Notes: generated from the letters alone by a model not told the origin. A DNA stretch of 64,000 bases from Solirubrobacteraceae bacterium (GCA_031177685.1 JAPSGI010000003.1:62001-126000); one strand, 5' to 3'. Positions 1 through 64,000 are shown, counted from the stretch's first letter. Made by a program: numbers and translations.

Positions 1-3000
1 CCTCGGCGCGGCGGCGGCGGGCCTCGACGGCGGTCTCGTCGCGACGGCGGGGCGGCGGGGCGCTCTCGGTGGCGGCGCCGCCCCCCACTGCCGCCGCGAC
101 AGGCTCCCCGGACCTCACCTGCGCCGCGGCCAGCGCCTCCTCGAGCTCGGCGACGCGCCGGTCGGCTTCCGCGCGCGCCTCGGCGTGCGCGGCCAGGATC
201 GACTCCAGCTGCCCGCGCCCCTCGGCCTCCTCGGCGAGGCGGAGCTCCAGCCGCTCGCGCTCCTGGAGCACGGCCGCGAGACGCTCCTCGACGTCCTGGC
301 GCGCCCGCCCTTCCGCGTCCGAGCCGGACCGCGCGTCGACGAGCTGCGCTTCCAGCTCCGTCGCGCGAGCTCCGGTGGCGCGTACCGTGGTCTCGAGCTC
401 CGCCGCGCGGGCCTCGGTGGCGCGTAGGGCGGTCTCGAGCTGCGCCGCCCGCTCCCCCGCAGCACGCAGCTGCCGCTCGAGCTCGTCGGAGCTCCCATCC
501 GCACTTGCCCGAGCCGCCGCGAGCTCACCCCGCAGCTGCTCGACCTGCCGATCGGCGGACGCGCGGACCTGCGCGAGCTCCCCGGCGAGCCGCCGCTCCG
601 TGTCCGCCGCCCGGCCGGACATCTCCGTCGCGCGCGCTTCCGCGGCGCCGGCACGGCTCTCGAGTTCCCGCGCGCGGGCGTCGGCTTCTCGGGCGTGCAT
701 CTCGAATTCCGACGCGCGCGTCTCGGCTTCTTCCGCGCGCGCTTCCAGCTGCTGGGCGAGCGCCTCGGCTTCTGCGGCTCGCACTTCCAGCGGTCGGACT
801 CGCGTCTCGGCTTCTTCCGCCCGCGCCTCCAGCTGCTGTGCCCGCGCTTCGGCTTCTCCGGCCCGCGCTTCCAGCGGTTGGACTCGCGTCTCGGCTTCTT
901 CCGCGCGCGCTTCCAGCTGCTGCGCGTGCGCCTCGGCTTCTGCCGCGCGCGCTTCCAGTTCCTGCGCGCGCTTCTCGGCGTCTCCGGCGCGCGCCTGGAG
1001 TTGTTGCGCGCGCGCGTCGACCTCTCCCGCCCGCGTTTCGATTTCCAGCGCGCGCGTTTCCAGCTCGAGCGCGCGGGCCTCGACCTCGCCTGCACGGCTC
1101 TCGGCTTCCTGCGCGCGGCGCAGGGCCTTGGCCGTCTCGTGCTCGGCGACCTCGGCGCGGCGTCGCGTGTCTGCGAGTGCCGCGGCCGCCTCGACGCCGG
1201 CGGCCTCTACCTCGTCGCGCGCTCGCCTGGCCTCGGCTTCCGCATTTTGGATCCGCGCCGCCAGCTCCTCGGCTCGCGACGATGCCGTCTGCGCCTCCTC
1301 CTCGAGCGAGTGCGCCCGCTGGCGGGCGTCGTCGCGCTCGGCGCGCACGGCGTCCGCCTCGGCCTCAAGCAGCGCGGCGCGATCGCCGGCGTCGGCCGCG
1401 GCCGTCTCGGCCTGCGTGAGCCGCGCTTCCAGTCCCTGGGCGCGAGCGGTGGCATCGGCGGCGGCGGCCTCCGTTTGGGTGAGGCGCTCCTGCAGCGCAT
1501 CGGCCCGCGCGGCTGCCTCGGCGAGCTCGTCGCGCTCGCGCTGCACCCGCGCGAGCGCGATGTCGCGTTCCTCGCGCTCGGCGGCGGCGCGCTGCACCAA
1601 GGCCTCCAGCTCGACGGCGCGATCTGCGCCGGCCCGCGCCTCGTCGCGCTCGGCTTCGAGCCGGGCGACGATCTCGCCTCGCTCCTCCGCCTCGCGCGTC
1701 GCCCGCTCGAGCTGCGCGCCGAGATCGTCGAGCTGCGCCCGCGCCGCATCGCGCTCGTCGGCGAGCCGTGCGGCGGAGCCCGCCTGCTCCTCCAACGCCC
1801 GCGCCCGCTGCTCCTGCGCATCGGCTCGTCCGCGTGCCTCCTCCACAGACCGCAGGAGCTCTTCGCGCTGTGCCTGCGCCGCCCGCGCGGCTTCGCGAGC
1901 CTCTTCGAGGTCGCCCCTCAGCGAATCTTGCTCGGCCTGCGCGGCCGTCGCGGCTTGCTGGGCCGCTTCGAGACCGGCTTGGAGGGCGTCGCGCTCGGCC
2001 TGGGCCGCCGTCGCGGCTTGTTGTGCCTCTTCGAGGCCGGCTTGCAGGGCGTCGCGCTCGGCCTGGGCCGCCGTCGCGTTCTGCCGCGTCTCCTCGAGGT
2101 TGGCTTGTAGGGCGTCGCGCTCGGCCTGCGCGGCCGTCGCGGCTTGCTGGGCCTTTTCGAGATTGGCTTGCAGGGCGTCGCGCTCGGCCTGGGCCGCCGT
2201 CGCGTTCTGCCGCGTCTCCTCAAGGTTGGCTTGTAGGGCGTCGCGCTCGGCCTGCGCGGCCGTCGCGGCTTGCTGGGCCTTTTCGAGATTGGCTTGCAGG
2301 GCGTCGCGCTCGGCCTGGGCCGCCGTCGCGTTCCGCCGTGTCTCCTCGAGGCTGGCTTGCAGGGCGTCGCGCTCGGCGCTCGATGAGTCGAGCTGGGCGG
2401 CGAGGCCGGCCAGTTGCTCGTCGGCTTCCTTGGCCCGTTCGAGCGTCGCGTCGCGCGTCCGGACCGCCTCGTCGAGAGCTCTGCGAAGTGTCTGCACTTC
2501 TCCCGAAAGCTCCTGTGCGCGGGCCTGGAGCTCGGCGTTCGCCGCGGTGGCCTCCTCGGAACGCGCGGCGAGGTCGATCTCGAGGTCGTCGATGCGCGCC
2601 TGCGCCTCCGAAAGCGCCGACTGCCGGTCCGCGAGCCTGTCGGCAACGGCTTGCGCGTCCGTGAGAGCGGTGTCGCGCGCGGCCTCCGCCTGCTGCGCCC
2701 GCTGCAGGGCGTCCTCGACCGCCGATTGCGCGGCCGCGAGCTCCGCCTCGCGGGCGGTTTCCAACTCGCTCAATCGCGCCTGCGCCGCTTCGGCCTCGGC
2801 GCGGACGCCATCCAGGGCCTCGTTCGACGCGCCGGCAGCCGCTCGAGCCTCCTGGGCAGCGCGCTCGGCGGCCTCGGCCCGCGACTCGGCACGCTGCCGG
2901 GCCTCAACCGCGTCTGCGGCCCGCTGCTCGGCTTGACGTCGTCGCTGTGCCTCCTCCTCGCCCGCGCCGGCCGCTGCCCGCGCCTCCTCCAGCTCGGCGC

Positions 3001-5662
3001 GGGCGGCGGCAACCTCGAGCGCGGCCGACTCGCGCGCATCCTGCAGCTCGGCGGCATTGCGCTCCGCGGCCTCTCGCGCCTCGTTCAGCTGCACGGCGGC
3101 GCTCTCCGAGACGCGACGTAGCTCCGCCAGCTCCGCGGCGTGTCGCTCGCCCGTCGCTCGGGCCTCTTCCAGTTCGGCGGTGCGCTGCTGAGCTTCCGCG
3201 CGGGCCGCTTCCAGCTCCGCCGCGTGGCGTGCGGCGGCGGCGCGGGTCTCCTCGAGCTCGGCGATGCGCTGCTGGACTTCTGCGCGAGCGGCCTGGAGCT
3301 CGGCGGCGTGGCTCTCCCTGGCGGAGCGGGTCTCCTCGAGTTCTGCGGTGCGCTGTTGGGCCTCGGCGCGGGCAGCTTGGAGCTCGGCGGCGTGGCGTTC
3401 GCCGGCGGCCCGCGCGTCCTCCAGCTCGGCGGCGCGCTGTTGGGTTTCTGCGCGGGCGGCCTCCAACTCGGCGGCGTGGCGTTCGCCGGCGGCCCGCGCG
3501 TCCTCCAGCTCGGCGGTGCGCTGTTGGGCTTCTGTGCGGGCGGCCTCCAACTCGGCGGCGTGGAGCTCCCTGGCGGCGCGGGTCTCCTCCAGCTCGGCGG
3601 TTCGTTGCCGGACTTCGGCCAGCGCGGCCTGCAGTTGTGCTGCGTTTCCGTCCGCCGCGGCGCGCGCCCGTTCGAGCTCCGTCGCATTTCGCTGCGCTGC
3701 CGCGCGCGCCTCCTCGAGCTCGACCGTGCGCTGCTCGCCCTGCACGCGGGCCTCTTCGAGCTCGCCCGCGAGCCTTTCGGCGTCCGTGCGCGCGACCTGC
3801 AGCTCCTCGGCCTGGCGCTCGGCATCGCGCAGCCCGGCCTGGGCAAGTCCGAGCCGTTCACGCGCCTGTTCGCGCTCGGCCTCGAGCGTGGTGAGCGCTT
3901 TCTCCGCCCGTCGCCTCTCCTGCTCGAGCGCCTGCGCCGCGCGAGCGCGTTCGGCTTCGGCGGCTTCGCGGGCCTCGCGGAGCGCGTGCTCGGCTCGGTC
4001 GCGTTCGACCTCAGCCGCCTCCAGCGCCTGCGCCGCTCGCTCGCGCTCCGCCGTGAGGGCGGCCTGCGCCGCGCGCGCGGCTTGCTCTGCGCGCGCTGCC
4101 TCCGCCTGCGCCTGGCCACGCGCCTCTTCGATCGCTGCCTCCGCGCGGTCGCGCTCGGCCGCGACGGCGTCCGCAACCGCGGCATCGGTCGTTTCGCGCA
4201 CCTCGCGGACCGCCTCCTGCGCGCGTGATTGCTCGGCTTCGACCACCTCGCGGACCGCCTCCTGCGCGCGTGACCGCTCGGCTTCGACCGCCTCGCGGAT
4301 GGATCGCGCCACCTCGGCCTGCCGCGCCTCGAGTGCGACGACGCGGGCGCGCGCCTCCTCGGCCTCCCGTCGCGCCGCGTCCCGTTCGGATGCGGCGGCC
4401 GCTGCTGCATCGGCCTCGCGCGCGCGTTCCTCCTCGATCCGCCGTTCCAGCTCGGCGAATCGAGCCCGCTCCTCCTGAACACCCGCCTCGACGGAGTCGG
4501 CGGCGGCTCGCCGCGCTTCTTCGACCTGCGCTTGCAGGTTCGCGGCGGATTCGCGCTCGCGCTGGAGACGCGCCTCGAGGCCGGCCGTCGCCTGCCTGGC
4601 CGCCTCCTGCTCGCGCACGAGTCGAGCCTCGAGCTCGGCGGCGCGCTCGGCGGCGGCGTCGCGATCCTGAGAGAGCCGAGCCTCGAGCTCCGCGACGCGC
4701 CGGGCGGCGGCCTCGCGCTCCGTCTCGGCGCGGCTTTCGAGTTCGCCGGCGCGAGCGGCGGCCTCACGCTGCTCGGCGAGCTGGGCCTCCAGGCTCGCCC
4801 GCTCCTCCGCCAGCCGCGCCTCCAGGGCGGCCGTGATACGGGCGCGCTCCTGCGAGACACGCGCGTCCACGGTGGCGGTCGCCTCGTCGCGGGCCGCGGA
4901 GGCCTCGGCCACGCGCGCCCGCTCGGCCGCCAGGCGTGCCTCCAGCTCCGCCGTCGCCTCCGCCAGCCGCGACTGGGCGGACTCGGCCGCGCGGTCGGCC
5001 TCGGCGCGCGCGGACTCCAACTCGGACACCCGCTGCTCGAGCTCGGCAGAGCGGCGACCGTCCGCCGAAGCCGACCGTTCGGCGTCGGCCCGCGCGGCGG
5101 CCTCGGCCTGAGCCCGGCGCTCGGCCGCCGCGCGGGCCGCGGTCTCGGCCTCCAGCCGGGCCTCCAGCTCGCGCATCGCCTGTCGCCGGGACTCCGCCGC
5201 GCGCTCGGCGTCCGCGCGCAGCCGGCGCTCCTCGCGCAGCGCGCGCTCGGAGCGGCGCTCGGACCCTGGCGGTGGACCGGCGGCGAGGGGAGAGGGGACG
5301 CCGCGTCCGCGCCGTCCGTCCCGATTGCCTCGCGGCGCGGGCGGAGCCGGTCGGGGGAGATCCACCACGGCTTCGCCGGCGTCCAGCGCGAACGCCGCGC
5401 GCCGCGCCTCCATGAGGCCCGCCGGCGCCGAGAACGCCCCGCGCCACTCGCGGCCTTCGGGCGCGGCCGCCGGAAGCTGCGCGTCCGGCGAGGGAAGTGG
5501 GGAGAGCCGGTGCGAGCTGCGCCCGTCGTCGACGATCAGGGTCGGCGGGCCCAGCGACCGCGCGTCCTCGGACACCCAGCGACCCACGACTCGCAGCAGG
5601 GCGGTCCCCTCGCCCGCCGGCACGTGCTCGAAGGTCTCCAGTTCGAAGGCGACCGGGCTCAC
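1..5662 (-). CDS. Giant coiled-coil protein, C-terminus beyond window edge
   Basis: The minus-strand frame is open from a GTG at 5662 to the left edge, at least 1887 codons. GGAG lies 6 bp before this GTG. Residues 1 to about 110 look like a small folded domain (starts MSPVAFELETFEHVPAGEGT), followed by a proline-rich linker. From about residue 135 it is an almost unbroken heptad coiled coil rich in Ala, Glu, Arg and Gln, with three internal repeat families (21-, 28- and 14-residue units) and no catalytic motif. Near the edge it turns Pro/Ala-rich. No signal peptide or membrane segment is seen, so a cytoplasmic scaffold or cytoskeleton-like role is possible but unproven. Long stop-free frames on the plus strand here are shadows. 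The family is not recognised. Confidence 0.85.
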   Translation of the reverse strand, partial: MSPVAFELETFEHVPAGEGTALLRVVGRWVSEDARSLGPPTLIVDDGRSSHRLSPLPSPDAQLPAAAPEGREWRGAFSAPAGLMEARRAAFALDAGEAVVDLPRPAPPAPRGNRDGRRGRGVPSPLAAGPPPGSERRSERALREERRLRADAERAAESRRQAMRELEARLEAETAARAAAERRAQAEAAARADAERSASADGRRSAELEQRVSELESARAEADRAAESAQSRLAEATAELEARLAAERARVAEASAARDEATATVDARVSQERARITAALEARLAEERASLEAQLAEQREAAARAGELESRAETEREAAARRVAELEARLSQDRDAAAERAAELEARLVREQEAARQATAGLEARLQRERESAANLQAQVEEARRAAADSVEAGVQEERARFAELERRIEEERAREADAAAAAASERDAARREAEEARARVVALEARQAEVARSIREAVEAERSRAQEAVREVVEAEQSRAQEAVREVRETTDAAVADAVAAERDRAEAAIEEARGQAQAEAARAEQAARAAQAALTAERERAAQALEAAEVERDRAEHALREAREAAEAERARAAQALEQERRRAEKALTTLEAEREQARERLGLAQAGLRDAERQAEELQVARTDAERLAGELEEARVQGEQRTVELEEARAAAQRNATELERARAAADGNAAQLQAALAEVRQRTAELEETRAARELHAAELEAARTEAQQRTAELEDARAAGERHAAELEAARAETQQRAAELEDARAAGERHAAELQAARAEAQQRTAELEETRSARESHAAELQAARAEVQQRIAELEETRAAAARHAAELEAARAEAQQRTAELEEARATGERHAAELAELRRVSESAAVQLNEAREAAERNAAELQDARESAALEVAAARAELEEARAAAGAGEEEAQRRRQAEQRAADAVEARQRAESRAEAAERAAQEARAAAGASNEALDGVRAEAEAAQARLSELETAREAELAAAQSAVEDALQRAQQAEAARDTALTDAQAVADRLADRQSALSEAQARIDDLEIDLAARSEEATAANAELQARAQELSGEVQTLRRALDEAVRTRDATLERAKEADEQLAGLAAQLDSSSAERDALQASLEETRRNATAAQAERDALQANLEKAQQAATAAQAERDALQANLEETRQNATAAQAERDALQANLEKAQQAATAAQAERDALQANLEETRQNATAAQAERDALQAGLEEAQQAATAAQAERDALQAGLEAAQQAATAAQAEQDSLRGDLEEAREAARAAQAQREELLRSVEEARGRADAQEQRARALEEQAGSAARLADERDAARAQLDDLGAQLERATREAEERGEIVARLEAERDEARAGADRAVELEALVQRAAAEREERDIALARVQRERDELAEAAARADALQERLTQTEAAAADATARAQGLEARLTQAETAAADAGDRAALLEAEADAVRAERDDARQRAHSLEEEAQTASSRAEELAARIQNAEAEARRARDEVEAAGVEAAAALADTRRRAEVAEHETAKALRRAQEAESRAGEVEARALELETRALEIETRAGEVDARAQQLQARAGDAEKRAQELEARAAEAEAHAQQLEARAEEAETRVQPLEARAGEAEARAQQLEARAEEAETRVRPLEVRAAEAEALAQQLEARAEEAETRASEFEMHAREADARARELESRAGAAEARATEMSGRAADTERRLAGELAQVRASADRQVEQLRGELAAARASADGSSDELERQLRAAGERAAQLETALRATEARAAELETTVRATGARATELEAQLVDARSGSDAEGRARQDVEERLAAVLQERERLELRLAEEAEGRGQLESILAAHAEARAEADRRVAELEEALAAAQVRSGEPVAAAVGGGAATESAPPPRRRDETAVEARRRRAE
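740..1080 (-). repeat. 14-residue (42-bp) coiled-coil repeats
   Basis: Within the giant coiled-coil gene, 42-bp units encode variants of RAEEAETRVQPLEA and RAGEAEARAQQLEA, often pairing as 84-bp blocks. Copies are divergent but clearly periodic. Confidence 0.7.
1930..2382 (-). repeat. 63-bp tandem repeats (21-residue, three heptads)
   Basis: About seven tandem 63-bp units encode AQAERDALQANLEKAQQAAT or AQAERDALQANLEETRQNAT. The two variants alternate through most of the block, giving a 126-bp higher-order repeat. Some neighbouring copies are almost identical in DNA, which suggests recent expansion or conversion. Confidence 0.8.
3170..3630 (-). repeat. 84-bp tandem repeats (28-residue, four heptads)
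   Basis: About five to six 84-bp units encode AAELEDARAAGERH joined to AAELEAARAEAQQR-type halves. They are a second, independent repeat family in the same coiled-coil gene. Confidence 0.75.
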
Positions 5663-5795
5663 GGGCGGCTCCGGGCGCACGCGCACGGCGCCGCGCGCAA
5701 CCGGGCGGCCTTCCCCCGGCTCGGAACTGGCGGCATCCCCACTTCGACGGCTGCGTTCGGCGGTGACAGCGCGCCGATTCTAGGCCGCCGCCCGC

Positions 5796-5839
5796 GACTG
5801 AAGCGTTTTGGGGGCTATAGCCGGGAAAACGCTTCAGTC
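5796..5839 (-). terminator. Nested hairpin after tmk
   Basis: GACTGAAGCGTTTT and AAAACGCTTCAGTC form a perfect 14-bp stem beginning one base after the tmk stop codon. The 16-nt loop holds a second palindrome, GGCTATAGCC. There is no T tract. It separates tmk from the coiled-coil gene downstream, so a terminator is the likeliest role; a processing site is possible. Confidence 0.75.
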
Positions 5840-5840
5840 G

Positions 5841-6464
5841 TCAGGGGACGAGGTCCTCCACCGCGGCGATCACGCCGGCCAGGACCTCGGCCGGCGGGCG
5901 GTCCGCGTCGACCACGCGGACCCGCTCGGGCTGGGCGGCGGCGATGGCGTCGTAGGCGCGCTCGATCGCGCCGAAGAACGCCTCGTCCTCGCGCTCCAGG
6001 CGATCGGGAACCTCGCCCCGGCCGGCCTGCCGCACGCGACCCGTGGCGGGACCCACCCGCAGCAGCACGGTGCGATCCGGCGCCAAACCGCCCGTCGCGA
6101 ACTCATTGACGGCGCGCACCGCCTCCACGCCCAGCCCCCGGCCGCCGCCCTGGTAGGCGAGCGACGAGTCGACGAACCGGTCGAGCACGACCCAGGTCCC
6201 GCCGGACAGCAGGGGCAGAACCTCCTCCTCGACCAGCTGCGCGCGCGCCGCCGCATACAGGAGCGCCTCGGCGCGCGGCGCCACCGACAGGGCCGGATCC
6301 ACGACCAGCGACCGAATTCGCTCGGAGACCTCGACGCCCCCGGGCTCGCGCAGGAGCCGAACGGCCACCCCGCGTGACTCCAGCTCACGGACCAGTCCCG
6401 CCGCCTGCGTGGTCTTGCCCGCGCCGTCGAGGCCTTCGATCGTGATCAGGCGGCCGCGCGGCAT
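5841..6464 (-). CDS. tmk: Thymidylate kinase (dTMP kinase)
   Basis: Phosphorylates dTMP to dTDP for DNA synthesis. The 207-residue protein has the P-loop GLDGAGKTT at residues 11-19, the DRF substrate motif in VLDRFVDSSLAYQGGG, and normal family length. The start MPRGRLITIEG matches the family pattern with the P-loop about ten residues in. A longer reading from 6503 would overlap the holB start and is less likely. A TATCGT box ends exactly 7 bp before this ATG, so the transcript is probably leaderless. It is divergent from holB, whereas tmk and holB are often codirectional in bacteria. Confidence 0.93.
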   Translation of the reverse strand: MPRGRLITIEGLDGAGKTTQAAGLVRELESRGVAVRLLREPGGVEVSERIRSLVVDPALSVAPRAEALLYAAARAQLVEEEVLPLLSGGTWVVLDRFVDSSLAYQGGGRGLGVEAVRAVNEFATGGLAPDRTVLLRVGPATGRVRQAGRGEVPDRLEREDEAFFGAIERAYDAIAAAQPERVRVVDADRPPAEVLAGVIAAVEDLVP

Positions 6465-6492
6465 CGCCGCGACGATATCTACGATCACCGTC
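6465..6492. promoter_or_regulatory. Interleaved divergent leaderless promoters tmk/holB
   Basis: Only 28 bp separate the two start codons. On the plus strand TACGAT (6480-6485) ends 7 bp before the holB ATG. On the minus strand TATCGT (6477-6472) ends 7 bp before the tmk ATG. Both fit the TANNNT -10 box of leaderless genes. The -35 region of each promoter must lie inside the opposite gene. Confidence 0.65.
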
Positions 6493-7587
6493 ATGCCGCC
6501 CACGCTGCTCGGGACCGAGCATCATCCGCATGCCCGCGCCGTCCTCGGCGCCGCGCTGGAAGGGCAGCCCTCGCACGCCTACCTGTTCCACGGGCCCTCG
6601 GGCACCGGAAAGCGCGCGGTGGCCGAGGCCTTCGCGACCGCGCTGCTGGAGACCGACGCCGTCCGCGTCGAGCACCGCGCCCACCCCGACCTGATGTGGG
6701 TCGCCCCCAGCGGGGCGCACGAGCTGCTGGTGGACGACGTCAAGCCGGTCGTGTCCGCCGCGGCCCGCACGCCCTTCGAGTCCCAGCGCCGCGTCTTCGT
6801 GCTCGAGCGCGCCGACACCATGAACGACGAGGCGGCCAACCGGATGCTCAAGACGCTGGAGGAGCCGCCCACCTTCGTCCACCTCGTCCTGCTCACCGAC
6901 CGCCCGAGCGATGTCCTGGAGACGATCGCCTCGCGCTGCCAGGCCGTGCGCTTCGACCCGCTGCCGGACGACGAAGTGGCCGCGCGCCTGGAACGTGAGC
7001 ACGGCGTCGACGCGCGGACCGCCACCGCCTGCGCCCGCCTCGCCATGGGCGACGCCGCCCGCGCGGCTGCGCTCGCCACCGGAGAAGGACCCCGGCTGCG
7101 CGAGGCGGCCGAGCGGCTGGCCCGCGCCGCGCCCGCAGGCCAGATGGCGTCCAAGCCGTGGCGCGACGTCCTGAGCATGGCGAGTCAGCGCGGGGAGGGG
7201 GCGGTCGCGGCGCTGGAGGAGGCGCACGCGCGCGACCGCGAGCTCGTCGCCAAGCGCGACCGCCGCCGCTCCGAGACCGAGCACGCCGAGCGCGCCCGCC
7301 GCGCCCAGCGCCGCGCCTACACAGAGACCCTGGACCTCGCGCTGGGGCTGGCCGGCCTGTGGTACCGCGACGTGGCGGCGACGGCGTGGGGGGCGCCCGA
7401 GCTGGCCTGCCACGCGGACCGTCCCGGCGAGCTCGCCGCCGACGCCGGCACCGCCGATCCCCAGCGCTACCGCCAGGCCGTCGAGCTGGTGGAGGACACG
7501 CGCCAGCGCCTGGCGCTCAACGTCAACGAGGAGCTGGCCTGCGAGGCGCTCGGATACCGGCTGGAGCGCCTGCTGGCCGCCTCCTAG
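6493..7587 (+). CDS. holB: DNA polymerase III delta-prime subunit
   Basis: Clamp-loader subunit of the replicative polymerase. The 364-residue protein has Walker A-like GPSGTGKR at residues 34-41, a Walker B/sensor stretch (VFVLERADTMNDEAANRMLK), the LEEPP loop, and SRC at about residue 125, typical of delta-prime. The four-cysteine zinc module found after Walker A in many homologues is absent. The ATG at 6493 is chosen because the protein begins there like its family and a TANNNT box lies 7 bp upstream; an in-frame start at 6409 would run antisense into tmk. The stop shares CTAG with the convergent PHP gene. Confidence 0.92.
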   Translation: MPPTLLGTEHHPHARAVLGAALEGQPSHAYLFHGPSGTGKRAVAEAFATALLETDAVRVEHRAHPDLMWVAPSGAHELLVDDVKPVVSAAARTPFESQRRVFVLERADTMNDEAANRMLKTLEEPPTFVHLVLLTDRPSDVLETIASRCQAVRFDPLPDDEVAARLEREHGVDARTATACARLAMGDAARAAALATGEGPRLREAAERLARAAPAGQMASKPWRDVLSMASQRGEGAVAALEEAHARDRELVAKRDRRRSETEHAERARRAQRRAYTETLDLALGLAGLWYRDVAATAWGAPELACHADRPGELAADAGTADPQRYRQAVELVEDTRQRLALNVNEELACEALGYRLERLLAAS

Positions 7588-8456
7588 CCGCGCCCGATGG
7601 GGCCGAGCTCCGGCTCGCGCCCGAACAGCTCGAAGGCGCGGAAACGCGCGTAGCGGGGATGGGCGGGGCCGTGGAAGTCGGCGGACCCGGTGCGCAGGAG
7701 GCCAGCGGCCTCGCAGTGGTCGCACAGCGCCTCGGTCTGCTCGCGCGTGTGCTCGACGTAGAAGCACTCGACGCCGTCCAGGCCGGCCGCGCGGAAGCGC
7801 TCGATCTCGGCGGTCACCTCGTCGGCCGCCGTCACGTCATGCCACGGGTGCGCCCACACCGCGACGCCGCCCGCCGCGTGGATCGCCGCGATCGCGTCGG
7901 CCACCGTGGGCTGGGTGCGCGGCACCCACGCCCGGGCTCCCTCCACCAGGTACTCGGCGAACAGCCCGTCGGGCGTGTCCGCCCCCTCGGCGCGCAGGCG
8001 CTCGCGGTTGCGCGGCGCCGCCAGGACCGCCGCGGCGAGGTGCGGCCGGCCCACCGGCTTGCCGGCGGCCCGGCGCCCCGCCAGCTCCGTGCGGTCGAAC
8101 TCGAGCCCCAGCTCCGCCATCCGGTCCGCCATCCGCTCCATGCGCAGCTCGCGGTCGGCGCGCGCCGCTCCCAGGAACTCCGCCAGCGCCGCGTCGTGGT
8201 GGTCGAGCTCGTAGCCGAGGACGTGGACGTCCTCGTCGGCGCCGCGCACGGCGGTCAGCTCGACGCCCCGAACCACCCGGATGCCAATGGACCGCGCGGC
8301 CGCGAGCGCCTCGTCCACGCCGTCCACCGTGTCGTGGTCGGTGAGCGCCAGCAGGCGCACGCCGGCCCCCGCGGCGCGCGCCACCACCTTGGCGGCGGGC
8401 AGGCTCCCGTCCGAGTGGACGGAGTGCGCCTGCAGGTCGAAGACGGGACGGGCCAC
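7584..8456 (-). CDS. PHP-domain phosphoesterase (TrpH/YciV-like)
   Basis: A metal-dependent PHP hydrolase of 290 residues. Metal-binding motifs in order: HSVHSDGS (residues 11-18), TDHDTVDG (about 39-46), GVELTA, AHPWHD (about 195) and SADFHG (about 260). This layout matches TrpH-type nucleotide phosphatases or 5'-3' exoribonucleases acting on short RNA or 3',5'-bisphosphates; the exact substrate cannot be told. The GTG start is supported by a TACCGT box 6 bp upstream. The last 4 bp overlap holB tail to tail. Confidence 0.85.
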   Translation of the reverse strand: MARPVFDLQAHSVHSDGSLPAAKVVARAAGAGVRLLALTDHDTVDGVDEALAAARSIGIRVVRGVELTAVRGADEDVHVLGYELDHHDAALAEFLGAARADRELRMERMADRMAELGLEFDRTELAGRRAAGKPVGRPHLAAAVLAAPRNRERLRAEGADTPDGLFAEYLVEGARAWVPRTQPTVADAIAAIHAAGGVAVWAHPWHDVTAADEVTAEIERFRAAGLDGVECFYVEHTREQTEALCDHCEAAGLLRTGSADFHGPAHPRYARFRAFELFGREPELGPIGRG

Positions 8457-8462
8457 GCGGGC

Positions 8463-8468
8463 ACGGTA
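8463..8468 (-). promoter_or_regulatory. Leaderless -10 box of PHP gene
   Basis: TACCGT on the minus strand ends 6 bp before the GTG start at 8456, matching the TANNNT pattern seen at other starts here. Confidence 0.5.
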
Positions 8469-8492
8469 GCCCGCGCGCCCGTCCCCGGGTCC

Positions 8493-9977
8493 CTACCGCC
8501 TCGCCGCGCGCATCGACCGGCTGTACATCGTCTCCCCGCCGGGGGCCGTCCAGCGCAGCCGCCAGCGCCCGCCGCGGTAGCGGTCCCAGTCGTAGACGAA
8601 GTTGCGCCAGCCGCGGGCGGTGAACGTCTTGATCGTCTTCCAGCCGCCGCGCTTGCCGCGCCACTCCAGCGCGACCTGCGGGTTCGTCCACGGCCGCGCC
8701 GGGCGCACCTGGCCGAAGATCCGCACCCACTTGCCGCGCCGGACCACCCAGATCGGCAGCCGGAAGGCCCTCCAAGCCGGCTTCGCGCGGCCGTCCTCGT
8801 AGCGCAGGCCGCTCTGGAAGCCGGACAGCGGCACGTCGTCGCGGATCAGGTACTGCGTCATCCCGCGCACCTGGCGGTCGCGGAAGGCCATGTAGTCGGC
8901 CTGGTTGATCCACGCGGCCTGCGTGCCCGGCCGCACGCCGAGGCGGCGGTCCGGCGGACGGGTCTGCACGCCGTACTCCGTCAGGTAAATCGGCGGCGCG
9001 GCCCGCGTGGAGCGCCCGCGCTTGCGCGCCCAGCGCAGGATCTTCTTCAGCCGGTACAGCGAGCGCATCGTGATCTCGTCGCGGCGGTCGCGCGCGACGG
9101 GCGAGCGGCTGCCGCCCCGCTGGTAGGGATGCGTGCTGACCGCGTTGAGCGGCACGCGGCGGTAGCGCCCGGAGCAGCCGTACAGCCGCGCCGTGCGCCC
9201 GGTCAGGCGCCGGCCCCGGCTGTCCAGGCAGAAGAACGAGCGCCAGAACCACGCCGTCGCCAGCGCGGTGCGCGCCGCGCTGCCGCCGCGGTGGCCGATC
9301 GGTGCGGTCTCGCCCACGATCATCTGGTCACGGCGGTGCCCGGTGCGCCGCAGGCCGTCGTACGCCGCGTACACCAGCCGGCGGTACATGGTGGGGGCGA
9401 CGGGGATCCTGCGCCCCCGTACGCGCCGGGCCTGCGGGTACAGGAAGATCGCCACGTTGGGCTCGTTCCAGAAGGCCCAGCGATCGACCCGCGGCAGCCC
9501 TGCGTAGGCGCCCGAGTACCGGCGTCCCAGCGCCTGGACGAACCACCGGAAGTGCCTCGGATTCGGGTTGCACACCTGACGGCGCTTGATCGAGCCGCGG
9601 CAGCGGCCCGCCCACGCCGGGCCGGGCCCGGTGGGCGTGAGGATCACGTCCAGGCCGCGCGCCTTGGCGGCGCGGATCGCGCCGTCCAGCGGGCCCCAGT
9701 CGCCGTAGGAGGCCGGATTGGCCAGCGCCACCCGCGGGCGCTTGCGCGCGCGGGCCGACGGCGCCAGCCCGCGCCAGCTGGCGAAGATGCGAACGGTGTC
9801 CACGCCGAGCTGTCGCAGCTCGTCCAGCGTGGCGTCGCGCCAGCCCGGCCCGGACTGCAGCAGCATCCGGTCGTCCTGCACGATCGACTCCTGGTTGAAG
9901 TGCGCTTCGGCGGGCGCGGCGGCGACCAGGCAGAGCGCGCCGGCGAGCGCTGCGGTGAGGCTTCGTCGTCTTCTCAT
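8493..9977 (-). CDS. Exported clan GH-A glycoside hydrolase
   Basis: A 494-residue exported protein with signal peptide MRRRRSLTAALAGALCLVAA followed by APAEA. The TIM-barrel part shows WAFWNEPNV at about residue 172 (acid/base Glu) and YLTEYGVQT at about residue 330 (nucleophile Glu), typical of clan GH-A families such as GH39 or GH5. A C-terminal beta-rich segment of about 120 residues may bind carbohydrate. The start at 9977 has AGAGGA just upstream; an upstream in-frame start at 10070 would place extra residues before the signal peptide. It is divergent from the riboswitch-controlled M23 gene. Substrate unknown. Confidence 0.8.
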   Translation of the reverse strand: MRRRRSLTAALAGALCLVAAAPAEAHFNQESIVQDDRMLLQSGPGWRDATLDELRQLGVDTVRIFASWRGLAPSARARKRPRVALANPASYGDWGPLDGAIRAAKARGLDVILTPTGPGPAWAGRCRGSIKRRQVCNPNPRHFRWFVQALGRRYSGAYAGLPRVDRWAFWNEPNVAIFLYPQARRVRGRRIPVAPTMYRRLVYAAYDGLRRTGHRRDQMIVGETAPIGHRGGSAARTALATAWFWRSFFCLDSRGRRLTGRTARLYGCSGRYRRVPLNAVSTHPYQRGGSRSPVARDRRDEITMRSLYRLKKILRWARKRGRSTRAAPPIYLTEYGVQTRPPDRRLGVRPGTQAAWINQADYMAFRDRQVRGMTQYLIRDDVPLSGFQSGLRYEDGRAKPAWRAFRLPIWVVRRGKWVRIFGQVRPARPWTNPQVALEWRGKRGGWKTIKTFTARGWRNFVYDWDRYRGGRWRLRWTAPGGETMYSRSMRAARR

Positions 9978-10077
9978 GTCCTCTCGCAACCCGGCGACGG
10001 GCGCCGGGGTTGCACACCGCGTCAGCAGTCGGACCGCGGCCGCGCCCGCCCAGCGCCGCGCCGCTCGCATCTGTATC

Positions 10078-10236
10078 TTGCGGCGCCAACCGAGACCTAT
10101 GCCGAACCGCCGAGGCGCTCCGATGCCGAGGCGGCCGGGGGACCCAACTTCTCGGGGCGAATCGCCTTACCGCGTAGCGCCGCTCTTTCCGGCGCGAGCC
10201 CGTCAGCTAACCCCGGAGGCGCTCACTGGAAAGAGA
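10078..10236 (+). promoter_or_regulatory. c-di-AMP riboswitch (ydaO-yuaA class)
   Basis: The leader of the M23 gene carries the class's conserved blocks in the right order: GCCGGGGGACCCAA (about 10130-10143), GGGGCGAATCGCC (about 10150), and CCCGTCAGCTAACCCCGGAG near the 3' end (about 10199), with pairing segments CCGCC and GGCGG around the first. This class senses cyclic di-AMP and is known upstream of cell-wall hydrolases in actinobacteria, usually switching them off. The ribosome site AAGAGAGG lies at its 3' edge. Outer limits are approximate. Confidence 0.88.
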
Positions 10237-10243
10237 GGTCGCC

Positions 10244-11098
10244 GTGCAGAAGCTGACCCGTCCGTTCTCCGACCCCTACGCGGTCGCCGTGGGCTGTGCC
10301 CTCGGCGTGCTGCTGGCCGCCGCCGTCCTGATCGCCGCCGCCCCCGCGTTCGCCCACGCGCCCGGCGGCGGGTCGGACCCCGACCACCCGCGCTCCGCGC
10401 CGGCCAAGCGCTCCTCGCCCATGGGCTTCGGCCGGCGCACGCTGCGGCGCGGCTCGCGCGGCGCCGACGTGCGCTACCTGCAGGGCCTGCTGGGCCGCCT
10501 GGGCCACCGGACCGCGGTCGACGGCATGTACGGCCGTGGGACCGAGTCGCGCGTCCGCAGCTGGGAGCGCAGCGTCGACGGCCGCGTCGATGGCCGCGTG
10601 ACGCCGGGCCAGGCGAGCGAGATGCGCCGCCGCGCCGCGGTCGGCGCCCGCGTCGAGCCCATCGCCGACGCCCCGACCCGCGACTACGTCTTCCCCGTCA
10701 AGGGCCCGCACAGCTACGGGACGTCGGTCAACCGCTTTGGCGCGCCGCGCGGCGGACGCTCGCACCAGGGCCACGACATCATGGCGCGGGCGGGGCTGCC
10801 GGTCGTCTCGGTCACCGCGGGACGCGTGTCCGCCGTGGGCAGCAACGGGGGCGCGGGCAACTACGCGGTGGTGCAGGGCGACGACCGCCGCGACTATGCC
10901 TACTACCACCTGCAGTCGCGCGCCGTGGTGACCCGGGGACAGCGCGTGAGCGCCGGCACGCCCCTGGGCCGCGTCGGCTGCACGGGCAGCTGCTCGGGCG
11001 ACCACCTGCACTTCGAGATGTGGACGCCGCACTGGTGGGACGGAGGGTCGCCGTTCGACCCGCTGCCCTACCTGCGGCAGTGGGACGCCTACAGCTGA
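10244..11098 (+). CDS. Exported M23 endopeptidase with peptidoglycan-binding domain
   Basis: A 284-residue zinc metallopeptidase predicted to cut peptidoglycan cross-links. Domains: signal peptide or anchor (1-37), PG_binding_1 domain at about 62-120 (GSRGADVRYLQGLLGRLG), and M23 domain at about 155-278 with HQGHD (about 173) and HLHFEM (about 253), which hold the zinc ligands. The GTG start follows AAGAGAGG by 5 bp. Its leader is a c-di-AMP riboswitch, so expression should follow the osmotic and wall-stress second messenger. The end overlaps the convergent prpD-like gene by 10 bp. Confidence 0.9.
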   Translation: MQKLTRPFSDPYAVAVGCALGVLLAAAVLIAAAPAFAHAPGGGSDPDHPRSAPAKRSSPMGFGRRTLRRGSRGADVRYLQGLLGRLGHRTAVDGMYGRGTESRVRSWERSVDGRVDGRVTPGQASEMRRRAAVGARVEPIADAPTRDYVFPVKGPHSYGTSVNRFGAPRGGRSHQGHDIMARAGLPVVSVTAGRVSAVGSNGGAGNYAVVQGDDRRDYAYYHLQSRAVVTRGQRVSAGTPLGRVGCTGSCSGDHLHFEMWTPHWWDGGSPFDPLPYLRQWDAYS

Positions 11099-12204
11099 GC
11101 CAGCAGGTCGGCCGCCGGCCGCGCGGGATCGTCCAGCACGCCGTCCAGGCGCCCGCCGGCCAGGTCGTGGACCTTGGCGGCGAGCTGCGCGGGCGACAGC
11201 GGGCGCTTCGGGGACCCGCGCGAGGCGACGACCTGCGCGGCCTCCTCGCCGTCCAGCATGAGAACCGCCTCCGATTCGCCCAGCGCGGCGTCCGTGCGCA
11301 CCGCGACATCGCGCGCCGCCGCCCGCACCTCCGGGTCCACGGCGGCGAAGCTCGCGGTCCGCGGCTCGCCGCGCAGCCGCGCGAAGGCGACGAGGTAGGG
11401 GATGGAGAACTTCGCCTGCAGGCCGTCCACGACGTCGTCGTAGCGCGCGGCGGCCCGCGCGACGGGATGTACGACGATCTCGACAGAACCGCCTCCGCGA
11501 GCCCCCAGCGCCGCCTCCAGCGCCGAATGCGCCAGCAGGCAGCACGGCCACGGCTTGATCCAGTTGCGCGCGATCGCCGGGTCGGCGGGATCGGGGTCCG
11601 CCCAGCGCCCGCCGAACACGTCGGCGAAGCCGAACGGCGCGCCGGACGCCTCGCCCACCGCCGCCCCACCGCGCGCCGTCAGGGCGGCGTGGACCCCGGT
11701 CGCCGCGGCCATCCCCACCTGCAGCGCCTTGCCATCGGAGCCGAACGCGGCGCGCATCCCGCCGGCCCGCAGCAGCGCCAGCCGCGTCGCGGCGTCCGCC
11801 GCCGAGCCGTCCAGGTCCAGCAGCCGCCCCGCGGCCACGGCCGCGCCGACCGCGCCGCACACGGCCGTGGGGTGCCACCCGCGCTCGTAGAGGGCCGGAT
11901 GGCTGGCGCGGCTCAGCGCGCCCATCGCCTCGAAGCCGGCGGCGTAGGCGTCCAGCACCTCGCCGGCCGAGGCGCCTCGCGCGGCACCGAGCCCCAGCGC
12001 GGCGGGCGCCGTCGGCGCGCTCAGGTGGGCGATACCGGGCAGGTAGGTGTCGTCGAAGTCCAGGACGTGACCGGCGGTGCCGAGCCAGGCCACCCGCTCG
12101 AGCAGACCGTCGCCGGTCGCCCGCGCCGCCCGCGCCGCCCGCTCGCCCGCGCCGCCCGCCGCGCACGCCATCCAGTCCAGCAGGGCCGCCCGGTACGCAT
12201 CCAC
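11089..12204 (-). CDS. MmgE/PrpD family protein
   Basis: The family includes 2-methylcitrate dehydratase and cis-aconitate decarboxylase. The 371-residue protein has the signature stretch HVLDFDDTYLPGIAHLSAPT and the helical N-terminal then mixed C-terminal layout of the family, somewhat shorter than the usual 450 residues. No methylcitrate-cycle gene is nearby, so the substrate is open. The GTG start has TAACGT 8 bp upstream. Its first codons and upstream sequence are copied about 2 kb away at 14135-14276, see the direct repeats. Confidence 0.8.
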   Translation of the reverse strand: MDAYRAALLDWMACAAGGAGERAARAARATGDGLLERVAWLGTAGHVLDFDDTYLPGIAHLSAPTAPAALGLGAARGASAGEVLDAYAAGFEAMGALSRASHPALYERGWHPTAVCGAVGAAVAAGRLLDLDGSAADAATRLALLRAGGMRAAFGSDGKALQVGMAAATGVHAALTARGGAAVGEASGAPFGFADVFGGRWADPDPADPAIARNWIKPWPCCLLAHSALEAALGARGGGSVEIVVHPVARAAARYDDVVDGLQAKFSIPYLVAFARLRGEPRTASFAAVDPEVRAAARDVAVRTDAALGESEAVLMLDGEEAAQVVASRGSPKRPLSPAQLAAKVHDLAGGRLDGVLDDPARPAADLLAQL

Positions 12205-12323
12205 GGAACCGCACGTTATCCGCGCGGCGTGCGGGAACGCCGATCAAGCGATGGAAGCATGTCCAGCCGCCTCGAAGCCGAGCTGACCGACGACCTCCTG
12301 AGGCTCGGCGACCGCTTCGCCGA
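12183..12323. repeat. Left copy of ~140-bp direct repeat flanking cassette
   Basis: This stretch, which covers the first codons of the prpD-like gene, its upstream region and the start of a broken gene, matches 14135-14276 almost base for base with a few substitutions and one 1-bp gap. Identity stops at GCCGA, which is also where the first tandem unit begins. Confidence 0.85.
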
Positions 12324-12372
12324 ACGCGTGGCGAGGTGTCCATTCAGCGGCGATGATCCACATTTCTGGTAG
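12259..12372 (+). pseudogene. Truncated 5' copy of the gene at 14203
   Basis: The segment SRLEAELTDDLLRLGDRFA is identical to the start of the 153-residue protein encoded at 14203-14664. A 1-bp deletion relative to that copy shifts the original start out of frame, though an ATG at 12259 restores it. Homology ends after codon 21 at GCCGA, and the frame then runs into cassette sequence and stops at 12372. It is a remnant left by the duplication. Confidence 0.75.
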
Positions 12373-13200
12373 TTGGTGTTACGAAACGCTGGTCTCGCGG
12401 ATGTTTAGGGGTGCACATTCAAAGCGCCGCGCCCGTGGCGGCGTGGCCGTCGATATACCGGGAGGCCAGCAGTGCTTCGGTTCAAACGCATTCTCGGGTC
12501 GGGCATCCTCGCCGCGTTGCTTGCGACCGCGGCCATGGCGATCTCGGCCCAGGCTGGCACCATCAAGGCCGTATGCAAAGTCAGCGGGGAGGCAAAGGTC
12601 GTCGACAAAGACGACAGCACCTACGGCGTCAGGCTCATCGGAGGCTCCGGCACCTTCGAGTTCGAGGGCACGGCTGCTTGCTCCGGCCTGAACAAAGGCC
12701 AGTTCTTCATCGACACTCACGATGTCGTGGCGGTAGGCGATTACGACAGCGTGGTCTGTGGAATCGGCAAGGCCGTTGGGCGGGTCACCGGCCTGACGAA
12801 GAAGGCCATCCCACCACCGGTAGGCAGCAAATCCAATCTGGAGCCGGCACTCCAGGACAAGAAGTTCGCGCTCGACTTGTTCGCCGGTGGTGCGGGAGGC
12901 TTCTACTGGAAGGCCGAGGACTACGCCAAACCAGACCCGATTCCCAAACCGGCCACCAGTCCGAAAACGGAAGACAAAGCGGAGTGGGATGGGGGTGGCA
13001 CGATTGACCTGGAGGCCAGCGCAAACAAACAGGATCCGCCGCCTCCGCCACCTGAGGATAACTGCGCGAAAGCGTTCAAGGTCAACGCCGTGATCGGCGT
13101 CGACAACCAGGGAGCCTGACGTAGACAAAACCGTTCCGTCTCCCCCGAACTCGGCCCGTGCTGTGGTCCGGACGGCGAGGCGTGCCGAGACGTGGTTTAC
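12319..13200 (+). repeat. Tandem unit 1 (~880 bp)
   Basis: Unit 1 and unit 2 share upstream sequence (for example GTTACGAAACGC and GGATGTTTAGGGGTGCACAT), the whole gene, and the trailing region. They begin with GCCGAACGCG and GCCGAATGCG respectively. Base composition is visibly less GC-rich than neighbouring genes. Confidence 0.8.
12472..13119 (+). CDS. Exported protein of unknown function, tandem copy A
   Basis: A 215-residue exported protein starting with GTG, preceded by GGGAGG at 7 bp spacing. The signal peptide MLRFKRILGSGILAALLATA ends near AISAQA. The mature part is probably beta-rich with five cysteines (for example KAVCKVSG, AACSG, VVCGIG, DNCAK), a conserved core (TYGVRLIGGSG, KAVGRVTGLTKKA) and a Pro-rich stretch near the C-terminus. 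No family is recognised. Lysine and aspartate codons are frequent and GC is lower than around it, suggesting a different origin. It is about 75% similar by eye to copy B, which follows 230 bp later. Confidence 0.8.
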   Translation: MLRFKRILGSGILAALLATAAMAISAQAGTIKAVCKVSGEAKVVDKDDSTYGVRLIGGSGTFEFEGTAACSGLNKGQFFIDTHDVVAVGDYDSVVCGIGKAVGRVTGLTKKAIPPPVGSKSNLEPALQDKKFALDLFAGGAGGFYWKAEDYAKPDPIPKPATSPKTEDKAEWDGGGTIDLEASANKQDPPPPPPEDNCAKAFKVNAVIGVDNQGA

Positions 13201-13349
13201 GCCGAATGCGTGGGTAGTGTCATTCAGCAATAATGATCCAGATTCTGGTAATTGATGTTACGAAACGCGCTTTTCGCGGATGTTTAGGGGTGCACATTCA
13301 AACTGCCGCGCCCATGTCGGGCGCGGTCATCGACATCCGGGAGGACACA

Positions 13350-13991
13350 GTGCTTCGGTTCAAACGCATTCTCGGGTCGGGCATCCTCGCCGCGTTGCTT
13401 GTGACCGCGGCTATGGCGATCCCCGCCCAAGCCGGCACCATCAAAGCCGTATGCAAAGTCAACGGGGAGGTCAAGGTCTCCGACAAAGACGACACCGCCT
13501 ACGGCGTCAGGCTCATCGGAGGCTCCGGCAGCTTCGAGTTCACGGGCACAGCTGCCTGCTCCGGCGCGAACAAAGGCCAGCCCTTTGTCGACACTCACGA
13601 CGTTGAGGCGCTCGGCGACTTCGACAGCACTATTTGCGGAGCCGGCAAGGCCGTCGGGCGGGTCACCGGCCTGACGAAGAAGGCCACCCCGCCACCGGTA
13701 GGCAGCAAATCTAATCTGGAGCCGGCGGTCGAGGGCAAGAAGTTCGCACTCGAGTTCTTCGTCGGCGGTGAGGGCGCGTTCCTCTGGAAGGCCGAAGACT
13801 ACGACAAACCAAGCCCGGTTCCCAAAACGCTCACCAGTCCAAAAACGGAAGAGAAAGCGCAGTGGGACGCGGCTGGCACAATCGACCTGAAGGCCAGCCC
13901 GAACAAACAGATGCAGCCGCTTCCGCCACCTGGAGATAACTGCGCGAAAGCGTTCAAGATCACCGGCGAAATCCTCGTTCACTCCGATTGA
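13350..13991 (+). CDS. Exported protein of unknown function, tandem copy B
   Basis: A 213-residue paralogue of the protein encoded at 12472. The GTG start is placed at the position matching copy A, with GGGAGG 5 bp upstream; a longer in-frame ATG at 13233 would add residues ahead of the signal peptide and is rejected. Signal peptide and cysteine positions match copy A (KAVCKVNG, AACSGANK, TICGAGK, DNCAK). The C-terminal tails differ most. Role unknown; two adjacent diverging copies could point to a surface or secreted factor under changing selection. Confidence 0.8.
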   Translation: MLRFKRILGSGILAALLVTAAMAIPAQAGTIKAVCKVNGEVKVSDKDDTAYGVRLIGGSGSFEFTGTAACSGANKGQPFVDTHDVEALGDFDSTICGAGKAVGRVTGLTKKATPPPVGSKSNLEPAVEGKKFALEFFVGGEGAFLWKAEDYDKPSPVPKTLTSPKTEEKAQWDAAGTIDLKASPNKQMQPLPPPGDNCAKAFKITGEILVHSD

Positions 13992-14001
13992 GCCTTACGT
14001 A

Positions 14002-14017
14002 GACGGAACGTTCCGTC
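14002..14017. terminator. Perfect 16-bp palindrome after copy B
   Basis: GACGGAACGTTCCGTC lies 10 bp after the stop codon of copy B. The matching place after copy A is degenerate. It may terminate transcription or bind a dimeric regulator. Confidence 0.4.
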
Positions 14018-14134
14018 GCCCTGGAGCTCGGCCCGTGCGGCGGTCCGGGGAAACGGAGCGTGTCGAGTAAGGAGCCGGCGTCGCGCGCTGCGCCCTGAGT
14101 GGCGTGGCGCGCGGCGCCGTTTCGCGCTTGAGCC

Positions 14135-14276
14135 GGGCCGCCGGTACGCATCCACGGAACCGCACGTTATCCGCGCGCCGGGGCGGGAACGCTGATGAAG
14201 AGATGGAAGCGTCACCCAGCCGCCTCGAAGCCGAGCTGACCGATGACCTCCTGAGGCTCGGCGACCGCTTCGCCGA
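14135..14276. repeat. Right copy of ~140-bp direct repeat flanking cassette
   Basis: Matches 12183-12323. This copy contains a dead fragment of the prpD-like gene start and the intact start of the 153-residue gene, so the two genes were originally neighbours and the cassette now separates them. Confidence 0.85.
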
Positions 14277-14664
14277 CGAGGAGTTCTGCACCGAGCTCTA
14301 TCGCGGCCTGTCGAGCATGAAGTGGCGCCGGCCCGACGGGCCCGGCGGGCACGTCACGCTGAGCTGGAGGCGCGCCGAGGAGCTGGTCAACGGGTTGCGC
14401 CACGAGGCGGGCCGTCCCAGCCTCGAGCTGGCCCAGACCGGCGGGGAGGGCGAGCTGTCGGACCTGGTCCGCGACGAGCTCGGCGGCCTGGGGTGGATCG
14501 CCCAGCCGCTGGACACGGGCCGTCACGACGATGCGCACGTCGCCCAGCCGGAGTCCCCGCCGCCCGCGGACGACGGCGCCCGCCACTCTCCGGCCGACGA
14601 TCCCGGCGGCTGGGAGCGCCGCGCCCAGGCCGACGCGGACGAGAGCCGGCGCCGGCACTCCTAG
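14203..14664 (+). CDS. Hypothetical protein, intact parent of the remnant at 12259
   Basis: A 153-residue, hydrophilic, probably cytoplasmic protein starting MEASPSRLEAELTDDLLRLG. The first half is helical (WRRAEELVNGLRHEAG, LSDLVRDELGGLGW), the second half a Pro/Asp/Arg-rich tail likely to be disordered. No family is recognised. The ATG at 14203 is chosen because the duplicated segment preserves it. Its last 4 bp (CTAG) overlap the convergent amidase gene. Confidence 0.7.
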   Translation: MEASPSRLEAELTDDLLRLGDRFADEEFCTELYRGLSSMKWRRPDGPGGHVTLSWRRAEELVNGLRHEAGRPSLELAQTGGEGELSDLVRDELGGLGWIAQPLDTGRHDDAHVAQPESPPPADDGARHSPADDPGGWERRAQADADESRRRHS

Positions 14665-15401
14665 GCGCAGCGCAAGCCGGCCAGCCGCGCGCGGTACCGG
14701 CGCATGGTGCCGCCGCGGAAGTCGCTGTGCGTGCTGCGGGTGTGGCGGTCGGGGCGCAGCTCGGTGTACCAGCGCGTGCGCACGGTCTCGGAGTGGCCCA
14801 GCACGTCGCGGATGGCGATCCCGTAGCGGCACGCGAGCCAGCGCGTGAGGGCGAGCGACGCCGCGAGCTGGCGCCGGTTGCGCATGACCTCGGCGTCGGA
14901 GAACCCGATGTGCTCGATCCCCAGCGAGACGTGGTTGACGCCGAACGCGTGGCGGCAGCGGATGCGCTCGCTGACCAGCTGGTAGATCGTCCCGTCGCGG
15001 CCGACGAGGAAGTGCGCGCACGTGCCGGGCAGCTCGCCCAGCTCGGGGTCGCGGCGGTTGCGCGCGAACAGCCGCCAGGTGTCGCGGACGCTGGCGATCG
15101 ACGTCCAGTGCTGGACGATCACCCGCGGGTCCAGGCGCCATTCCGGGTCGCCGTAGTGACGGCGCGAGTACGCGGCCATCTGGGCGCGGCGCTTGGCGCC
15201 ATAGGGGATGCGGTACGCGAGTATCGGCGGCCGCGGGGGCCCGGCCACCGGCGCGGCGGTCGGCGCGGTCGTGCTGGCCGCGGTGGCGCCCAGCGGCGCG
15301 CTTGCCGCGCTCGTGGGCTCGGCGCGCGGCACTGAGACCTCCCGATCCGACCCGCACGCCGCGATCGCGACGGCCAGCCCCGCGAGCACCGCGCGCCTCA
15401 T
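14661..15401 (-). CDS. N-acetylmuramoyl-L-alanine amidase (Amidase_2), lipoprotein
   Basis: A 246-residue lipoprotein: signal MRRAVLAGLAVAIAAC with lipobox ending at Cys16. After a Thr/Ala/Pro linker the Amidase_2 domain spans about residues 85-235, with VIVQHWTS (zinc His), THSD-type later residues, HFLVGRDGTIYQLV and GIEHIG. It should remove peptide stems from peptidoglycan glycan strands at the outer membrane face. GGAGGT lies just upstream. The ATG overlaps the stop of the M14 peptidase gene by 4 bp (ATGA), so the two are cotranscribed. Confidence 0.88.
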   Translation of the reverse strand: MRRAVLAGLAVAIAACGSDREVSVPRAEPTSAASAPLGATAASTTAPTAAPVAGPPRPPILAYRIPYGAKRRAQMAAYSRRHYGDPEWRLDPRVIVQHWTSIASVRDTWRLFARNRRDPELGELPGTCAHFLVGRDGTIYQLVSERIRCRHAFGVNHVSLGIEHIGFSDAEVMRNRRQLAASLALTRWLACRYGIAIRDVLGHSETVRTRWYTELRPDRHTRSTHSDFRGGTMRRYRARLAGLRCA

Positions 15402-16159
15402 CGCACCTCCCGCGCCAGCGCGAGCACGGCGCGCGCGTGGCGCCGCGCGGACGCCGGCGAAAGCTCGCCGGCCGGCAGCTCGACCACGATCCCCGTGCTG
15501 CCGCGGATCGTGCGCGCCTGCCAGCGCGTGATCGACCCGGGGGCGGCGTAGAAGAACCGGTACGGCAGTCCGACCCGCCGCGCGTAGCGGCGCGCGATGC
15601 GCTCGTCGCCGTAGGCGTCCACCAGTTCGGCGTGCTGGTGGTACCAGACCGAGACGACCGGGCGCTCCGCGCGCATCAGCTCGTACGTCGCCCGCGACTC
15701 GGGCTCCGACAGCGGGCCCGTGCCGGAGTAGTAGGTGCCGGGCGGCAGGCGGCGCCAGCGATAGGGGAAGTTGCGGTTGAGGTCGACGCCGTTGGCGTTG
15801 CCGCGCGTGCCGGCGCGGCAGCCGTCGGGGTTGGCGTCGCGGACGAGCCACAGGGCGACGCCCGCGGGCGGGGCGGCGTCGCGCAGCCGCGCGATCACCG
15901 CGCGCCCGGCGCGCTCGTTGCCGTGCACGCAGCCCACCACCAGCACGGAGACCGGCGCGCCCGGCTCGCCCAGCCGCCGCGCGCGGATCGCCCGCCCGCG
16001 CACCGAATGGCCGATCGTCACGGTCTGCGCCGCCGCTGGGGGCGGCGCCGGATCGCTCGCGGGTCGCGTCTGCGTTCCGCTGCCCGACGCCCCGAACGGC
16101 AGCGCGAGCATCGCACCGGCCAGCACGAGCGCGTCAAACGGGAGCATGGACGCCATCAT
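15398..16159 (-). CDS. Exported M14 zinc carboxypeptidase (MpaA-like)
   Basis: A 253-residue exported peptidase with an N-terminal signal. M14 motifs: CVHGNERAG (zinc His and Glu), RDANPDG, NANGVDLNRNFPY, WYHQHAE (third zinc ligand) and VVELPAG (catalytic Glu). Such enzymes often cut gamma-D-glutamyl-diaminopimelate bonds in wall peptides. Translational overlap with the amidase downstream suggests the two strip and trim the same stem peptides. Two Met codons at the start make the exact first residue uncertain. Confidence 0.87.
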   Translation of the reverse strand: MMASMLPFDALVLAGAMLALPFGASGSGTQTRPASDPAPPPAAAQTVTIGHSVRGRAIRARRLGEPGAPVSVLVVGCVHGNERAGRAVIARLRDAAPPAGVALWLVRDANPDGCRAGTRGNANGVDLNRNFPYRWRRLPPGTYYSGTGPLSEPESRATYELMRAERPVVSVWYHQHAELVDAYGDERIARRYARRVGLPYRFFYAAPGSITRWQARTIRGSTGIVVELPAGELSPASARRHARAVLALAREVR

Positions 16160-16245
16160 GATCCGCTCAAGCGCGGCGCGACGCCGGTCGATCGAACGGA
16201 ACGGCGCTCGGCTCGCGGGCGCATCGAAGACGAAAGGACCCTCAG

Positions 16246-17097
16246 ATGCAAGGTGGACGGATCTCCCGCGGGTGGGCGCTGGCGAAGCAGAGCTTCGTCG
16301 TGCTGCGCGCCGATCGCTCGCTGCTGCTGTTCCCGGTCATCGCAATGCCGGCGGCACTGGCCGCCGCGGCCATCGTCATGGGCCCCGGCATCGCGCTGTA
16401 CGCGGCCGACAACCAGGAGGCGTTCCTGATCGCCTTCGGCGCGCTCACGCTGTACGCGCTCACGTTCGTGACGGTGTTCTTCAACACCGCGCTGGCGGCG
16501 GCCGCGGCACGCAGCCTCGGCGGCGCGGACACGACCGTCGGGGAGGGCCTCGCCGCGGCGCGCTCGCGCCTGGGCGTGATCGCGGCCTGGGCACTCGTCC
16601 AGACCGTGGTGGGGATCGTCATCAGCGCGATCCAGGAGGCGGCCGGCGACTCGATCGTGGGGCGGATCCTCGTCGGGCTGGTCAACTTCGCCTGGAGCGC
16701 GGCTACGTTCTTCGTCATCCCGGTCATCGCGCTGGAGGGCGTGGGGCCGCGCGACGCGTTCAAGCGCTCGGTGTCGCTGCTGCGCGAGCGCTGGGGCGAG
16801 GGCGTCGTCGGGACCGCCAGCGTGAGCGGCGTCGTGTTCCTGATCGCGCTGCTGCCGATCGCGGCGCTCGGGGTCCCGGGCGTGATGCTGCTGTCCGGCG
16901 GCGGCACGGAGGTGGTCGGGGGCGTGCTGCTCGGCCTGGCGGCCGTCGTGCTGGTGGCGGCCATGCTGGTGGGCGGCACGGCCAACGCGATCTTCCGCGT
17001 CGCGTTGTACCGCTACGCCACCGACGGCGTGGCGGCGGCCGGGTTCGACCCCAAGCAGCTGGAGTCGGCCTTCGCTCCGAAGCGCCGCCGTCGCTGA
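16246..17097 (+). CDS. DUF6159-type polytopic membrane protein
   Basis: A 283-residue membrane protein with about six hydrophobic segments. The N-terminus GGRISRGWALAKQSFVVLRA and the stretch FFVIPVIALEGVGPRDAFKR resemble DUF6159 proteins and glycerophosphodiester-phosphodiesterase-type membrane domains. Function unknown. AAAGGA lies upstream of the ATG. A hairpin follows 5 bp after its stop codon, shared with the convergent M23 gene. Confidence 0.7.
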   Translation: MQGGRISRGWALAKQSFVVLRADRSLLLFPVIAMPAALAAAAIVMGPGIALYAADNQEAFLIAFGALTLYALTFVTVFFNTALAAAAARSLGGADTTVGEGLAAARSRLGVIAAWALVQTVVGIVISAIQEAAGDSIVGRILVGLVNFAWSAATFFVIPVIALEGVGPRDAFKRSVSLLRERWGEGVVGTASVSGVVFLIALLPIAALGVPGVMLLSGGGTEVVGGVLLGLAAVVLVAAMLVGGTANAIFRVALYRYATDGVAAAGFDPKQLESAFAPKRRRR

Positions 17098-17102
17098 GCC
17101 GT

Positions 17103-17137
17103 GTGGACTTGACCGCGTATATCGCGGCTAAGTCCAC
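17103..17137. terminator. Bidirectional nested hairpin
   Basis: GTGGACTT pairs with AAGTCCAC, and inside it CCGCG pairs with CGCGG around TATAT. It sits between convergent gene ends (17097 and 17146) and can terminate in both directions. No T tract. The plan resembles the hairpin after tmk. Confidence 0.75.
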
Positions 17138-17145
17138 AAAGCGGC

Positions 17146-17931
17146 TCAGAGATACGCCAGCGGGTCGACCGGCTTGCCGCCGATCCGCACCTCGAAGTGG
17201 AGGTGCGGCCCGGTGGAGTGGCCGGTCGATCCGACGGCGCCGATGACGGCGCCCTGGTTCACGACCTCGCCGCGGCGGACGAGGATCTGCGACTGGTGGC
17301 CGTAGCAGGTGCTCAGCACGCGGGTGTGGCGGATGCAGGTGTAGTTGCCGTAGCCGCCGTAGGAGCCGGCCAGGACGACCTGGCCCGTGTCCGCGGCCCG
17401 GATCGCCGTGCCGGTCGGGGCCGCGATGTCGATGCCGGCGTGCAGGCGTCCCCAGCGCGGGCCGAAGGGGGAGGTGAAGGAGCCCGTCGTGGGCCAGATG
17501 AAGCGCCCCGAGCCCGGGCGAATCGGCGCGCTGGAGTTGACGAGGATCCGCTCGATGCGTGCCTGCTCGCGCTCCAGCGCCTCGAGCTCGGCGCGGACCT
17601 CGGCATCGCTGGGCGCTCCGGGCGAAACCCGGTCGTCGCCCTTGGCCGCCTTGGCGGCGGGGGGTGGGAAGTCGGTGGCGCCCGCCTCCACGACGATGCC
17701 CTCGGGCAGGCCGGCGCCCGGCTCGACCGCGCGGGCGCGCGAGCCGGCCCGGGCGATCAGGCGGTCGATCTCGGCATCGCGGTCGGCGCGGGTCGGCGCG
17801 GCGGCCTTGCGCGGCTCTTCGGTTTCCGGAGCTCCGTCGCCCGCCAGCACGGCCGCGCCGGCCACCGGCACGCCGACGATCGCGGCGGCCAGGGCGGCGA
17901 GGATCCACGGGCGGCCCAGGACGCGTCCCAT
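17146..17931 (-). CDS. M23 peptidase with coiled-coil stem, membrane-anchored
   Basis: A 261-residue protein with an N-terminal hydrophobic anchor (WILAALAAAIVGVPVAGAAV), a charged helical region at about 45-125 that could form a short coiled coil, and an M23 domain at about 145-260. Zinc motifs: RLHAGIDIAAP and GPHLHFEV; the domain start SFTSPFGPRWG is typical. It probably cuts peptide cross-bridges or activates a partner amidase. A TTG at 17940 is an alternative start; TACTTG lies 6 bp before the chosen ATG. Confidence 0.87.
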   Translation of the reverse strand: MGRVLGRPWILAALAAAIVGVPVAGAAVLAGDGAPETEEPRKAAAPTRADRDAEIDRLIARAGSRARAVEPGAGLPEGIVVEAGATDFPPPAAKAAKGDDRVSPGAPSDAEVRAELEALEREQARIERILVNSSAPIRPGSGRFIWPTTGSFTSPFGPRWGRLHAGIDIAAPTGTAIRAADTGQVVLAGSYGGYGNYTCIRHTRVLSTCYGHQSQILVRRGEVVNQGAVIGAVGSTGHSTGPHLHFEVRIGGKPVDPLAYL

Positions 17932-17979
17932 CCCGGTCAAGTATCGGCAGATGGCGGGCGCTTCGCGACGGTTCGCGCC

Positions 17980-19062
17980 TCAGGACGCGTTCTGCACGCT
18001 GCAGAGCTGCATCAGCCGGTCGCCGGGCCGCAGCTCCGCCGCCGCGGGATCGTCGAAGCGCAGCAGCCGCCCGTCCCGGACCACGCCGATGACCGGGTCG
18101 CGCAGGCTCAGGTCCGCGAGCCGGCCCACCTGCTCGGGGCCGACCTCGCGCTCCACGATGTCCAGCCCCTGGCCGACCGACAGCAGGTCCTCCAGCGCCT
18201 CCACGACCTGCGGCGACTGGCACGCGAAGCCCATCAGGCGCCCGGCCGCGCCGGAGGAGACGATCACCGAGTTGGCCCCGCTCTGCTTGAGCAGGTGCGC
18301 GTTCTCCTCCTCGCGCACGGCGGCGACGATCGTGAGCTGCGGGTTGAGCTCGCGCGCGGTGAGCGTCGCCAGGACCGCCGTGTCGTCGCGGTCCACGGCC
18401 ACGATCAGCTCGCTGGCCGTCCGGATCCCCGCCGCCTCGAGCACCTCGGAGGTGGCGGCGCTGCCCGTCACGGTGGCGAAGTGCCGCTCGGACGCCTCCT
18501 CGCGGGCGGTGGCGCGCGCGTCGATCACCACGATCGTCTCCGGCGCGCGCCCGCGCTCGACGAGGACGTTGGCCGCGCTGCGGCCCTTCGTCCCGAAGCC
18601 GGCGATGATCACGTGGTCGCGCAAGCGTCTCCTCCAGCGGGCCCGTAGGTAGGTCTCGCGGGTGCGCTCGGCCAGGACCTCCAGCGTCGTGCCCACGAGG
18701 ACGATCAGGAACAGTACGCGCGCGGGCGTCACGAGGAGCGTCGTGAGCAGCCGCGCGCTGTCGCTCTCGGGCCGGATGTCCCCGTAGCCGGTCGTCGTGA
18801 CGCTGACCGTGGAGTAGTAGAAGGCGTCCAGCAGGCTGATCCCCGACCCGTCCGCGTCCACGTACCCGCCCCGGTCGGCGTAGGCGACGATGGCGACGAA
18901 CACGATCAGCCCCAGCGCGACCGCGACGCGCCGCCCGATCTTCGCGACCGGATGGTCGTTTCCCCGGGGAAGCTCGACCGGGATGTCGGCACGCGCGGCG
19001 GGCACGCCGGGCAGTATGCCCGGCGCTACGATGGAGCCGGCGCGCCGCTCGCCCGGCGCCAC
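17980..19062 (-). CDS. Two-helix potassium channel with RCK (TrkA-N/C) domains
   Basis: A K+ channel of up to 360 residues. Two transmembrane helices (VALGLIVFVAIVAYAD and LLVTPARVLFLIVLVGTTLEV) flank the selectivity filter TTTGYGD. An RCK Rossmann domain starts at HVIIAGFGTKGRSAANVL, followed by a TrkA-C-like domain (about 280-355, DPVIGVVRDG). The GTG at 19062 lies only 5 bp from the tRNA gene on the other strand, so a GTG at 19005 is a reasonable alternative start. Ligand of the RCK domain is unknown. Confidence 0.88.
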   Translation of the reverse strand: MAPGERRAGSIVAPGILPGVPAARADIPVELPRGNDHPVAKIGRRVAVALGLIVFVAIVAYADRGGYVDADGSGISLLDAFYYSTVSVTTTGYGDIRPESDSARLLTTLLVTPARVLFLIVLVGTTLEVLAERTRETYLRARWRRRLRDHVIIAGFGTKGRSAANVLVERGRAPETIVVIDARATAREEASERHFATVTGSAATSEVLEAAGIRTASELIVAVDRDDTAVLATLTARELNPQLTIVAAVREEENAHLLKQSGANSVIVSSGAAGRLMGFACQSPQVVEALEDLLSVGQGLDIVEREVGPEQVGRLADLSLRDPVIGVVRDGRLLRFDDPAAAELRPGDRLMQLCSVQNAS

Positions 19063-19066
19063 CCCC

Positions 19067-19139
19067 GCCGACGTAGCTCAGCTGGTAGAGCACTTCACTC
19101 GTAATGAAGGGGTCCCCGGTTCGAGTCCGGGCGTCGGCT
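19067..19139 (+). tRNA. tRNA-Thr (anticodon CGT)
   Basis: A 73-nt cloverleaf: acceptor GCCGACG/CGTCGGC, D arm GCTC/GAGC, anticodon stem CTTCA/TGAAG with loop CTCGTAA (anticodon CGT, codon ACG), T arm CCCGG/CCGGG with loop TTCGAGT, discriminator T. CCA is not encoded. Confidence 0.97.
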
Positions 19140-19317
19140 TCCCCGAAGTCCCTGAACCTGTTCGCATCTGGCGCGTCGAGCGGTTGCAGCGAGGGCCCGG
19201 GTTCCGACCCGTAGTGCCGGTTCAGCACGCCCTTGATTGGGCTGGCATTGAGTTCGAGGATGGGCGATGGCCGAGCCGGCTCAAGCGGCTCAGTAGCGTC
19301 CGATCCTGGCGCCAAAC

Positions 19318-19356
19318 TGCACAAGCCCGCTGGTGTGGCGCCAGCAGGCTTGTGCA
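19318..19356. repeat. Long inverted repeat downstream of tRNA
   Basis: TGCACAAGCC-c-GCTGG pairs with CCAGC-a-GGCTTGTGCA around a 7-nt loop: 15 paired positions with one mismatch. The rest of 19140-19433 holds no convincing gene. The hairpin could terminate the tRNA transcript from 180 bp away or be a short interspersed element. Confidence 0.6.
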
Positions 19357-19433
19357 ACATCACGGCGTTCGCAGAGTCTGTACGGGTAGAACAGATCTTG
19401 CCTGGGCGCCCGGACGTATCAAGGAGCGCCTGC

Positions 19434-19697
19434 GTGGCGGAAGAACCCCTCAGACTCCCGAGAGCAGATGAAGCAGAGATCGACCCGGCGAAGTTCACGC
19501 GGTACGCGCTCTGTGCCGATCACGAAGAAGGCAAGCACAAGCTCCGCCTCTTTCGTTCGATCTTCGGGCGGCGCTACACCGTCGCCATTCTCATCGAGGG
19601 GCTCAACGGGGCTAGTGGCATCGTCACGACTGGCTGGATTGTCAATCGCGGCGGAGGTCGTCCTCGCCTCCTTTCGGCCTATCCAGAGGCGTCTTAG
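19434..19697 (+). CDS. DUF6883-like small protein
   Basis: An 87-residue protein starting with GTG, AAGGAG 7 bp upstream. The pattern LPRADEAEIDPAKFTRYALC, then HEEGKHKLRLFRSIFG, then TTGWIVNRGG and PRLLSAYP is that of DUF6883 proteins. The domain also occurs as a C-terminal module in polymorphic toxin proteins, but its activity is not known to me. The next gene is DUF4926-like, and these two domains often occur side by side. Lower GC than neighbours and a position just after a tRNA gene suggest transfer. Confidence 0.7.
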   Translation: MAEEPLRLPRADEAEIDPAKFTRYALCADHEEGKHKLRLFRSIFGRRYTVAILIEGLNGASGIVTTGWIVNRGGGRPRLLSAYPEAS

Positions 19698-19761
19698 CGG
19701 CCTCTTGACGCGGCTTGCATCTCGTCCCGCCCACATGGGAAGGCTCCCCGATGGAGAGAGG

Positions 19762-19971
19762 ATGGATCCGGCCTTGCTCGACGTGATCGAGCTCCGGGTC
19801 GCCTCGGGGAGGTGGCCTGCCGGAACGGCGGCGACCTTGGTTGAGATGTTCGAAGACGGTGGCCTGGTCGAGATTTCTGACGACGACGGGCGCACCCTCG
19901 ACATCATCCCGCTGCCATACGAGGCGATGACAGTTCTTCCGCGCTCCGAGCAGCAGCAGCTAATGGTCTAG
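19762..19971 (+). CDS. DUF4926-like small protein
   Basis: A 69-residue protein beginning MDPALLDVIEL. The pattern (hydrophobic N-terminal strand, GRWPAGTAATLVEMFEDGG, then VEISDDDGRTLDIIPLP) matches the small beta-barrel-like DUF4926 fold. The start at 19762 has GGAG 5 bp upstream; an in-frame ATG at 19735 has no ribosome site. It lies 64 bp after the DUF6883-like gene and is probably its partner, perhaps as a two-component module of toxin-immunity kind, which is inference. Confidence 0.65.
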   Translation: MDPALLDVIELRVASGRWPAGTAATLVEMFEDGGLVEISDDDGRTLDIIPLPYEAMTVLPRSEQQQLMV

Positions 19972-20096
19972 CTCTCATCCGCGATCCGTGCGAGCGCTCG
20001 CGCCCGAGCGGGCGTCAGCGAGGCGCCGCGCCGTTTCGTCAGCAGGGCCGCACGAAACCGACGTATCAAGACCATCGAACGCTACGGTCACCGTAG

Positions 20097-21158
20097 ATGG
20101 CGCGCTTGGCTGCTCTCGTTGGGGTTCTGGTAGGCGTACTCGCCTGCATGGCCGGCCCCTCGGCGGCCTCGACCATCCACGAGCCCGCGTCGGGTATCGC
20201 GGCGAAGCGGACGGACACCATCTACTTCGATTGGCGTTGGTCCGACTCGCAGTACGCGAGTCGAGTGTTCTTCTCGCAGTCCGCCGATCCGGCTGACCCC
20301 TCCTGGTACGGCCACCCGAAGTACGCGACCGCGACGCTCTACGACTCGAACGCGACGATCGACTTCGCCAAGCTGGGCGGTGGCATCCCGGCCGGCGTGT
20401 GGTACTGGCGTCTGTGCTCAAAGTCGATCTACGGCGAGGACGACAAGTGCTACCTGGAGCCCGAGATTCGGCAGATCGCGTTCGCCGACGTGCCGCAGTG
20501 TCAGGACCGCCAGGACAACGACGGCGACGGATGGACGGACAGCAGCGGCTACATGGCGGACCCAGGGTGCCTGGACGATCCCAACGGCAACAACGAGGCA
20601 GCCATCGCGCCAGCGTGTCGGGACAAGCAGGACAACGACGGCGACTTTCGTCGGGACCTTGACGACCCGGGATGCGTCGGCGACCCCAACAGCGCGACCG
20701 AGGTCGAAGCGTGCCGGGATGGCGGCGACAACGACGGGGACGGCAAGGTGGACGCGGCCGATCCGGGTTGCCTCGAAGAAGCGGGCCGCACGAGCGAGGC
20801 CGACCCCGCTCCACGTGTCTCCCGCACCTCGCTGACGCTCTCGCCGCGAGCGCGCTGCGGCCTTGCCGTCAACCTCGGCGTCGCGCCGACTCTCAACGGC
20901 TACACCAAGCGGCTGTTCCCCTTCAAACGTCGAGCCGAAGTGACGCTGCGAGGGCTGTCGGGACGTGCGCGGGGGCTGACCCGCAAGCGGGCCTTGTTCC
21001 CGTCGAGGCTCGGACACGGCTACGTCTTCACCTGGCGAGCCTTGCGGCCCGGGCGGTATGCGGTGTGGGCGACCTACCCGGGTGACGCGTGGCGGGTCAG
21101 CTCGACGTCAGTGCCGCGAATCGTGCGTCTGATGGCGCGCCACTGCGTGCGCAGCTGA
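20097..21158 (+). CDS. Exported protein with three Asp-rich Ca-binding-type repeats
   Basis: A 353-residue exported protein with a signal peptide (LAALVGVLVGVLACMAGPSA). Residues about 30-125 form an Ig/fibronectin-like domain (TIYFDWRWSD, YWRLCSKS). Three repeats follow, each with Cys, DNDGD and DPGC (CQDRQDNDGDGWTD, CRDKQDNDGDFRRD, CRDGGDNDGDGKVD), resembling thrombospondin type 3 calcium-binding repeats. A final beta domain of about 115 residues completes it. Likely cell-surface or secreted. TACGGT lies 8 bp before the ATG. No specific function recognised. Confidence 0.75.
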   Translation: MARLAALVGVLVGVLACMAGPSAASTIHEPASGIAAKRTDTIYFDWRWSDSQYASRVFFSQSADPADPSWYGHPKYATATLYDSNATIDFAKLGGGIPAGVWYWRLCSKSIYGEDDKCYLEPEIRQIAFADVPQCQDRQDNDGDGWTDSSGYMADPGCLDDPNGNNEAAIAPACRDKQDNDGDFRRDLDDPGCVGDPNSATEVEACRDGGDNDGDGKVDAADPGCLEEAGRTSEADPAPRVSRTSLTLSPRARCGLAVNLGVAPTLNGYTKRLFPFKRRAEVTLRGLSGRARGLTRKRALFPSRLGHGYVFTWRALRPGRYAVWATYPGDAWRVSSTSVPRIVRLMARHCVRS

Positions 21159-21321
21159 GCCAAGCCGACGCCCGCACCGAGAAACAGGCAACCTCGGTCA
21201 AGCAGTCGAGCTGGTCGGGATCGTCTCGCTCCTCGTCGGATTCTCCGTAGCCGGCGCACACTGTCGCCGCCGTTACACAGCTCGTGTCGGGCGGGTGCGC
21301 GAGGGGACGCGCGGGCGTCCA

Positions 21322-21327
21322 TAGCGT
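21322..21327 (+). promoter_or_regulatory. Leaderless -10 box of trypsin-like gene
   Basis: TAGCGT ends 7 bp before the ATG at 21335. Confidence 0.5.
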
Positions 21328-21334
21328 CGTGCCC

Positions 21335-22264
21335 ATGCCCACAACCTCACATCCCAACACCCGCCGCGCCGCCTGGCTCGGCTTCCTCGCCGCCGCGCTC
21401 ACGCTGTTCGCGGCCATCGCGACCGACGCTCCGGCGGCCACGCCGGCCGGGTCGCTTCCCTACTCCGAGAGCACGCAGGTGCCCAACGGGCAGTTCGCAT
21501 TCAACGCCGGGATCCGCTCCAACGGCGCGACCCGGTTCTTCTGCAGCGGCACCCTGATCGGGAAGCGCTGGGTGCTGACCGCCGCGCACTGCGTGGACGA
21601 CAAGGCCGCCGCCAACCTGCAGGTGGTCATCGGCGACACCGACCTCGACAACACGACCGACCCGGCGGAGCTGCGCGCCGTCGAGCGCATCCGCGTCCAT
21701 CCCAAGTGGGGTGGCGACACCGGCGATGGCAACGACGTGGCGCTGCTGCGGCTGGTCAACGACTCAAACGTCACACCGGTCAGGCTCGGTCTGTCCAAGA
21801 GCCTGGAGAAGGGCATCAAGCGGTGCGAGTCGCTACCTGTCCTCTTCGCCAGGGTCTGTCCCTCGGGTCTCGGCTTCGGGCTGGGGTGGGGCAAGACGAC
21901 CGCCGGCGGCCAGACTTCGCTGACGCTGCGCCAGGCCAAGGCGACGATCTTCGGCGGGCCCCGCGGCACGTTCTGGAAGGCCAAGTCCGGGGCGTGCAAG
22001 GGCGACAGCGGCGGACCGCTGATGATCGCCGGAGACGACGGCAGCCCGGTTCAGATCGGCGTCGCCAGCTACATCACCCACGGCGGCAAGTACTTCAGCT
22101 GGTGGATGGGCGGTATGTGCGACCGCAAGGGCGTGGACTTCTACTCCGACGTCTCGGCGGGCGCGCTGCGCAGCTGGATCGCGATCGTCACGGTCCAGCC
22201 CGGCTCCCAGCCCACGACCCCGGCCTGCCCGGACACGAGCAAGCCGGTCTGCCAGCAGGACTGA
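21335..22264 (+). CDS. Exported trypsin-like serine protease (S1)
   Basis: A 309-residue exported endopeptidase. The signal peptide runs to about residue 35 (FLAAALTLFAAIATDAPAAT). Catalytic triad: His in VLTAAHCVD, Asp in GNDVALLRL, Ser in CKGDSGGPL. Cysteines around His and Ser are placed as in chymotrypsin-fold proteases. A short Pro/Cys-containing tail follows the protease domain. The ATG at 21335 is preferred over an in-frame start at 21284 because it precedes the signal peptide directly and has a TANNNT box. A 13-bp hairpin follows the gene. Confidence 0.9.
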   Translation: MPTTSHPNTRRAAWLGFLAAALTLFAAIATDAPAATPAGSLPYSESTQVPNGQFAFNAGIRSNGATRFFCSGTLIGKRWVLTAAHCVDDKAAANLQVVIGDTDLDNTTDPAELRAVERIRVHPKWGGDTGDGNDVALLRLVNDSNVTPVRLGLSKSLEKGIKRCESLPVLFARVCPSGLGFGLGWGKTTAGGQTSLTLRQAKATIFGGPRGTFWKAKSGACKGDSGGPLMIAGDDGSPVQIGVASYITHGGKYFSWWMGGMCDRKGVDFYSDVSAGALRSWIAIVTVQPGSQPTTPACPDTSKPVCQQD

Positions 22265-22273
22265 CGCTGCGGC

Positions 22274-22304
22274 CGCGCGCCGGGTCCCAGTGACCCGGCG
22301 CGCG
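22274..22304 (+). terminator. GC-rich hairpin after protease gene
   Basis: CGCGCGCCGGGTC and GACCCGGCGCGCG form a perfect 13-bp stem with loop CCAGT, 10 bp after the stop codon, between convergent genes. No T tract. Confidence 0.75.
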
Positions 22305-22323
22305 CGCCTGGCCCGACTCCCGC

Positions 22324-22740
22324 CTACTCCTGCCGCCCCATCGCTTCGAGGGCCTCCTCGGCGGTCCGGAACCACGCGGCGCGGACGACCTTTCCCTCCC
22401 GGACCGTCCACAGGCCCGCCATGCGTGTCATCTCCACCTGGACTCCGCTCACGCGTCCGCGCCCTCGGTAGTCGATCACCGAGATGACTAGGTCGCCCCC
22501 GTCGATCATCTCGACGATGTGGGCTTCGAGGTCATCCCAGGCCTCGTAGACCTCCTGGAACCAGCGGCGCAGGCCATCGTGGCCGTGGTACACCTGACCG
22601 CCGCCCATGAGCTCCCGGAGGGGCCCGCGCGTGTGGTCCCAGACGAGCGCCGGGTCGTAGAGGTCGAGCGTGCCCATGGTGTCGCGTCGGTTCGCGGCAT
22701 CGAGCACCCGCCGCACGATCTCCACGTTCTCCCGCGACAT
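22324..22740 (-). CDS. NTF2/SnoaL-like protein A
   Basis: A 138-residue cone-fold (NTF2-like) protein beginning MSRENVEIVRRVLDAAN, with the central YHGHDGLRRWFQEVYEAWDD and ending AWFRTAEEALEAMG. Such proteins bind small hydrophobic ligands or act as isomerases or hydrolases; no catalytic residues can be assigned. It lies 19 bp after the metzincin gene in the same direction and is a paralogue of the gene at 26004. Confidence 0.8.
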   Translation of the reverse strand: MSRENVEIVRRVLDAANRRDTMGTLDLYDPALVWDHTRGPLRELMGGGQVYHGHDGLRRWFQEVYEAWDDLEAHIVEMIDGGDLVISVIDYRGRGRVSGVQVEMTRMAGLWTVREGKVVRAAWFRTAEEALEAMGRQE

Positions 22741-22759
22741 CGCGCCGAGTCCCGCAGGC

Positions 22760-25700
22760 CTAGCCGCGGCGGACCACGACCGTGCGTGCGCTGCTGCGTC
22801 CGCCCGCGACCAGCCGCGCCGCGACCCGAATGGCGCGGGAGCCGGCCGGGACGCCCACCTGCACGCGCCGCGGCGAGCGCCCGACGCGCAGGCGCCGGCC
22901 GCGCACGCGCAGCGTCGCGGGCTGGCTCGCGGCGACCACGAGCGTGAGGCGACGCGCCGTGCGCCGAAGCCGCGCGGGTGCGCTCAGACGCAGGAAGAAC
23001 GGCGTCGAGCCGCGGACGCGCAGGCGGCGAGTCGCGGAGCCCGTGCGCCCGGAGCGGTCGCGGGCGACCAGGCGCACCGTCCGGGTGCCGGCGGGCAGCG
23101 TCGTGGTCAGCTGCTCGCCGCGTCCCAGTGCCCGTCGCCCGGCGAACCAGCGCAGGTTGCGTCCGCGGACGGGCCGGCCGCGGTCGTCGTCGGCCGCTCC
23201 CTCCAGCGTCACGATCGAGCCCGCGGGAACCGTCTGGCGCGCCGGCGGCGAGACGATCGTCACGCTGGGCGTCCGGCGCGGGACCACGATCCGCCCCGAG
23301 ATCGCCTCGCCCTCGTCGAAGCCGTCGTTGACGCGCAGCCGCAGACGCCCGTTGCGCGAGGCGCCCAGCAGGTGGACCGGCACGCGCGCCACTCCGGTGT
23401 CGAAGCCGCTCAGCACCGGCGCGAAGCTGCGCCCGCCGTCTGCCGAGTAGTCGAGCGCGACCTCGCGCGGCCCCGGGTCGGCGTCGGCGGTGCGCCAGCG
23501 AACCGTCGCCGCGCGCCCGCCGAGCCTGCGCGGCGCGAGCAGCCGCACGGCGGGGACGTTGGCGCTGCGGTCGCGGGCGGCCAGCAGCGAGCCGCCCGCG
23601 GTCACCTCCACGCGCGCGGCGCCGGCGGCGGGGACCACGCCCTCCAGGACGGTCGTCAGGCCTCGGCTGGGCTCGTCGGGAGCCGTCGCCGCGTGCACCG
23701 GCGCCGAGGCGAGCTCCCGACCGGCGGCGTCGCGCGCCACCACGCGGTACGCCGCGTCGGGCGCCGGGGCCGGAGACGGTCCGCGTGCCGGGCCGACGGA
23801 CACGATCTCTCCGACGCCGCCGCGATTGACGCGCGCCCGGACGCGCAGCGATGGGACGGCGGGTGCGGCGAGCCGGGACGCGCGGCGCTGCAGCCGGCGC
23901 GGTGCCGTCTGGATCGCGCGCCGCCAGTTCAGCGCCGAGATCCAGTCCTGGCCGCAGTAGGACATGACGTCGAAGGCCGGGCTGGCCTGCGTGTCGGCGA
24001 TGATCCGGTACGGCGGCGCGCTCGGGTCGGCGGCAGGCTCCTCGGTGGTGTCGATCCCCACCGACGCCATCCGTCCGCGCGGCTCCGGGAACCCCCCGCC
24101 GCCGCCGCCGCATTCGGAGTCGGAGTGTCCGAAGCCCAGCAGGTGCAGCATCTCGTGCGCGACGATCGTGTCGGTGTGCTCGCCGACGCCCGCCCGGGGG
24201 CCGGGGGCGTACCCGCCCCCGAACTTGCCGCTCAGCGGGACGAACGTACCGAGCGTGAAGTCGCCGGGCCGCCCGATGTGGTCGTCGTAGTCCTGCGTGG
24301 CCTCCAGGATCGCCTTTTCGGAGACCACGCGCACGTCGCGGAAGCGCGGGACCGGGGAGGGGACGTCCTCGCGGTTCAAAAACAGCATCGGGATCGGCAG
24401 CATGGCCTGCATGCGCGCGAACGACCTGATGCTCGGCAGGCCGACGTCGAAGCGCCCGTCCTGAGCGTTCCACGGTCGCGTGGCCAGCGCGTTGACGTAC
24501 CTGGCGCGCGGCGGCGTGTCGAAGTCGATTCCGGGGAGTGTCGTGCGCGGCTGTGCGCCGCAGGCGACCTGGACGCAGACGTCGGCGCCGGTCCGATCGA
24601 AGGACGTGCCCAGCACCACGGCGGTGAGGCGCAGGCGGCCGCGCTTCGTCCACGTCCCCGGCAGCTCGAACGTGAACGCCTGGGGCGACACGCGCTCCTC
24701 CGTGGTGAGTCCCTCGTCGTTGACGCGCAGCCGCGACGATGGCGGCACGTAGTCCGGGACCAGCGGGCTGAACGGCAGCTGGCGCCCCCGCGAGTCGAAC
24801 GCGTACAGCGCGACGCCGAGCTCCGGCCGCAGGCGCGGTTGGCGGCCGCGAAAGCGGCCCGTGATGCCGAGGAAGTCGGCGAACACGCGAGCGATCGTCT
24901 TCTTGCCGCGCATCAGCGGGACGCCGTAGTAGGCGCCACCGAAGGGCTGCCCGAACGTCTGCACCCCCTGCGTGACCTCGATCCCCTGCAGGCGAACCGC
25001 CAGCTCCTCCAGCACGGCGACGGGCGGCAACAGCGTACGAGGCCCGGGGCCCGCGGCGGGGCCCGAGGGCGTGGCGGTGACGCGCAGCTTGTAGCTGCCC
25101 GGCCGCGCCGCACGACCCGGACGCGGGGCGATCGTCACGAACAGCGGCGTGTCGGACACGCCGTCGATCGTCGTGTGGGACAGCGTGGCGCTCGTGCCGG
25201 GGGGCGGTTGTGACACGCTCAGCGCGATCGGCCCGCTGGAGCCGTTGAGCCTGCGCAGCATGAGCGGGATCTGCAGCCGCGCGCGCGGGCGCATCGTCGG
25301 CGTGAAGCGCCCGGGCGGATTGCGCTCGAGGCGGAAGTCGGGCGGCGGTGGCGGCGGCGGGGCGACGAAGGGCGGGGGCGGCCCGGGCTGGATCGTCGCC
25401 TGCACCAGCACCTGCTGGCCGGTGTTGCCGGCGTCGGTCCACGACTGCGTGGCCCCGTCTGCCACATCCGGTGCGAAGTAGCGCACGCCGTCGCCTGTGG
25501 CGGGGTCGTTGTGGCCGGTGGTGGCGACCGGGACTCCGTACTCCGGACCGTGGCTGCGCAGTCCGATGCGGTCGCCGGCGCGCACGGGGATGGAAACGGC
25601 GAAGGGTCCGCGTACGAGGTCTTCGGCGTCGCCGATCGGCGGCGAGGCGGCGCTCGCCAGCGCGTTGAACGCCGTCTCCTGCTGGTTGGCCGGCCGCAGG

Positions 25701-25978
25701 ACGCGCAGGGAGTACGAGCTGCCCTGGCTCGCGCTCCGGTAACGCCAGGACACGATCGTGCCGTCGACCGGGGCCCGCAGCACGTACGTGCCCGTCGACT
25801 GCGGCGCGACCTGGCCCTGCACGACGGTGCAGGGATCGCCCCCGCAGATCGACGGCGTACCGCCGGGCGGAAGGTCGAGGCTGCCGACGGTGTACGTCTG
25901 CGCCCCGGCGGTCGCGGGCAGGAGGGCGCATGCAACGACGGCCACCCCCCAGCTCCGGTTCCAAGCTCCGCTCCCCAT
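22760..25978 (-). CDS. Large exported metzincin-type metalloprotease
   Basis: A 1072-residue exported protein. Signal peptide to about residue 26 (VAVVACALLPATAGA), N-terminal beta domains, a poly-Pro linker at about 200-212, and a peptidase core with HEMLHLLGFGHSD at about residue 609. This is the extended zinc motif HExxHxxGxxH of metzincins, and FDVMSYCGQD at about residue 672 supplies the Met-turn. Residues after about 700 are repeated Ig-like beta domains, and the C-terminus is very Arg-rich. No membrane anchor or sorting motif is seen. It lies between two NTF2-like genes with gaps of 19 and 25 bp, probably one operon. Substrate unknown. Confidence 0.85.
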   Translation of the reverse strand: MGSGAWNRSWGVAVVACALLPATAGAQTYTVGSLDLPPGGTPSICGGDPCTVVQGQVAPQSTGTYVLRAPVDGTIVSWRYRSASQGSSYSLRVLRPANQQETAFNALASAASPPIGDAEDLVRGPFAVSIPVRAGDRIGLRSHGPEYGVPVATTGHNDPATGDGVRYFAPDVADGATQSWTDAGNTGQQVLVQATIQPGPPPPFVAPPPPPPPDFRLERNPPGRFTPTMRPRARLQIPLMLRRLNGSSGPIALSVSQPPPGTSATLSHTTIDGVSDTPLFVTIAPRPGRAARPGSYKLRVTATPSGPAAGPGPRTLLPPVAVLEELAVRLQGIEVTQGVQTFGQPFGGAYYGVPLMRGKKTIARVFADFLGITGRFRGRQPRLRPELGVALYAFDSRGRQLPFSPLVPDYVPPSSRLRVNDEGLTTEERVSPQAFTFELPGTWTKRGRLRLTAVVLGTSFDRTGADVCVQVACGAQPRTTLPGIDFDTPPRARYVNALATRPWNAQDGRFDVGLPSIRSFARMQAMLPIPMLFLNREDVPSPVPRFRDVRVVSEKAILEATQDYDDHIGRPGDFTLGTFVPLSGKFGGGYAPGPRAGVGEHTDTIVAHEMLHLLGFGHSDSECGGGGGGFPEPRGRMASVGIDTTEEPAADPSAPPYRIIADTQASPAFDVMSYCGQDWISALNWRRAIQTAPRRLQRRASRLAAPAVPSLRVRARVNRGGVGEIVSVGPARGPSPAPAPDAAYRVVARDAAGRELASAPVHAATAPDEPSRGLTTVLEGVVPAAGAARVEVTAGGSLLAARDRSANVPAVRLLAPRRLGGRAATVRWRTADADPGPREVALDYSADGGRSFAPVLSGFDTGVARVPVHLLGASRNGRLRLRVNDGFDEGEAISGRIVVPRRTPSVTIVSPPARQTVPAGSIVTLEGAADDDRGRPVRGRNLRWFAGRRALGRGEQLTTTLPAGTRTVRLVARDRSGRTGSATRRLRVRGSTPFFLRLSAPARLRRTARRLTLVVAASQPATLRVRGRRLRVGRSPRRVQVGVPAGSRAIRVAARLVAGGRSSARTVVVRRG

Positions 25979-26003
25979 CGGCGCAGGGCGAGTCTAATCG
26001 CAC

Positions 26004-26411
26004 TCAGGTCGGCGGCTCGGGATTCGCAACCGCCTCCAGCGCCTGCTCCTTCGCCAAAAAGCCCGCCGTGCGGACGATCAGGCCGTCCCTGATCCAGTGG
26101 GCGACGGCCCAGGGGAACTCGGACAGGTCGAAGCCCGCGGGCGTGCGTCCGTGGAAGCGCACGAGGCCGACGACGCAGTCCCCGCCGGCGTCGATCGTCT
26201 CCTCGAGCTCCAGGCGTATGCCCTCGAGGTCTCCGGAGACCTCGCGCCACCACCGACGCATGCCCTCGGGCCCGTGGTACGGACCGGGGATGGGCGACTC
26301 CGGGACGTTGTCGATCCGCAGCTCGGCGTGGACGAGCGGCAGCGGGAGCTCGCCGCGCGACAGGAACTCGTCGTACGCGCGGCGCACCAGCTCCACGTTC
26401 TCGCGCGACAT
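26004..26411 (-). CDS. NTF2/SnoaL-like protein B
   Basis: A 135-residue NTF2-like protein beginning MSRENVELVRRAYDEFL, with YHGPEGMRRWWREVSGD in the middle and WIRDGLIVRTAGFLAKEQAL at the end. It is a clear paralogue of the protein encoded at 22324. AGGAG precedes the ATG by 2 bp. It heads the minus-strand set that includes the metzincin and is divergent from hmgA with 54 bp between starts. Confidence 0.8.
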   Translation of the reverse strand: MSRENVELVRRAYDEFLSRGELPLPLVHAELRIDNVPESPIPGPYHGPEGMRRWWREVSGDLEGIRLELEETIDAGGDCVVGLVRFHGRTPAGFDLSEFPWAVAHWIRDGLIVRTAGFLAKEQALEAVANPEPPT

Positions 26412-26465
26412 GGCTCCTAGTATCGCGGTGCTACCTTCGGTATCCCACATCGGAAGGAGCGGCAC

Positions 26466-27644
26466 ATGCGCTACCACGCCCTCGGAGCGGTTCCGTCCAA
26501 GCGTCACGTCCAGGTGCGCCGTGACGGCGCCGCCTCGCCGCTGCTGGTGGAGGAGGTCCTCGGGTACGAGGGGTTCTCCGGCAACGAGTCGATCCTCTAC
26601 CACGTGCACTCGCCGTGCCGGCTCGAAGAGGTCGGCTCGTTCACGCCGATCGAGCGCGAGGAGTGGGTGCCCGACGCGCACGTCCACCGGCTCGCGGACA
26701 CCAAGCCGGTCGCGCCCGGCGGCGACCCGGTGTCGGGACGGCGGCTGCTCATGTGGAACGGCGACGTCGAGGTCTCGGTGTGCAAGCCGACGGAGCCACT
26801 GGACGGCTTCTTCCGCGACGGCGACGGCGACGAGGTCATCTACGTCCACCGCGGCGGCGGCGTGCTGCGCACGGTGTTCGGCCGCGTGCCCTTCCGCCAG
26901 CACGACTACGTCGTCATCCCGCGCGGGACCACCCACGCCTTCGAGCTCGACCCGGACGTCGAGCAGACGTGGCTGTGCTTCCACACGCCCGGCGAGATCG
27001 AGACGCCCAACCGCTACCGCAACCGCTACGGTCAGCTGCTCGAGCACGCGCCGTTCTCCCAGCGCGACTTCCACCCGCCGGACGAGCTGGAGACCTTCGA
27101 CGAGCGCGGCGAGTACCACGTCACCGTGCGGGTCCGCGGCGGGCTGCAGCGCTACGTCCTGGACCGCCACCCGTTCGACGTCGTGGGCTGGGACGGCTAC
27201 GTGTGGCCGTGCACGTTCAACGCGGACGACTTCGAGCCGCGCGCCGGGCGCTTCCACCTGCCGCCGCCCGCCCACCAGACCTTCCAGGGCCCGAACTTCG
27301 TGATCTGCACGTTCGCGCCGCGCATGCTCGACTGGGACCCCCAGGCCGTGCCGCTGCCCTACCACCACTCGAACATCCAGTCCGAGGAGGTCATGTTCTA
27401 CGCGGAGGGCGACTACGCCGCGCGCAAGGGCGTGGACGTCGGCTGCCTGACGCTGCACCCGTCCGGACTGCCGCATGGCCCCCAGCCCGGGACGGTCGAG
27501 CGGGCGCTCGGCGCGAAGTCGACGAACGAGCTGGCGGTCATGTGGGACACGTTCCGGCCGCTGCGCCTCTCCACGCTGTGGCGCGAGATCGACGATCCCG
27601 CCTACGCCTTCTCCTGGAACGAGGACAAGCAGCCCGCCGGGTGA
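26466..27644 (+). CDS. hmgA: Homogentisate 1,2-dioxygenase
   Basis: Opens the ring of homogentisate to maleylacetoacetate in tyrosine breakdown. The 392-residue protein is a double-cupin iron enzyme. The C-terminal PLPYHHSNIQSEEVMFYAEG carries the iron-binding His and Glu region, and GCLTLHPSGLPHGPQPG supplies the second His pair. GAAGGAG precedes the ATG. The stop overlaps the fahA start by 4 bp (GTGA), so the next pathway step is translationally coupled. Confidence 0.93.
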   Translation: MRYHALGAVPSKRHVQVRRDGAASPLLVEEVLGYEGFSGNESILYHVHSPCRLEEVGSFTPIEREEWVPDAHVHRLADTKPVAPGGDPVSGRRLLMWNGDVEVSVCKPTEPLDGFFRDGDGDEVIYVHRGGGVLRTVFGRVPFRQHDYVVIPRGTTHAFELDPDVEQTWLCFHTPGEIETPNRYRNRYGQLLEHAPFSQRDFHPPDELETFDERGEYHVTVRVRGGLQRYVLDRHPFDVVGWDGYVWPCTFNADDFEPRAGRFHLPPPAHQTFQGPNFVICTFAPRMLDWDPQAVPLPYHHSNIQSEEVMFYAEGDYAARKGVDVGCLTLHPSGLPHGPQPGTVERALGAKSTNELAVMWDTFRPLRLSTLWREIDDPAYAFSWNEDKQPAG

Positions 27645-28732
27645 GCGCGCTCGCCTTCGGGGTCCTGCGCGACCACGGGCCGGCGGTGCGCGCCGGCGCC
27701 GGCGCGCTCCCGCTCGCCGGCCTGCCGCTGCCCGTGCCGCCTGAGACCTGGGAGCGGCCGTCTCTGAACGCGTTCCTGGAGCTGGGCGCGGAAGCCTGGG
27801 ACGCCGTACGCGCCGCGCTGCCGCCGCTGCTGGCGGGGCATCAACTCGCCGCCCCCGACGACGCGGTGCTCCCATTCGAGGTCGCCGACTACGTCGACTT
27901 CTTCGCCGCCCGCGCGCACGCCGAGAACGCGGGGCGCATCCTGCGCCCGGGCACCGAGCCGCTGACTCCCAACTGGGAGCACATGCCGGTCGGCTACCAC
28001 GGCCGCGCGGGGACGGTCGTCGTGAGCGGGACGCCGGTGCCGAGGCCGCTCGGCCAGCTCGCCCCGGGCGCCTTCGGGCCCGAGCCGCGGCTCGACGTCG
28101 AGCTGGAGCTGGGCTGGGTCTGCGGGCCGGCCCCGGCGGGCGCCGCCGCGCCGGACGCCGAGCGCCACGTCTTCGGCGCGGTCCTGCTGGCCGACTGGAG
28201 CGCGCGCACCATCCAGGCGTGGGAATCGCGCCCCCTGGGCCCGCTGCTCGGCAAGTCGTTCGCGACCTCGATCTCGGCCTGGGTCGTCCCGCTCGCGCAG
28301 CTGCCGCGTGCGCCCGGCCCGCCGCAGGACCCGCTGCCCCACCTGCGTGCGCCCGAGCCGCGCGGCGTCGACCTCGACCTCGAGCTCGCACTCAACGGCC
28401 ACGCCCTGGCCACCGTCAACGCACGCGTGCTGGAGTGGAGCCCCGGCCAGCTCGTGGCGCATCTTGTTTCCAACGGCGCACCGCTGCGCGCCGGGGACCT
28501 GCTCGGCTCGGGGACCGTGTCGGAGTCCGCGCAGCGCGCCGGCTGCCTGCTCGAGCTCTCGTGGAACGGCGAGCGCCCCCTCAGGCTCCCCGACGGCTCG
28601 ACGCGGACCTACCTGGAGGACGGCGACGAGGTCACGCTGCGCGGCCGCGGCGCCGGCGTGGAGCTGGCCGCGGTGCGCGCGACGCTGCTTCGCGCTCCAG
28701 CGGCCCCGTCCGGTGGTCCACCTGCTTCGTGA
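27641..28732 (+). CDS. fahA: Fumarylacetoacetase-type hydrolase
   Basis: Final step of tyrosine breakdown, fumarylacetoacetate to fumarate and acetoacetate. The 363-residue protein has PVGYHGRAGTVVVSGTPV (substrate-binding region), ELGWVCGP (metal Glu), LLADWSARTIQAWE (metal Asp) and GKSFATSISAWVVPL, all in family order. It is shorter than the ~420-residue eukaryotic enzymes. The GTG start overlaps the hmgA stop. The last 101 bp run antisense to the end of the Lrp-family gene. No maleylacetoacetate isomerase gene is seen nearby. Confidence 0.92.
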   Translation: MSALAFGVLRDHGPAVRAGAGALPLAGLPLPVPPETWERPSLNAFLELGAEAWDAVRAALPPLLAGHQLAAPDDAVLPFEVADYVDFFAARAHAENAGRILRPGTEPLTPNWEHMPVGYHGRAGTVVVSGTPVPRPLGQLAPGAFGPEPRLDVELELGWVCGPAPAGAAAPDAERHVFGAVLLADWSARTIQAWESRPLGPLLGKSFATSISAWVVPLAQLPRAPGPPQDPLPHLRAPEPRGVDLDLELALNGHALATVNARVLEWSPGQLVAHLVSNGAPLRAGDLLGSGTVSESAQRAGCLLELSWNGERPLRLPDGSTRTYLEDGDEVTLRGRGAGVELAAVRATLLRAPAAPSGGPPAS

Positions 28733-29141
28733 GCGCGATGTAGCTCGTCGCACGGGTGATCGAGCGCGTGGAAAGGATCCGCGTGACCAGGTGCTGCAGG
28801 TGCTCGGTGTCGCGCGCGACGATCCGGCAGATCAGGTCCTGCGGGCCCGAGATCGCATGGGCGTCCAGCACCTCCGGGATCTCCTCCAGCGCGTCGACCG
28901 CCTCGGTCAGCCGCCCCTGCGCCAGCTCGAGCAGGATGAACGCCAGGATTGGATACCCCAGCGGCGCGGGATCGACCTCCGGCCCGTACCCGGTGATGAC
29001 CCCGCGGGCCTCCAGCTTGGACACGCGCGCCTGCACCGTTCCGCGGGCGACGCCCAGGCGCCGGGAGGTCTCGAGCAGGCCGGCGCGCGGGTCGGCGCGC
29101 AGCTCGGCGAGGATGCGGGCGTCGAGCGCGTCGATGGTCAT
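28632..29141 (-). CDS. Lrp/AsnC-family transcriptional regulator
   Basis: A 169-residue regulator. N-terminal winged helix: DALDARILAELRADPRAGLL, then SRRLGVARGTVQARVSKLEA. The C-terminal RAM ligand-binding domain spans about 70-145 (FILLELAQG, VLDAHAISGPQDLICRIVA). A basic Arg/Pro/Ala tail of about 20 residues is coded only antisense to fahA. Lrp-family proteins often sense amino acids, and its place between hmgA-fahA and phhA-hpd suggests it responds to phenylalanine, tyrosine or a keto acid. TAAGCT lies 7 bp before the ATG. Confidence 0.9.
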   Translation of the reverse strand: MTIDALDARILAELRADPRAGLLETSRRLGVARGTVQARVSKLEARGVITGYGPEVDPAPLGYPILAFILLELAQGRLTEAVDALEEIPEVLDAHAISGPQDLICRIVARDTEHLQHLVTRILSTRSITRATSYIALTKQVDHRTGPLEREAASRAPRPAPRRRRGRAA

Positions 29142-29148
29142 GTTGACC

Positions 29149-29240
29149 AGCTTAGCGAGCCAGGAGGCGCGTTTTCTGAGCGATCTGCCTAGCCTCGCTG
29201 GACACACTTGCCAGTCAGGGCGCGGAGTGCTGTGCTTGGA
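29149..29240. promoter_or_regulatory. Divergent lrp/phhA control region
   Basis: The lrp -10 box TAAGCT lies at 29149-29154 (minus). An imperfect inverted repeat, AGCGAGCCAGG against CCTAGCCTCGCT (about 29154-29204), overlaps the expected regulator-binding zone between lrp (starts 29141) and phhA (starts 29250). It is a candidate site for autoregulation and pathway control. Confidence 0.45.
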
Positions 29241-29249
29241 CGCGCCGTG

Positions 29250-30128
29250 ATGGAGGAGGGACAGCTCTACTCGCCGGTGACGTCGAAGGACGGTCACGTC
29301 GAGGTCCATCTCGCCGACGACCACCCCGGCGCCAACGATCCGGCCTACCGCGCCCGGCGCAACGAGATCGCGGCCGCCGCGCTGGCTTGGCGCCCCGGCG
29401 ACCCGGCGCCGCCGATCGAATACACCGAGGAGGAGCAGGAGGTGTGGCGGACGGTGTGCCGCGAGCTGCGCCCCAAGCACGAGCGCCTCGCGGTCCGCGA
29501 GTACGTGGACGCGCTCGACGCCGTCGCCCTGCCCACCGACCGCATCCCCAGCCTCGACGAGGTCTCCGACCGCGTGGGCGCCTTCCGCTACGTGCCGGCG
29601 GCCGGGCTCGTCCCGCTCGACGAGTTCTACGGCTCGCTGGCCGACCGGCGCTTTCACTCGACGCAGTACGTGCGTCACCCCGCCTTCCCGCTGTATACGC
29701 CCGAGCCGGACATCATTCACGAGGTCATCGGCCACGGGCACCTGCTCGCGACGCCCACGTACGGGGAGCTGCACCGCCTCGCCGGGGTCGCCGCCCGGCG
29801 GCTGCGCGACGAGGAGAACCTACGCTTTTTGTCCCGGGTCTTCTGGTTCACGTTGGAGTTCGGCGTGGTGGAGGAGGACGGCGAGGTGCGCGCCTACGGG
29901 GCCGGCCTGCTGTCGTCCTACGGCGAGATCGACGAGTTCCGCGGGATGGAGCACCGCCCGCTCGACCTGGCCGAGATGGGGACGGCGGACTACGACATCA
30001 CCCGCTACCAGCCCGTCCTGTACCGCGCGACGTCCGAGGACGAGATCCGCGCGGTCGTGGGCGGGTTCTTCGCCGCCTGCACCGACGAGTCGATCGAGGA
30101 GATGCGCCGTGAGCACATCGCTGCATGA
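29250..30128 (+). CDS. phhA: Phenylalanine 4-monooxygenase (aromatic amino acid hydroxylase)
   Basis: Converts phenylalanine to tyrosine with a pterin cofactor and iron. The 292-residue catalytic domain has PDIIHEVIGHGHLL with the two iron His, and WFTLEFGVVEE with the iron Glu. The usual GHVP in the motif is GHGH here. EWRP-type entry residues and length fit bacterial single-domain enzymes. A GTG three bases upstream is an alternative start. The end overlaps the hpd start by 20 bp. Confidence 0.92.
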   Translation: MEEGQLYSPVTSKDGHVEVHLADDHPGANDPAYRARRNEIAAAALAWRPGDPAPPIEYTEEEQEVWRTVCRELRPKHERLAVREYVDALDAVALPTDRIPSLDEVSDRVGAFRYVPAAGLVPLDEFYGSLADRRFHSTQYVRHPAFPLYTPEPDIIHEVIGHGHLLATPTYGELHRLAGVAARRLRDEENLRFLSRVFWFTLEFGVVEEDGEVRAYGAGLLSSYGEIDEFRGMEHRPLDLAEMGTADYDITRYQPVLYRATSEDEIRAVVGGFFAACTDESIEEMRREHIAA

Positions 30129-31251
30129 GCTGACCGGCGCCGCCGAGCGCCACGCCGACCCGATGCCCCTGAACGGCATCGACCACATCGAGCTGTGGGT
30201 GGGCAACGCCGCGCAGAGCGCCTACTACTTCACGCACGTGTTCGGGTTCGAGGAGGTCGCCTACGCCGGCCTGGAGACCGGCCTGCGCGAGCGGGCGTCG
30301 CACGTGCTCGAGCAGGGGCGCGTGCGCCTCGTTGTGACCGGGGCCCTGTCCAGCGACTCGCCGGTCGCCGAGCACCACCGGCGCCACGGCGACGGCGTCA
30401 AGGTCATCGCGCTGTCGGTTCCGGACGCCGCGGCGGCGTATCGCCACGCGGTCGAGGCGGGGGCCCGGGGCTTGGGGGAGCCCCGGACCCTGTCCGAGGA
30501 CGCCGGCTCGGTCGTGGTGGCCGACATCGCCGCGTACGGCGACACGATCCACCGCTTCGTCGAGCGCGGCGACTACGCGGGGGCATTCCTGCCGGGCTAC
30601 GACGCCGTGGGCGGGGCGCACCCGCGCGCGCACGCCGGCGAGGGCATGCTGGTGGGGATCGACCACGTCGTCGGCAACGTCGAGCTGGGCCGGATGCAGG
30701 AATGGGTCGGCTACTACGAGCGCGTCTTCGGGATGCGCGAGCTCATCCACTTCTCCGACGAGGCGATCTCGACGGAGTACTCCGCGCTCATGTCGAAGGT
30801 CGTCGCCGACGGGCACGGCCGCATCAAGTTCCCGATCAACGAGCCCGCCGAGGGGCGGCGCAAGTCGCAGATCGACGAATACCTGGAGTTCTACGAGGGC
30901 CCGGGCGCACAGCACATCGCCCTGGCCACGCGCGACATCGTCGCCACCGTCGAGGAGCTGACGCGCCGCGGCGTGCGGTTCCTCAGGACGCCCGACGCCT
31001 ACTACGAGGAGGTCCCGGACCGCGTCGGCGAGATCGCCGAATCCCTGGAGGACCTGCGCCGCCTGGGCATCCTGGTGGACCGCGACGACGAGGGCTACCT
31101 GCTGCAGATCTTCACCAAGCCGCTCGGGGACCGTCCCACGATCTTCTTCGAGATCATCGAGCGCCACGGCGCGCGCGGGTTCGGCGCCGGCAACTTCAAG
31201 GCGCTGTTCGAGGCGATCGAGCGCGAGCAGGCCGCACGCGGGAACCTCTGA
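30109..31251 (+). CDS. hpd: 4-hydroxyphenylpyruvate dioxygenase
   Basis: Converts 4-hydroxyphenylpyruvate to homogentisate, feeding hmgA. The 380-residue protein consists of two VOC-fold halves: NGIDHIELWVGN at residues 22-33, and the catalytic half with GIDHVVGNV (first iron His), AQHIALATRD (second His) and TIFFEIIER (iron Glu). GTG start inside the phhA end, so the two are coupled. An aminotransferase linking tyrosine to the keto acid is not in this window. Confidence 0.94.
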   Translation: MSTSLHELTGAAERHADPMPLNGIDHIELWVGNAAQSAYYFTHVFGFEEVAYAGLETGLRERASHVLEQGRVRLVVTGALSSDSPVAEHHRRHGDGVKVIALSVPDAAAAYRHAVEAGARGLGEPRTLSEDAGSVVVADIAAYGDTIHRFVERGDYAGAFLPGYDAVGGAHPRAHAGEGMLVGIDHVVGNVELGRMQEWVGYYERVFGMRELIHFSDEAISTEYSALMSKVVADGHGRIKFPINEPAEGRRKSQIDEYLEFYEGPGAQHIALATRDIVATVEELTRRGVRFLRTPDAYYEEVPDRVGEIAESLEDLRRLGILVDRDDEGYLLQIFTKPLGDRPTIFFEIIERHGARGFGAGNFKALFEAIEREQAARGNL

Positions 31252-31297
31252 GCAGCGCCGGCGCTAGGCTCGCCTCTCACCGAGCAGGAGCGGTCAC

Positions 31298-32386
31298 ATG
31301 AGCGATGCGCGCGAGCCCGCCGCGGCGGCGGGCGCCATGGAGGGCGGCGGCTACTACACCGAGCACTCGGCTCCGCAGCAGGCCTACGGGGAGCTGGGCT
31401 TCGAGTGGCTGGAGGAGGCGGCCCGCACGGTCCCCGCGCCGCCCGACGGCGAGCCGCTGACCGTCGCCGACCTGGGCGCGGCGGGCGGCGGGAGCTCGCT
31501 GGAGCCGATGCGCCGTGCGATCGCCGCCTACCGCGAAGGCGATCCCGGGCGCCCCGTGGTGGTGGTGCACACCGACATCGCCAGCGACGACTTCAGCGCG
31601 CTGTTCGACCTCGTGCACGGCTCGCCCGACAGCTACCTGCGCGCGCCCGACGTGTACGCGCTGGCCGCCGGCGCCTCGTTCTACGAGCGCCTGTTCCCGG
31701 ACGGCCACCTGTCGCTGGCCTGGTGCTCGATCGCGGTCCACTGGCTGAGCGCCGTGCCGCGCCCGATTCCCGACCACGTGTACTGCGCCTTCGCCCGGGG
31801 CGACGTGCGCGATGCGCTGCGCGAGCAGTCCGCAAGCGACTGGCGCGCGTTCCTGCGCCATCGCGCCGCCGAGCTGCGCTCCGGCGGTCGCCTCGTGGTG
31901 ATCGGCGGGGCGGCGCTGGACGACGGCTCCAGCGGCGCCGAGGGGCTGATGACGATGGCCGACGGCGCGCTGCGCGAACTGGTGGCCGCCGGCACGCTGC
32001 GCGACGACGAGTACGCGCGGATGACGATCCCGACCTGGAACCGGACGACCGCGGAGTTCCTGGCCCCGTTCGAGGACGGGGAGGCCGGGCCGCTGGAGCT
32101 GCGCCGCCACGCGACGCGCACGCTGGCCGATCCCTACCTGGCGCGCTACGAGGCCGGGGGCGACGTGGACGCCTACGCCGCCGACGTCGCCGGGTTCTTC
32201 CACGCCGCGTTCGAGCCGTCGCTGTGGGCCGCGCTCGACCCCGACCGCGATCCGGCCGCCCTGGCGTCGGCCTTCGACGACCGCCTGCGCGCGGCCATCG
32301 CCGCCGACCCCCGCGCCGCCGCGTGCTCCTGGCACGTGGTCGCGCTGGACCTGGCGCGCGTGGTTCGCGGAGGTCGTACGGGGTAG
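31298..32386 (+). CDS. SABATH-type SAM-dependent carboxyl methyltransferase
   Basis: A 362-residue methyltransferase of the family (Methyltransf_7) best known from plants, where members methylate carboxyl groups of salicylate, indoleacetate and similar acids. Seen here: GGGYYTEHSAPQQAYG (N-terminal SAM and substrate loop), VADLGAAGGGSSLEPM (SAM-binding), LSLAWCSIAVHWLS (the family's WLS signature) and a helical cap. AGGAG precedes the ATG. It starts 46 bp after hpd in the same direction, so an aromatic acid substrate is an attractive guess. Confidence 0.75.
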   Translation: MSDAREPAAAAGAMEGGGYYTEHSAPQQAYGELGFEWLEEAARTVPAPPDGEPLTVADLGAAGGGSSLEPMRRAIAAYREGDPGRPVVVVHTDIASDDFSALFDLVHGSPDSYLRAPDVYALAAGASFYERLFPDGHLSLAWCSIAVHWLSAVPRPIPDHVYCAFARGDVRDALREQSASDWRAFLRHRAAELRSGGRLVVIGGAALDDGSSGAEGLMTMADGALRELVAAGTLRDDEYARMTIPTWNRTTAEFLAPFEDGEAGPLELRRHATRTLADPYLARYEAGGDVDAYAADVAGFFHAAFEPSLWAALDPDRDPAALASAFDDRLRAAIAADPRAAACSWHVVALDLARVVRGGRTG

Positions 32387-32397
32387 AAGTCCCCACC

Positions 32398-32856
32398 GTG
32401 GCGAGCAAGGCCGACTTCAACGCCGATGAGTGGGCGACGATCGCGGAGGGGCCGCTGCTCGCGGGCATGCGGGTGGTCATGGCCGGCCGCGGCGGCACGA
32501 TTCGCGAGAGCATCGCGATCGGCAAGGTGTACGCGCAGGCGCGCAAGGCCCATGGCGAGAACGCGCTGCTCGACGAGCTGGTGTCCGCGCCGCCGGGCGT
32601 GGACCCGCAGGGGCTCCGCGACGGCGGCGACCTCGCGACGGCGAGCCGCGAGCGGTTGCAGGAGGCGCTGCGGCTGCTGTCCGACAAGGCGGAGCCGCAG
32701 GACGTCGACGCTTACAAGCGCTTCGTGCTCAGCGTGGCCCGGGCGGCCGCCGAGGCCCACAAGGAAGGCGGGTTCGTCGGCATCGGCGGCAAGCCCGTCA
32801 GTGACGAGGAGCAGGCCGCGATCGACGAGATCGAAGCGCTGCTCGCGTCCCGCTAG
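32398..32856 (+). CDS. Hypothetical cytoplasmic protein
   Basis: A 152-residue, mostly helical protein starting VASKADFNADEWATIAEGPL, with MRVVMAGRGGTIRESIAIGK in the first third and VDAYKRFVLSVARAAAEAHK later. Similar actinobacterial proteins exist but I know no function. The GTG is 11 bp after the methyltransferase stop, so it may be cotranscribed. Its last 4 bp (CTAG) overlap the convergent DUF1326 gene. Confidence 0.75.
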   Translation: MASKADFNADEWATIAEGPLLAGMRVVMAGRGGTIRESIAIGKVYAQARKAHGENALLDELVSAPPGVDPQGLRDGGDLATASRERLQEALRLLSDKAEPQDVDAYKRFVLSVARAAAEAHKEGGFVGIGGKPVSDEEQAAIDEIEALLASR

Positions 32857-33482
32857 CCCGCCGCGGCCGGGCTCCAGTCGAACCGGTTGAGCTGGGCGTA
32901 GGTCTTCTCGAAGCCGAACTGCAGCGGGCCCTCGCCCGACGCGCTGGCCCGCACCGTGTTGCCCACTTCGGCCTGCTTGTACTCGAAGCCGTTGGGCAGG
33001 TCGATCCGCACGCGGTGCTCGTCGCCCGTGGCCGGGCTGACGATCGGCTGGATCGTGGTCTCGCCGAAGTCGCCGATGCGGATCGTGGCCTTGCGCGCCT
33101 CGCGGTCGCTGTCGATGTCGATCGACGTGACGACCGTCTCGTGCTTGTCGGGCGTGATCGAGCTGAAGATCTCGAACAGCGCGCCGCCGTGCTCGCCGGT
33201 CCACAGCTGCTCGACCGCATCGCGCTGCTCCTCGCTGGCGTCGGCGTCTGTGAACAGCTGGATCGAGCCGTTGCCCTCGTAGAGCGGCCCGGGGAACGCC
33301 ACGAGCGCGCCGAATTTCGTGCCGGTGAGGTCCACGTCGCCGAAGTGGCCCTCCTCGATGCGCATGGCGACCACCACCCGGCAGTACCCGTGGGTCGGGT
33401 CGCCCTCGAACTGACAGGGACACGCCCAGTCGCAGCTGCAGCTTCCGACCTCTTCGCCGACGATGTGCCAGTCCACGCCCAT
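32853..33482 (-). CDS. DUF1326 family protein
   Basis: A 209-residue protein with the family's N-terminal cysteine cluster (GSCSCDWACPCQFEGDP), which resembles a metal site, followed by a beta-rich body with DKHETVVTSIDIDSDRE. The molecular function of the family is not established. A GGGAGG ribosome site lies just before the ATG. It converges with the 152-residue gene through a shared CTAG. Confidence 0.8.
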   Translation of the reverse strand: MGVDWHIVGEEVGSCSCDWACPCQFEGDPTHGYCRVVVAMRIEEGHFGDVDLTGTKFGALVAFPGPLYEGNGSIQLFTDADASEEQRDAVEQLWTGEHGGALFEIFSSITPDKHETVVTSIDIDSDREARKATIRIGDFGETTIQPIVSPATGDEHRVRIDLPNGFEYKQAEVGNTVRASASGEGPLQFGFEKTYAQLNRFDWSPAAAG

Positions 33483-33599
33483 ATCGCCTCCCTCGCCCGC
33501 TTACGAATGCGAGGCCGACGATAAGCAGAACACGTCCAGCTTTGCAACTCGGGAGTCCGCGCTAACGGAGCGGGCAGGCCGCAACACGCCGTGCTCAGG

Positions 33600-34316
33600 T
33601 CAGAGGATGCGCCGGCGACGGGCATCTGCCACCGCCGCCAGGCGCGACGGCGCGTCGAGCTTGCGCAGTATCGCCCGCACATGGCCCTTGACGGTCGCCT
33701 CGGAGATGACCAGCCGCCGCGCGATCTCCTTGTTCGCACAGCCCTCGCTCAGCAGCCCGAGCACCTCGAGCTCGCGCGCGGTCAGGCTCGCCGTGTCGGC
33801 CGCAGCGGGCACCGGACGGCAACGCAGGCGCGCGAGGCCGACGGCGGCCACCTCGGCCACGCGCTGGACCTCGTCCACGACGCGATCGCCCGGCGCGCCG
33901 GGGTGGTGGGTGGACACGTAGATCAGGCCGGCCGGAGCTAGGTCGGGCCGGCCGCCGACGAGGTCCGGAACCGGAACGACGCCGAGCCCTCGCAGCTCCT
34001 CACGCCGCATGATCGGTACGTAGTCCTGGGTGATCGAGGGTTCCTTGAAATAGTCGTGGCTGGTACGCGGCTGCATGTCCACCAGCACCTTTCCGCCCAT
34101 CCCGCGTCCCGGCCGGATTCGTACAAGCGGCCAATGCGGATCGGTCAGCCCGACTCGGACGTCGAGCGAATAGCGCCCGCCTTGGTCGCGTACCGCGACG
34201 AAGGCGGAGTCGGCGTCCGCGACTTCGCGCGCGGCGACAGTCGCCGCTTTTAGAACGGCAGCCGCGTCGGATTGGAGCGCGATGGATGCGAGCTCGACGC
34301 CTGACACGCGGGTCAC
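33600..34316 (-). CDS. GAF-domain LuxR-type transcriptional regulator
   Basis: A 238-residue regulator with an N-terminal GAF-like sensory domain (about 10-165, VADADSAFVAVRDQGGRYSL) and a C-terminal LuxR helix-turn-helix (about 178-235, LTARELEVLGLLSEGCANKE and ISEATVKGHVRAILRKL). There is no phosphoacceptor receiver domain, so the signal is likely a small ligand. GTG start. It is divergent from the acyl-CoA synthetase 91 bp away, its most likely target. Confidence 0.87.
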   Translation of the reverse strand: MTRVSGVELASIALQSDAAAVLKAATVAAREVADADSAFVAVRDQGGRYSLDVRVGLTDPHWPLVRIRPGRGMGGKVLVDMQPRTSHDYFKEPSITQDYVPIMRREELRGLGVVPVPDLVGGRPDLAPAGLIYVSTHHPGAPGDRVVDEVQRVAEVAAVGLARLRCRPVPAAADTASLTARELEVLGLLSEGCANKEIARRLVISEATVKGHVRAILRKLDAPSRLAAVADARRRRIL

Positions 34317-34395
34317 AGCGCGGGTACGCTAACCGGACCCCGCTCGTCGCACAAGACGGTCCAAAGTGACTATTTCCCCGAGGGGCGACGGCGGC

Positions 34396-34401
34396 TAGGG
34401 T
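34396..34401 (+). promoter_or_regulatory. Leaderless -10 box of acyl-CoA synthetase gene
   Basis: TAGGGT ends 6 bp before the ATG at 34408. Confidence 0.5.
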
Positions 34402-34407
34402 CGTTGC

Positions 34408-36048
34408 ATGTCGCAGCCGTCCTACGAGCACGGCGCCTCCTCGATGCCCTTGCTCTACGAGACGATCGGGGAGTGCCTGACGAGGGTCAGCGGGTCTCAG
34501 CCGGACCGCGAGGCGATCGTGTCCTGCGCGCAGGACGTCCGACTGACGTACGCGGAACTCGAGGCGAAGGTCAACGCTCTCGCCTCGGCCCTGCTGGCGC
34601 ACGGGATCCAGGCCGGCGACCGCGTCGGCGTCTGGGCACCGAACTGCGTGGAGTGGGTACTGGTGCAGTACGCGACCGCGAAGGTCGGCGCGATCCTCGT
34701 CAACGTCAATCCGGCCTACCGGACTCACGAGCTCGCGTACGCGCTCGAGCAGTCCGGAGTCCGCCTGCTCTTCAGCGCCGCGACGTTCAAGACGAGCGAT
34801 TACCGCGCGATGATGTCCGAGACGCGAGACCGGCTTCCCGACCTCCAGGACACGGTCTTCTTCGAGGACGAGACCTGGCGCGAGTGGGCGAGCGCGCCGA
34901 TCGACGCGGCGGCGCTCGCGGCGAGGCTCGCGACGCTCGATCCCGACGACGCGATCAACATCCAGTACACCAGCGGCACGACCGGCTTTCCCAAGGGCGC
35001 CACGCTCACCCATCACAACATCCTCAACAACGGGTTCTTCGTGGGCGAGCTGTGCGGATACACCGACGCGGACCGCGTGTGCCTCCCGGTGCCCTTCTAC
35101 CACTGCTTCGGCATGGTGATGGGCAATCTCGCCGCGCTCACACACACCGCCTGCGTGGTCGTGCCCAGTCCAGGGTTCGATCCGTTGGCCACCCTGCGCG
35201 CGGTAGCCGCCGAACGCTGCACGTCGCTGTACGGCGTGCCGACGATGTTCATCGCGATGCTCGAGGACGCGAGCTTCGCCGACCACGACCTGCACACACT
35301 CCGTACCGGCATCATGGCCGGCTCGCCTTGCCCGACGGAGGTGATGCGGCGCGTCGTCACCGACATGCACATGGACGAGGTCTCCATCTGCTACGGGATG
35401 ACGGAAACCTCCCCGGTGTCAACCCAGACCCGGCGAGACGATTCGCTCGAGCGGCGCGTCAGCACCATCGGCCGCATCGGCCCTCACGTCGAGGTCAAGA
35501 TAATCGACCCGGAGACCGGCCTGACGGTCCCGCGCGGCGAGGTCGGTGAGCTGTGTACCCGCGGCTACTCGGTGATGCGCGGCTACTGGGACGATCCCGA
35601 GCGCACCGCGGAGGTCAAGGACGACGCCGGCTGGATGCACACGGGCGACCTCGCGACGATGGATGACGAGGGTTACATGAACATCGTCGGTCGCTCCAAG
35701 GACATGATCATCCGCGGCGGGGAGAACATCTACCCGCGCGAGGTCGAGGAGTTCCTCTACACCCACCCAGACATCGCCGACGCTCAGGCGATCGGCGTCC
35801 CAGACCAGAAGTACGGCGAGGAGCTGTGCGTGTGGATACGGCTGCGCGACGGAGCGGCGAAACTCGACGCGGACACGCTGCGGGCCTTCTGCGAGGGCAA
35901 GCTCGCCCATTACAAGATCCCGCGCTACGTGCTCTGCGTCGACTCGTTCCCGATGACCGTGACCGGCAAGGTACGCAAGACCGAGATGCGCGAGCAATCC
36001 ATCGAGATGCTCGGCCTCACCGCCGTCGCAGGCATCCAGACGGCGTAG
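34408..36048 (+). CDS. Fatty-acyl-CoA synthetase (AMP-binding, FadD-like)
   Basis: Activates a carboxylic acid as acyl-AMP and then acyl-CoA. The 546-residue protein carries the ANL motifs: [16 protein letters not shown] (P-loop-like AMP motif, about 190), [10 protein letters not shown] (about 330), [13 protein letters not shown] with the adenylate Asp (about 412), [16 protein letters not shown] (hinge) and TGKVRKTE with the catalytic Lys near the end. Best match by motif is medium/long-chain ligases of the FadD35/AcsF type. The GAF-LuxR gene next door probably controls it. GC is slightly below its neighbours. Confidence 0.9.
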
Positions 36049-36100
36049 TCCGATCAGCGCCTCCGGCGACTTCGGCCGGCGCGCCATACTGCGACGTGCC

Positions 36101-38338
36101 ATGGCCGTGGGCAACGGGCGGTGCGGGGTCCTCACGCTGGCGGGCTGCGTGCTCGCCGCCCTGGTCGCCGCCGCGCCGGTGGCGGCGCAGTCGCCGATCG
36201 GCGTCCCCAAGCTCGGCAACCCGGTCTGCCTGAATCCGGCCGAGCCGACGCCGGAGATCTACGGGCCCACGGACGTCGGGGCCACCACGGGCAACCAGCG
36301 CCTGTCGGTCGGGATCAACCCGCAGGGGACGGTCAGCGTACTGCGCTGGCCGAGCCCGTCCTACTACGACCACGTCCGCTACCTCACGCTGGACCGCGAC
36401 CTGCCGCGGCTGGGGCTGGAGCCCAACGAGGGCGCGTTCAGCGGCCTGCGCCTGACGCTGGCGGACGGCCGCGAGGAGACCGTGTGGCTGCGCGACCTCG
36501 ACGTGCGCCAGCGCTACGCCTCCGAGGACTCGGACACGATCGCCACGCGGCTGCGCTCCCGGCGCCACCGCTTCGTGGTGGAGATCGACGACGTGGTCCC
36601 GCCGGACGGCGACGTGCTCCTGCGCCGCCACGTCCTGCGGCCCGAGCGCGGCTCGCCGGTCCGCGTGGCGCGCCTGCTCGCCTTCGCCAACCTGCAGCCG
36701 GTCGCGTCGCGGCATCCGCTCGTGCCCACGCAGGACTGGTGCGACGAGGTGCGGGGCGCGGACCGGGCGCGCTACGACCCGGCGCACGACGCGATCGTGT
36801 GGTCGGTGTCCGAGGTCGACCAGGCCGTCGGCGAGCCGCGCTCCGCCGCGCTGGCCATGGGCCTGAGCCGCGCCAGCGACGGCCACCACGTCGGCGCGGA
36901 CCGCTACACGGGTCATCCCTCCGCGCGCGACGGCCCGCCGAGCGCGTACGACGACGCGGCCGACGGCGCGCTCTCCGGCGGAGACGAGCTCGGGCCGGCG
37001 GAGGTCGACTCGGCGCTGTCCGCGCCGCTCGGTCGCGCCCCGGTGAACGTGGTCTTCGCCGCCGCCGCCACGCCGGAGGCGGCGGGGCGGCTGCTCGAGC
37101 GCTGGCGCCGCCGCGAGGCGCGCCGCGCGGCGGCGGCCAAGCGCGCCGACCACCTGCGCTGGCTGCGCCGCGCGCCGCTCCCGCGCCGGGCGCCGCCCAC
37201 CGTGCGCCGGCTGGCCAAGCGCGCCCTGATCTCGCTGCGCCAGGCGATCGACGAGCGCGCCGGCCGCCGCGGCGACCTGGTGGCGATCGTGGCCTCGCTG
37301 GCCACCCAGAGCCCGTACGCGCAGGACTGGATCCGCGACGGCGCGTTCTTCAACGAGGCGCTCGACGAGATCGGCCAGCCGCAGCTCGTCGCCCGCCACA
37401 ACCTGTTCTACGCCGAGGTGCAGCACAAGCTGGAGGAGGGCGCGCCGCCCGGCTCGCCGGCCAGCGCGTGCGGCGAGCCGACGCCCGACGGCAACTGGTT
37501 CATGACGAACTGGGCCGACGGGCCCGACGCGGGACTCTTCACCTGGGAGATCGACGAGACGGCGCTGGGACTGTGGACGCTGTGGCGTCACTTCGAGCGC
37601 ACGCGCGACCGCGCCTACCTGGAGCGCGTCTACCCGGCGCTGCGGCGCAGCGCGGAGTTCCTCGTGGCGTTCCGCGATCCCGCCACCGGCCTGCCGCCCG
37701 GCACCGCGTGCGAGGACGACAACCCTCCGGCTCCGGGGCAGCCCACGTTCCACAGCTCGGGCCCGGCGCTGCTGGCCATGCGCGCGGCGGGCGCCGCCGC
37801 CCGTGCGCTCGGTCGGGGAGGCGAAGCCGCGCGCTGGGAGGCCCGCGCCGCCGAGCTCGACCGCGCGGTGGACGAGCGCCACCGCGCCGAGGGCGGCGCC
37901 TGGACCGCGGACTACGGCGACGGCGGCTGGGCCCTGTGGCCGGTCCGCCCGCGCCCGTACGACCACCCGCGCTCGCGCGCGCAGGCCGAGCTGGCGTGGC
38001 GCGCGGTGTCGCCGTCGTTCGCGGCGCCGCGCGGCCCGCGCCGCCGCGGACAGTACGAGGCCAAGGCCCTGCACGGGCTGGCGCACTACCACCGCGCCGT
38101 CGATCCCGCCGGCATGGCGCGCGTCAAGCGCGGGCTGAAGTGGATCGCGGGCGCCCAGGCCAACTACCAGGGTGGCACGGGCATCCTGGGCGAGGCTTGG
38201 TACGTGCGCGACGGGCGCATCTTCTCCGTCGTCTCCCAGCCCCACGTGTGGGCGCAGGTCCTGTTCTACCTGGCGGCCGTCGAGGCCTACGGTCGCGCCC
38301 CGTACCGCACCGGCCGGCCCGAGCGGCTGGCCGAATAA
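36101..38338 (+). CDS. Exported GH15-like glycosidase
   Basis: A 745-residue exported protein with signal peptide VLTLAGCVLAALVAAAPVAA. Residues about 55-340 form a beta-sandwich like that before the barrel of glucodextranase or glucoamylase. The C-terminal half is an (alpha/alpha)6 barrel with QDWIRDGAFFNEALDEIG, FTWEIDETALGLWTLWRHFE (likely acid) and KALHGLAHYHRA. It probably cleaves an alpha-glucan or related polysaccharide outside the cell. Catalytic residues cannot be fixed with certainty. It precedes the lipid kinase and MFS-GT2-PAP2 fusion genes in the same direction. Confidence 0.75.
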   Translation: MAVGNGRCGVLTLAGCVLAALVAAAPVAAQSPIGVPKLGNPVCLNPAEPTPEIYGPTDVGATTGNQRLSVGINPQGTVSVLRWPSPSYYDHVRYLTLDRDLPRLGLEPNEGAFSGLRLTLADGREETVWLRDLDVRQRYASEDSDTIATRLRSRRHRFVVEIDDVVPPDGDVLLRRHVLRPERGSPVRVARLLAFANLQPVASRHPLVPTQDWCDEVRGADRARYDPAHDAIVWSVSEVDQAVGEPRSAALAMGLSRASDGHHVGADRYTGHPSARDGPPSAYDDAADGALSGGDELGPAEVDSALSAPLGRAPVNVVFAAAATPEAAGRLLERWRRREARRAAAAKRADHLRWLRRAPLPRRAPPTVRRLAKRALISLRQAIDERAGRRGDLVAIVASLATQSPYAQDWIRDGAFFNEALDEIGQPQLVARHNLFYAEVQHKLEEGAPPGSPASACGEPTPDGNWFMTNWADGPDAGLFTWEIDETALGLWTLWRHFERTRDRAYLERVYPALRRSAEFLVAFRDPATGLPPGTACEDDNPPAPGQPTFHSSGPALLAMRAAGAAARALGRGGEAARWEARAAELDRAVDERHRAEGGAWTADYGDGGWALWPVRPRPYDHPRSRAQAELAWRAVSPSFAAPRGPRRRGQYEAKALHGLAHYHRAVDPAGMARVKRGLKWIAGAQANYQGGTGILGEAWYVRDGRIFSVVSQPHVWAQVLFYLAAVEAYGRAPYRTGRPERLAE

Positions 38339-38390
38339 TTTCGCCGCCGCGGTGCGTCTCGTGCGTAAAATCACATAGTTCGCGCGTGTC

Positions 38391-38408
38391 ATCGGGGACA
38401 GTCCCGAT
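38391..38408. promoter_or_regulatory. Palindrome upstream of lipid kinase gene
   Basis: ATCGGG and CCCGAT flank GACAGT, making an 18-bp hyphenated palindrome 46 bp before the GTG at 38455. A second short palindrome, CGGTCGGACCG, follows at once. It could be an operator, or a short terminator for the upstream glycosidase. Confidence 0.4.
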
Positions 38409-38454
38409 CGGTCGGACCGTCCGGGAGAGGCGAAAGCGGGAGCGGGGTTGGCTC

Positions 38455-39375
38455 GTGACGATCGTAGGGTCAGAACGGGTGGTAGCGGAGGCGCCGTGGC
38501 AGGACGCGCGGCTGCGCCCGCTCGCCGTGGTCAACGCCAACGCCAGCGGCGACGCTCGCGCCGCGGTGCTGCTGGAGGCGCTGCGCGCTGCCGCGCCGGA
38601 CGTCGAGGTCGTCGCCACGGCCGACCCCGGGGCGCTCGCCGGCACGCTCGCCGAGGCGGGTGGCCGGCGCACGATCCTCGTCGGCGGGGACGGAACGCTG
38701 CACGCGGCGGTCAACGCGGGCGTCGCGCTGCCCGAGCTGGCGCTGCTGCCGGCGGGGCGCGCGAACAACGTCGCGCGGGCGCTGGGCGTGCCGAGCGATC
38801 CCGGCGCCGCCGCGCGGCTCGCGCTGGCCGCCCCGGCGCGCCCGCTCGACGTCCTGCGCGCGCGGACGGCCGCCGGGCGCGTGCTGCGCTGCGTGGAGGG
38901 GGTGAGCGCGGGCTTCCAGGCCCAGGCGCGCGCGGGCTACGCGGGCGTCAACTCCGGCGACCTGGCCGCCGGGGCCCGGGCGCTGGCGCGGGCGTTCGCG
39001 GGCTACCGGCCGGGCCGCGTCGAGATCGACGCGGACGGCGCCGTCGCGGTCGCCGGCGAGGTCGCCCAGGTCTTCTTCTCCAACCTTCCGTTCTTCGGCT
39101 TCGGCTTCCGCGTGGACCCGATCGCCCATCCGCGCGACGGGCGCTTCGAGGTCGTCGTCGCCCGCGCGCGCTCGCGGCGCGAGCTCGCCGGGCTGCTCGT
39201 CGCCGCCCGCCGCGGCAGCCACCTCGACCGGCCGGGGGTCACGGTGCGGCGCGCGCGGCACGCCGTCCTGCGCGGAGAGCTCGCCCTCGCCGGCGACGCC
39301 GAGCCGCTGGGGAGCGGCGACGTCGAGGTCTCCCTCGAGCCGGGCGCGGTGCGCGTCGCCGCGCCGGCGGGGTGA
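38455..39375 (+). CDS. Diacylglycerol kinase-family lipid kinase
   Basis: A 306-residue member of the DAGK catalytic family (YegS/BmrU type), phosphorylating a lipid alcohol such as diacylglycerol, sphingoid base or polyprenol. ILVGGDGTLHAAVN at about residue 73 holds the nucleotide-binding GGDGT, and LLPAGRANNVARALGVP is a variant of the usual PxGTxNDFAR loop. The C-terminal beta domain spans about 125-300. The GTG start is chosen because it is nearest to the conserved N-terminus; the ribosome site is weak. Its stop overlaps the start of the fusion gene by 4 bp (GTGA). Confidence 0.8.
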   Translation: MTIVGSERVVAEAPWQDARLRPLAVVNANASGDARAAVLLEALRAAAPDVEVVATADPGALAGTLAEAGGRRTILVGGDGTLHAAVNAGVALPELALLPAGRANNVARALGVPSDPGAAARLALAAPARPLDVLRARTAAGRVLRCVEGVSAGFQAQARAGYAGVNSGDLAAGARALARAFAGYRPGRVEIDADGAVAVAGEVAQVFFSNLPFFGFGFRVDPIAHPRDGRFEVVVARARSRRELAGLLVAARRGSHLDRPGVTVRRARHAVLRGELALAGDAEPLGSGDVEVSLEPGAVRVAAPAG

Positions 39376-41975
39376 TCGCGGTGCGCCGCCGCGGACTCAC
39401 GTTCCTCGCCGCGTTCGGCCTCGCCGCCGCCGGGGTCGGCGCCGCGCGGGCCGTTACGACCACGTTCCTTCCCGTCCTGCTCGACCGCATCGCGCACGCG
39501 CCGGTCCTGATCGGCGCCGTGATGCTGGTCAACGCCGTCGCCGGCTTCGCGATCCCGCTCGCAGTCGGCGTCTGGAGCGACCGCGCCCGCCGGCGACTCC
39601 CGTTCCTCGCCGGCGGCGCGGCGCTCACGTGCGGCGGCCTCGTCGCCGTGGCGCTGTCCGCGCAGACGACCTACGTACTGCTCGCGCTCGCGGCCGTCGC
39701 GGTCTACGCCGGGCTCAACGCCGTCGCCACGGCGCACCGCGCGCTGATCCCGGACGGCTTCCAGGACGCCGCCCGCCCTTCCGCCACCAGCGCGCAGGAG
39801 GTCGCCATGCTGGCCGGCGCGATGGTCGGGATCGGGGCGGGGGGCGCCCTGCTGACCGTCGCGGACTGGATGCCCTTCGCGGCGGCCGGCGCCGCCATGC
39901 TCCTGACCGCGATCCCGACGCTCCTCGCGGTGGTGCGGCGCCGCGCGCGGTTCGCCGTGCGAGCGCCCGCGCACGACGCGAGCCGGCAGGCGGGACTGCG
40001 CGCGCTGGGCGACGTGCTGCGCGTCGCGGGCGCGCGGGAGGTCCTGCTGGCGCAGGTCCTGTGGGTCGCCGGGTACGTCGCGCTGCCCGCGTTCTTCATC
40101 CTCTACGCCGCATCGGTGCTGGGGCTGGGCACCGGAGTCGCCGCCGCCCTTCCGGCCGCCTTCGGTCTGCTCACCGGCGCGGGCATGGTGGTCGGGGGGC
40201 GCACGCCGCCCGAGCGGGTGCGCGCCCGCCTGATCGCCGGCGCCGCGCTCCTCGGCGGAGGGCTGGTCGCGGCGGCGCCGCTTTCCAGCGTGCAGGCCGT
40301 CGCCGCTCCGTTCGCGGCCGCGGCGGTGGGCGCGGGTCTGGTCACGGCGCTCGGCTTCCCGTACTTCGCCCGCTTCATCCCCGAGGGGCGCGCCGGGGAG
40401 TTCAGCGGGGCGTTCTTCGCGGCGCGCGCCGTCGCGGCCGTGGTCGCGCTGCCGCTGGCGGGCGTGCTGATCGAGGTGAGCGGCTCCTACCGGCCGCTGC
40501 TGCTGCAGGGCGGCCTCGCGCTGGTGGCGGTCGCGGTGCTCGCGCGGCCGCGCGAGCGCTCCGCGCGGGTGCGCGCGCCGCGCCCGCAGCTGCGCCGCGT
40601 GGCCGCGATCGTGCCCTGCTACGGGGTCGAGCGCCTCGAGGCCGTCGTCGCCGCGGCGCAGGCGCAGGTCGCCGAGGTGCTCCTGGTGGACGACGGCGCG
40701 CCCGCGGCGGCCGCGGCGCGCATCGAGGCCGTGGCGGCCCGTCCGGGCGTGCGCCTGCTGCGGCTGGAGCGCAACGGCGGCAAGGGCGGCGCGGTGGCCG
40801 CGGGCACGGCGCTGCTGCTGGCCGGGCCGCAGCCGCCGGACGCGATCGCGGTGCTCGACGCCGACGGCCAGCATCCGGCCGGCCGCCTGCCGGCGCTGCT
40901 GGGCGCGCTCGAGCGCGCCGACGTGGCGATCGGCGATCGCAGCGCCGACACCGCGGCGATGCCGCGCGAGCGGCGCTTCACCAACCGGGTGTCCAGCGGG
41001 CTGCTCTCGCTCGTCACGGGGCGCCGCGTGCGCGACTCGCAGTGCGGCATGCGCGCGTTCCGCCGCGAGGTGCTCGAGCGCTTCCCGCTGCCGCCGGGCC
41101 GCTACGAGGCCGAGTCGCGCCACCTGCGCGCGCTGCTGCGCGCGGATGTCGACGTCACCTGGGTTCCCATCCCGGCGATCTACGAGACCGGGAGCAGCGC
41201 GTTCCGCCCGGTGCGCGACTGCGCCCGTGTGCTCGTGGCGATCCTCGGGCCGAAAGCGCCGCCCGGCCTGCGTGCCCGCCTGCCCGCGAGCGCGTTCTGG
41301 CGCACGTGGAGTCGGCGGCTGGGCGGCCTGGTCGCGGGCATGATCGCGGCGGGCGCCGTGATGCCGCTGCTCGGGCCGATCGACGAGCGCGCGTTCCTGC
41401 GCCTCAACGCGCTCGGCGACGGGCCCGAGTGGCTCTACCACGCGCTGGACCCGCACACGCGCAACTACATCCTGCTGGTGGCGCTCGCGCTGGCGGCCGT
41501 GATCGTGATCCGCTCGGCGCCCCTGGGCGGCGCCATGCTCGCGCTGGGCGTCGCGGCGGGGTTCTCCGACCTACTGCTGCAGGGCGTCTACCTGGTGTAC
41601 GACCGTCCGCGGCCCGAGGAGGTGCTGCGCGAGAGCGTGATGCTCACGCACGACCGCACGTGGGCGCACATCGCCTCCTTCCCCAGCGGCCACTTGACGG
41701 TCACCACCGCGATCGTCGTCGCCGCCGTCGCGGTCGCGCCGGTGCTGCGCGCGCCGCTGTGGGGCTACGTCGCGGTGATCGCGCTCACGCGCATCACCTT
41801 CGGCGCGCACTTCCCCGCCGACGTCGCCGCCGGCCTGGTCTTCGGCTACGTGACCGGCGCGTTCGCGGTCGCCTTCACGCACGCGCTCGGGCTGCTGCCG
41901 CAACCCGCGCCGCCGGGACCGCTGCCCGCGTGGCGGCGGGCGCTCCAGGCGCGGCCGCGCTTCAGGCGGGCGTAG
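39372..41975 (+). CDS. MFS carrier - GT2 glycosyltransferase - PAP2 phosphatase fusion
   Basis: An 867-residue three-part protein. Residues about 1-400: MFS carrier with GVWSDRARRRLPFLAGG as loop motif A. About 408-630: GT2 domain of polyprenol-phosphate hexose transferase type, with VAAIVPCYG, LLVDDGAP, LERNGGKGG, VLDADGQHP (DxD-like) and DSQCGMRAFRREVL. About 645-867: PAP2 phosphatase with YDRPRPEE, FPSGHLTVT (about 769) and TRITFGAHFPADV (about 806-818). It should make, move and dephosphorylate lipid-linked sugar intermediates at the membrane. GTG start coupled to the lipid kinase gene. Such a three-domain order is not familiar to me. The end overlaps the convergent PAP2 gene by 14 bp. Confidence 0.85.
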   Translation: MIAVRRRGLTFLAAFGLAAAGVGAARAVTTTFLPVLLDRIAHAPVLIGAVMLVNAVAGFAIPLAVGVWSDRARRRLPFLAGGAALTCGGLVAVALSAQTTYVLLALAAVAVYAGLNAVATAHRALIPDGFQDAARPSATSAQEVAMLAGAMVGIGAGGALLTVADWMPFAAAGAAMLLTAIPTLLAVVRRRARFAVRAPAHDASRQAGLRALGDVLRVAGAREVLLAQVLWVAGYVALPAFFILYAASVLGLGTGVAAALPAAFGLLTGAGMVVGGRTPPERVRARLIAGAALLGGGLVAAAPLSSVQAVAAPFAAAAVGAGLVTALGFPYFARFIPEGRAGEFSGAFFAARAVAAVVALPLAGVLIEVSGSYRPLLLQGGLALVAVAVLARPRERSARVRAPRPQLRRVAAIVPCYGVERLEAVVAAAQAQVAEVLLVDDGAPAAAAARIEAVAARPGVRLLRLERNGGKGGAVAAGTALLLAGPQPPDAIAVLDADGQHPAGRLPALLGALERADVAIGDRSADTAAMPRERRFTNRVSSGLLSLVTGRRVRDSQCGMRAFRREVLERFPLPPGRYEAESRHLRALLRADVDVTWVPIPAIYETGSSAFRPVRDCARVLVAILGPKAPPGLRARLPASAFWRTWSRRLGGLVAGMIAAGAVMPLLGPIDERAFLRLNALGDGPEWLYHALDPHTRNYILLVALALAAVIVIRSAPLGGAMLALGVAAGFSDLLLQGVYLVYDRPRPEEVLRESVMLTHDRTWAHIASFPSGHLTVTTAIVVAAVAVAPVLRAPLWGYVAVIALTRITFGAHFPADVAAGLVFGYVTGAFAVAFTHALGLLPQPAPPGPLPAWRRALQARPRFRRA

Positions 41976-42618
41976 GCCGCGCGTGCGGCGCGAGCCGCGC
42001 GAGCGCGCAGGCGCCGAGCCACGACGCCGTCGCGAGCGCGCCGCCGGTCAGCCACCCGGCCATCACGTCGGTGGGGTAGTGCACCCCCAGGTGGACCCGC
42101 GTGAGTCCGACTGCCGCGACCACGAGCGCCGCGGCGCACAGGGCGCCGAGCCGCCAGCCGCCGCGCAGGTGGCGGACGGCCAGCCACGCCAGCACCACGA
42201 ACACGGCCGCCGTCGCGGCCGCGTGCCCGCTGGGGAAGGAGAAGCCCGCGGCCTGCGTCATCGCCTCGCCGGCCGGCGGGCGCGGGCGCTCGACCGTGTG
42301 CTTGAGGACGGTGACCAGCGCCTCGGTGACCGCGATCGACATCCCGAGTGCAGCGGCGCCGCGCCAGTGGCGCATGATCGCCAGGGTCGCCACGCCGGCC
42401 AGCGCGAGCGGGACGATGACGTCGGTGTTTCCGATCGCCGTGATCGCCAGGGCGAGCGGCGCCAGCGCCGGCTCGCGCATCTCGCGCAGCGCGCTGACGT
42501 CCAGGTGCGCCACGGCGGCGATCAGCAGGACGGCGCCCGCGAGCAGTGCGAGCAGGCCGAGGCTCGCGCCGAGTACGCGCAGCTCATGTCGATGTGCGTG
42601 CGTGAAGCCGTGAAACAT
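41962..42618 (-). CDS. PAP2-family membrane phosphatase
   Basis: A 218-residue polytopic phosphatase with the three PAP2 motifs: KHTVERPRP, FSFPSGHAAATAAV, and TRVHLGVHYPTDV. Likely substrates are undecaprenyl diphosphate, phosphatidate or a phosphatidylglycerol phosphate. It is a separate protein from the PAP2 domain of the fusion it faces. No ribosome site is seen; a hairpin stands directly before the ATG. Confidence 0.87.
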   Translation of the reverse strand: MFHGFTHAHRHELRVLGASLGLLALLAGAVLLIAAVAHLDVSALREMREPALAPLALAITAIGNTDVIVPLALAGVATLAIMRHWRGAAALGMSIAVTEALVTVLKHTVERPRPPAGEAMTQAAGFSFPSGHAAATAAVFVVLAWLAVRHLRGGWRLGALCAAALVVAAVGLTRVHLGVHYPTDVMAGWLTGGALATASWLGACALARLAPHARPTPA

Positions 42619-42621
42619 CGT

Positions 42622-42648
42622 GCCCGTCGGGTTGGGTATCGGACGGGC
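42622..42648 (-). terminator. Hairpin between cyclase gene and PAP2 start
   Basis: GCCCGTC pairs with GACGGGC around a 13-nt loop, ending 4 bp from the PAP2 ATG. Either it ends the upstream cyclase transcript (stop at 42705) or it occupies the PAP2 leader. Confidence 0.4.
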
Positions 42649-42704
42649 CTCTGCATTCCATTACCCCGTTCGACCCGTTCCTTACGCCCGAAGGGTGACA
42701 GGGA

Positions 42705-43421
42705 TCAGGGGACGAACGCGAATATCCGCGCGGGGCCGCCGCTGCCGCCGGCGAAGCGCGGCGCGCCCACGACGAGCACCGCGCCGTCCGGCGGCACCTG
42801 CTCGAGGTTGGCCAGGTTCTCGATCCCGTAGCCCCCGCCGGGCAGCCAGGCGACGTGCGCCGGGTAGTCGGTGCTCGCGCCGAGGTCGAGGCTGGCGGTG
42901 TCCAGCCCGATCGCGCGGACCTGCGGGCGCTCGGCGCGCAGGAACTCCGCCACCTCGCCGCCGAAGCCGGGCGAGTGCAGCACGCCCTCGGCGTCGGCGT
43001 TCAGGTACGCGCCCGGCTCGGCGAGCCGCGTCCCCCAGCCGGTCAGCGCGAGCAGCGCGCAGCGGTCGGGCAGGGGCCCGTGCCGGCGCTCCCAGTCGCG
43101 GACGTCGTCGGGCACCACGAGCGCGTCGTCGTCGCGCGCGGCGCGCTCGCGCACGTCGAGCACCGCCGCGCGCAGCACGAGGTCGGCCGGCCCGATCTGC
43201 TCGACCGTCGCCTCGCCGCCGAAGTGCGCGGGCGCGTCGACGTGCGTGCCGCAGTGCTCGTCGTAGGACCAGGCGCGGACGAAGAAGCCGTCCTGCTCGA
43301 CGCTGAAGCGCTCGGCCACGCGCACCGGGTCGTACACCGGAAACAGGGGGAAGTCCGGCGAGAGGGTGTGCGTGAGATCGATCGCCGTCGCGGCGAGGAG
43401 CTGCTCCCGTCCGTCGCGCAT
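42705..43421 (-). CDS. Cyclase-family metal hydrolase (kynurenine formamidase-like)
   Basis: A 238-residue protein of the cyclase family. The metal motif HCGTHVDAPAHFGG is clear, with IDLTHTLSPDFPLFPVYDP at the start and GLDTASLDLGAS later, where kynurenine formamidases have similar loops. No tryptophan catabolic gene is nearby, so amide or lactone substrate is open. TATGCT lies 9 bp before the ATG. Confidence 0.83.
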   Translation of the reverse strand: MRDGREQLLAATAIDLTHTLSPDFPLFPVYDPVRVAERFSVEQDGFFVRAWSYDEHCGTHVDAPAHFGGEATVEQIGPADLVLRAAVLDVRERAARDDDALVVPDDVRDWERRHGPLPDRCALLALTGWGTRLAEPGAYLNADAEGVLHSPGFGGEVAEFLRAERPQVRAIGLDTASLDLGASTDYPAHVAWLPGGGYGIENLANLEQVPPDGAVLVVGAPRFAGGSGGPARIFAFVP

Positions 43422-43444
43422 TGCAGCGCGAGCATAACCGCGCG

Positions 43445-44605
43445 CTACGGAACGGCGGGCGCGGGAAGCGGGCCGCGCTTCGCGAGGTCCTCGCGCAACC
43501 GCCAGATGCGCTCGACGGTCGCCTGGAATTCCGGCCGCCCGAGCCCCCCGCGGCGCAGCGCGCTCGTCAGGGCCGCGAGGCCCTGGTCGCCCTCGCCGAC
43601 GACCTTGTTGGAGAACAGCAGCAGGTCCATGCCGGCCCGCGCGGCCAGCCGCGAGCGGTTCCCGATGGAGCCGAAGCGCTGCAGCGCACCCGCCTCCATC
43701 GCGTCGGTGATCGTCACGCCGCTGAACCCCAGCTGCTCGCGCAGCTGGCCGCGCACGATCCGGCTCGACAGGCCCGACGGACGCGCCGGGTCCAAGGCCG
43801 GGTACGTGGCCCACGACGGCATGACCAGCCGCACGCCGGCGCGGATCGCCGCCGGGTACGGGCGCATGTCCACGTCGCGCAGGGTGCGCGCGGACAGGCG
43901 CAGCGTGACCGGTCCCTCGTCGGTGTTCTGGCTGGCGCTCGCGGCGCCCAGCCCCGGGAAGTGCTTGGTCGTGGCCGCCACGCCCGTGCGTTGCTGCGCC
44001 GCCACGAACGCCGCGCCCAGCCGCCGGACGGCGAACGGATTGCGGCTGAACGAGCGCCCGAACTCGTCGAGGAAGTCGCCGGGCTGACGGTAGACGCCCA
44101 GGACGGGCGCCAGGTTGACGTTCATCCCGACGCCGCGCAGGTTCCGCCCGGCGCCCTGGCCCGCGCTGCGCGCGACCGCCGTGCTGTCGCGCGACTGCCC
44201 CACCTGCCTGGCCGACAGCACCGGCGCCCCGGGCAGCCGCTTGACGATCCCACCCTCCTGGTCGGTCATCATCAGCAGCGGCGCGCGGATCGGGCTGCGC
44301 AGCCGCGCCGCCTGCAGCCGCCGGATCACCCCGCGGATCTGCGCGCGGCTGGCGATGTTCTCGCCGAAGAAGATCACGCCCGCGGCCCGCCCCTGGCGGA
44401 TGCGCGTGAGCAGCGCCGCCGGCGGCTGCAGGCCCGGGTAGCTGTAGACGACGCGCTGGCCCGCCAGCTGGACGTCCGACAGGCGCGGCGCCGACCGCGC
44501 GGAGGCGGAGGCCGGGGCGAGGGCCAGGAGCGCGGCGAGCACGCCGAGCGCCGCCGCGGCCGTGCGGCGGCGCCCGCTCGTCGTGCCTGGACCTCTCCCC
44601 GTCAT
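43445..44605 (-). CDS. Exported GH3 beta-N-acetylhexosaminidase (NagZ-like)
   Basis: A 386-residue exported glycosidase. Signal peptide AAAALGVLAALLALAPASAS. GH3 motifs: LLMMTDQEGGIVKRLPGAP, NLAPVLGVYRQPGD, the NagZ-type histidine loop KHFPGLGAAS, and the nucleophile Asp in VTITDAMEAGAL. NagZ enzymes remove N-acetylglucosamine from muropeptides; export suggests work outside the membrane, as in Gram-positive bacteria. It fits with the amidase, M14 and M23 enzymes elsewhere in the window. Confidence 0.88.
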   Translation of the reverse strand: MTGRGPGTTSGRRRTAAAALGVLAALLALAPASASARSAPRLSDVQLAGQRVVYSYPGLQPPAALLTRIRQGRAAGVIFFGENIASRAQIRGVIRRLQAARLRSPIRAPLLMMTDQEGGIVKRLPGAPVLSARQVGQSRDSTAVARSAGQGAGRNLRGVGMNVNLAPVLGVYRQPGDFLDEFGRSFSRNPFAVRRLGAAFVAAQQRTGVAATTKHFPGLGAASASQNTDEGPVTLRLSARTLRDVDMRPYPAAIRAGVRLVMPSWATYPALDPARPSGLSSRIVRGQLREQLGFSGVTITDAMEAGALQRFGSIGNRSRLAARAGMDLLLFSNKVVGEGDQGLAALTSALRRGGLGRPEFQATVERIWRLREDLAKRGPLPAPAVP

Positions 44606-44615
44606 CGCCTCAGGC

Positions 44616-45245
44616 TCAGCCCGTCGGGCCGGAGAACCGCACCCGCAGGTTGCCGCCGCTGCACTCCATGTTCTGCGGCAGTCGCGTCACCAGACGGCAC
44701 GTGAAGTCGATGCCCGCCGCTTCCACGGTGCGCACGCTGTCGTGCGCCCGAAAGCGCGTCATCCACGCCCGGCCCAGCGCCAGCGCCGTGTCGCAGCTGT
44801 AGGAGCCCGGACGGACCGACCCCAGCTGGAAGATCGACAGGAACGACACCCCGCGGCGGATGTTCCCGCAGCGCAGCCCCGCCGACCGGTGGCCGAACGT
44901 CATGATCAGCCGCGACCCGCGTGGAATGCTCTCCACGGCGTCCAGCGTCACGCTGTACAGCGAGCCGCCGAGGCTGTAGCGGGCGTTGAAGAGCCGGTAG
45001 GCGCCATGCACGAAGGCCGGCACGGCGTTGACGGCCAGCAGGCGCAGGTTCGTGCCCGGCAGTCGCACCGACAGCCGCTTGTTGCTGGCGCCGCCGGCAA
45101 GGCTGAACGTCGCCTCGCACAGGGTCTCGGAGCCCCGGCAGGTGCTGGTCGCGGAGCCACCGCCGGCCTGGGCGACGGCGGGGGTCACGGCCAGCGCGCC
45201 CACGGCCAGGGCGGGGGCGGCCCAGCGAACGAAACGCATCCTCAT
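44616..45245 (-). CDS. Exported protein of unknown function
   Basis: A 209-residue exported protein. Signal peptide VRWAAPALAVGALAVTPAVA; the mature part has seven cysteines (STCRGSETLC, LRCGN, SYSCD, DFTCRL, NMECSGGN) and looks beta-rich. AAGGA precedes the chosen ATG. It follows the ABM-like gene in the same direction and precedes the GH3 gene by 10 bp. No family recognised. Confidence 0.7.
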   Translation of the reverse strand: MRMRFVRWAAPALAVGALAVTPAVAQAGGGSATSTCRGSETLCEATFSLAGGASNKRLSVRLPGTNLRLLAVNAVPAFVHGAYRLFNARYSLGGSLYSVTLDAVESIPRGSRLIMTFGHRSAGLRCGNIRRGVSFLSIFQLGSVRPGSYSCDTALALGRAWMTRFRAHDSVRTVEAAGIDFTCRLVTRLPQNMECSGGNLRVRFSGPTG

Positions 45246-45276
45246 TCCATTTCCTTTCGTCGGTTTACGGCCCTGC

Positions 45277-45576
45277 TCAGACCTGCGTGTCGACGGCGAC
45301 CTCGAAGCGCTCGACCTGCGGTGCGCTGGTTGCACCGCCGGCGTCGGCGGCGCGCTGGCGGGAGGACTGGACCGCCTCCTCGCTTGCCCGCATCTGCTCG
45401 AGCGACTCCCAGTAGCTCGTCCCCACGGCCTTGCCGCTCTCGCGGTCCACCAGCAGCGTGAAGCCCTTGAAGCCGTCGATCTCGCGAAACCGCGGTATGT
45501 CCTCGGACTCAAGCTGGCTGACCGCCTCGTCGATCCGCGCGGGGTCCATCTGGATCGTCGTGACTCGTGCGTGCAT
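45277..45576 (-). CDS. Antibiotic biosynthesis monooxygenase-like (ABM) protein
   Basis: A 99-residue ferredoxin-like alpha/beta-barrel protein: ARVTTIQMDPARIDEAVSQL, then IDGFKGFTLLVDRESGKAVG, then SYWESLEQMRASEEAV. This pattern is typical of small ABM-domain proteins, whose substrates vary widely. A GAGGGGG ribosome site lies before the ATG. Confidence 0.75.
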   Translation of the reverse strand: MHARVTTIQMDPARIDEAVSQLESEDIPRFREIDGFKGFTLLVDRESGKAVGTSYWESLEQMRASEEAVQSSRQRAADAGGATSAPQVERFEVAVDTQV

Positions 45577-45675
45577 ACGCAGCCCCCTCAGTCGCCTGTG
45601 CGGGCGAGCCTAACGCGCGCGCAGGCTTACGGGGCGATTCAATCGCGTCACGTTGCGCGAGTCGGCCGCCGCCGC

Positions 45676-46308
45676 TCAGCGCTTGGACTTCGACTTCGCG
45701 CGCTCGACCAGCGGCTCGTCCTCGGGCTCCTCCGTCGCCGGATTGCCCGCGAAGCGCGACGACGCGCGCGGCTGCTCGGCGCGCTCGCGCACCTCCGCGG
45801 GGTCGCTGGGCGGCGAGTGCCTCGGCGGCGAGCCGGGCGTGTGCAGCAGGTTGTGCACGTCCTTGACGCCGTCGATGCCGGCCGCGGCCGCACCCAGGGA
45901 CTTGACGTCCTCGGGCCGCTTGACCTCGCCGCGCAGCTCCACGACGCCGTTGCGCACGTTGACGCTGACGCTGTCCTTCGGCGCGTCGGCCGGGCGGAAC
46001 AGCTCGGACTCGACCTTGCGCGCGAGCGTGACGTCGTCGTACTCGCGGTCCTCGCGGCGCACCGGCGCGGTCGCCTCGTGCGCGACGCCCTTGGCGTGCC
46101 CCGCCACGAAGCGCGCCTGGCGATCGACGGACTCGGCGCCCGAGCGCACGGCGGACGCGGCGCGGTCGCGCGCGACGTGACGGCGGCGCTTGTCCAGGTA
46201 CGCGACCAGCCACCCGGCGGCCACTCCAGCGCCGAGCAGCAGGGATTTCGGCGGGCTGCGCCGGTGGCGCCGGCGACCGAACGGCATGCGTCCAATCAGG
46301 GCGGTCAT
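45676..46308 (-). CDS. BON-domain protein with N-terminal membrane segment
   Basis: A 210-residue protein. A basic N-terminus and one hydrophobic segment (SLLLGAGVAAGWLVAYL) are followed by a charged helical part and a BON domain at about 90-155 (LARKVESELF, SVSVNVRNGVVELRGEV, VKDVHNLLH). BON domains bind phospholipid and are often linked to envelope stress. The C-terminal tail is charged and disordered. AAGGAGG lies upstream. Confidence 0.82.
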   Translation of the reverse strand: MTALIGRMPFGRRRHRRSPPKSLLLGAGVAAGWLVAYLDKRRRHVARDRAASAVRSGAESVDRQARFVAGHAKGVAHEATAPVRREDREYDDVTLARKVESELFRPADAPKDSVSVNVRNGVVELRGEVKRPEDVKSLGAAAAGIDGVKDVHNLLHTPGSPPRHSPPSDPAEVRERAEQPRASSRFAGNPATEEPEDEPLVERAKSKSKR

Positions 46309-46413
46309 GTGTGGGGATCCTCCTTCGCGATCGAAAGCTCGCTCGCCAAGGCTCTACCCGGCGATCGACCCCCTCGAACGGGCAGACGCGGGCAGGTAGC
46401 TTCCCGGTCGCCC

Positions 46414-47841
46414 ATGGCACCCGACGATTTCGTCGCCTGCACCGTGGCGACCCGCCGCTTCGTCGCACAGGCGCGCGTGCTCGCCGACTCCTTCCTCGCG
46501 CACCATCCGGGCGGTCGCTTCGCCGTGCTGGTCCCGGACGACCCGCACGGCGAGGTGAGCGTCGATCCACGCGTGGCGGTGCTGCGGCCCGACGACGTCG
46601 GCGTGGACGATCCCGAACTGCACCGCATGGCGCTGCACTACACGGTCAAGGAGCTGGCGTGCGCGATGAAGGTGGTGCTGGCCCGCCATCTCGTGGGGCA
46701 GGGCGAGACGGTGGTCCTGCTCGACGGCGACGTCTGCGTCTACGACGACCTCGGTGCCGTCGCGCAGGCCGCGCGCGAAACCGGCGTCGTGCTGTGCGGC
46801 CACTCGCCGACGGCATTCCCGACACCCGACCGCTACCCGCCCAACCCGACGTACGCGCCGCGCATGCGCAACGCCTACGGCCCGGAGCAGATGACGATGC
46901 AGAACGGGACGTTCAACACGGGCGTCGTCGGCGTGGCGCCGCGCGGCGCCGACTTCCTCGACTGGTGGCACGCGCGCGTCGCGCGCTACTGCCTGTCGGA
47001 CCCCAACCGCGGGCTGTTCCAGGAGCAGGGCTGGACGGCGCTGGCGCCGACGCTGTTCGACTGCCGCATCTGGCGCGAGCCCGGCTGGAACGTGAGCCCG
47101 TTTCACCTGCACGACGGCGACGTGTCGTGGGCGGGCGACCGGCCGCTCGCCGGGAGCGCGCCGCTGCGCTGCTTTCACTTCATCACGTTCGACCCGCGCC
47201 GCCCGGCGCAGTTCACCTCCGTCGACCACCTGGTGGGGGTGTGGCCGCGCATGGCGCAGCGTCCCGGCGCCGCGCGCCTGTGCGCACAGTACGCCGAGCG
47301 CGTCCTGGCGGCGGGACACGAGGCCGCGCAGGCCGAGGTCTCGCCGTACGAGCGGCTTGCCGACGGCACGCTCGTCGACGACAACATGCGCGCCGCGTAC
47401 GGCGAGGCGCTGCTCCAGCACGAGGCGGGTCGCGGGCCGCAGCCGCCGAACCCGTTCCACGACGGCGACGTCGAGGGCTGGCTGCGCTGGCTGGGCGAGC
47501 CGCCGGAGGAGGCGGCCGGGGAGCGTCCGGTGTCGCGCTACCTGCTCGGGCTGCACGGCCGGCTGCAGTGGGTCTACGGCGCGTTTCGCGAGGTCCCCGG
47601 CCGCGACGCCGGCGCGTTTCTCGACTGGCTCCCGGCGGCGGCGCGCGATGGCCGCCTCGACGTGCCGGCGCGCTGGCTGCCGCCCGAGCCCGCGCCGGCG
47701 CCCCCCGAGCCCGACCCGGCGCTGCTCGAGCTGCAGGCGGAGTACCGCGAGCTCCTGCGGACCGTGCAGTCCTACCGCGCCAGCCGCAGCTGGCGGCTCA
47801 CGGCGCCGCTGCGCCGCCTCGGCGCGCTGCGGCGCCGCTGA
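46414..47841 (+). CDS. Glycosyltransferase (GT8/GT-A-like)
   Basis: A 475-residue cytoplasmic glycosyltransferase. The N-terminus DDFVACTVATRRFVAQARVL plus VVLLDGDVCVYDD (a DxD metal motif), GTFNTGVVGV and FQEQGWTALAPTLFD resemble sugar-nucleotide-dependent GT-A enzymes that act on their substrates at the membrane. The C-terminus SYRASRSWRLTAPLRRLG is the short tail found at the end of many actinobacterial cell-surface transferases. A neighbour with a known polysaccharide role is lacking, so the acceptor is open. Confidence 0.8.
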   Translation: MAPDDFVACTVATRRFVAQARVLADSFLAHHPGGRFAVLVPDDPHGEVSVDPRVAVLRPDDVGVDDPELHRMALHYTVKELACAMKVVLARHLVGQGETVVLLDGDVCVYDDLGAVAQAARETGVVLCGHSPTAFPTPDRYPPNPTYAPRMRNAYGPEQMTMQNGTFNTGVVGVAPRGADFLDWWHARVARYCLSDPNRGLFQEQGWTALAPTLFDCRIWREPGWNVSPFHLHDGDVSWAGDRPLAGSAPLRCFHFITFDPRRPAQFTSVDHLVGVWPRMAQRPGAARLCAQYAERVLAAGHEAAQAEVSPYERLADGTLVDDNMRAAYGEALLQHEAGRGPQPPNPFHDGDVEGWLRWLGEPPEEAAGERPVSRYLLGLHGRLQWVYGAFREVPGRDAGAFLDWLPAAARDGRLDVPARWLPPEPAPAPPEPDPALLELQAEYRELLRTVQSYRASRSWRLTAPLRRLGALRRR

Positions 47842-47903
47842 CGCCGCGGTTGCGCCGGGTCGCGCCCGGGTAACCGGACGGGGCGCATGGGAAAGGAGAC
47901 TCC

Positions 47904-48191
47904 ATGATCGGCGCCATCATCCTCGGCCTCGTGGCCGGCTTCGTGGCGAAGGCCCTCATGCCGGGGCGCGACCCCGGCGGGTTCTTCGTGACCATCCTGC
48001 TCGGGCTCGGAGGAGCCCTGGTCGGGTTCTTCCTCTTCACCAAGCTGCTGGGCATCGGCGACGACGAGGCCTTCGACCTCGGCGGGCTGCTGGGAGCCAT
48101 CGTCGGCACGATGATCCTGCTGTCGGGCTACCGGCTGATCGCCGGGCGCTCGGGCGGCGAGCCGCTCACGCGCGGCGGCCGCGCGGCCTAG
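47904..48191 (+). CDS. GlsB/YeaQ/YmgE-type small membrane protein
   Basis: A 95-residue membrane protein with three glycine-rich helices (MIGAIILGLVAGFVAKALMP, ILLGLGGALVGFFLF, GLLGAIVGTMILL), the pattern of the stress-induced transglycosylase-associated family. AAAGGAGA lies 6 bp before the ATG. Its last 4 bp (CTAG) overlap the convergent AlkZ-like gene. Confidence 0.88.
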   Translation: MIGAIILGLVAGFVAKALMPGRDPGGFFVTILLGLGGALVGFFLFTKLLGIGDDEAFDLGGLLGAIVGTMILLSGYRLIAGRSGGEPLTRGGRAA

Positions 48192-49210
48192 CCGCGACCC
48201 AGGAACCGCAGCACGTCCGCGGCGTCCGCGTCCAGCGCGGCGGCGCGGGCGCGCGCGAGGCGCCCGAAGGGCTCCAGCACCACCCCGCCGCGCGCCGGCA
48301 GCCGCCAGGTGGCCACCGCGCGCCCGTCGGCGAGCGCGAAGGGCCGGAACATCCCGTTGCCGACGACCGCCGTCTCGTGCCGGCCCAGGATCCGCTCGCG
48401 CGAGCGCCAGCCAAGCAGCACCGGGTCGAAGGCGCCCAGCAGCCGCGGCGGCGGGAGCTGCGCCGCGGGCGCCCGCCGGCGCAGGTCGACCAGCCCGCGG
48501 GGCCGTTCCACCAGCCGCGACGCGATCGCCCCGAGCCCGGCGCGCGCATCGCGCAGCGGCAGGCCGGCCCAGCGCGCCAGGTCGCGGTCGTCCGCCGGCC
48601 CGTGCCCCGCCAGGTAGCGACGGGCCAGCTCGGCCAGGGCGGCGGCGCGGTCCACCGGCGCCGGCGGGCCGAGCCAGTCGCGCACGAGGACGTAGGCCTG
48701 CTCGCGGCCCACGACCGGGCCGCGCACCGCGAGGCCGCGCAGGCAGGCGAGCTGCAAGACGTGGATGAGCGCCTGGCCCTCCGTGCGCACGCCGGCCGCG
48801 GCCACGTGCTCGCGCAGCGCCGCACGCGCGAGCGGCCCCTCGTTCGCGAGCGCGCGCTGCACCGCGGCCACGCCGCGCTGCGCGTCCTCCGGCGAGACCC
48901 CCATCTGCGCGAGCCGGCGCAGCGTGCCGGCCGTCTGCGTCGGGGCGGTGAGGGCGAGCAGCCACGGGTAGTCGTCGCCGCGGACCAGGTGCAGCGTGCC
49001 GCGGTTCAGCCACGTGACGACCAGGGAGCGGTCCTCGGTCAGGGCGCGGTCGACGTCCGCGGCGAAGGTGCCACGCGTCCGCGCGCGTACGGCGAGGCGA
49101 AAGCCGCGCGGGTCCTGACCCTGCACGGCGAGGAGCCGTTCGGCCACCGCGACCGGGTCGCGCGCGGGCGGCCCCGCGAGCAGCTGTGCGGTCAGGCGCT
49201 CGGCCAGCAC
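48188..49210 (-). CDS. AlkZ-like winged-helix protein (HTH_42 family)
   Basis: A 340-residue protein of the family that includes the DNA glycosylases AlkZ and YcaQ. LAVQGQDPRG near residue 30 matches their catalytic QxQ motif position, and LVVTWLNRGTLHLV and FDPVLLGWRSRERIL are typical stretches. It may excise alkylated or cross-linked bases. The only possible start after the fnt-type stop at 49240 is GTG at 49210, without a clear ribosome site. Confidence 0.75.
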   Translation of the reverse strand: MLAERLTAQLLAGPPARDPVAVAERLLAVQGQDPRGFRLAVRARTRGTFAADVDRALTEDRSLVVTWLNRGTLHLVRGDDYPWLLALTAPTQTAGTLRRLAQMGVSPEDAQRGVAAVQRALANEGPLARAALREHVAAAGVRTEGQALIHVLQLACLRGLAVRGPVVGREQAYVLVRDWLGPPAPVDRAAALAELARRYLAGHGPADDRDLARWAGLPLRDARAGLGAIASRLVERPRGLVDLRRRAPAAQLPPPRLLGAFDPVLLGWRSRERILGRHETAVVGNGMFRPFALADGRAVATWRLPARGGVVLEPFGRLARARAAALDADAADVLRFLGRG

Positions 49211-49239
49211 GCGTGGGATTGTGCCGCTGACGCGGCGGC

Positions 49240-50130
49240 TCAGGCCGTCGGCTGCGACGTCGCCGTGCGCGCCGCGTCGCGCTCGCCCTCGACGCGGCCG
49301 TCCGGGCCGGACTGCGCTCCGCCGGCGGACGGCTCGGGCTCCTCCTCGTCGCGCGGGCGCGCGTACAGGTACCAGTAGGCGCCCGCCACGAACACGGCCG
49401 CGCCGACCAGGTTCCCCAGGAAGGCGAAGATCCAGTTGTGGACGGCGTCCCACCAGGTGATGTCGCCCGCGCCCGCGAAGATCGCGGCGGGCAGGAAGAA
49501 CATGTTCGCCACCACGTGGTCGAAGCCCATCGCGACGAAGGCCATGATGGGGAAGAAGATCCCCAGCACCTTGCCCGAGACGTCGTCGGCGGCCAGCGCG
49601 AGCCACACGGCGAGGCACACCAGCCAGTTGCAGCCCAGCGCGCGCAGGAAGATCTGCCACTCGGTCTCCTCGATCCCCTTCAGCGTCGCGATCTCGGCCA
49701 GCCGCTCCTTGGGCAGTTCCGCCGTCACCACCCCGGTCTGGTCGGCCAGGAAGTAGGCGACGAACAGCGACCCGAGCAGGTTTCCCACCAGCACGATCCC
49801 GAAGTTGGAGAACAGCCGGCGCACCGGCACGCGCTCGCGGAAGGCGGCCAGCGGCAGCAGGGCCATGTTGCCCGTCAGCAGCTCGGAGCCCGCGATCACG
49901 ACGAGGATCAGGCCGAGCGAGAAGACGGCGCCCGCGAACAGCGTGGGCAGCGTGCCCCACGTCTCCTCCGGCATCCCGGAGGTGACGCTGATCGCGAGCA
50001 GCGCCCCGAAGGCGATGTAGGCGCCGGCGAGGAAGGACGCCACCAGCGCGTTGTCCCACGACAGCGCGGCCTTCTTGGCCCCGGTGTCGGTACTCACCTC
50101 CGTGATCTGATCGGGGCTCTTGAAGCCCAT
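49240..50130 (-). CDS. Formate/nitrite transporter family protein
   Basis: A 296-residue FNT channel with six hydrophobic segments: ASFLAGAYIAFGALLAISV, AGSELLTGNMALLPLAAF (the family's GxELxTGN motif), NFGIVLVGNLLGSLFVAYF, LGCNWLVCLAVWLALAADD and FDHVVANMFFLPAAIFAGAG. It passes small monovalent anions such as formate, nitrite or lactate. The C-terminal tail is charged. GAGGAG precedes the ATG. A dehydrogenase partner is not nearby. Confidence 0.9.
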   Translation of the reverse strand: MGFKSPDQITEVSTDTGAKKAALSWDNALVASFLAGAYIAFGALLAISVTSGMPEETWGTLPTLFAGAVFSLGLILVVIAGSELLTGNMALLPLAAFRERVPVRRLFSNFGIVLVGNLLGSLFVAYFLADQTGVVTAELPKERLAEIATLKGIEETEWQIFLRALGCNWLVCLAVWLALAADDVSGKVLGIFFPIMAFVAMGFDHVVANMFFLPAAIFAGAGDITWWDAVHNWIFAFLGNLVGAAVFVAGAYWYLYARPRDEEEPEPSAGGAQSGPDGRVEGERDAARTATSQPTA

Positions 50131-50184
50131 GCGGCTCCTCTCTACCCGCGGCCGTGGGACGCTACGCGGCGACGGGAGGAGGCG

Positions 50185-51984
50185 ATGAGCGCGCAGAGCA
50201 CACGCAGGGAGCTGCTTCAGGACGCCGCGGCGCTGGCGGCGACCGCCGGCCTGGGCGCCGCGCTGGCGGGTGACGCGGCGGCCTCGCCGAAGGCGCGGCG
50301 GCGCCCGCGCGTCCCGGCGTCGCGGCGCGGCAGGCGGGTGGCGGTCCTGGGCGGCGGGATGGCGGGCCTGGCGGCGGCTCACGAGCTGCGCGAGCGCGGC
50401 TTCGAGGTCGACGTCTACGAGCGCAGGGCGCTGGGCGGCAAGGCGCGCAGCATCCTCGTGCCGTGGAGCGCGCGCGGCGGGCGCCGCGCGCTGCCCGGCG
50501 AGCACGGGTTCCGCTTCTTCCCGGGCTTCTACCACCACGTCCCCGACACGATGCGGCGCATCCCGTTCGGGCGCAATCCCAACGGCGTGTGGGACAACCT
50601 CGTGGACGCGACCGAGACCAAGGCGCCGCGCACGGGCGGGCGCGCGGACGGCACCGCGTTCGCGCTCGCGCCGGATCCCAACGAGGCCCGCACACCCGAC
50701 GGCATGCGCCGGCTGCTGCTGGAGGCGTTTCGCTCCGACACCCTGCCGCCGCACGAGCTCGCGTACTTCGTCGAGCGCGTCATGGTCTTCCTCGCCAGCT
50801 GCGACGAGCGGCGCTTCGGCCAGTGGGAGCACGTGAGCTGGTGGGACTTCATCAGGGCCGAGCGCATGTCCGCGGAGTACCAGAAGGTCCTCGCCCGCGG
50901 CCTGACCCGCGCGGTCGTCGCCGCCAAGGAGAAGGTCGCCTCGACGCGGACGATCGGGAACATGGGCGAGGCGTTCGTCTACAACATCCAGAACCGCGGC
51001 AACGACGGGTCGCCGGACCGCGTCCTCAACGCGCCGACGAACGAGGCGTGGATCGATCCGTGGGTCGCGCTGCTGCGCAGGCTGGGCGTCCGCTTCCATC
51101 TCGGTCAGTCGGTGGACGCGCTGCGCGTCCAGCGGGGGCGCGTCGACTACGCGCGGGTCTCCGACCGCCGCGGGCGCCGCCGCGCGGTCGAGGCCGACTG
51201 GTTCGTGTGCGCGGTGCCGGCGGAGCGGGCGCGCAAGCTGTGGTCGCGGCGCGTGCTGGCGCTCGACCCGTCGCTGGAGCTGATGGACGAGCTGTTCGTC
51301 GACTGGATGAACGGGATCCAGTACTACCTGCGCAAGCCGCTGCACATCATCCGAGGACACCTGACCTTCGTCGACGCGCCCTGGGCGCTGACCGCCCTGA
51401 CGCAGGAGCAGTTCTGGGCGGGGCGCAAGTTCGCGCGCGACTACGGCGACGGGACCGTCGTGGACTGCTTCTCGGTCGACGTGTCCGACTGGGACACGCC
51501 GGGGATCGTCTACGGCAAGCCCGCCAAGCGCTGCACGGCGCCCGAGGTCGCGCGCGAGGTCCTGGAGCAGATCAAGCTGCATCTCAACGACAACGGGTCC
51601 GACGTGCTGACCGACGACATGGTCCACTCGTGGTTTTTGGACCCGGCCATCGCGTGGTCGGAGAAGGGGCGGCGCAACACCAACGAGGAGCCGCTGCTCG
51701 TCAACACCGTCGGCACGTGGGAGAAGCGCCCCCGGGCGCGCACGGAGATCCCGAACCTGTTCCTCGCCGGAGACTACGTGCAGACCAACGTTGACCTCGC
51801 GACGATGGAGGGCGCGAACGAGTCGGGCCGCGCCGCCGTCAACGCGCTGCTGGACGCCGCCGGCTCCCAGGCCGAGCCGGTCCCGATGTACAAGCTGTAC
51901 GTGCCGCCCGAGTTCGAGGCGGAGAAGCGGGCGGACGCGGAGCTCTACCGCCGCGGCCAGCCGCACGCCCTCGACGTCGGCTGA
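50185..51984 (+). CDS. Tat-exported FAD amine-oxidase/phytoene-desaturase-like enzyme
   Basis: A 599-residue flavoprotein. An N-terminal Tat-type signal (TRRELLQDAAALAATAG) is followed by the FAD-binding VAVLGGGMAGLAAAHELRER and FEVDVYERRALGGKARS. The body resembles carotenoid or hydroxysqualene desaturases, and the C-terminal FLAGDYVQTNVDLATMEGAN is the second FAD motif of that family. The substrate is unknown and no carotenoid genes are nearby. GGGAGGA precedes the ATG. Confidence 0.82.
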   Translation: MSAQSTRRELLQDAAALAATAGLGAALAGDAAASPKARRRPRVPASRRGRRVAVLGGGMAGLAAAHELRERGFEVDVYERRALGGKARSILVPWSARGGRRALPGEHGFRFFPGFYHHVPDTMRRIPFGRNPNGVWDNLVDATETKAPRTGGRADGTAFALAPDPNEARTPDGMRRLLLEAFRSDTLPPHELAYFVERVMVFLASCDERRFGQWEHVSWWDFIRAERMSAEYQKVLARGLTRAVVAAKEKVASTRTIGNMGEAFVYNIQNRGNDGSPDRVLNAPTNEAWIDPWVALLRRLGVRFHLGQSVDALRVQRGRVDYARVSDRRGRRRAVEADWFVCAVPAERARKLWSRRVLALDPSLELMDELFVDWMNGIQYYLRKPLHIIRGHLTFVDAPWALTALTQEQFWAGRKFARDYGDGTVVDCFSVDVSDWDTPGIVYGKPAKRCTAPEVAREVLEQIKLHLNDNGSDVLTDDMVHSWFLDPAIAWSEKGRRNTNEEPLLVNTVGTWEKRPRARTEIPNLFLAGDYVQTNVDLATMEGANESGRAAVNALLDAAGSQAEPVPMYKLYVPPEFEAEKRADAELYRRGQPHALDVG

Positions 51985-52009
51985 GCGCTGCCGAGGGCCC
52001 CGGACGGGC

Positions 52010-52663
52010 ATGATGGAGGAAGTGAGCGACGAATCCTCCTCCATCCGCAGCGTCAAGATCGACGCCGACGAGCGCGGCGGCTGGTCGTCGGACCGCCCGC
52101 GCCGCGAGGGCGCGCCCCGGCGCGAGGCGGACGTCTCGGTGCGCAACCGCGTGCTGCGGCCGGCCGACCGCATGCGCTACTCGCCGGGCAGCCTCGTGGT
52201 GGTCGTCTCGGCCTCCAAGGCCGACCGCGACGCCTTCGTGGAGCGGGTCTTCGAGTCGCCCAACGCGATCCTCTCGCTGGACAAGGTCCGGGGGCTGCTG
52301 GCCGGGCGCGTCGCGGAGGACGAGATCGAGGCGCGGGCGCCCGAGCTGCTCGAGGCGGCGGTGGCCAAGCGCCTGGAGGGCGAGCACGCCGTGGTCCTGG
52401 CCGCGGAGGGCGTGGACGCCGCGGAGCGCGAGCGCTTCGTTCGCCTGGCCGCCCGCGCCGGCCGCCCGCGCCACCTGATCCTGCTGGAGACGGCGCGCGA
52501 GCGCGTCGCCGAGGAGGACCGTGCGCCGCTCAACGCGCTGCGCAGCGCGCTGGACGCCGGGCAGCTGGGCGCCGAGGGCTTCCACACCGCCCTGCGGCTG
52601 GGCGGCGGGTCGGCGGACGAGATCAAGCGGATCGTCTTCCGGCCCGAGCCGCGCGACGACTAG
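52010..52663 (+). CDS. Degenerate polynucleotide-kinase-like protein
   Basis: A 217-residue protein. An acidic, Arg-rich N-terminal 55 residues precede a domain shaped like PNKP-type kinases: SPGSLVVVVSASKADRDAFV where the P-loop should be, then ILSLDKVRGLLAGRVAEDEI (usually SSDxxRxxLxG), KRLEGEHAVVLAAEGVD and HLILLETARERVAEED. The GxxxxGK[ST] of a working P-loop is missing. ATG codons at 52010 and 52013 are both possible starts, neither with a good ribosome site. It converges with the P450 gene through CTAG. Confidence 0.65.
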   Translation: MMEEVSDESSSIRSVKIDADERGGWSSDRPRREGAPRREADVSVRNRVLRPADRMRYSPGSLVVVVSASKADRDAFVERVFESPNAILSLDKVRGLLAGRVAEDEIEARAPELLEAAVAKRLEGEHAVVLAAEGVDAAERERFVRLAARAGRPRHLILLETARERVAEEDRAPLNALRSALDAGQLGAEGFHTALRLGGGSADEIKRIVFRPEPRDD

Positions 52664-53919
52664 GCCGGCGCGAGCCGGACCGGCAGCGTCTTGAGCTGGT
52701 TGACGAAGGGCGACTCGACGTACTGCGGGCGCCCCGCCAGCTCCATCGCCGGGTAGCGGTTCAGCGTCTCCTCGAGCAGCACCCGCAGCTCCAGCCGCGC
52801 CAGCGCCGCGCCCAGGCAGAAGTGCCGCCCGCCCGCGCCGAACGCCTGATGGTCGGGGTCGCGCGTGACGTCGAAGCGGTCGGGGTCCTCGTAGCGGGTC
52901 TCGTCGCGGTTGGACGAGACGTACCACATGACGACCTTGTCGCCCTCGCGAATCGGCTGCCCCGCCAGCTCGGTGTCGCGCGTGGCGGTGCGCCGGAAGT
53001 GGGCGAACGCCGGGAACATGCGCAGCGCCTCTTCCACCGCGCTGGGGATCAGCGACGGGTCGGCGAGCAGCCGGTCGCGCTGCTCGGTGTCCTCCATCAG
53101 CGCGCGCATGGCGCTGCAGTACGTCGCCTTGGTGCTGTCGTTGCCCGCCGCGACCAGCAGGAAGAACCCCATGACGATCTCGTGCTCCTCCAGGCGCTGG
53201 CCGTCGATCTCGGCATGGACCAGCACGCTGGTCAAGTCGTCGGTCGGGCGCTCGCGGCGCTCCGCGATCAGCGCGTTGCAGCGCTCGAACATCTCCGGGA
53301 CGTCGCGCTCCATCACCATCTGGACGCCCTCGGGGTTGAGGTCCGGATCGCCCGCGGCCATGATCGAGTTCATCAGCCGCGCCCACGTCTCGTCCTCCCC
53401 GGGCGGGACGCCCATGAACGAGCCGATCACCCGCGAGACGACGGGCTGCGCCACGTCGGTCACCAGGTCGCACGTCTCGCGCTCCGCGAGGCGGTCGAGC
53501 GCGCCGGTGGTGATCGCGCGGATCGCGTCCTCGTGCTCGGCGATGCGCTTGGGCGTGAACCCGCGCTGGAAGAGCATCTTCAGGCGGTCGTGCTTGGGGG
53601 GGTCCATCCCGATGAACATCGCCTGGATCAGCTCGAGCGGCATGACCGCGTCGGTGAGCGCGGTGACCCCGCCGCGCTCGGAGGAGTAGGTCTGCCAGTC
53701 CATCGACACCGTGCGCACGTCCTCGGCGCGCGTGACCGACCAGTAGCCGGCCTCGCCGGGGTACTCCGTGATGCGCTCGGTCCAGTGGACCGGGCACTCG
53801 GAGCGCAGGCGCGCGAACAGCTCGTACGGCGGCCCGTCCTGCCACAGCGGACGCTCGCTTACGAGCAGTCCGTCCAGATCGGTCCCGTCCGAGGACCGGG
53901 GTTTCGGTTCAACCGCCAT
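52660..53919 (-). CDS. Cytochrome P450 (soluble, CYP125/142-like type)
   Basis: A 419-residue class I-type P450. I-helix LLVAAGNDSTKATY (usual AGxxT), ExxR in VEEALRMFPAF, and the heme loop FGAGGRHFCLGAALARLE. The AGNDST variant and overall pattern resemble bacterial P450s acting on steroid side chains, terpenes or fatty acids. GGGAGG lies before the ATG. No ferredoxin gene is adjacent. Confidence 0.9.
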   Translation of the reverse strand: MAVEPKPRSSDGTDLDGLLVSERPLWQDGPPYELFARLRSECPVHWTERITEYPGEAGYWSVTRAEDVRTVSMDWQTYSSERGGVTALTDAVMPLELIQAMFIGMDPPKHDRLKMLFQRGFTPKRIAEHEDAIRAITTGALDRLAERETCDLVTDVAQPVVSRVIGSFMGVPPGEDETWARLMNSIMAAGDPDLNPEGVQMVMERDVPEMFERCNALIAERRERPTDDLTSVLVHAEIDGQRLEEHEIVMGFFLLVAAGNDSTKATYCSAMRALMEDTEQRDRLLADPSLIPSAVEEALRMFPAFAHFRRTATRDTELAGQPIREGDKVVMWYVSSNRDETRYEDPDRFDVTRDPDHQAFGAGGRHFCLGAALARLELRVLLEETLNRYPAMELAGRPQYVESPFVNQLKTLPVRLAPA

Positions 53920-53990
53920 CGTGACCCTCCCGAGGTGCGAGCAAGCGGGGAAGCGCCGAGACTACCGGCGCCCCCCGCCCGCCGCCACCC

Positions 53991-54236
53991 CTAGCTGAGC
54001 CGTCCGCTGCCGTGGCAGTGGTAGCCGTAGCGGTGATACGTCCGGTCGCGGCCCCTCTTGCAGAACTGCCCACGTCGCAGGCACTTCTGCCCCCACGGCA
54101 GGTGTGCGTGGGTGTAACCCGAGCGGCAGGTGTGCGACGCCTGGGCCTGCGGCGACGCGGCCGACGACTCTGCCGCGACGGGAATCGCTCCCACGAGCGA
54201 CACGGCCGCCAGCAATCCGACATAGCGCTTGCGCAC
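53991..54236 (-). CDS. Small exported Cys/His-rich protein
   Basis: An 81-residue exported protein starting with GTG. GGAGG lies 7 bp upstream. The signal peptide RKRYVGLLAAVSLVGAIPVA is followed by a short mature domain with five Cys and many His (HTCRSGYTHAHLPWGQKCL, QFCKRGRDRTYHRYGYHCHG), which could bind metal or form disulphides. Similar short proteins occur in this group of bacteria, function unknown. Confidence 0.65.
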   Translation of the reverse strand: MRKRYVGLLAAVSLVGAIPVAAESSAASPQAQASHTCRSGYTHAHLPWGQKCLRRGQFCKRGRDRTYHRYGYHCHGSGRLS

Positions 54237-54350
54237 TCTCGTTCCTCCCGGTTCGATCCGTGAGCCACGAAAGTAGAGCGCTGGCGCCGTCCCCGCACCG
54301 GGGTCGCCACCCCAGTCTTTTGGCGAGCCGCGGCGCGGCGGCGCGGCCCG

Positions 54351-54356
54351 TAGGCT
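54351..54356 (+). promoter_or_regulatory. Leaderless -10 box of small TM gene
   Basis: TAGGCT ends 6 bp before the GTG at 54363. Confidence 0.5.
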
Positions 54357-54362
54357 GTGCGC

Positions 54363-54530
54363 GTGGCCGGCTGGGACGACGACGACTGGGTGGGCACGCC
54401 GCCCGAGGGGCGCTACACGCGCGACCGGGCCAAGCCGGAGTTCTGGTGGCATCAACGCCCCGTGAGCTTCGTCGGGGCGGCGCTCGTCGTGGCGCTTATC
54501 GTGGTCGCGATCGTCGCGTTGCTGAGCTGA
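54363..54530 (+). CDS. Small single-span membrane protein
   Basis: A 55-residue protein starting with GTG. An acidic/aromatic N-terminus (AGWDDDDWVGTPPEGRYTRD) leads to one C-terminal membrane helix (FVGAALVVALIVVAIVALLS), so it is probably inserted with its tail in the membrane. The stop overlaps the next start as TGATG, so it is coupled with the 118-residue gene. No family recognised. Confidence 0.7.
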   Translation: MAGWDDDDWVGTPPEGRYTRDRAKPEFWWHQRPVSFVGAALVVALIVVAIVALLS

Positions 54531-54886
54531 TGGGCAAGCGCCAGCGCCGGCGCGGGCGCGACGACGCACCGGTGGCGACCGACGACTACGTCGACGAGGA
54601 GGGCAACGTCCTCACGCTGCGCCGCACGGTCTCGCCCGGGACGGTCAGGAAGCTGCGCGAGCCCGCCGGCGCCGCGGGATCGTCCGCCGAGGACCGCTGG
54701 CAGCGGCGCACCGAGCTGCTGTTCGAGCGCTTCGCCGTCCGCTGGACGATCGCGGGGCTGCCGCTCATCGAGCAGCGCGAGCTGCTGGGCCGCTACCGGA
54801 TGGCCGACGCGGCGACGCGGCGCTGGGTCCGCGCGCGGCTGGACGAGCACGTCGCGCGCCACCACCCCGAGCTGGCGGACGGCTGA
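54530..54886 (+). CDS. Hypothetical cytoplasmic protein coupled to small TM protein
   Basis: A 118-residue basic protein beginning MGKRQRRRGRDDAPVATDDY. Then VLTLRRTVSPGTVRKLREPA, and a helical C-terminal part (ELLFERFAVRWTIAGLPLIE, LLGRYRMADAATRRWVRARL). The C-terminal helices look like a small helical bundle. Start at the TGATG overlap with the previous gene. Function unknown. Confidence 0.75.
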   Translation: MGKRQRRRGRDDAPVATDDYVDEEGNVLTLRRTVSPGTVRKLREPAGAAGSSAEDRWQRRTELLFERFAVRWTIAGLPLIEQRELLGRYRMADAATRRWVRARLDEHVARHHPELADG

Positions 54887-54913
54887 GCCCGCGGCTCAGG
54901 GGCCGGCACGGCG

Positions 54914-55360
54914 GTGCCGATGCTTGGGACCGTGAGCGACGAAGCGATGGACGTCTGGCGCCAGGAGATCGCCGATTCGGCGGGTCCCGCCGCGCCTGCG
55001 CCGCCGCGCGGTTCCGTCCCGCCGCCCGGGCGCCCGCGCCGTCCCCTTCCGCGGCTGGTGCCCTCGCGACCGCGCAGCGCGACCGCGAGCGGCGTCGCCG
55101 CCCTGGCCGGGGGCGTGCTCGGCGCGATCGTCACCTTCGCGCACGGCTGGCCGCCCGGCGACGGGCTGCTGGTCGCGCTGGCCCTGATCCCGGTCGCCGT
55201 GGGCGGGATCGAGTACGCGCGCACGCGCGGCGTCGCCCTCGCGCTGGGCCACGGCGTCCTCGCCGGCGTCTGCGGCGGGCTGGCCGCGCTCGTCATCGTG
55301 CCGGTCTGGGGCTTCCTGGAGTTCCTGGACTGCTGGATGAGCTGGCTCGCCGACTGCTGA
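54914..55360 (+). CDS. Hypothetical membrane protein
   Basis: A protein of up to 148 residues. A Pro/Arg-rich cytoplasmic N-terminal 55 residues precede three or four hydrophobic segments (GVAALAGGVLGAIVTFAHGW, GLLVALALIPVAVGGIEYA, VLAGVCGGLAALVIVPVWGF). The first GTG is at 54914; an ATG at 54920 and GTG at 54932 are possible alternatives. No family recognised. Confidence 0.65.
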   Translation: MPMLGTVSDEAMDVWRQEIADSAGPAAPAPPRGSVPPPGRPRRPLPRLVPSRPRSATASGVAALAGGVLGAIVTFAHGWPPGDGLLVALALIPVAVGGIEYARTRGVALALGHGVLAGVCGGLAALVIVPVWGFLEFLDCWMSWLADC

Positions 55361-55374
55361 GCCGGGCTGGCGCG

Positions 55375-55380
55375 TAGGCT
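55375..55380 (+). promoter_or_regulatory. Leaderless -10 box of HXXEE gene
   Basis: TAGGCT ends 6 bp before the ATG at 55387. Confidence 0.5.
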
Positions 55381-55386
55381 CGCGCC

Positions 55387-55857
55387 ATGCGTACGCACGA
55401 ATGGGTGCTCTGGGTCGCCGTGGCCGCCGCCTTCGTCCACGCCCTGGAGGAGCACATGCTGGACTGGCTGCGCTGGGCGCGCGAGGCGCTCGGGTTCGAG
55501 CTGACGTGGGCCGACTTCTACGTCGTCAACGCCGGGGTAGTGGTGCTCGCCGCCGCCGGGGCGATGATCGGCTGGCGCTCGCCGGAGCTGAGCCTGGCGG
55601 TCCCGGCGCTGTTCGCCGTCAACGCGATCTTCTTCCACGTCCTGCCGACGATCGTCCAGCGCCGCTTCTCCCCGGGCGTCTTCACCGCGGTCGTCGTGTA
55701 CCTGCCCGTGGCGGCCTGGGCCTACTGGGCCGCCGACCGCGACGGCGTCCTGGACCTGCGCGCCGTCCTGGTCTCCGCGGCCGGGGGCGTACTCCTGATG
55801 GCGTTTCCGGTCGCGCTGATCAAGCTGCGGCGCGCTCCCTGGGTCCGGGGCGGTTAG
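55387..55857 (+). CDS. HXXEE-domain membrane protein
   Basis: A 156-residue polytopic membrane protein with the family signature FVHALEEHMLD in the first helix, plus NAIFFHVLPTIVQRRFSPG, where HXXEE proteins have a second conserved His. The conserved Glu/His pairs look like a metal or proton site in the membrane, but the function is not known. It ends 11 bp before the CPBP protease gene. Confidence 0.8.
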   Translation: MRTHEWVLWVAVAAAFVHALEEHMLDWLRWAREALGFELTWADFYVVNAGVVVLAAAGAMIGWRSPELSLAVPALFAVNAIFFHVLPTIVQRRFSPGVFTAVVVYLPVAAWAYWAADRDGVLDLRAVLVSAAGGVLLMAFPVALIKLRRAPWVRGG

Positions 55858-55868
55858 CATCGCCTTCC

Positions 55869-56678
55869 ATGGCGCGCGGGAGGCGGTTGCTGGAGGTCGG
55901 GGCGTTCGTCGCGGTGTACGTGGGGCTCGGCGAGGCGCTGGACATGAACCCGAACGTCTACCTGGTCGCCGGCATCCCGCTGGTGGCCGCGTTCCAGCTG
56001 CTCGTCGCGCGGCGTCCGCTGCGCGCACTGTGGGTGCGCGACGCGCCGGCCTTCGTGCTGACGCCCCGGGTGGCGCTCGTCGGGGCGCTGCTCGCCGTCG
56101 TCCCCGTCGTCATGCTGGTCATCGACGCCACCAAGGACGCCCCGGTCGCCCTGTACCTGTGGGACCTGGCCGCGCTGGCCGGCGCGTTCGTGGCCGCGTG
56201 GGCGCTGACGCAGTTCACCGAGCGCACCTTGCGCCTGCTCGGGCTGTGCCTGGTGACGGCCGTGCCGATCGGGCTGTTCTGGCTGGTCGGCGTGGAGCTC
56301 CTGGACGACGCGTTCTTCCACCGCGCCGCCGACGAGCCGAGCTTCGACCTGCTCGTCTTCGGCCAGTACCTGTTCCTCTACTTCCCGTCGGTGTTCGTGA
56401 TGGAGGAGGTCGTGTTCCGCGGGGCGCTGGACTCCCACGTGCAGCACGAGGGGGAGCGCCACGGGCTGCTGACCGCGATCTACATCTCGGTGCTGTGGGG
56501 CCTGTGGCACATCCCCGTGCGAGGGCACGAGCCGATCGTCGCGCTCGTCGTCGTGATGGGAACCACCGGGATCCTGCTGTCGATCTTCTGGCGGCGCTCG
56601 GGGAACCTCGGCGTGTCGGGCGGCGCGCACGCATTCATGGACTCCGTGCGAAACGGCTTCGGGAACTTCCCGGCCTGA
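55869..56678 (+). CDS. CPBP-family intramembrane metalloprotease
   Basis: A 269-residue membrane protein of the CPBP (CaaX protease and bacteriocin-processing) family. VMEEVVFRGALDSHV carries the EExxxR motif, SVLWGLWHIPVRG the second-motif His, and SGGAHAFMDSVRNG the third. About eight hydrophobic segments. In bacteria these enzymes process peptides or give bacteriocin self-immunity. TAGCAT ends 8 bp before the ATG. It follows the HXXEE gene closely, probably one transcript. Confidence 0.85.
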   Translation: MARGRRLLEVGAFVAVYVGLGEALDMNPNVYLVAGIPLVAAFQLLVARRPLRALWVRDAPAFVLTPRVALVGALLAVVPVVMLVIDATKDAPVALYLWDLAALAGAFVAAWALTQFTERTLRLLGLCLVTAVPIGLFWLVGVELLDDAFFHRAADEPSFDLLVFGQYLFLYFPSVFVMEEVVFRGALDSHVQHEGERHGLLTAIYISVLWGLWHIPVRGHEPIVALVVVMGTTGILLSIFWRRSGNLGVSGGAHAFMDSVRNGFGNFPA

Positions 56679-56690
56679 CATCATCCCCCG

Positions 56691-58043
56691 ATGGCCCTGA
56701 TCCCAGAGTCGGCCGCGACGGGGACGCACCGCATGCCGCCGGGGCCGGGGCTGCCGCGCGCGCTGCAGACCGCGGGGTTCATGTTCTTCCCGCGCCGGTT
56801 CTTCGATTACTCGCGCCGGCGCTACGGCGACGCGGTCACGTTCAGCACGGCGTTCGACTCGCGCTTCGTGATGCTGTTCGACCCCGACCTGGTCAAGCAG
56901 GTCTTCCAGGGCAACAACGAGCAGCTGCGGGCCGGCGAGGCCAACGCGCTGCTGGGGCCGGTGCTGGGCGAGCGCTCGGTACTGCTGCTCGACGGCGCCG
57001 AGCACCTGCGCCATCGCCGGCTGATGCTGCCGCCCTTCCACGGGCGGCGCATGCAGGCCTACGAGCAGACGATGCGTGCGGCGGCCGACCGCGCCATCGA
57101 CTCGTGGCCCGCGCACGAGCCGTTCGCGCTGCACCCGAGCATGCAGTCGCTGACCCTCGAGGTGATCATGCGCGCCGTCTTCGGGATGGAGCCCGGACCG
57201 CTGGACGACGAGCTGCGCGCGAAGCTGCGGGCCATGCTCGAGCCGGTGGCCCGCCCGCTGGGCATCATGCTGATGCTGTTCAGCGGGCGCCTGCGCCGCG
57301 GCCAGGGCGCCGCGGCCGCGCGCTTCGCCGAGCAGCGCCGGGCGGTCGACGAGATCCTGTTCGCCGAGATCGCGCGCCGGCGCGAGGACCCGGACCTCGA
57401 AGAGCGCGACGACGTGTTCTCGGCGCTGCTGCTCGCGCGCGACGAGGACGGCAGCGCGCTCACCGACCAGGAGGTCCGCGACGAGCTGCTGACCCTGTTG
57501 GTGGCCGGCCACGAGACGACGGCGACCGGCCTGGCCTGGTCGTTCGACCTCCTGCTGCACACGCCGCCCGCCCTGCGGCGCCTGCGCGAGACGCTGGCGC
57601 AGGACGACGAGGAGTACCTCGAGGCGGTGGTCAAGGAGGCCCTGCGCATCCGGCCGGTGATCCCCGGCGTCGGTCGCGTGGTGCGCGGCGAGCCGTTCCA
57701 GCTCGACGGCTGGGTCATCCCGCCCGGCGTCGAGCTCAACCCGTCGATCACCACCATCCACCGCCGCGCGGACCACTACCCCGACCCCCAATCCTTCCGC
57801 CCCGAGCGCTTCCTCGGCCCCGACGCGCCCGACACCTACACGTGGATCCCCTTCGGCGGCGGCACCCGCCGCTGCCTGGGCGCCAGCTTCGCCCTGATGG
57901 AGATGCGCGTCGTCCTGCGCCGGGTCCTGGAGCGTACGGAGCTGCAGCCGACCGCCGGCCCCGAGAAGGTCCAGCGCCGCGCCATCACGCTCGTGCCCAA
58001 GAACGGCGTCCGCGTGCGCATGACGTCGCGCAACTCGGTGTAG
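56691..58043 (+). CDS. Cytochrome P450
   Basis: A 450-residue soluble P450, distinct from the one at 52660. N-terminal RMPPGPGLPRALQT proline-rich entry, I-helix LLVAGHETTATGLAW, ExxR in VKEALRIRPVIPGVG, PERF motif in FRPERFLGPD, and heme loop FGGGTRRCLGASFAL. Its pattern is nearer to CYP110/CYP4-like unspecific monooxygenases than to the other copy. It starts 12 bp after the CPBP gene. Substrate unknown. Confidence 0.92.
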   Translation: MALIPESAATGTHRMPPGPGLPRALQTAGFMFFPRRFFDYSRRRYGDAVTFSTAFDSRFVMLFDPDLVKQVFQGNNEQLRAGEANALLGPVLGERSVLLLDGAEHLRHRRLMLPPFHGRRMQAYEQTMRAAADRAIDSWPAHEPFALHPSMQSLTLEVIMRAVFGMEPGPLDDELRAKLRAMLEPVARPLGIMLMLFSGRLRRGQGAAAARFAEQRRAVDEILFAEIARRREDPDLEERDDVFSALLLARDEDGSALTDQEVRDELLTLLVAGHETTATGLAWSFDLLLHTPPALRRLRETLAQDDEEYLEAVVKEALRIRPVIPGVGRVVRGEPFQLDGWVIPPGVELNPSITTIHRRADHYPDPQSFRPERFLGPDAPDTYTWIPFGGGTRRCLGASFALMEMRVVLRRVLERTELQPTAGPEKVQRRAITLVPKNGVRVRMTSRNSV

Positions 58044-58046
58044 GCT
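58041..58046 (+). promoter_or_regulatory. Leaderless -10 box of DDN-like gene
   Basis: TAGGCT begins on the P450 stop codon and ends 7 bp before the GTG at 58054. Confidence 0.5.
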
Positions 58047-58053
58047 CGCCGGC

Positions 58054-58521
58054 GTGACCCGATTTGCGGAGGTCTGGGCGAAGGTGAGTCCGCGGTTGGC
58101 GCACCGGCCGGGGAGCTCGGCGACCACGCGAGCGCACGCGTGGTTGCTGCGGCGGACGCGCGGTCGCTTCGGGAGCCGGTTCCTCGGCGTGGAGGTGCTC
58201 GTGCTGCGGACGGTCGGCCGCCGCAGCGGCAAGGTCCGCGACTCGCCGATGTTCTACCTGCGCTACCGCGACGGTTATGCCGTCGTCGCGTCCAATGCGG
58301 CCTCGGAGCGCCCGCCCGCCTGGTGGCTGAACCTCCAGGCCAGCCCGGACGTCGAGGCGCTGGTGAAGGGCCGCGATTACCCCGTGCGCGCGCGTCCGGC
58401 GACGGCGCAGGAGACGGCCGAGCTGTACCCGCGCTTCACCGAGCTGTACGCGGGCTTCGACCACTACCGCGCGATCGCCACGCGCGACCTGCCGGTCGTC
58501 GTCCTCGAGCCGCGGACCTAG
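58054..58521 (+). CDS. Deazaflavin (F420)-dependent nitroreductase-family protein
   Basis: A 155-residue split-barrel protein of the DDN family: VLVLRTVGRRSGKVRDSPMF, VVASNAASERPPAWWLNLQA (the family's N-P-W region), and the C-terminal YPRFTELYAGFDHY. Members use reduced cofactor F420 to reduce quinones or nitro compounds. GTG start with a TANNNT box. It follows a P450 by 10 bp, and the two could act on one substrate. Confidence 0.88.
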   Translation: MTRFAEVWAKVSPRLAHRPGSSATTRAHAWLLRRTRGRFGSRFLGVEVLVLRTVGRRSGKVRDSPMFYLRYRDGYAVVASNAASERPPAWWLNLQASPDVEALVKGRDYPVRARPATAQETAELYPRFTELYAGFDHYRAIATRDLPVVVLEPRT

Positions 58522-58586
58522 AGCCTCGCGTCCGGCTGGACGCCGGGGTAGCGTGCGCGGACACCCATCTCCCTGGAGGTAGTCCG

Positions 58587-59219
58587 ATGTCCGTCCGCCG
58601 TCTCGCGGCAGCGCTCGCGCTCGCCGCCCTCGCCGTCCTGGCGACCACCGCCCTGGCGTCCAGCCGCCCGACCGGCTCCGCCGCCGCCACGCAGCGCTGC
58701 TTCAACTTCACCGTCGTGCAGCCCGATCCCCAGGCGCGCTTCGCCGCCGGCGTGTACCAGCGCCTGAACTTCAGCCCCGGCAACACGCTGAGCTGCAACA
58801 CCACCTACCACCTGCTGCGCAGCTACCTGTACGACCCGCGCTCGCTGCGCGGCTGGACGGTGGGCCCGCTGGTCGGCCCGCTGCGCAACGCCACCGGGCG
58901 GCGCTTCGTGCGCAACGGGACGCGCGGACAGGTCGGCTTCGACGTGTACCGCAACACGCCGCCGCCCACGCCCGACGTGATCGTGCGCAACGTGCGCATG
59001 CAGGCGGGTACGACGCGGACGTACACCACGCGAATCCCCACACGGACCCCCGACGTCGGGCAGACGGTCCAGCTGATCAACGGAGCCGGCGCGCAGATGC
59101 TGCAGTCCGGCTTCTACCTGTCCGGTGGGTACACCGTGTACTTCGCGCGGGTGCAGACGCCCAACCTCGACGGCTACAGGGGGCAGGTCCAGTTCCGCAT
59201 CACCACGCAGGAGTCCTAG
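58587..59219 (+). CDS. Exported protein of unknown function
   Basis: A 210-residue exported protein. Signal peptide LAAALALAALAVLATTALAS. The mature part is beta-rich with two Cys (QRCFNFTVV, LSCNTTYHLL), Asn/Thr/Arg-rich, ending in GYRGQVQFRITTQES. TGGAGGT lies 6 bp before the ATG. The TAG stop overlaps the first codon assigned to the next gene by one base. No family recognised. Confidence 0.7.
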   Translation: MSVRRLAAALALAALAVLATTALASSRPTGSAAATQRCFNFTVVQPDPQARFAAGVYQRLNFSPGNTLSCNTTYHLLRSYLYDPRSLRGWTVGPLVGPLRNATGRRFVRNGTRGQVGFDVYRNTPPPTPDVIVRNVRMQAGTTRTYTTRIPTRTPDVGQTVQLINGAGAQMLQSGFYLSGGYTVYFARVQTPNLDGYRGQVQFRITTQES

Positions 59220-59656
59220 CGCGCCGGACGCTCGTCGCCGCCGCGGCCGGCCTTGCGCTGGCCGCGGCGGGCTGCACGGACGACTCCGTCTACAGCGAGG
59301 GCGGCGACGAGCAGACGGAGCGCGCCGCCCGCGCCGTGGTACGCGCCAACCTCACCGCGCTCGCCCGCGGGGACGGCCGGACGTACTGCGGCTCCTACAC
59401 GCCGCGGTTCTTGCGCACCTACCACGACTCCTACGCCGCCTGCGTGAAGCGCTTCAAGGAGCCCAAGCCGGGCGCGCCCGCCCCCCGGATCCGGTGGGAG
59501 GGCTTCCTCACGGCCAGCGACACCAAGGTCAACGTCGAGTTCACCGTAAACGCAGGCGCGACGCAGAGCTATTTCCTCGAGCACCGGCGACCGGTGCCCC
59601 AGGCCGGCACGACGCCGCGCTGGCTGATCGACCTGGAGAGCGTCGAGCGCGAGTAG
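59219..59656 (+). CDS. Small lipoprotein; normal start codon missing
   Basis: The frame encodes a full lipoprotein signal (RRTLVAAAAGLALAAAGC, Cys at residue 20) and a 125-residue NTF2-like or lumazine-type domain with paired Cys (YCGSYTPRFLRTYHDSYAACV). But no ATG, GTG or TTG precedes the signal in this frame. At the expected place, 5 bp after GGAG, the codon is GCG (59219-59221), one transition from GTG. The next in-frame start, GTG at 59336, would delete the signal. It is either a start-codon mutant, a sequence error, or uses an unusual start. It abuts the convergent antiporter gene. Confidence 0.6.
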   Translation, partial: ARRTLVAAAAGLALAAAGCTDDSVYSEGGDEQTERAARAVVRANLTALARGDGRTYCGSYTPRFLRTYHDSYAACVKRFKEPKPGAPAPRIRWEGFLTASDTKVNVEFTVNAGATQSYFLEHRRPVPQAGTTPRWLIDLESVERE

Positions 59657-60829
59657 TCAGGCCAGCGCCGGCCGCCGCAGCGCCATCGCGACCAGCGGGA
59701 AGACGAGCGTCGAGAGCATGGCGGCCCCCACGAGCGCGGCCGAGGTGGACGCGCGCATGTCGCCCTGGTCGACGGCCAGCGTGGTGATCGCGACGACCAG
59801 CGGGAGCTGGGTCGAGCAGTAGAAGGCCAGCGCGCCGCGGTCCCGGCGCGCCGGAAGCTCGCGCCGGTAGAGCAGCAGTGCCGGGAGTCCTCGGACGAGC
59901 AGGAACAGCGCGAGGAAGAGCGGCAGCTTGAGCAGGGCCGAGGCGCTGGACACCAGCGCCTCGCCGTCGAACGCCATCCCGCTGGTCACGAAGAAGAACG
60001 GGATCAGAAAGCCGTAGCCGATCGCGGTGATCTTGGAGTCGAACACTGGCACCTCGCGCGCGGCCAGGGCCTGGCGCGTGATCAGCCCCGCCACGAAGCC
60101 GCCGAGGAGCAGGTCGAGGCCCAGCTCCGAGGCCAGGGCGACCAGCCCGAACACCAGCAGCACGGCCAGGCGGACCGCCACCTGCGAGCTGGCCTCGAAC
60201 GTACGCTCCAGCAGCGGCCAGCCGCGGGTGGTCGAGCGGACCGCGAAGATCCCGGTCAGCACGGCGACCGCCACGAAGGCGGCCAGGATCGCGGCCTCGT
60301 GCAGCGGCTGGCCGCCCGCGAGCACCAGCGTGATCAGCACGATCGGCCCGAACTCGCCCAGGGCGCCGGCGGCCAGCAGGTAGCCGCCGAACCGCGTGCG
60401 CACCTCGCCGGCGTCGCGCAGGATCGGGATCAGCGTCCCGATCGCCGTCGTGGCCAGCGCGGATCCCGTGTAGAGCAGCGAGATCACCACGCCCGCCAGC
60501 GCGAGCACGCCGCCCACCCCGTAGGCCAGCGCCAGCGAGACGGCCCACGCGAGCCCGGCCAGCGCCAGCGGCCGCCCGCGGATGCGCGCGAAGTCGATCT
60601 CGTAGCCGGCGAAGAAGAACAGCATCCCGAGCCCGAGCGTCCCGAAGAACCGCGTGAAGTCGTCGAGCTGGGCGACGTCGAGGACCTGCGGGCCCACCGC
60701 GATGCCCAGGGCCAGCTCGATCACGACCACCGGGATCGCCAGGCGCGGGGCCAAGAACGTCGTGATCAGGCCGGCCAGCGTCGCCAGGGCGACGATGATC
60801 AGGAACGACAGCTCGTCGACCGCGACCAT
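59657..60829 (-). CDS. Cation/proton antiporter (CPA2, Kef/NapA-like)
   Basis: A 390-residue antiporter with about 12 membrane segments and no C-terminal nucleotide-binding domain. Typical stretches: GLGMLFFFAGYEIDFARIRG, LYTGSALATTAIGTLIPILRD (conserved ion-site region), and PFFFVTSGMAFDGEALV. It exchanges Na+ or K+ for protons across the cell membrane. TAGATA lies 6 bp before the ATG, near to the leaderless pattern. The stop codons of this gene and the lipoprotein abut directly. Confidence 0.9.
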   Translation of the reverse strand: MVAVDELSFLIIVALATLAGLITTFLAPRLAIPVVVIELALGIAVGPQVLDVAQLDDFTRFFGTLGLGMLFFFAGYEIDFARIRGRPLALAGLAWAVSLALAYGVGGVLALAGVVISLLYTGSALATTAIGTLIPILRDAGEVRTRFGGYLLAAGALGEFGPIVLITLVLAGGQPLHEAAILAAFVAVAVLTGIFAVRSTTRGWPLLERTFEASSQVAVRLAVLLVFGLVALASELGLDLLLGGFVAGLITRQALAAREVPVFDSKITAIGYGFLIPFFFVTSGMAFDGEALVSSASALLKLPLFLALFLLVRGLPALLLYRRELPARRDRGALAFYCSTQLPLVVAITTLAVDQGDMRASTSAALVGAAMLSTLVFPLVAMALRRPALA

Positions 60830-60907
60830 GAGGCGTATCTAATGCGACGTGTCGGTCGCGATTCGACGGGTATCGACCTGCGGACCCCCAAACCCAGGAG
60901 GCAGACG

Positions 60908-61087
60908 ATGGAAGAGCCAAGGGACCCGCAGACCGGGGAGCCCATCGCCCGCCAGGAACCAGAGGGCGGCACGACGTCCAAGCAGGGCACGAAGGACGCG
61001 ACCCGGCCGCCCGGCAACGGCGTGCGCGACGACGACGCCACCCGCAAGGCGGAGGAAAAGCTCGACCAGGCGGGTGGCGGCCACTAG
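60908..61087 (+). CDS. Small hydrophilic protein
   Basis: A 59-residue, charged, Gly/Pro-rich protein starting MEEPRDPQTGEPIARQEPEG and ending KAEEKLDQAGGGH, probably disordered. GGAGG lies 6 bp before the ATG, a strong ribosome site. It is separated from the cyclic-nucleotide-binding gene by 13 bp. Function unknown. Confidence 0.6.
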   Translation: MEEPRDPQTGEPIARQEPEGGTTSKQGTKDATRPPGNGVRDDDATRKAEEKLDQAGGGH

Positions 61088-61100
61088 GGTAGGCCGTCGC

Positions 61101-61490
61101 ATGGACCCGGCCGTCCTCAGCCGCCTGCCGTTCTTCTCCGAGCTCTCGGAGGACGAGGTGGCCGCGATCGCGCGCAACGTAGACGAGGTGACGGTCGCCG
61201 AGGGCCGCGACATCGTGCGCGAAGGCGACTTCTCCTACGAAGTGTTCGTGATCGTCGACGGGGCGGCCCGGGTTCACCGCGACGGCGACACCGTCGCCGA
61301 GCTGGAGCCCGGCGACTTCTTCGGCGAGGGCGGCGTGCTGGGCAAGGGCCTGCGGGCCGCCTCGGTCACCACGAAGCAGCCCACCCGCCTGGTCACGCTC
61401 AACCACTGGGACATCCAGCGCCTGCGCAAGGAGATTCCGCAGGTCCTGGAGCGCATGGAGCAGGCGATGGACCAGCGCGGCGATTCGTAA
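61101..61490 (+). CDS. Cyclic nucleotide-binding domain protein
   Basis: A 129-residue stand-alone CNBD (Crp-like sensor domain without DNA-binding domain): LSRLPFFSELSEDEVAAIAR, EGDFSYEVFVIVDGAARVHR, and ELEPGDFFGEGGVLGKGLRA, where the phosphate-binding cassette normally reads FGExALL..xRxA. The Arg expected to grip the phosphate is in LRAASV. It could sense cAMP or another nucleotide, or have lost binding. TAGGGT lies 10 bp before the ATG. Confidence 0.85.
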   Translation: MDPAVLSRLPFFSELSEDEVAAIARNVDEVTVAEGRDIVREGDFSYEVFVIVDGAARVHRDGDTVAELEPGDFFGEGGVLGKGLRAASVTTKQPTRLVTLNHWDIQRLRKEIPQVLERMEQAMDQRGDS

Positions 61491-61535
61491 CGTTCCGCGC
61501 GCGACGCGTGCCGGCGGGCGTGCCAGGCTGGACGC

Positions 61536-61688
61536 GTGTCCGCTCGCGACGCCCCGCCCACCACGAAGCAGGTCTACGCCCTGTGCCGCGCGCTGCTCCA
61601 GGAGTCCGGCCGCCCGTGGCCGGGCACCCGCGCCGAGGCGTCCGCGCTGATCACGCGCCTGCGCGGCGAGCGTCAGGCGGCGGGCTAG
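61536..61688 (+). CDS. Small helical protein, DUF3072-like
   Basis: A 50-residue protein starting with GTG. The pattern TTKQVYALCRALLQESGRPW, then TRAEASALITRLRGER, resembles DUF3072 and similar short helix-hairpin modules. CAGGCT lies 6 bp upstream, one base from a TANNNT box. CTAG at the end is shared with the convergent small gene. Function unknown. Confidence 0.55.
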   Translation: MSARDAPPTTKQVYALCRALLQESGRPWPGTRAEASALITRLRGERQAAG

Positions 61689-61888
61689 CCGGCCTGGCGG
61701 CCGAACAGCTCGCCGCGCAGCGTGGCGATCTCGGTGACCGCGGCGCCGGCGTAGGCGACCCGGGCCAGCTCGATCTCCGCGTCGAGCTCCTCGAGCTCGG
61801 CCGTGGCGACGGTTGTCTCGGTGGTCAGGGCCCGCGCGCGTTCGGCGTGCAGGCTTGCGAGGTAGTTGCGCATATCGAGTGCGGACAT
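61685..61888 (-). CDS. Small helical protein
   Basis: A 67-residue protein starting MSALDMRNYLASLHAERARA. The whole chain is predicted helical with heptad-like spacing (VATAELEELDAEIELARVAY), so it may dimerise. GGAAGG precedes the ATG. An inverted repeat, CTTCCTGA with TCAGGAAG (61895-61937), lies just upstream and may end the lysS-mprF transcript. Function unknown. Confidence 0.6.
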   Translation of the reverse strand: MSALDMRNYLASLHAERARALTTETTVATAELEELDAEIELARVAYAGAAVTEIATLRGELFGRQAG

Positions 61889-61986
61889 GACTGCCTTCCT
61901 GACCTGGTGGACCGGGTGATCGGGAGTGATCAGGAAGCTACGAGCGCACGCGCCGCGCGACGCGCAAGCGCGCGACATGGGCCGTG

Positions 61987-64000
<2,014 letters not shown>

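Follow-up and report, generated by a model that had tools for sequence, protein, structure and literature searches.

A narrowly conserved fusion of MFS, GT2 and PAP2 domains in Thermoleophilia and its possible role in carrier-lipid handling

Little is known so far about the flippases for polyprenyl phosphate and for its sugar-loaded forms, and the closest described systems each cover part of the protein reported here. The Und-P translocases DedA and DUF368 also occur fused to PAP2, being mostly separate genes elsewhere (PMC9876793, PMC10127716). The MFS-PAP2 fusions of relatives resemble these, and the protein reported here likewise joins a polytopic transporter to a PAP2 domain in one chain, but it has MFS_1 without DedA (PF09335) or DUF368 (PF04018), carries a GT2 in addition, and its translocation is putative. 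With GtrA/GtrB, ArnC and DPMS it shares the GT2 type with its catalytic motifs and a membrane transporter as partner; here, however, an MFS domain replaces the small GtrA or ArnEF proteins, the GT2 is without C-terminal TM anchors of its own, and PAP2 is added. In some mycobacteria the polyprenyl-P-mannose synthase Ppm1 and a membrane domain form one protein, and in others the two are operon partners (PMC3485146). This is the same fused-or-operon variation of synthase and membrane partner, although the membrane domain of Ppm1 has six TM helices and belongs to neither the MFS transporters nor the PAP2 phosphatases. Finally, lipoteichoic acid synthesis with LtaA and a diacylglycerol kinase offers an MFS fold, with lipid kinase and glycosyltransferase in one pathway, but its glycosyltransferase is of another type, there is no fusion and no PAP2, and we found no specific sequence kinship to it here.

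The window, a 64,000-nucleotide stretch of DNA from a Solirubrobacteraceae bacterium (GCA_031177685.1, JAPSGI010000003.1:62001-126000), contains the following features, with the evidence for each in brackets; relatives are given by genome handle (G571 and the like).

38479..39375, + strand: YegS/Rv2252-like lipid kinase (DAGK), alternative start 38452 (PF00781 and PF19279 above cut-off, gene call, neighbour of the MFS gene in relatives)
39372..41975, + strand: MFS-GT2-PAP2 fusion gene, 867 aa, GTG start (translation, Pfam, full-length homologues in G571 and G546, AF2 mean pLDDT 87.9)
39372..40556, + strand: MFS domain, residues 1-395, 12 TM helices (Pfam MFS_1, AF2, fold comparison)
40593..41249, + strand: GT2 domain, residues about 408-626, GT-A fold, predicted cytosolic (Pfam, nearest solved sequences, invariant catalytic positions)
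41289..41891, + strand: PAP2 domain, residues about 640-840, predicted 6 TM, predicted active site outside (Pfam, nearest solved sequences, positive-inside pattern)
41589..41591, + strand: Tyr740 codon at the PAP2 C1 lysine position (family alignment)
41962..42618, - strand: separate PAP2 phosphatase gene, tail-to-tail with the fusion gene with a 14-bp overlap (Pfam PAP2, E 1.8e-21)

The first-pass annotation of this DNA described a triple fusion in a single frame without stops, and this description stands: translation from the GTG to the stop gives 867 residues with no internal stop, on which Pfam places MFS_1 (17-359, E 7.5e-26), Glycos_transf_2 (PF00535; 413-570, E 5.9e-17) and PAP2 (723-837, E 1.1e-14) in the order described, each passing its curated cut-off. 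By itself an open frame says little for a fusion gene, because long spurious frames are common in this GC-rich DNA; one of 817 aa runs antisense to this gene (39003-41456). Full-length, in-frame homologues are encoded by G571 (57% identity, residues 6-850) and by G546 (54%, residues 7-846), and G776 carries the chain in two pieces at the ends of two contigs (52% for 279-860, 57% for 8-182). These homologues in other assemblies rule out an assembly or frameshift artefact as the origin of the fusion, and homology likewise rules out a chance open frame, long as antisense frames are here. Judged by these sequences, the MFS-GT2-PAP2 fusion is real and conserved within a narrow group. The recognisable motifs along the chain are VDDG at residue 439, DADGQ at 496, DSQCGMR at 555, DRPRP at 744, PSGH at 771 and R807-x5-H-x3-D.

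For the GT2 family profile, the nearest solved sequences are P. furiosus DPMS (5mlz, 5e-18), ArnC (1e-16) and GtrB sll0501 (1e-9), and at E 0.001 the profile matched no kind of protein in the PDB besides polyprenyl-phosphate glycosyltransferases. An alignment of 12 homologues shows that D45, D100xD102 (DxD), QHP, D159xQ161xGMR and the E..E..H positions are invariant; G467 has VGDA and G514 has VCDG in place of VDDG, with the invariant Asp retained in both. The GT-A fold is supported by the alternating strands and helices of the AF2 model and by Foldseek matches to ArnC and DPMS. When scored against the NCBIfam equivalogs for ArnC, PpgS and the halo dolichyl-phosphate hexose transferase, the domain reached at best 54.8 bits against 375, and the sugar cannot be named because the scores lie far below every equivalog cut-off. 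The GT2 is closest to the DPMS/ArnC/GtrB-type polyprenyl-phosphate sugar synthases, as a relative that is none of the named equivalog enzymes, and the earlier assignment to the polyprenol-phosphate-sugar type is borne out.

The PAP2 domain has LpxE, YodM and PgpB as its nearest solved sequences and does not fully match the signature K(X6)RP - PSGH - SR(X5)H(X3)D. The earlier statement that all three parts keep their diagnostic motifs thus holds for most motifs but fails at the lysine of K(X6)RP, which is replaced by Tyr740 here and by Y, W, Q or A throughout the 13 family members (alignment A4). The RP pair (R747-P748 in the window protein), PSGH and R(X5)H(X3)D are invariant in the 13 members, and the start of C3 varies between Ser and Thr, being Thr in the window protein. 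Catalytic residues, the loss of which across homologues had been singled out beforehand as speaking against the fusion's proposed role, are therefore all retained in the GT2 of 12 homologues, whereas PAP2 has lost its C1 lysine throughout. A domain replaced at this position in every family member could be catalytically weak or dead, and act as a membrane anchor or lipid-binding module. We regard this as very improbable, since the remaining signature residues are invariant save for Ser/Thr at the start of C3, and since the K97A variant of E. coli PgpB works on C55-PP at 118% and on PGP at 298% of the wild-type level (PMC7413402). Because this mutant stays active, loss of the C1 lysine is compatible with phosphatase activity, and the hypothesis of an active enzyme survives.

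Modelled alone, the MFS domain is predicted by AF2 with high confidence (pLDDT 90.9, pTM 0.90) as a bundle of 12 helices. Its fold matches at Z 36-41, with G6PT, VMAT2, SotB, Spns2 and FLVCR among them, are mostly transporters of drugs, phosphate esters and metabolites; Spns2 is among the top folds, but level with drug and metabolite carriers. Profile comparison returned NorA and SLC45/SUC1, and weakly MFSD2A, and no specific kinship to a polyprenyl carrier was found in either the profile or the fold comparisons. Spns2 and MFSD2A belong, with LtaA and LplT, to the MFS lipid flippases. The fold comparison listed 50 structures, and the absence of LtaA from these does not count against an LtaA likeness. 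The substrate cannot be named from the fold because the structural matches are too varied. The same variety, together with NorA and SLC45/SUC1 as nearest sequences, would suit an ordinary exporter of small solutes or drugs, joined to GT2 and PAP2 for co-expression or by chance, so that the functions would be related but not sequential. Fusions with further enzymes, such as a PhoD-like phosphatase in one relative (see below), point the same way.

This raises the question of how often, and in what form, the three partners occur together, and we searched for relatives in 41 close relatives and in 396 phylum, 399 class, 232 order and 146 family genomes. Close relatives of the MFS type are confined to the class Thermoleophilia in the searched genomes. 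The PAP2 type is narrow and patchy in its distribution, and the unit is accessory, because only 14/399 class genomes carry this domain at E 1e-30. One chain in the order MFS-GT2-PAP2 is found in the window, G571, G546 and G776, and one in the order MFS-PAP2-GT2 in G524 and G642, the latter with a frame break in its MFS part. The commonest fusion type in the family is MFS-PAP2, accompanied by a separate GT2 gene nearby in G649, G694, G514, G354 and G117 (the MFS part of G117 contains a frame break); no GT2 gene was found near MFS-PAP2 in G460 and G540. In G649 the MFS-PAP2 chain runs on into the PhoD-like phosphatase, reaching 1153 residues in total. MFS and GT2 are two genes with a 4-bp overlap in G467, where PAP2 is encoded separately some 13 kb away, and MFS stands by itself in G541 and G548. 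The most constant neighbour is the DAGK-type kinase, which with few exceptions among the relatives adjoins the MFS gene. In G546 the kinase gene follows the fusion gene instead of preceding it, the two still overlapping by 4 bp. DAGK, MFS, PAP2 and GT2 thus recur as a gene set with interchangeable fusion, which upholds the functional linkage of the fusion's parts proposed earlier. A single-protein scan of genome contigs returned only two multi-domain loci, apparently G524 and G642 again, most other hits being generic GT2 matches, and a plasmid search gave nothing beyond a weak GT2 match. The MFS, GT2 and PAP2 kinds of domain are already known; for their triple fusion, the literature searches for this architecture found no relevant description.

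Trees of the MFS, GT2 and PAP2 domains all group the MFS-GT2-PAP2 proteins, with moderate support (bootstrap 91-92 for most such forks); the MFS tree omits G776, for which too little of this domain was available. The two-gene G467 joins this group in the MFS and GT2 trees, and in the GT2 tree the MFS-PAP2-GT2 proteins of G524 and G642 fall together with G694. A constraint placing all triple fusions in a single clade, the tested groups being set by domain content and not by tree, was rejected by the AU test for MFS (p-AU 0.0014) and GT2 (p-AU 0.0011) and was not rejected for PAP2 (p 0.30). A single origin is thus rejected by the MFS and GT2 trees, and the PAP2 tree does not decide. Because those two trees reject one clade, the triple fusion most likely has two or more origins, with different orders, and this repeated fusion of the same partners supports a shared function of MFS, GT2 and PAP2. 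It also bears on the ordinary-exporter explanation, which we consider improbable, since independent fusion of three partners in two orders, with kinase linkage across several families, exceeds what is expected by chance.

The AF2 model of the full chain (pLDDT 87.9) is confident within domains, but the relative placement of the domains is uncertain because its pTM is only 0.67. Read together with the positive-inside rule, the helices of this model and the arginine-rich segments assign the MFS ends, the GT2 and the C-terminus to the cytosol and the PAP2 motifs to the outside. The GT2 of the window protein is therefore predicted to be cytosolic, with the PAP2 active site at the outer face. Six PAP2 helices put both ends of that domain in the cytosol, so that both fusion orders leave GT2 inside; in the swapped order MFS-PAP2-GT2, GT2 would likewise remain inside and PAP2 outside.

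Taking these data together, we think the chances are about evenly balanced that the fusion is a one-chain unit that loads and moves a carrier lipid, most likely polyprenyl phosphate, for cell-envelope glycan assembly. The DedA-PAP2 and DUF368-PAP2 fusions and Ppm1, introduced above, also speak for such a unit. PAP2 at the outer face would take a phosphate off polyprenyl pyrophosphate, giving polyprenyl-P, or off another lipid phosphate. The MFS domain would then carry the lipid across the membrane, bringing polyprenyl phosphate in or taking the loaded lipid out, and GT2 in the cytosol would transfer a sugar from a nucleotide donor to polyprenyl phosphate. Outside, the loaded lipid would be used by other proteins, for example GT-C (PMT_2) enzymes, candidates for which are present in the genome. 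Fusion would hold the partners together in equal amounts and anchor a GT2 that would otherwise be soluble. A more specific version of this reading, which we put forward tentatively and consider rather unlikely, is that the MFS domain is an unrecognised translocase of polyprenyl phosphate or polyprenyl-phosphate sugar, and that outer dephosphorylation, translocation and inner loading in one polypeptide evolved at least twice in Thermoleophilia. The repeated fusion of one MFS family with PAP2 and a polyprenyl-P sugar synthase provides a concrete flippase candidate, and with three domains in one chain the coupling of loading, flipping and dephosphorylation becomes directly testable in reconstituted membranes.

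Two parts of the scheme in the first-pass annotation have to be revised. There, PAP2 regenerated the lipid after sugar transfer; however, the ArnC-type (L-Ara4N) pathway releases Und-P directly (PMC12826051), and the GtrB-type pathway does so by the same chemistry (PMC11127046). Because transfer from a polyprenyl-P-sugar releases polyprenyl-P, PAP2 would be needed for Und-PP or another lipid phosphate and not for the cycle of its own GT2. Of the substrate-channelling, lipid-linked glycan unit also proposed there, the lipid-carrier unit stands as the likely part, whereas direct channelling between GT2 and PAP2 does not, since the model puts their active sites on opposite sides of the membrane and channelling would require the MFS step. 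The genome further encodes two BacA phosphatases and three DedA proteins, and no DUF368 match was found in it. The BacA genes rule out PAP2 as the cell's only Und-PP phosphatase, and the DedA genes rule out the MFS domain as the only possible Und-P translocase, so that the fusion unit is not the sole route of carrier recycling.

The neighbouring kinase brings in the main rival to the carrier-lipid reading. Its end overlaps the start of the fusion gene by 4 bp (GTGA), and both PF00781 (DAGK_cat) and YegS_C (PF19279) match it above cut-off, confirming the coupling to a DAGK-family lipid kinase noted earlier; its TIGR00147 score, 67.1 bits, is below the cut-off of 118.65. As the most constant neighbour, a YegS/DAGK-type kinase would suit a diacylglycerol glycolipid unit as in the lipoteichoic-acid anchor pathway, in which PAP2 would convert phosphatidic acid, a possible substrate of PAP2 enzymes, to diacylglycerol, GT2 would glycosylate it, the MFS domain would flip the product in the manner of LtaA, and the kinase would return phosphatidic acid. 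LtaA indeed shows that MFS proteins flip glycolipids (PMC8866510). Mutation of PgpB K97 abolished activity on phosphatidic acid in one report, which would speak against such a unit, and increased it in another (both as reviewed in PMC7413402). Against it, the nearest enzymes to the GT2 are polyprenyl-phosphate synthases and not known diacylglycerol glycosyltransferases, and the diacylglycerol from PAP2 would arise outside, yet GT2 and kinase are inside. Known diacylglycerol glycosyltransferases mostly belong to GT4 and GT28. Overall, we see the glycolipid unit as unlikely. In the carrier-lipid reading the kinase would probably act on a lipid made in the pathway of the fusion, by analogy with diacylglycerol recycling. 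The separate PAP2 gene on the other side of the fusion retains the C1 lysine in the family alignment, and in G571 its homologue (47.5%) adjoins a DAGK gene.

Besides the MFS-GT2-PAP2 fusion gene, two other loci in the window deserve separate mention:

41962-42618 (-): separate second PAP2 gene, tail to tail with the fusion
36101-38338 (+): protein of 745 residues whose N-terminus is signal-like

The stand-alone PAP2 gene shares 14 bp with the 3' end of the fusion and retains the C1 lysine, the Lys of the PAP2 signature K(X6)RP. Its homologue adjoins the YegS/DAGK-type lipid kinase gene in the related genome G571, and in G546 the kinase is flanked by another PAP2 gene. A Pfam search of the 745-residue protein gave no match; an oligosaccharide amylase model matches it in part, with a score far under the model's cut-off.

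Four loci of relatives carry unusual frames:

L071:1041-4502 (G649): MFS-PAP2-PhoD fusion, 1153 residues
L078:9602-12178 (G354): MFS-PAP2 frame with an extension
L080:3028-3630 (G642): frame shift within the MFS part
L079:8962-9161 (G117): frame shift within the MFS part

The G649 fusion joins one transporter and two phosphatases in a single chain, with a GT2 gene directly downstream. In G354, no stop separates the MFS-PAP2 frame from a part that by eye resembles a peroxiredoxin, and this read-through is possibly due to a missing stop or an assembly error. The frame shifts in G642 and G117, the latter genome being a single contig, may reflect either sequencing error or decay. Finally, G694 has two copies of the kinase-MFS pair (L075, L076), the second of which probably runs on into PAP2 on a different contig.
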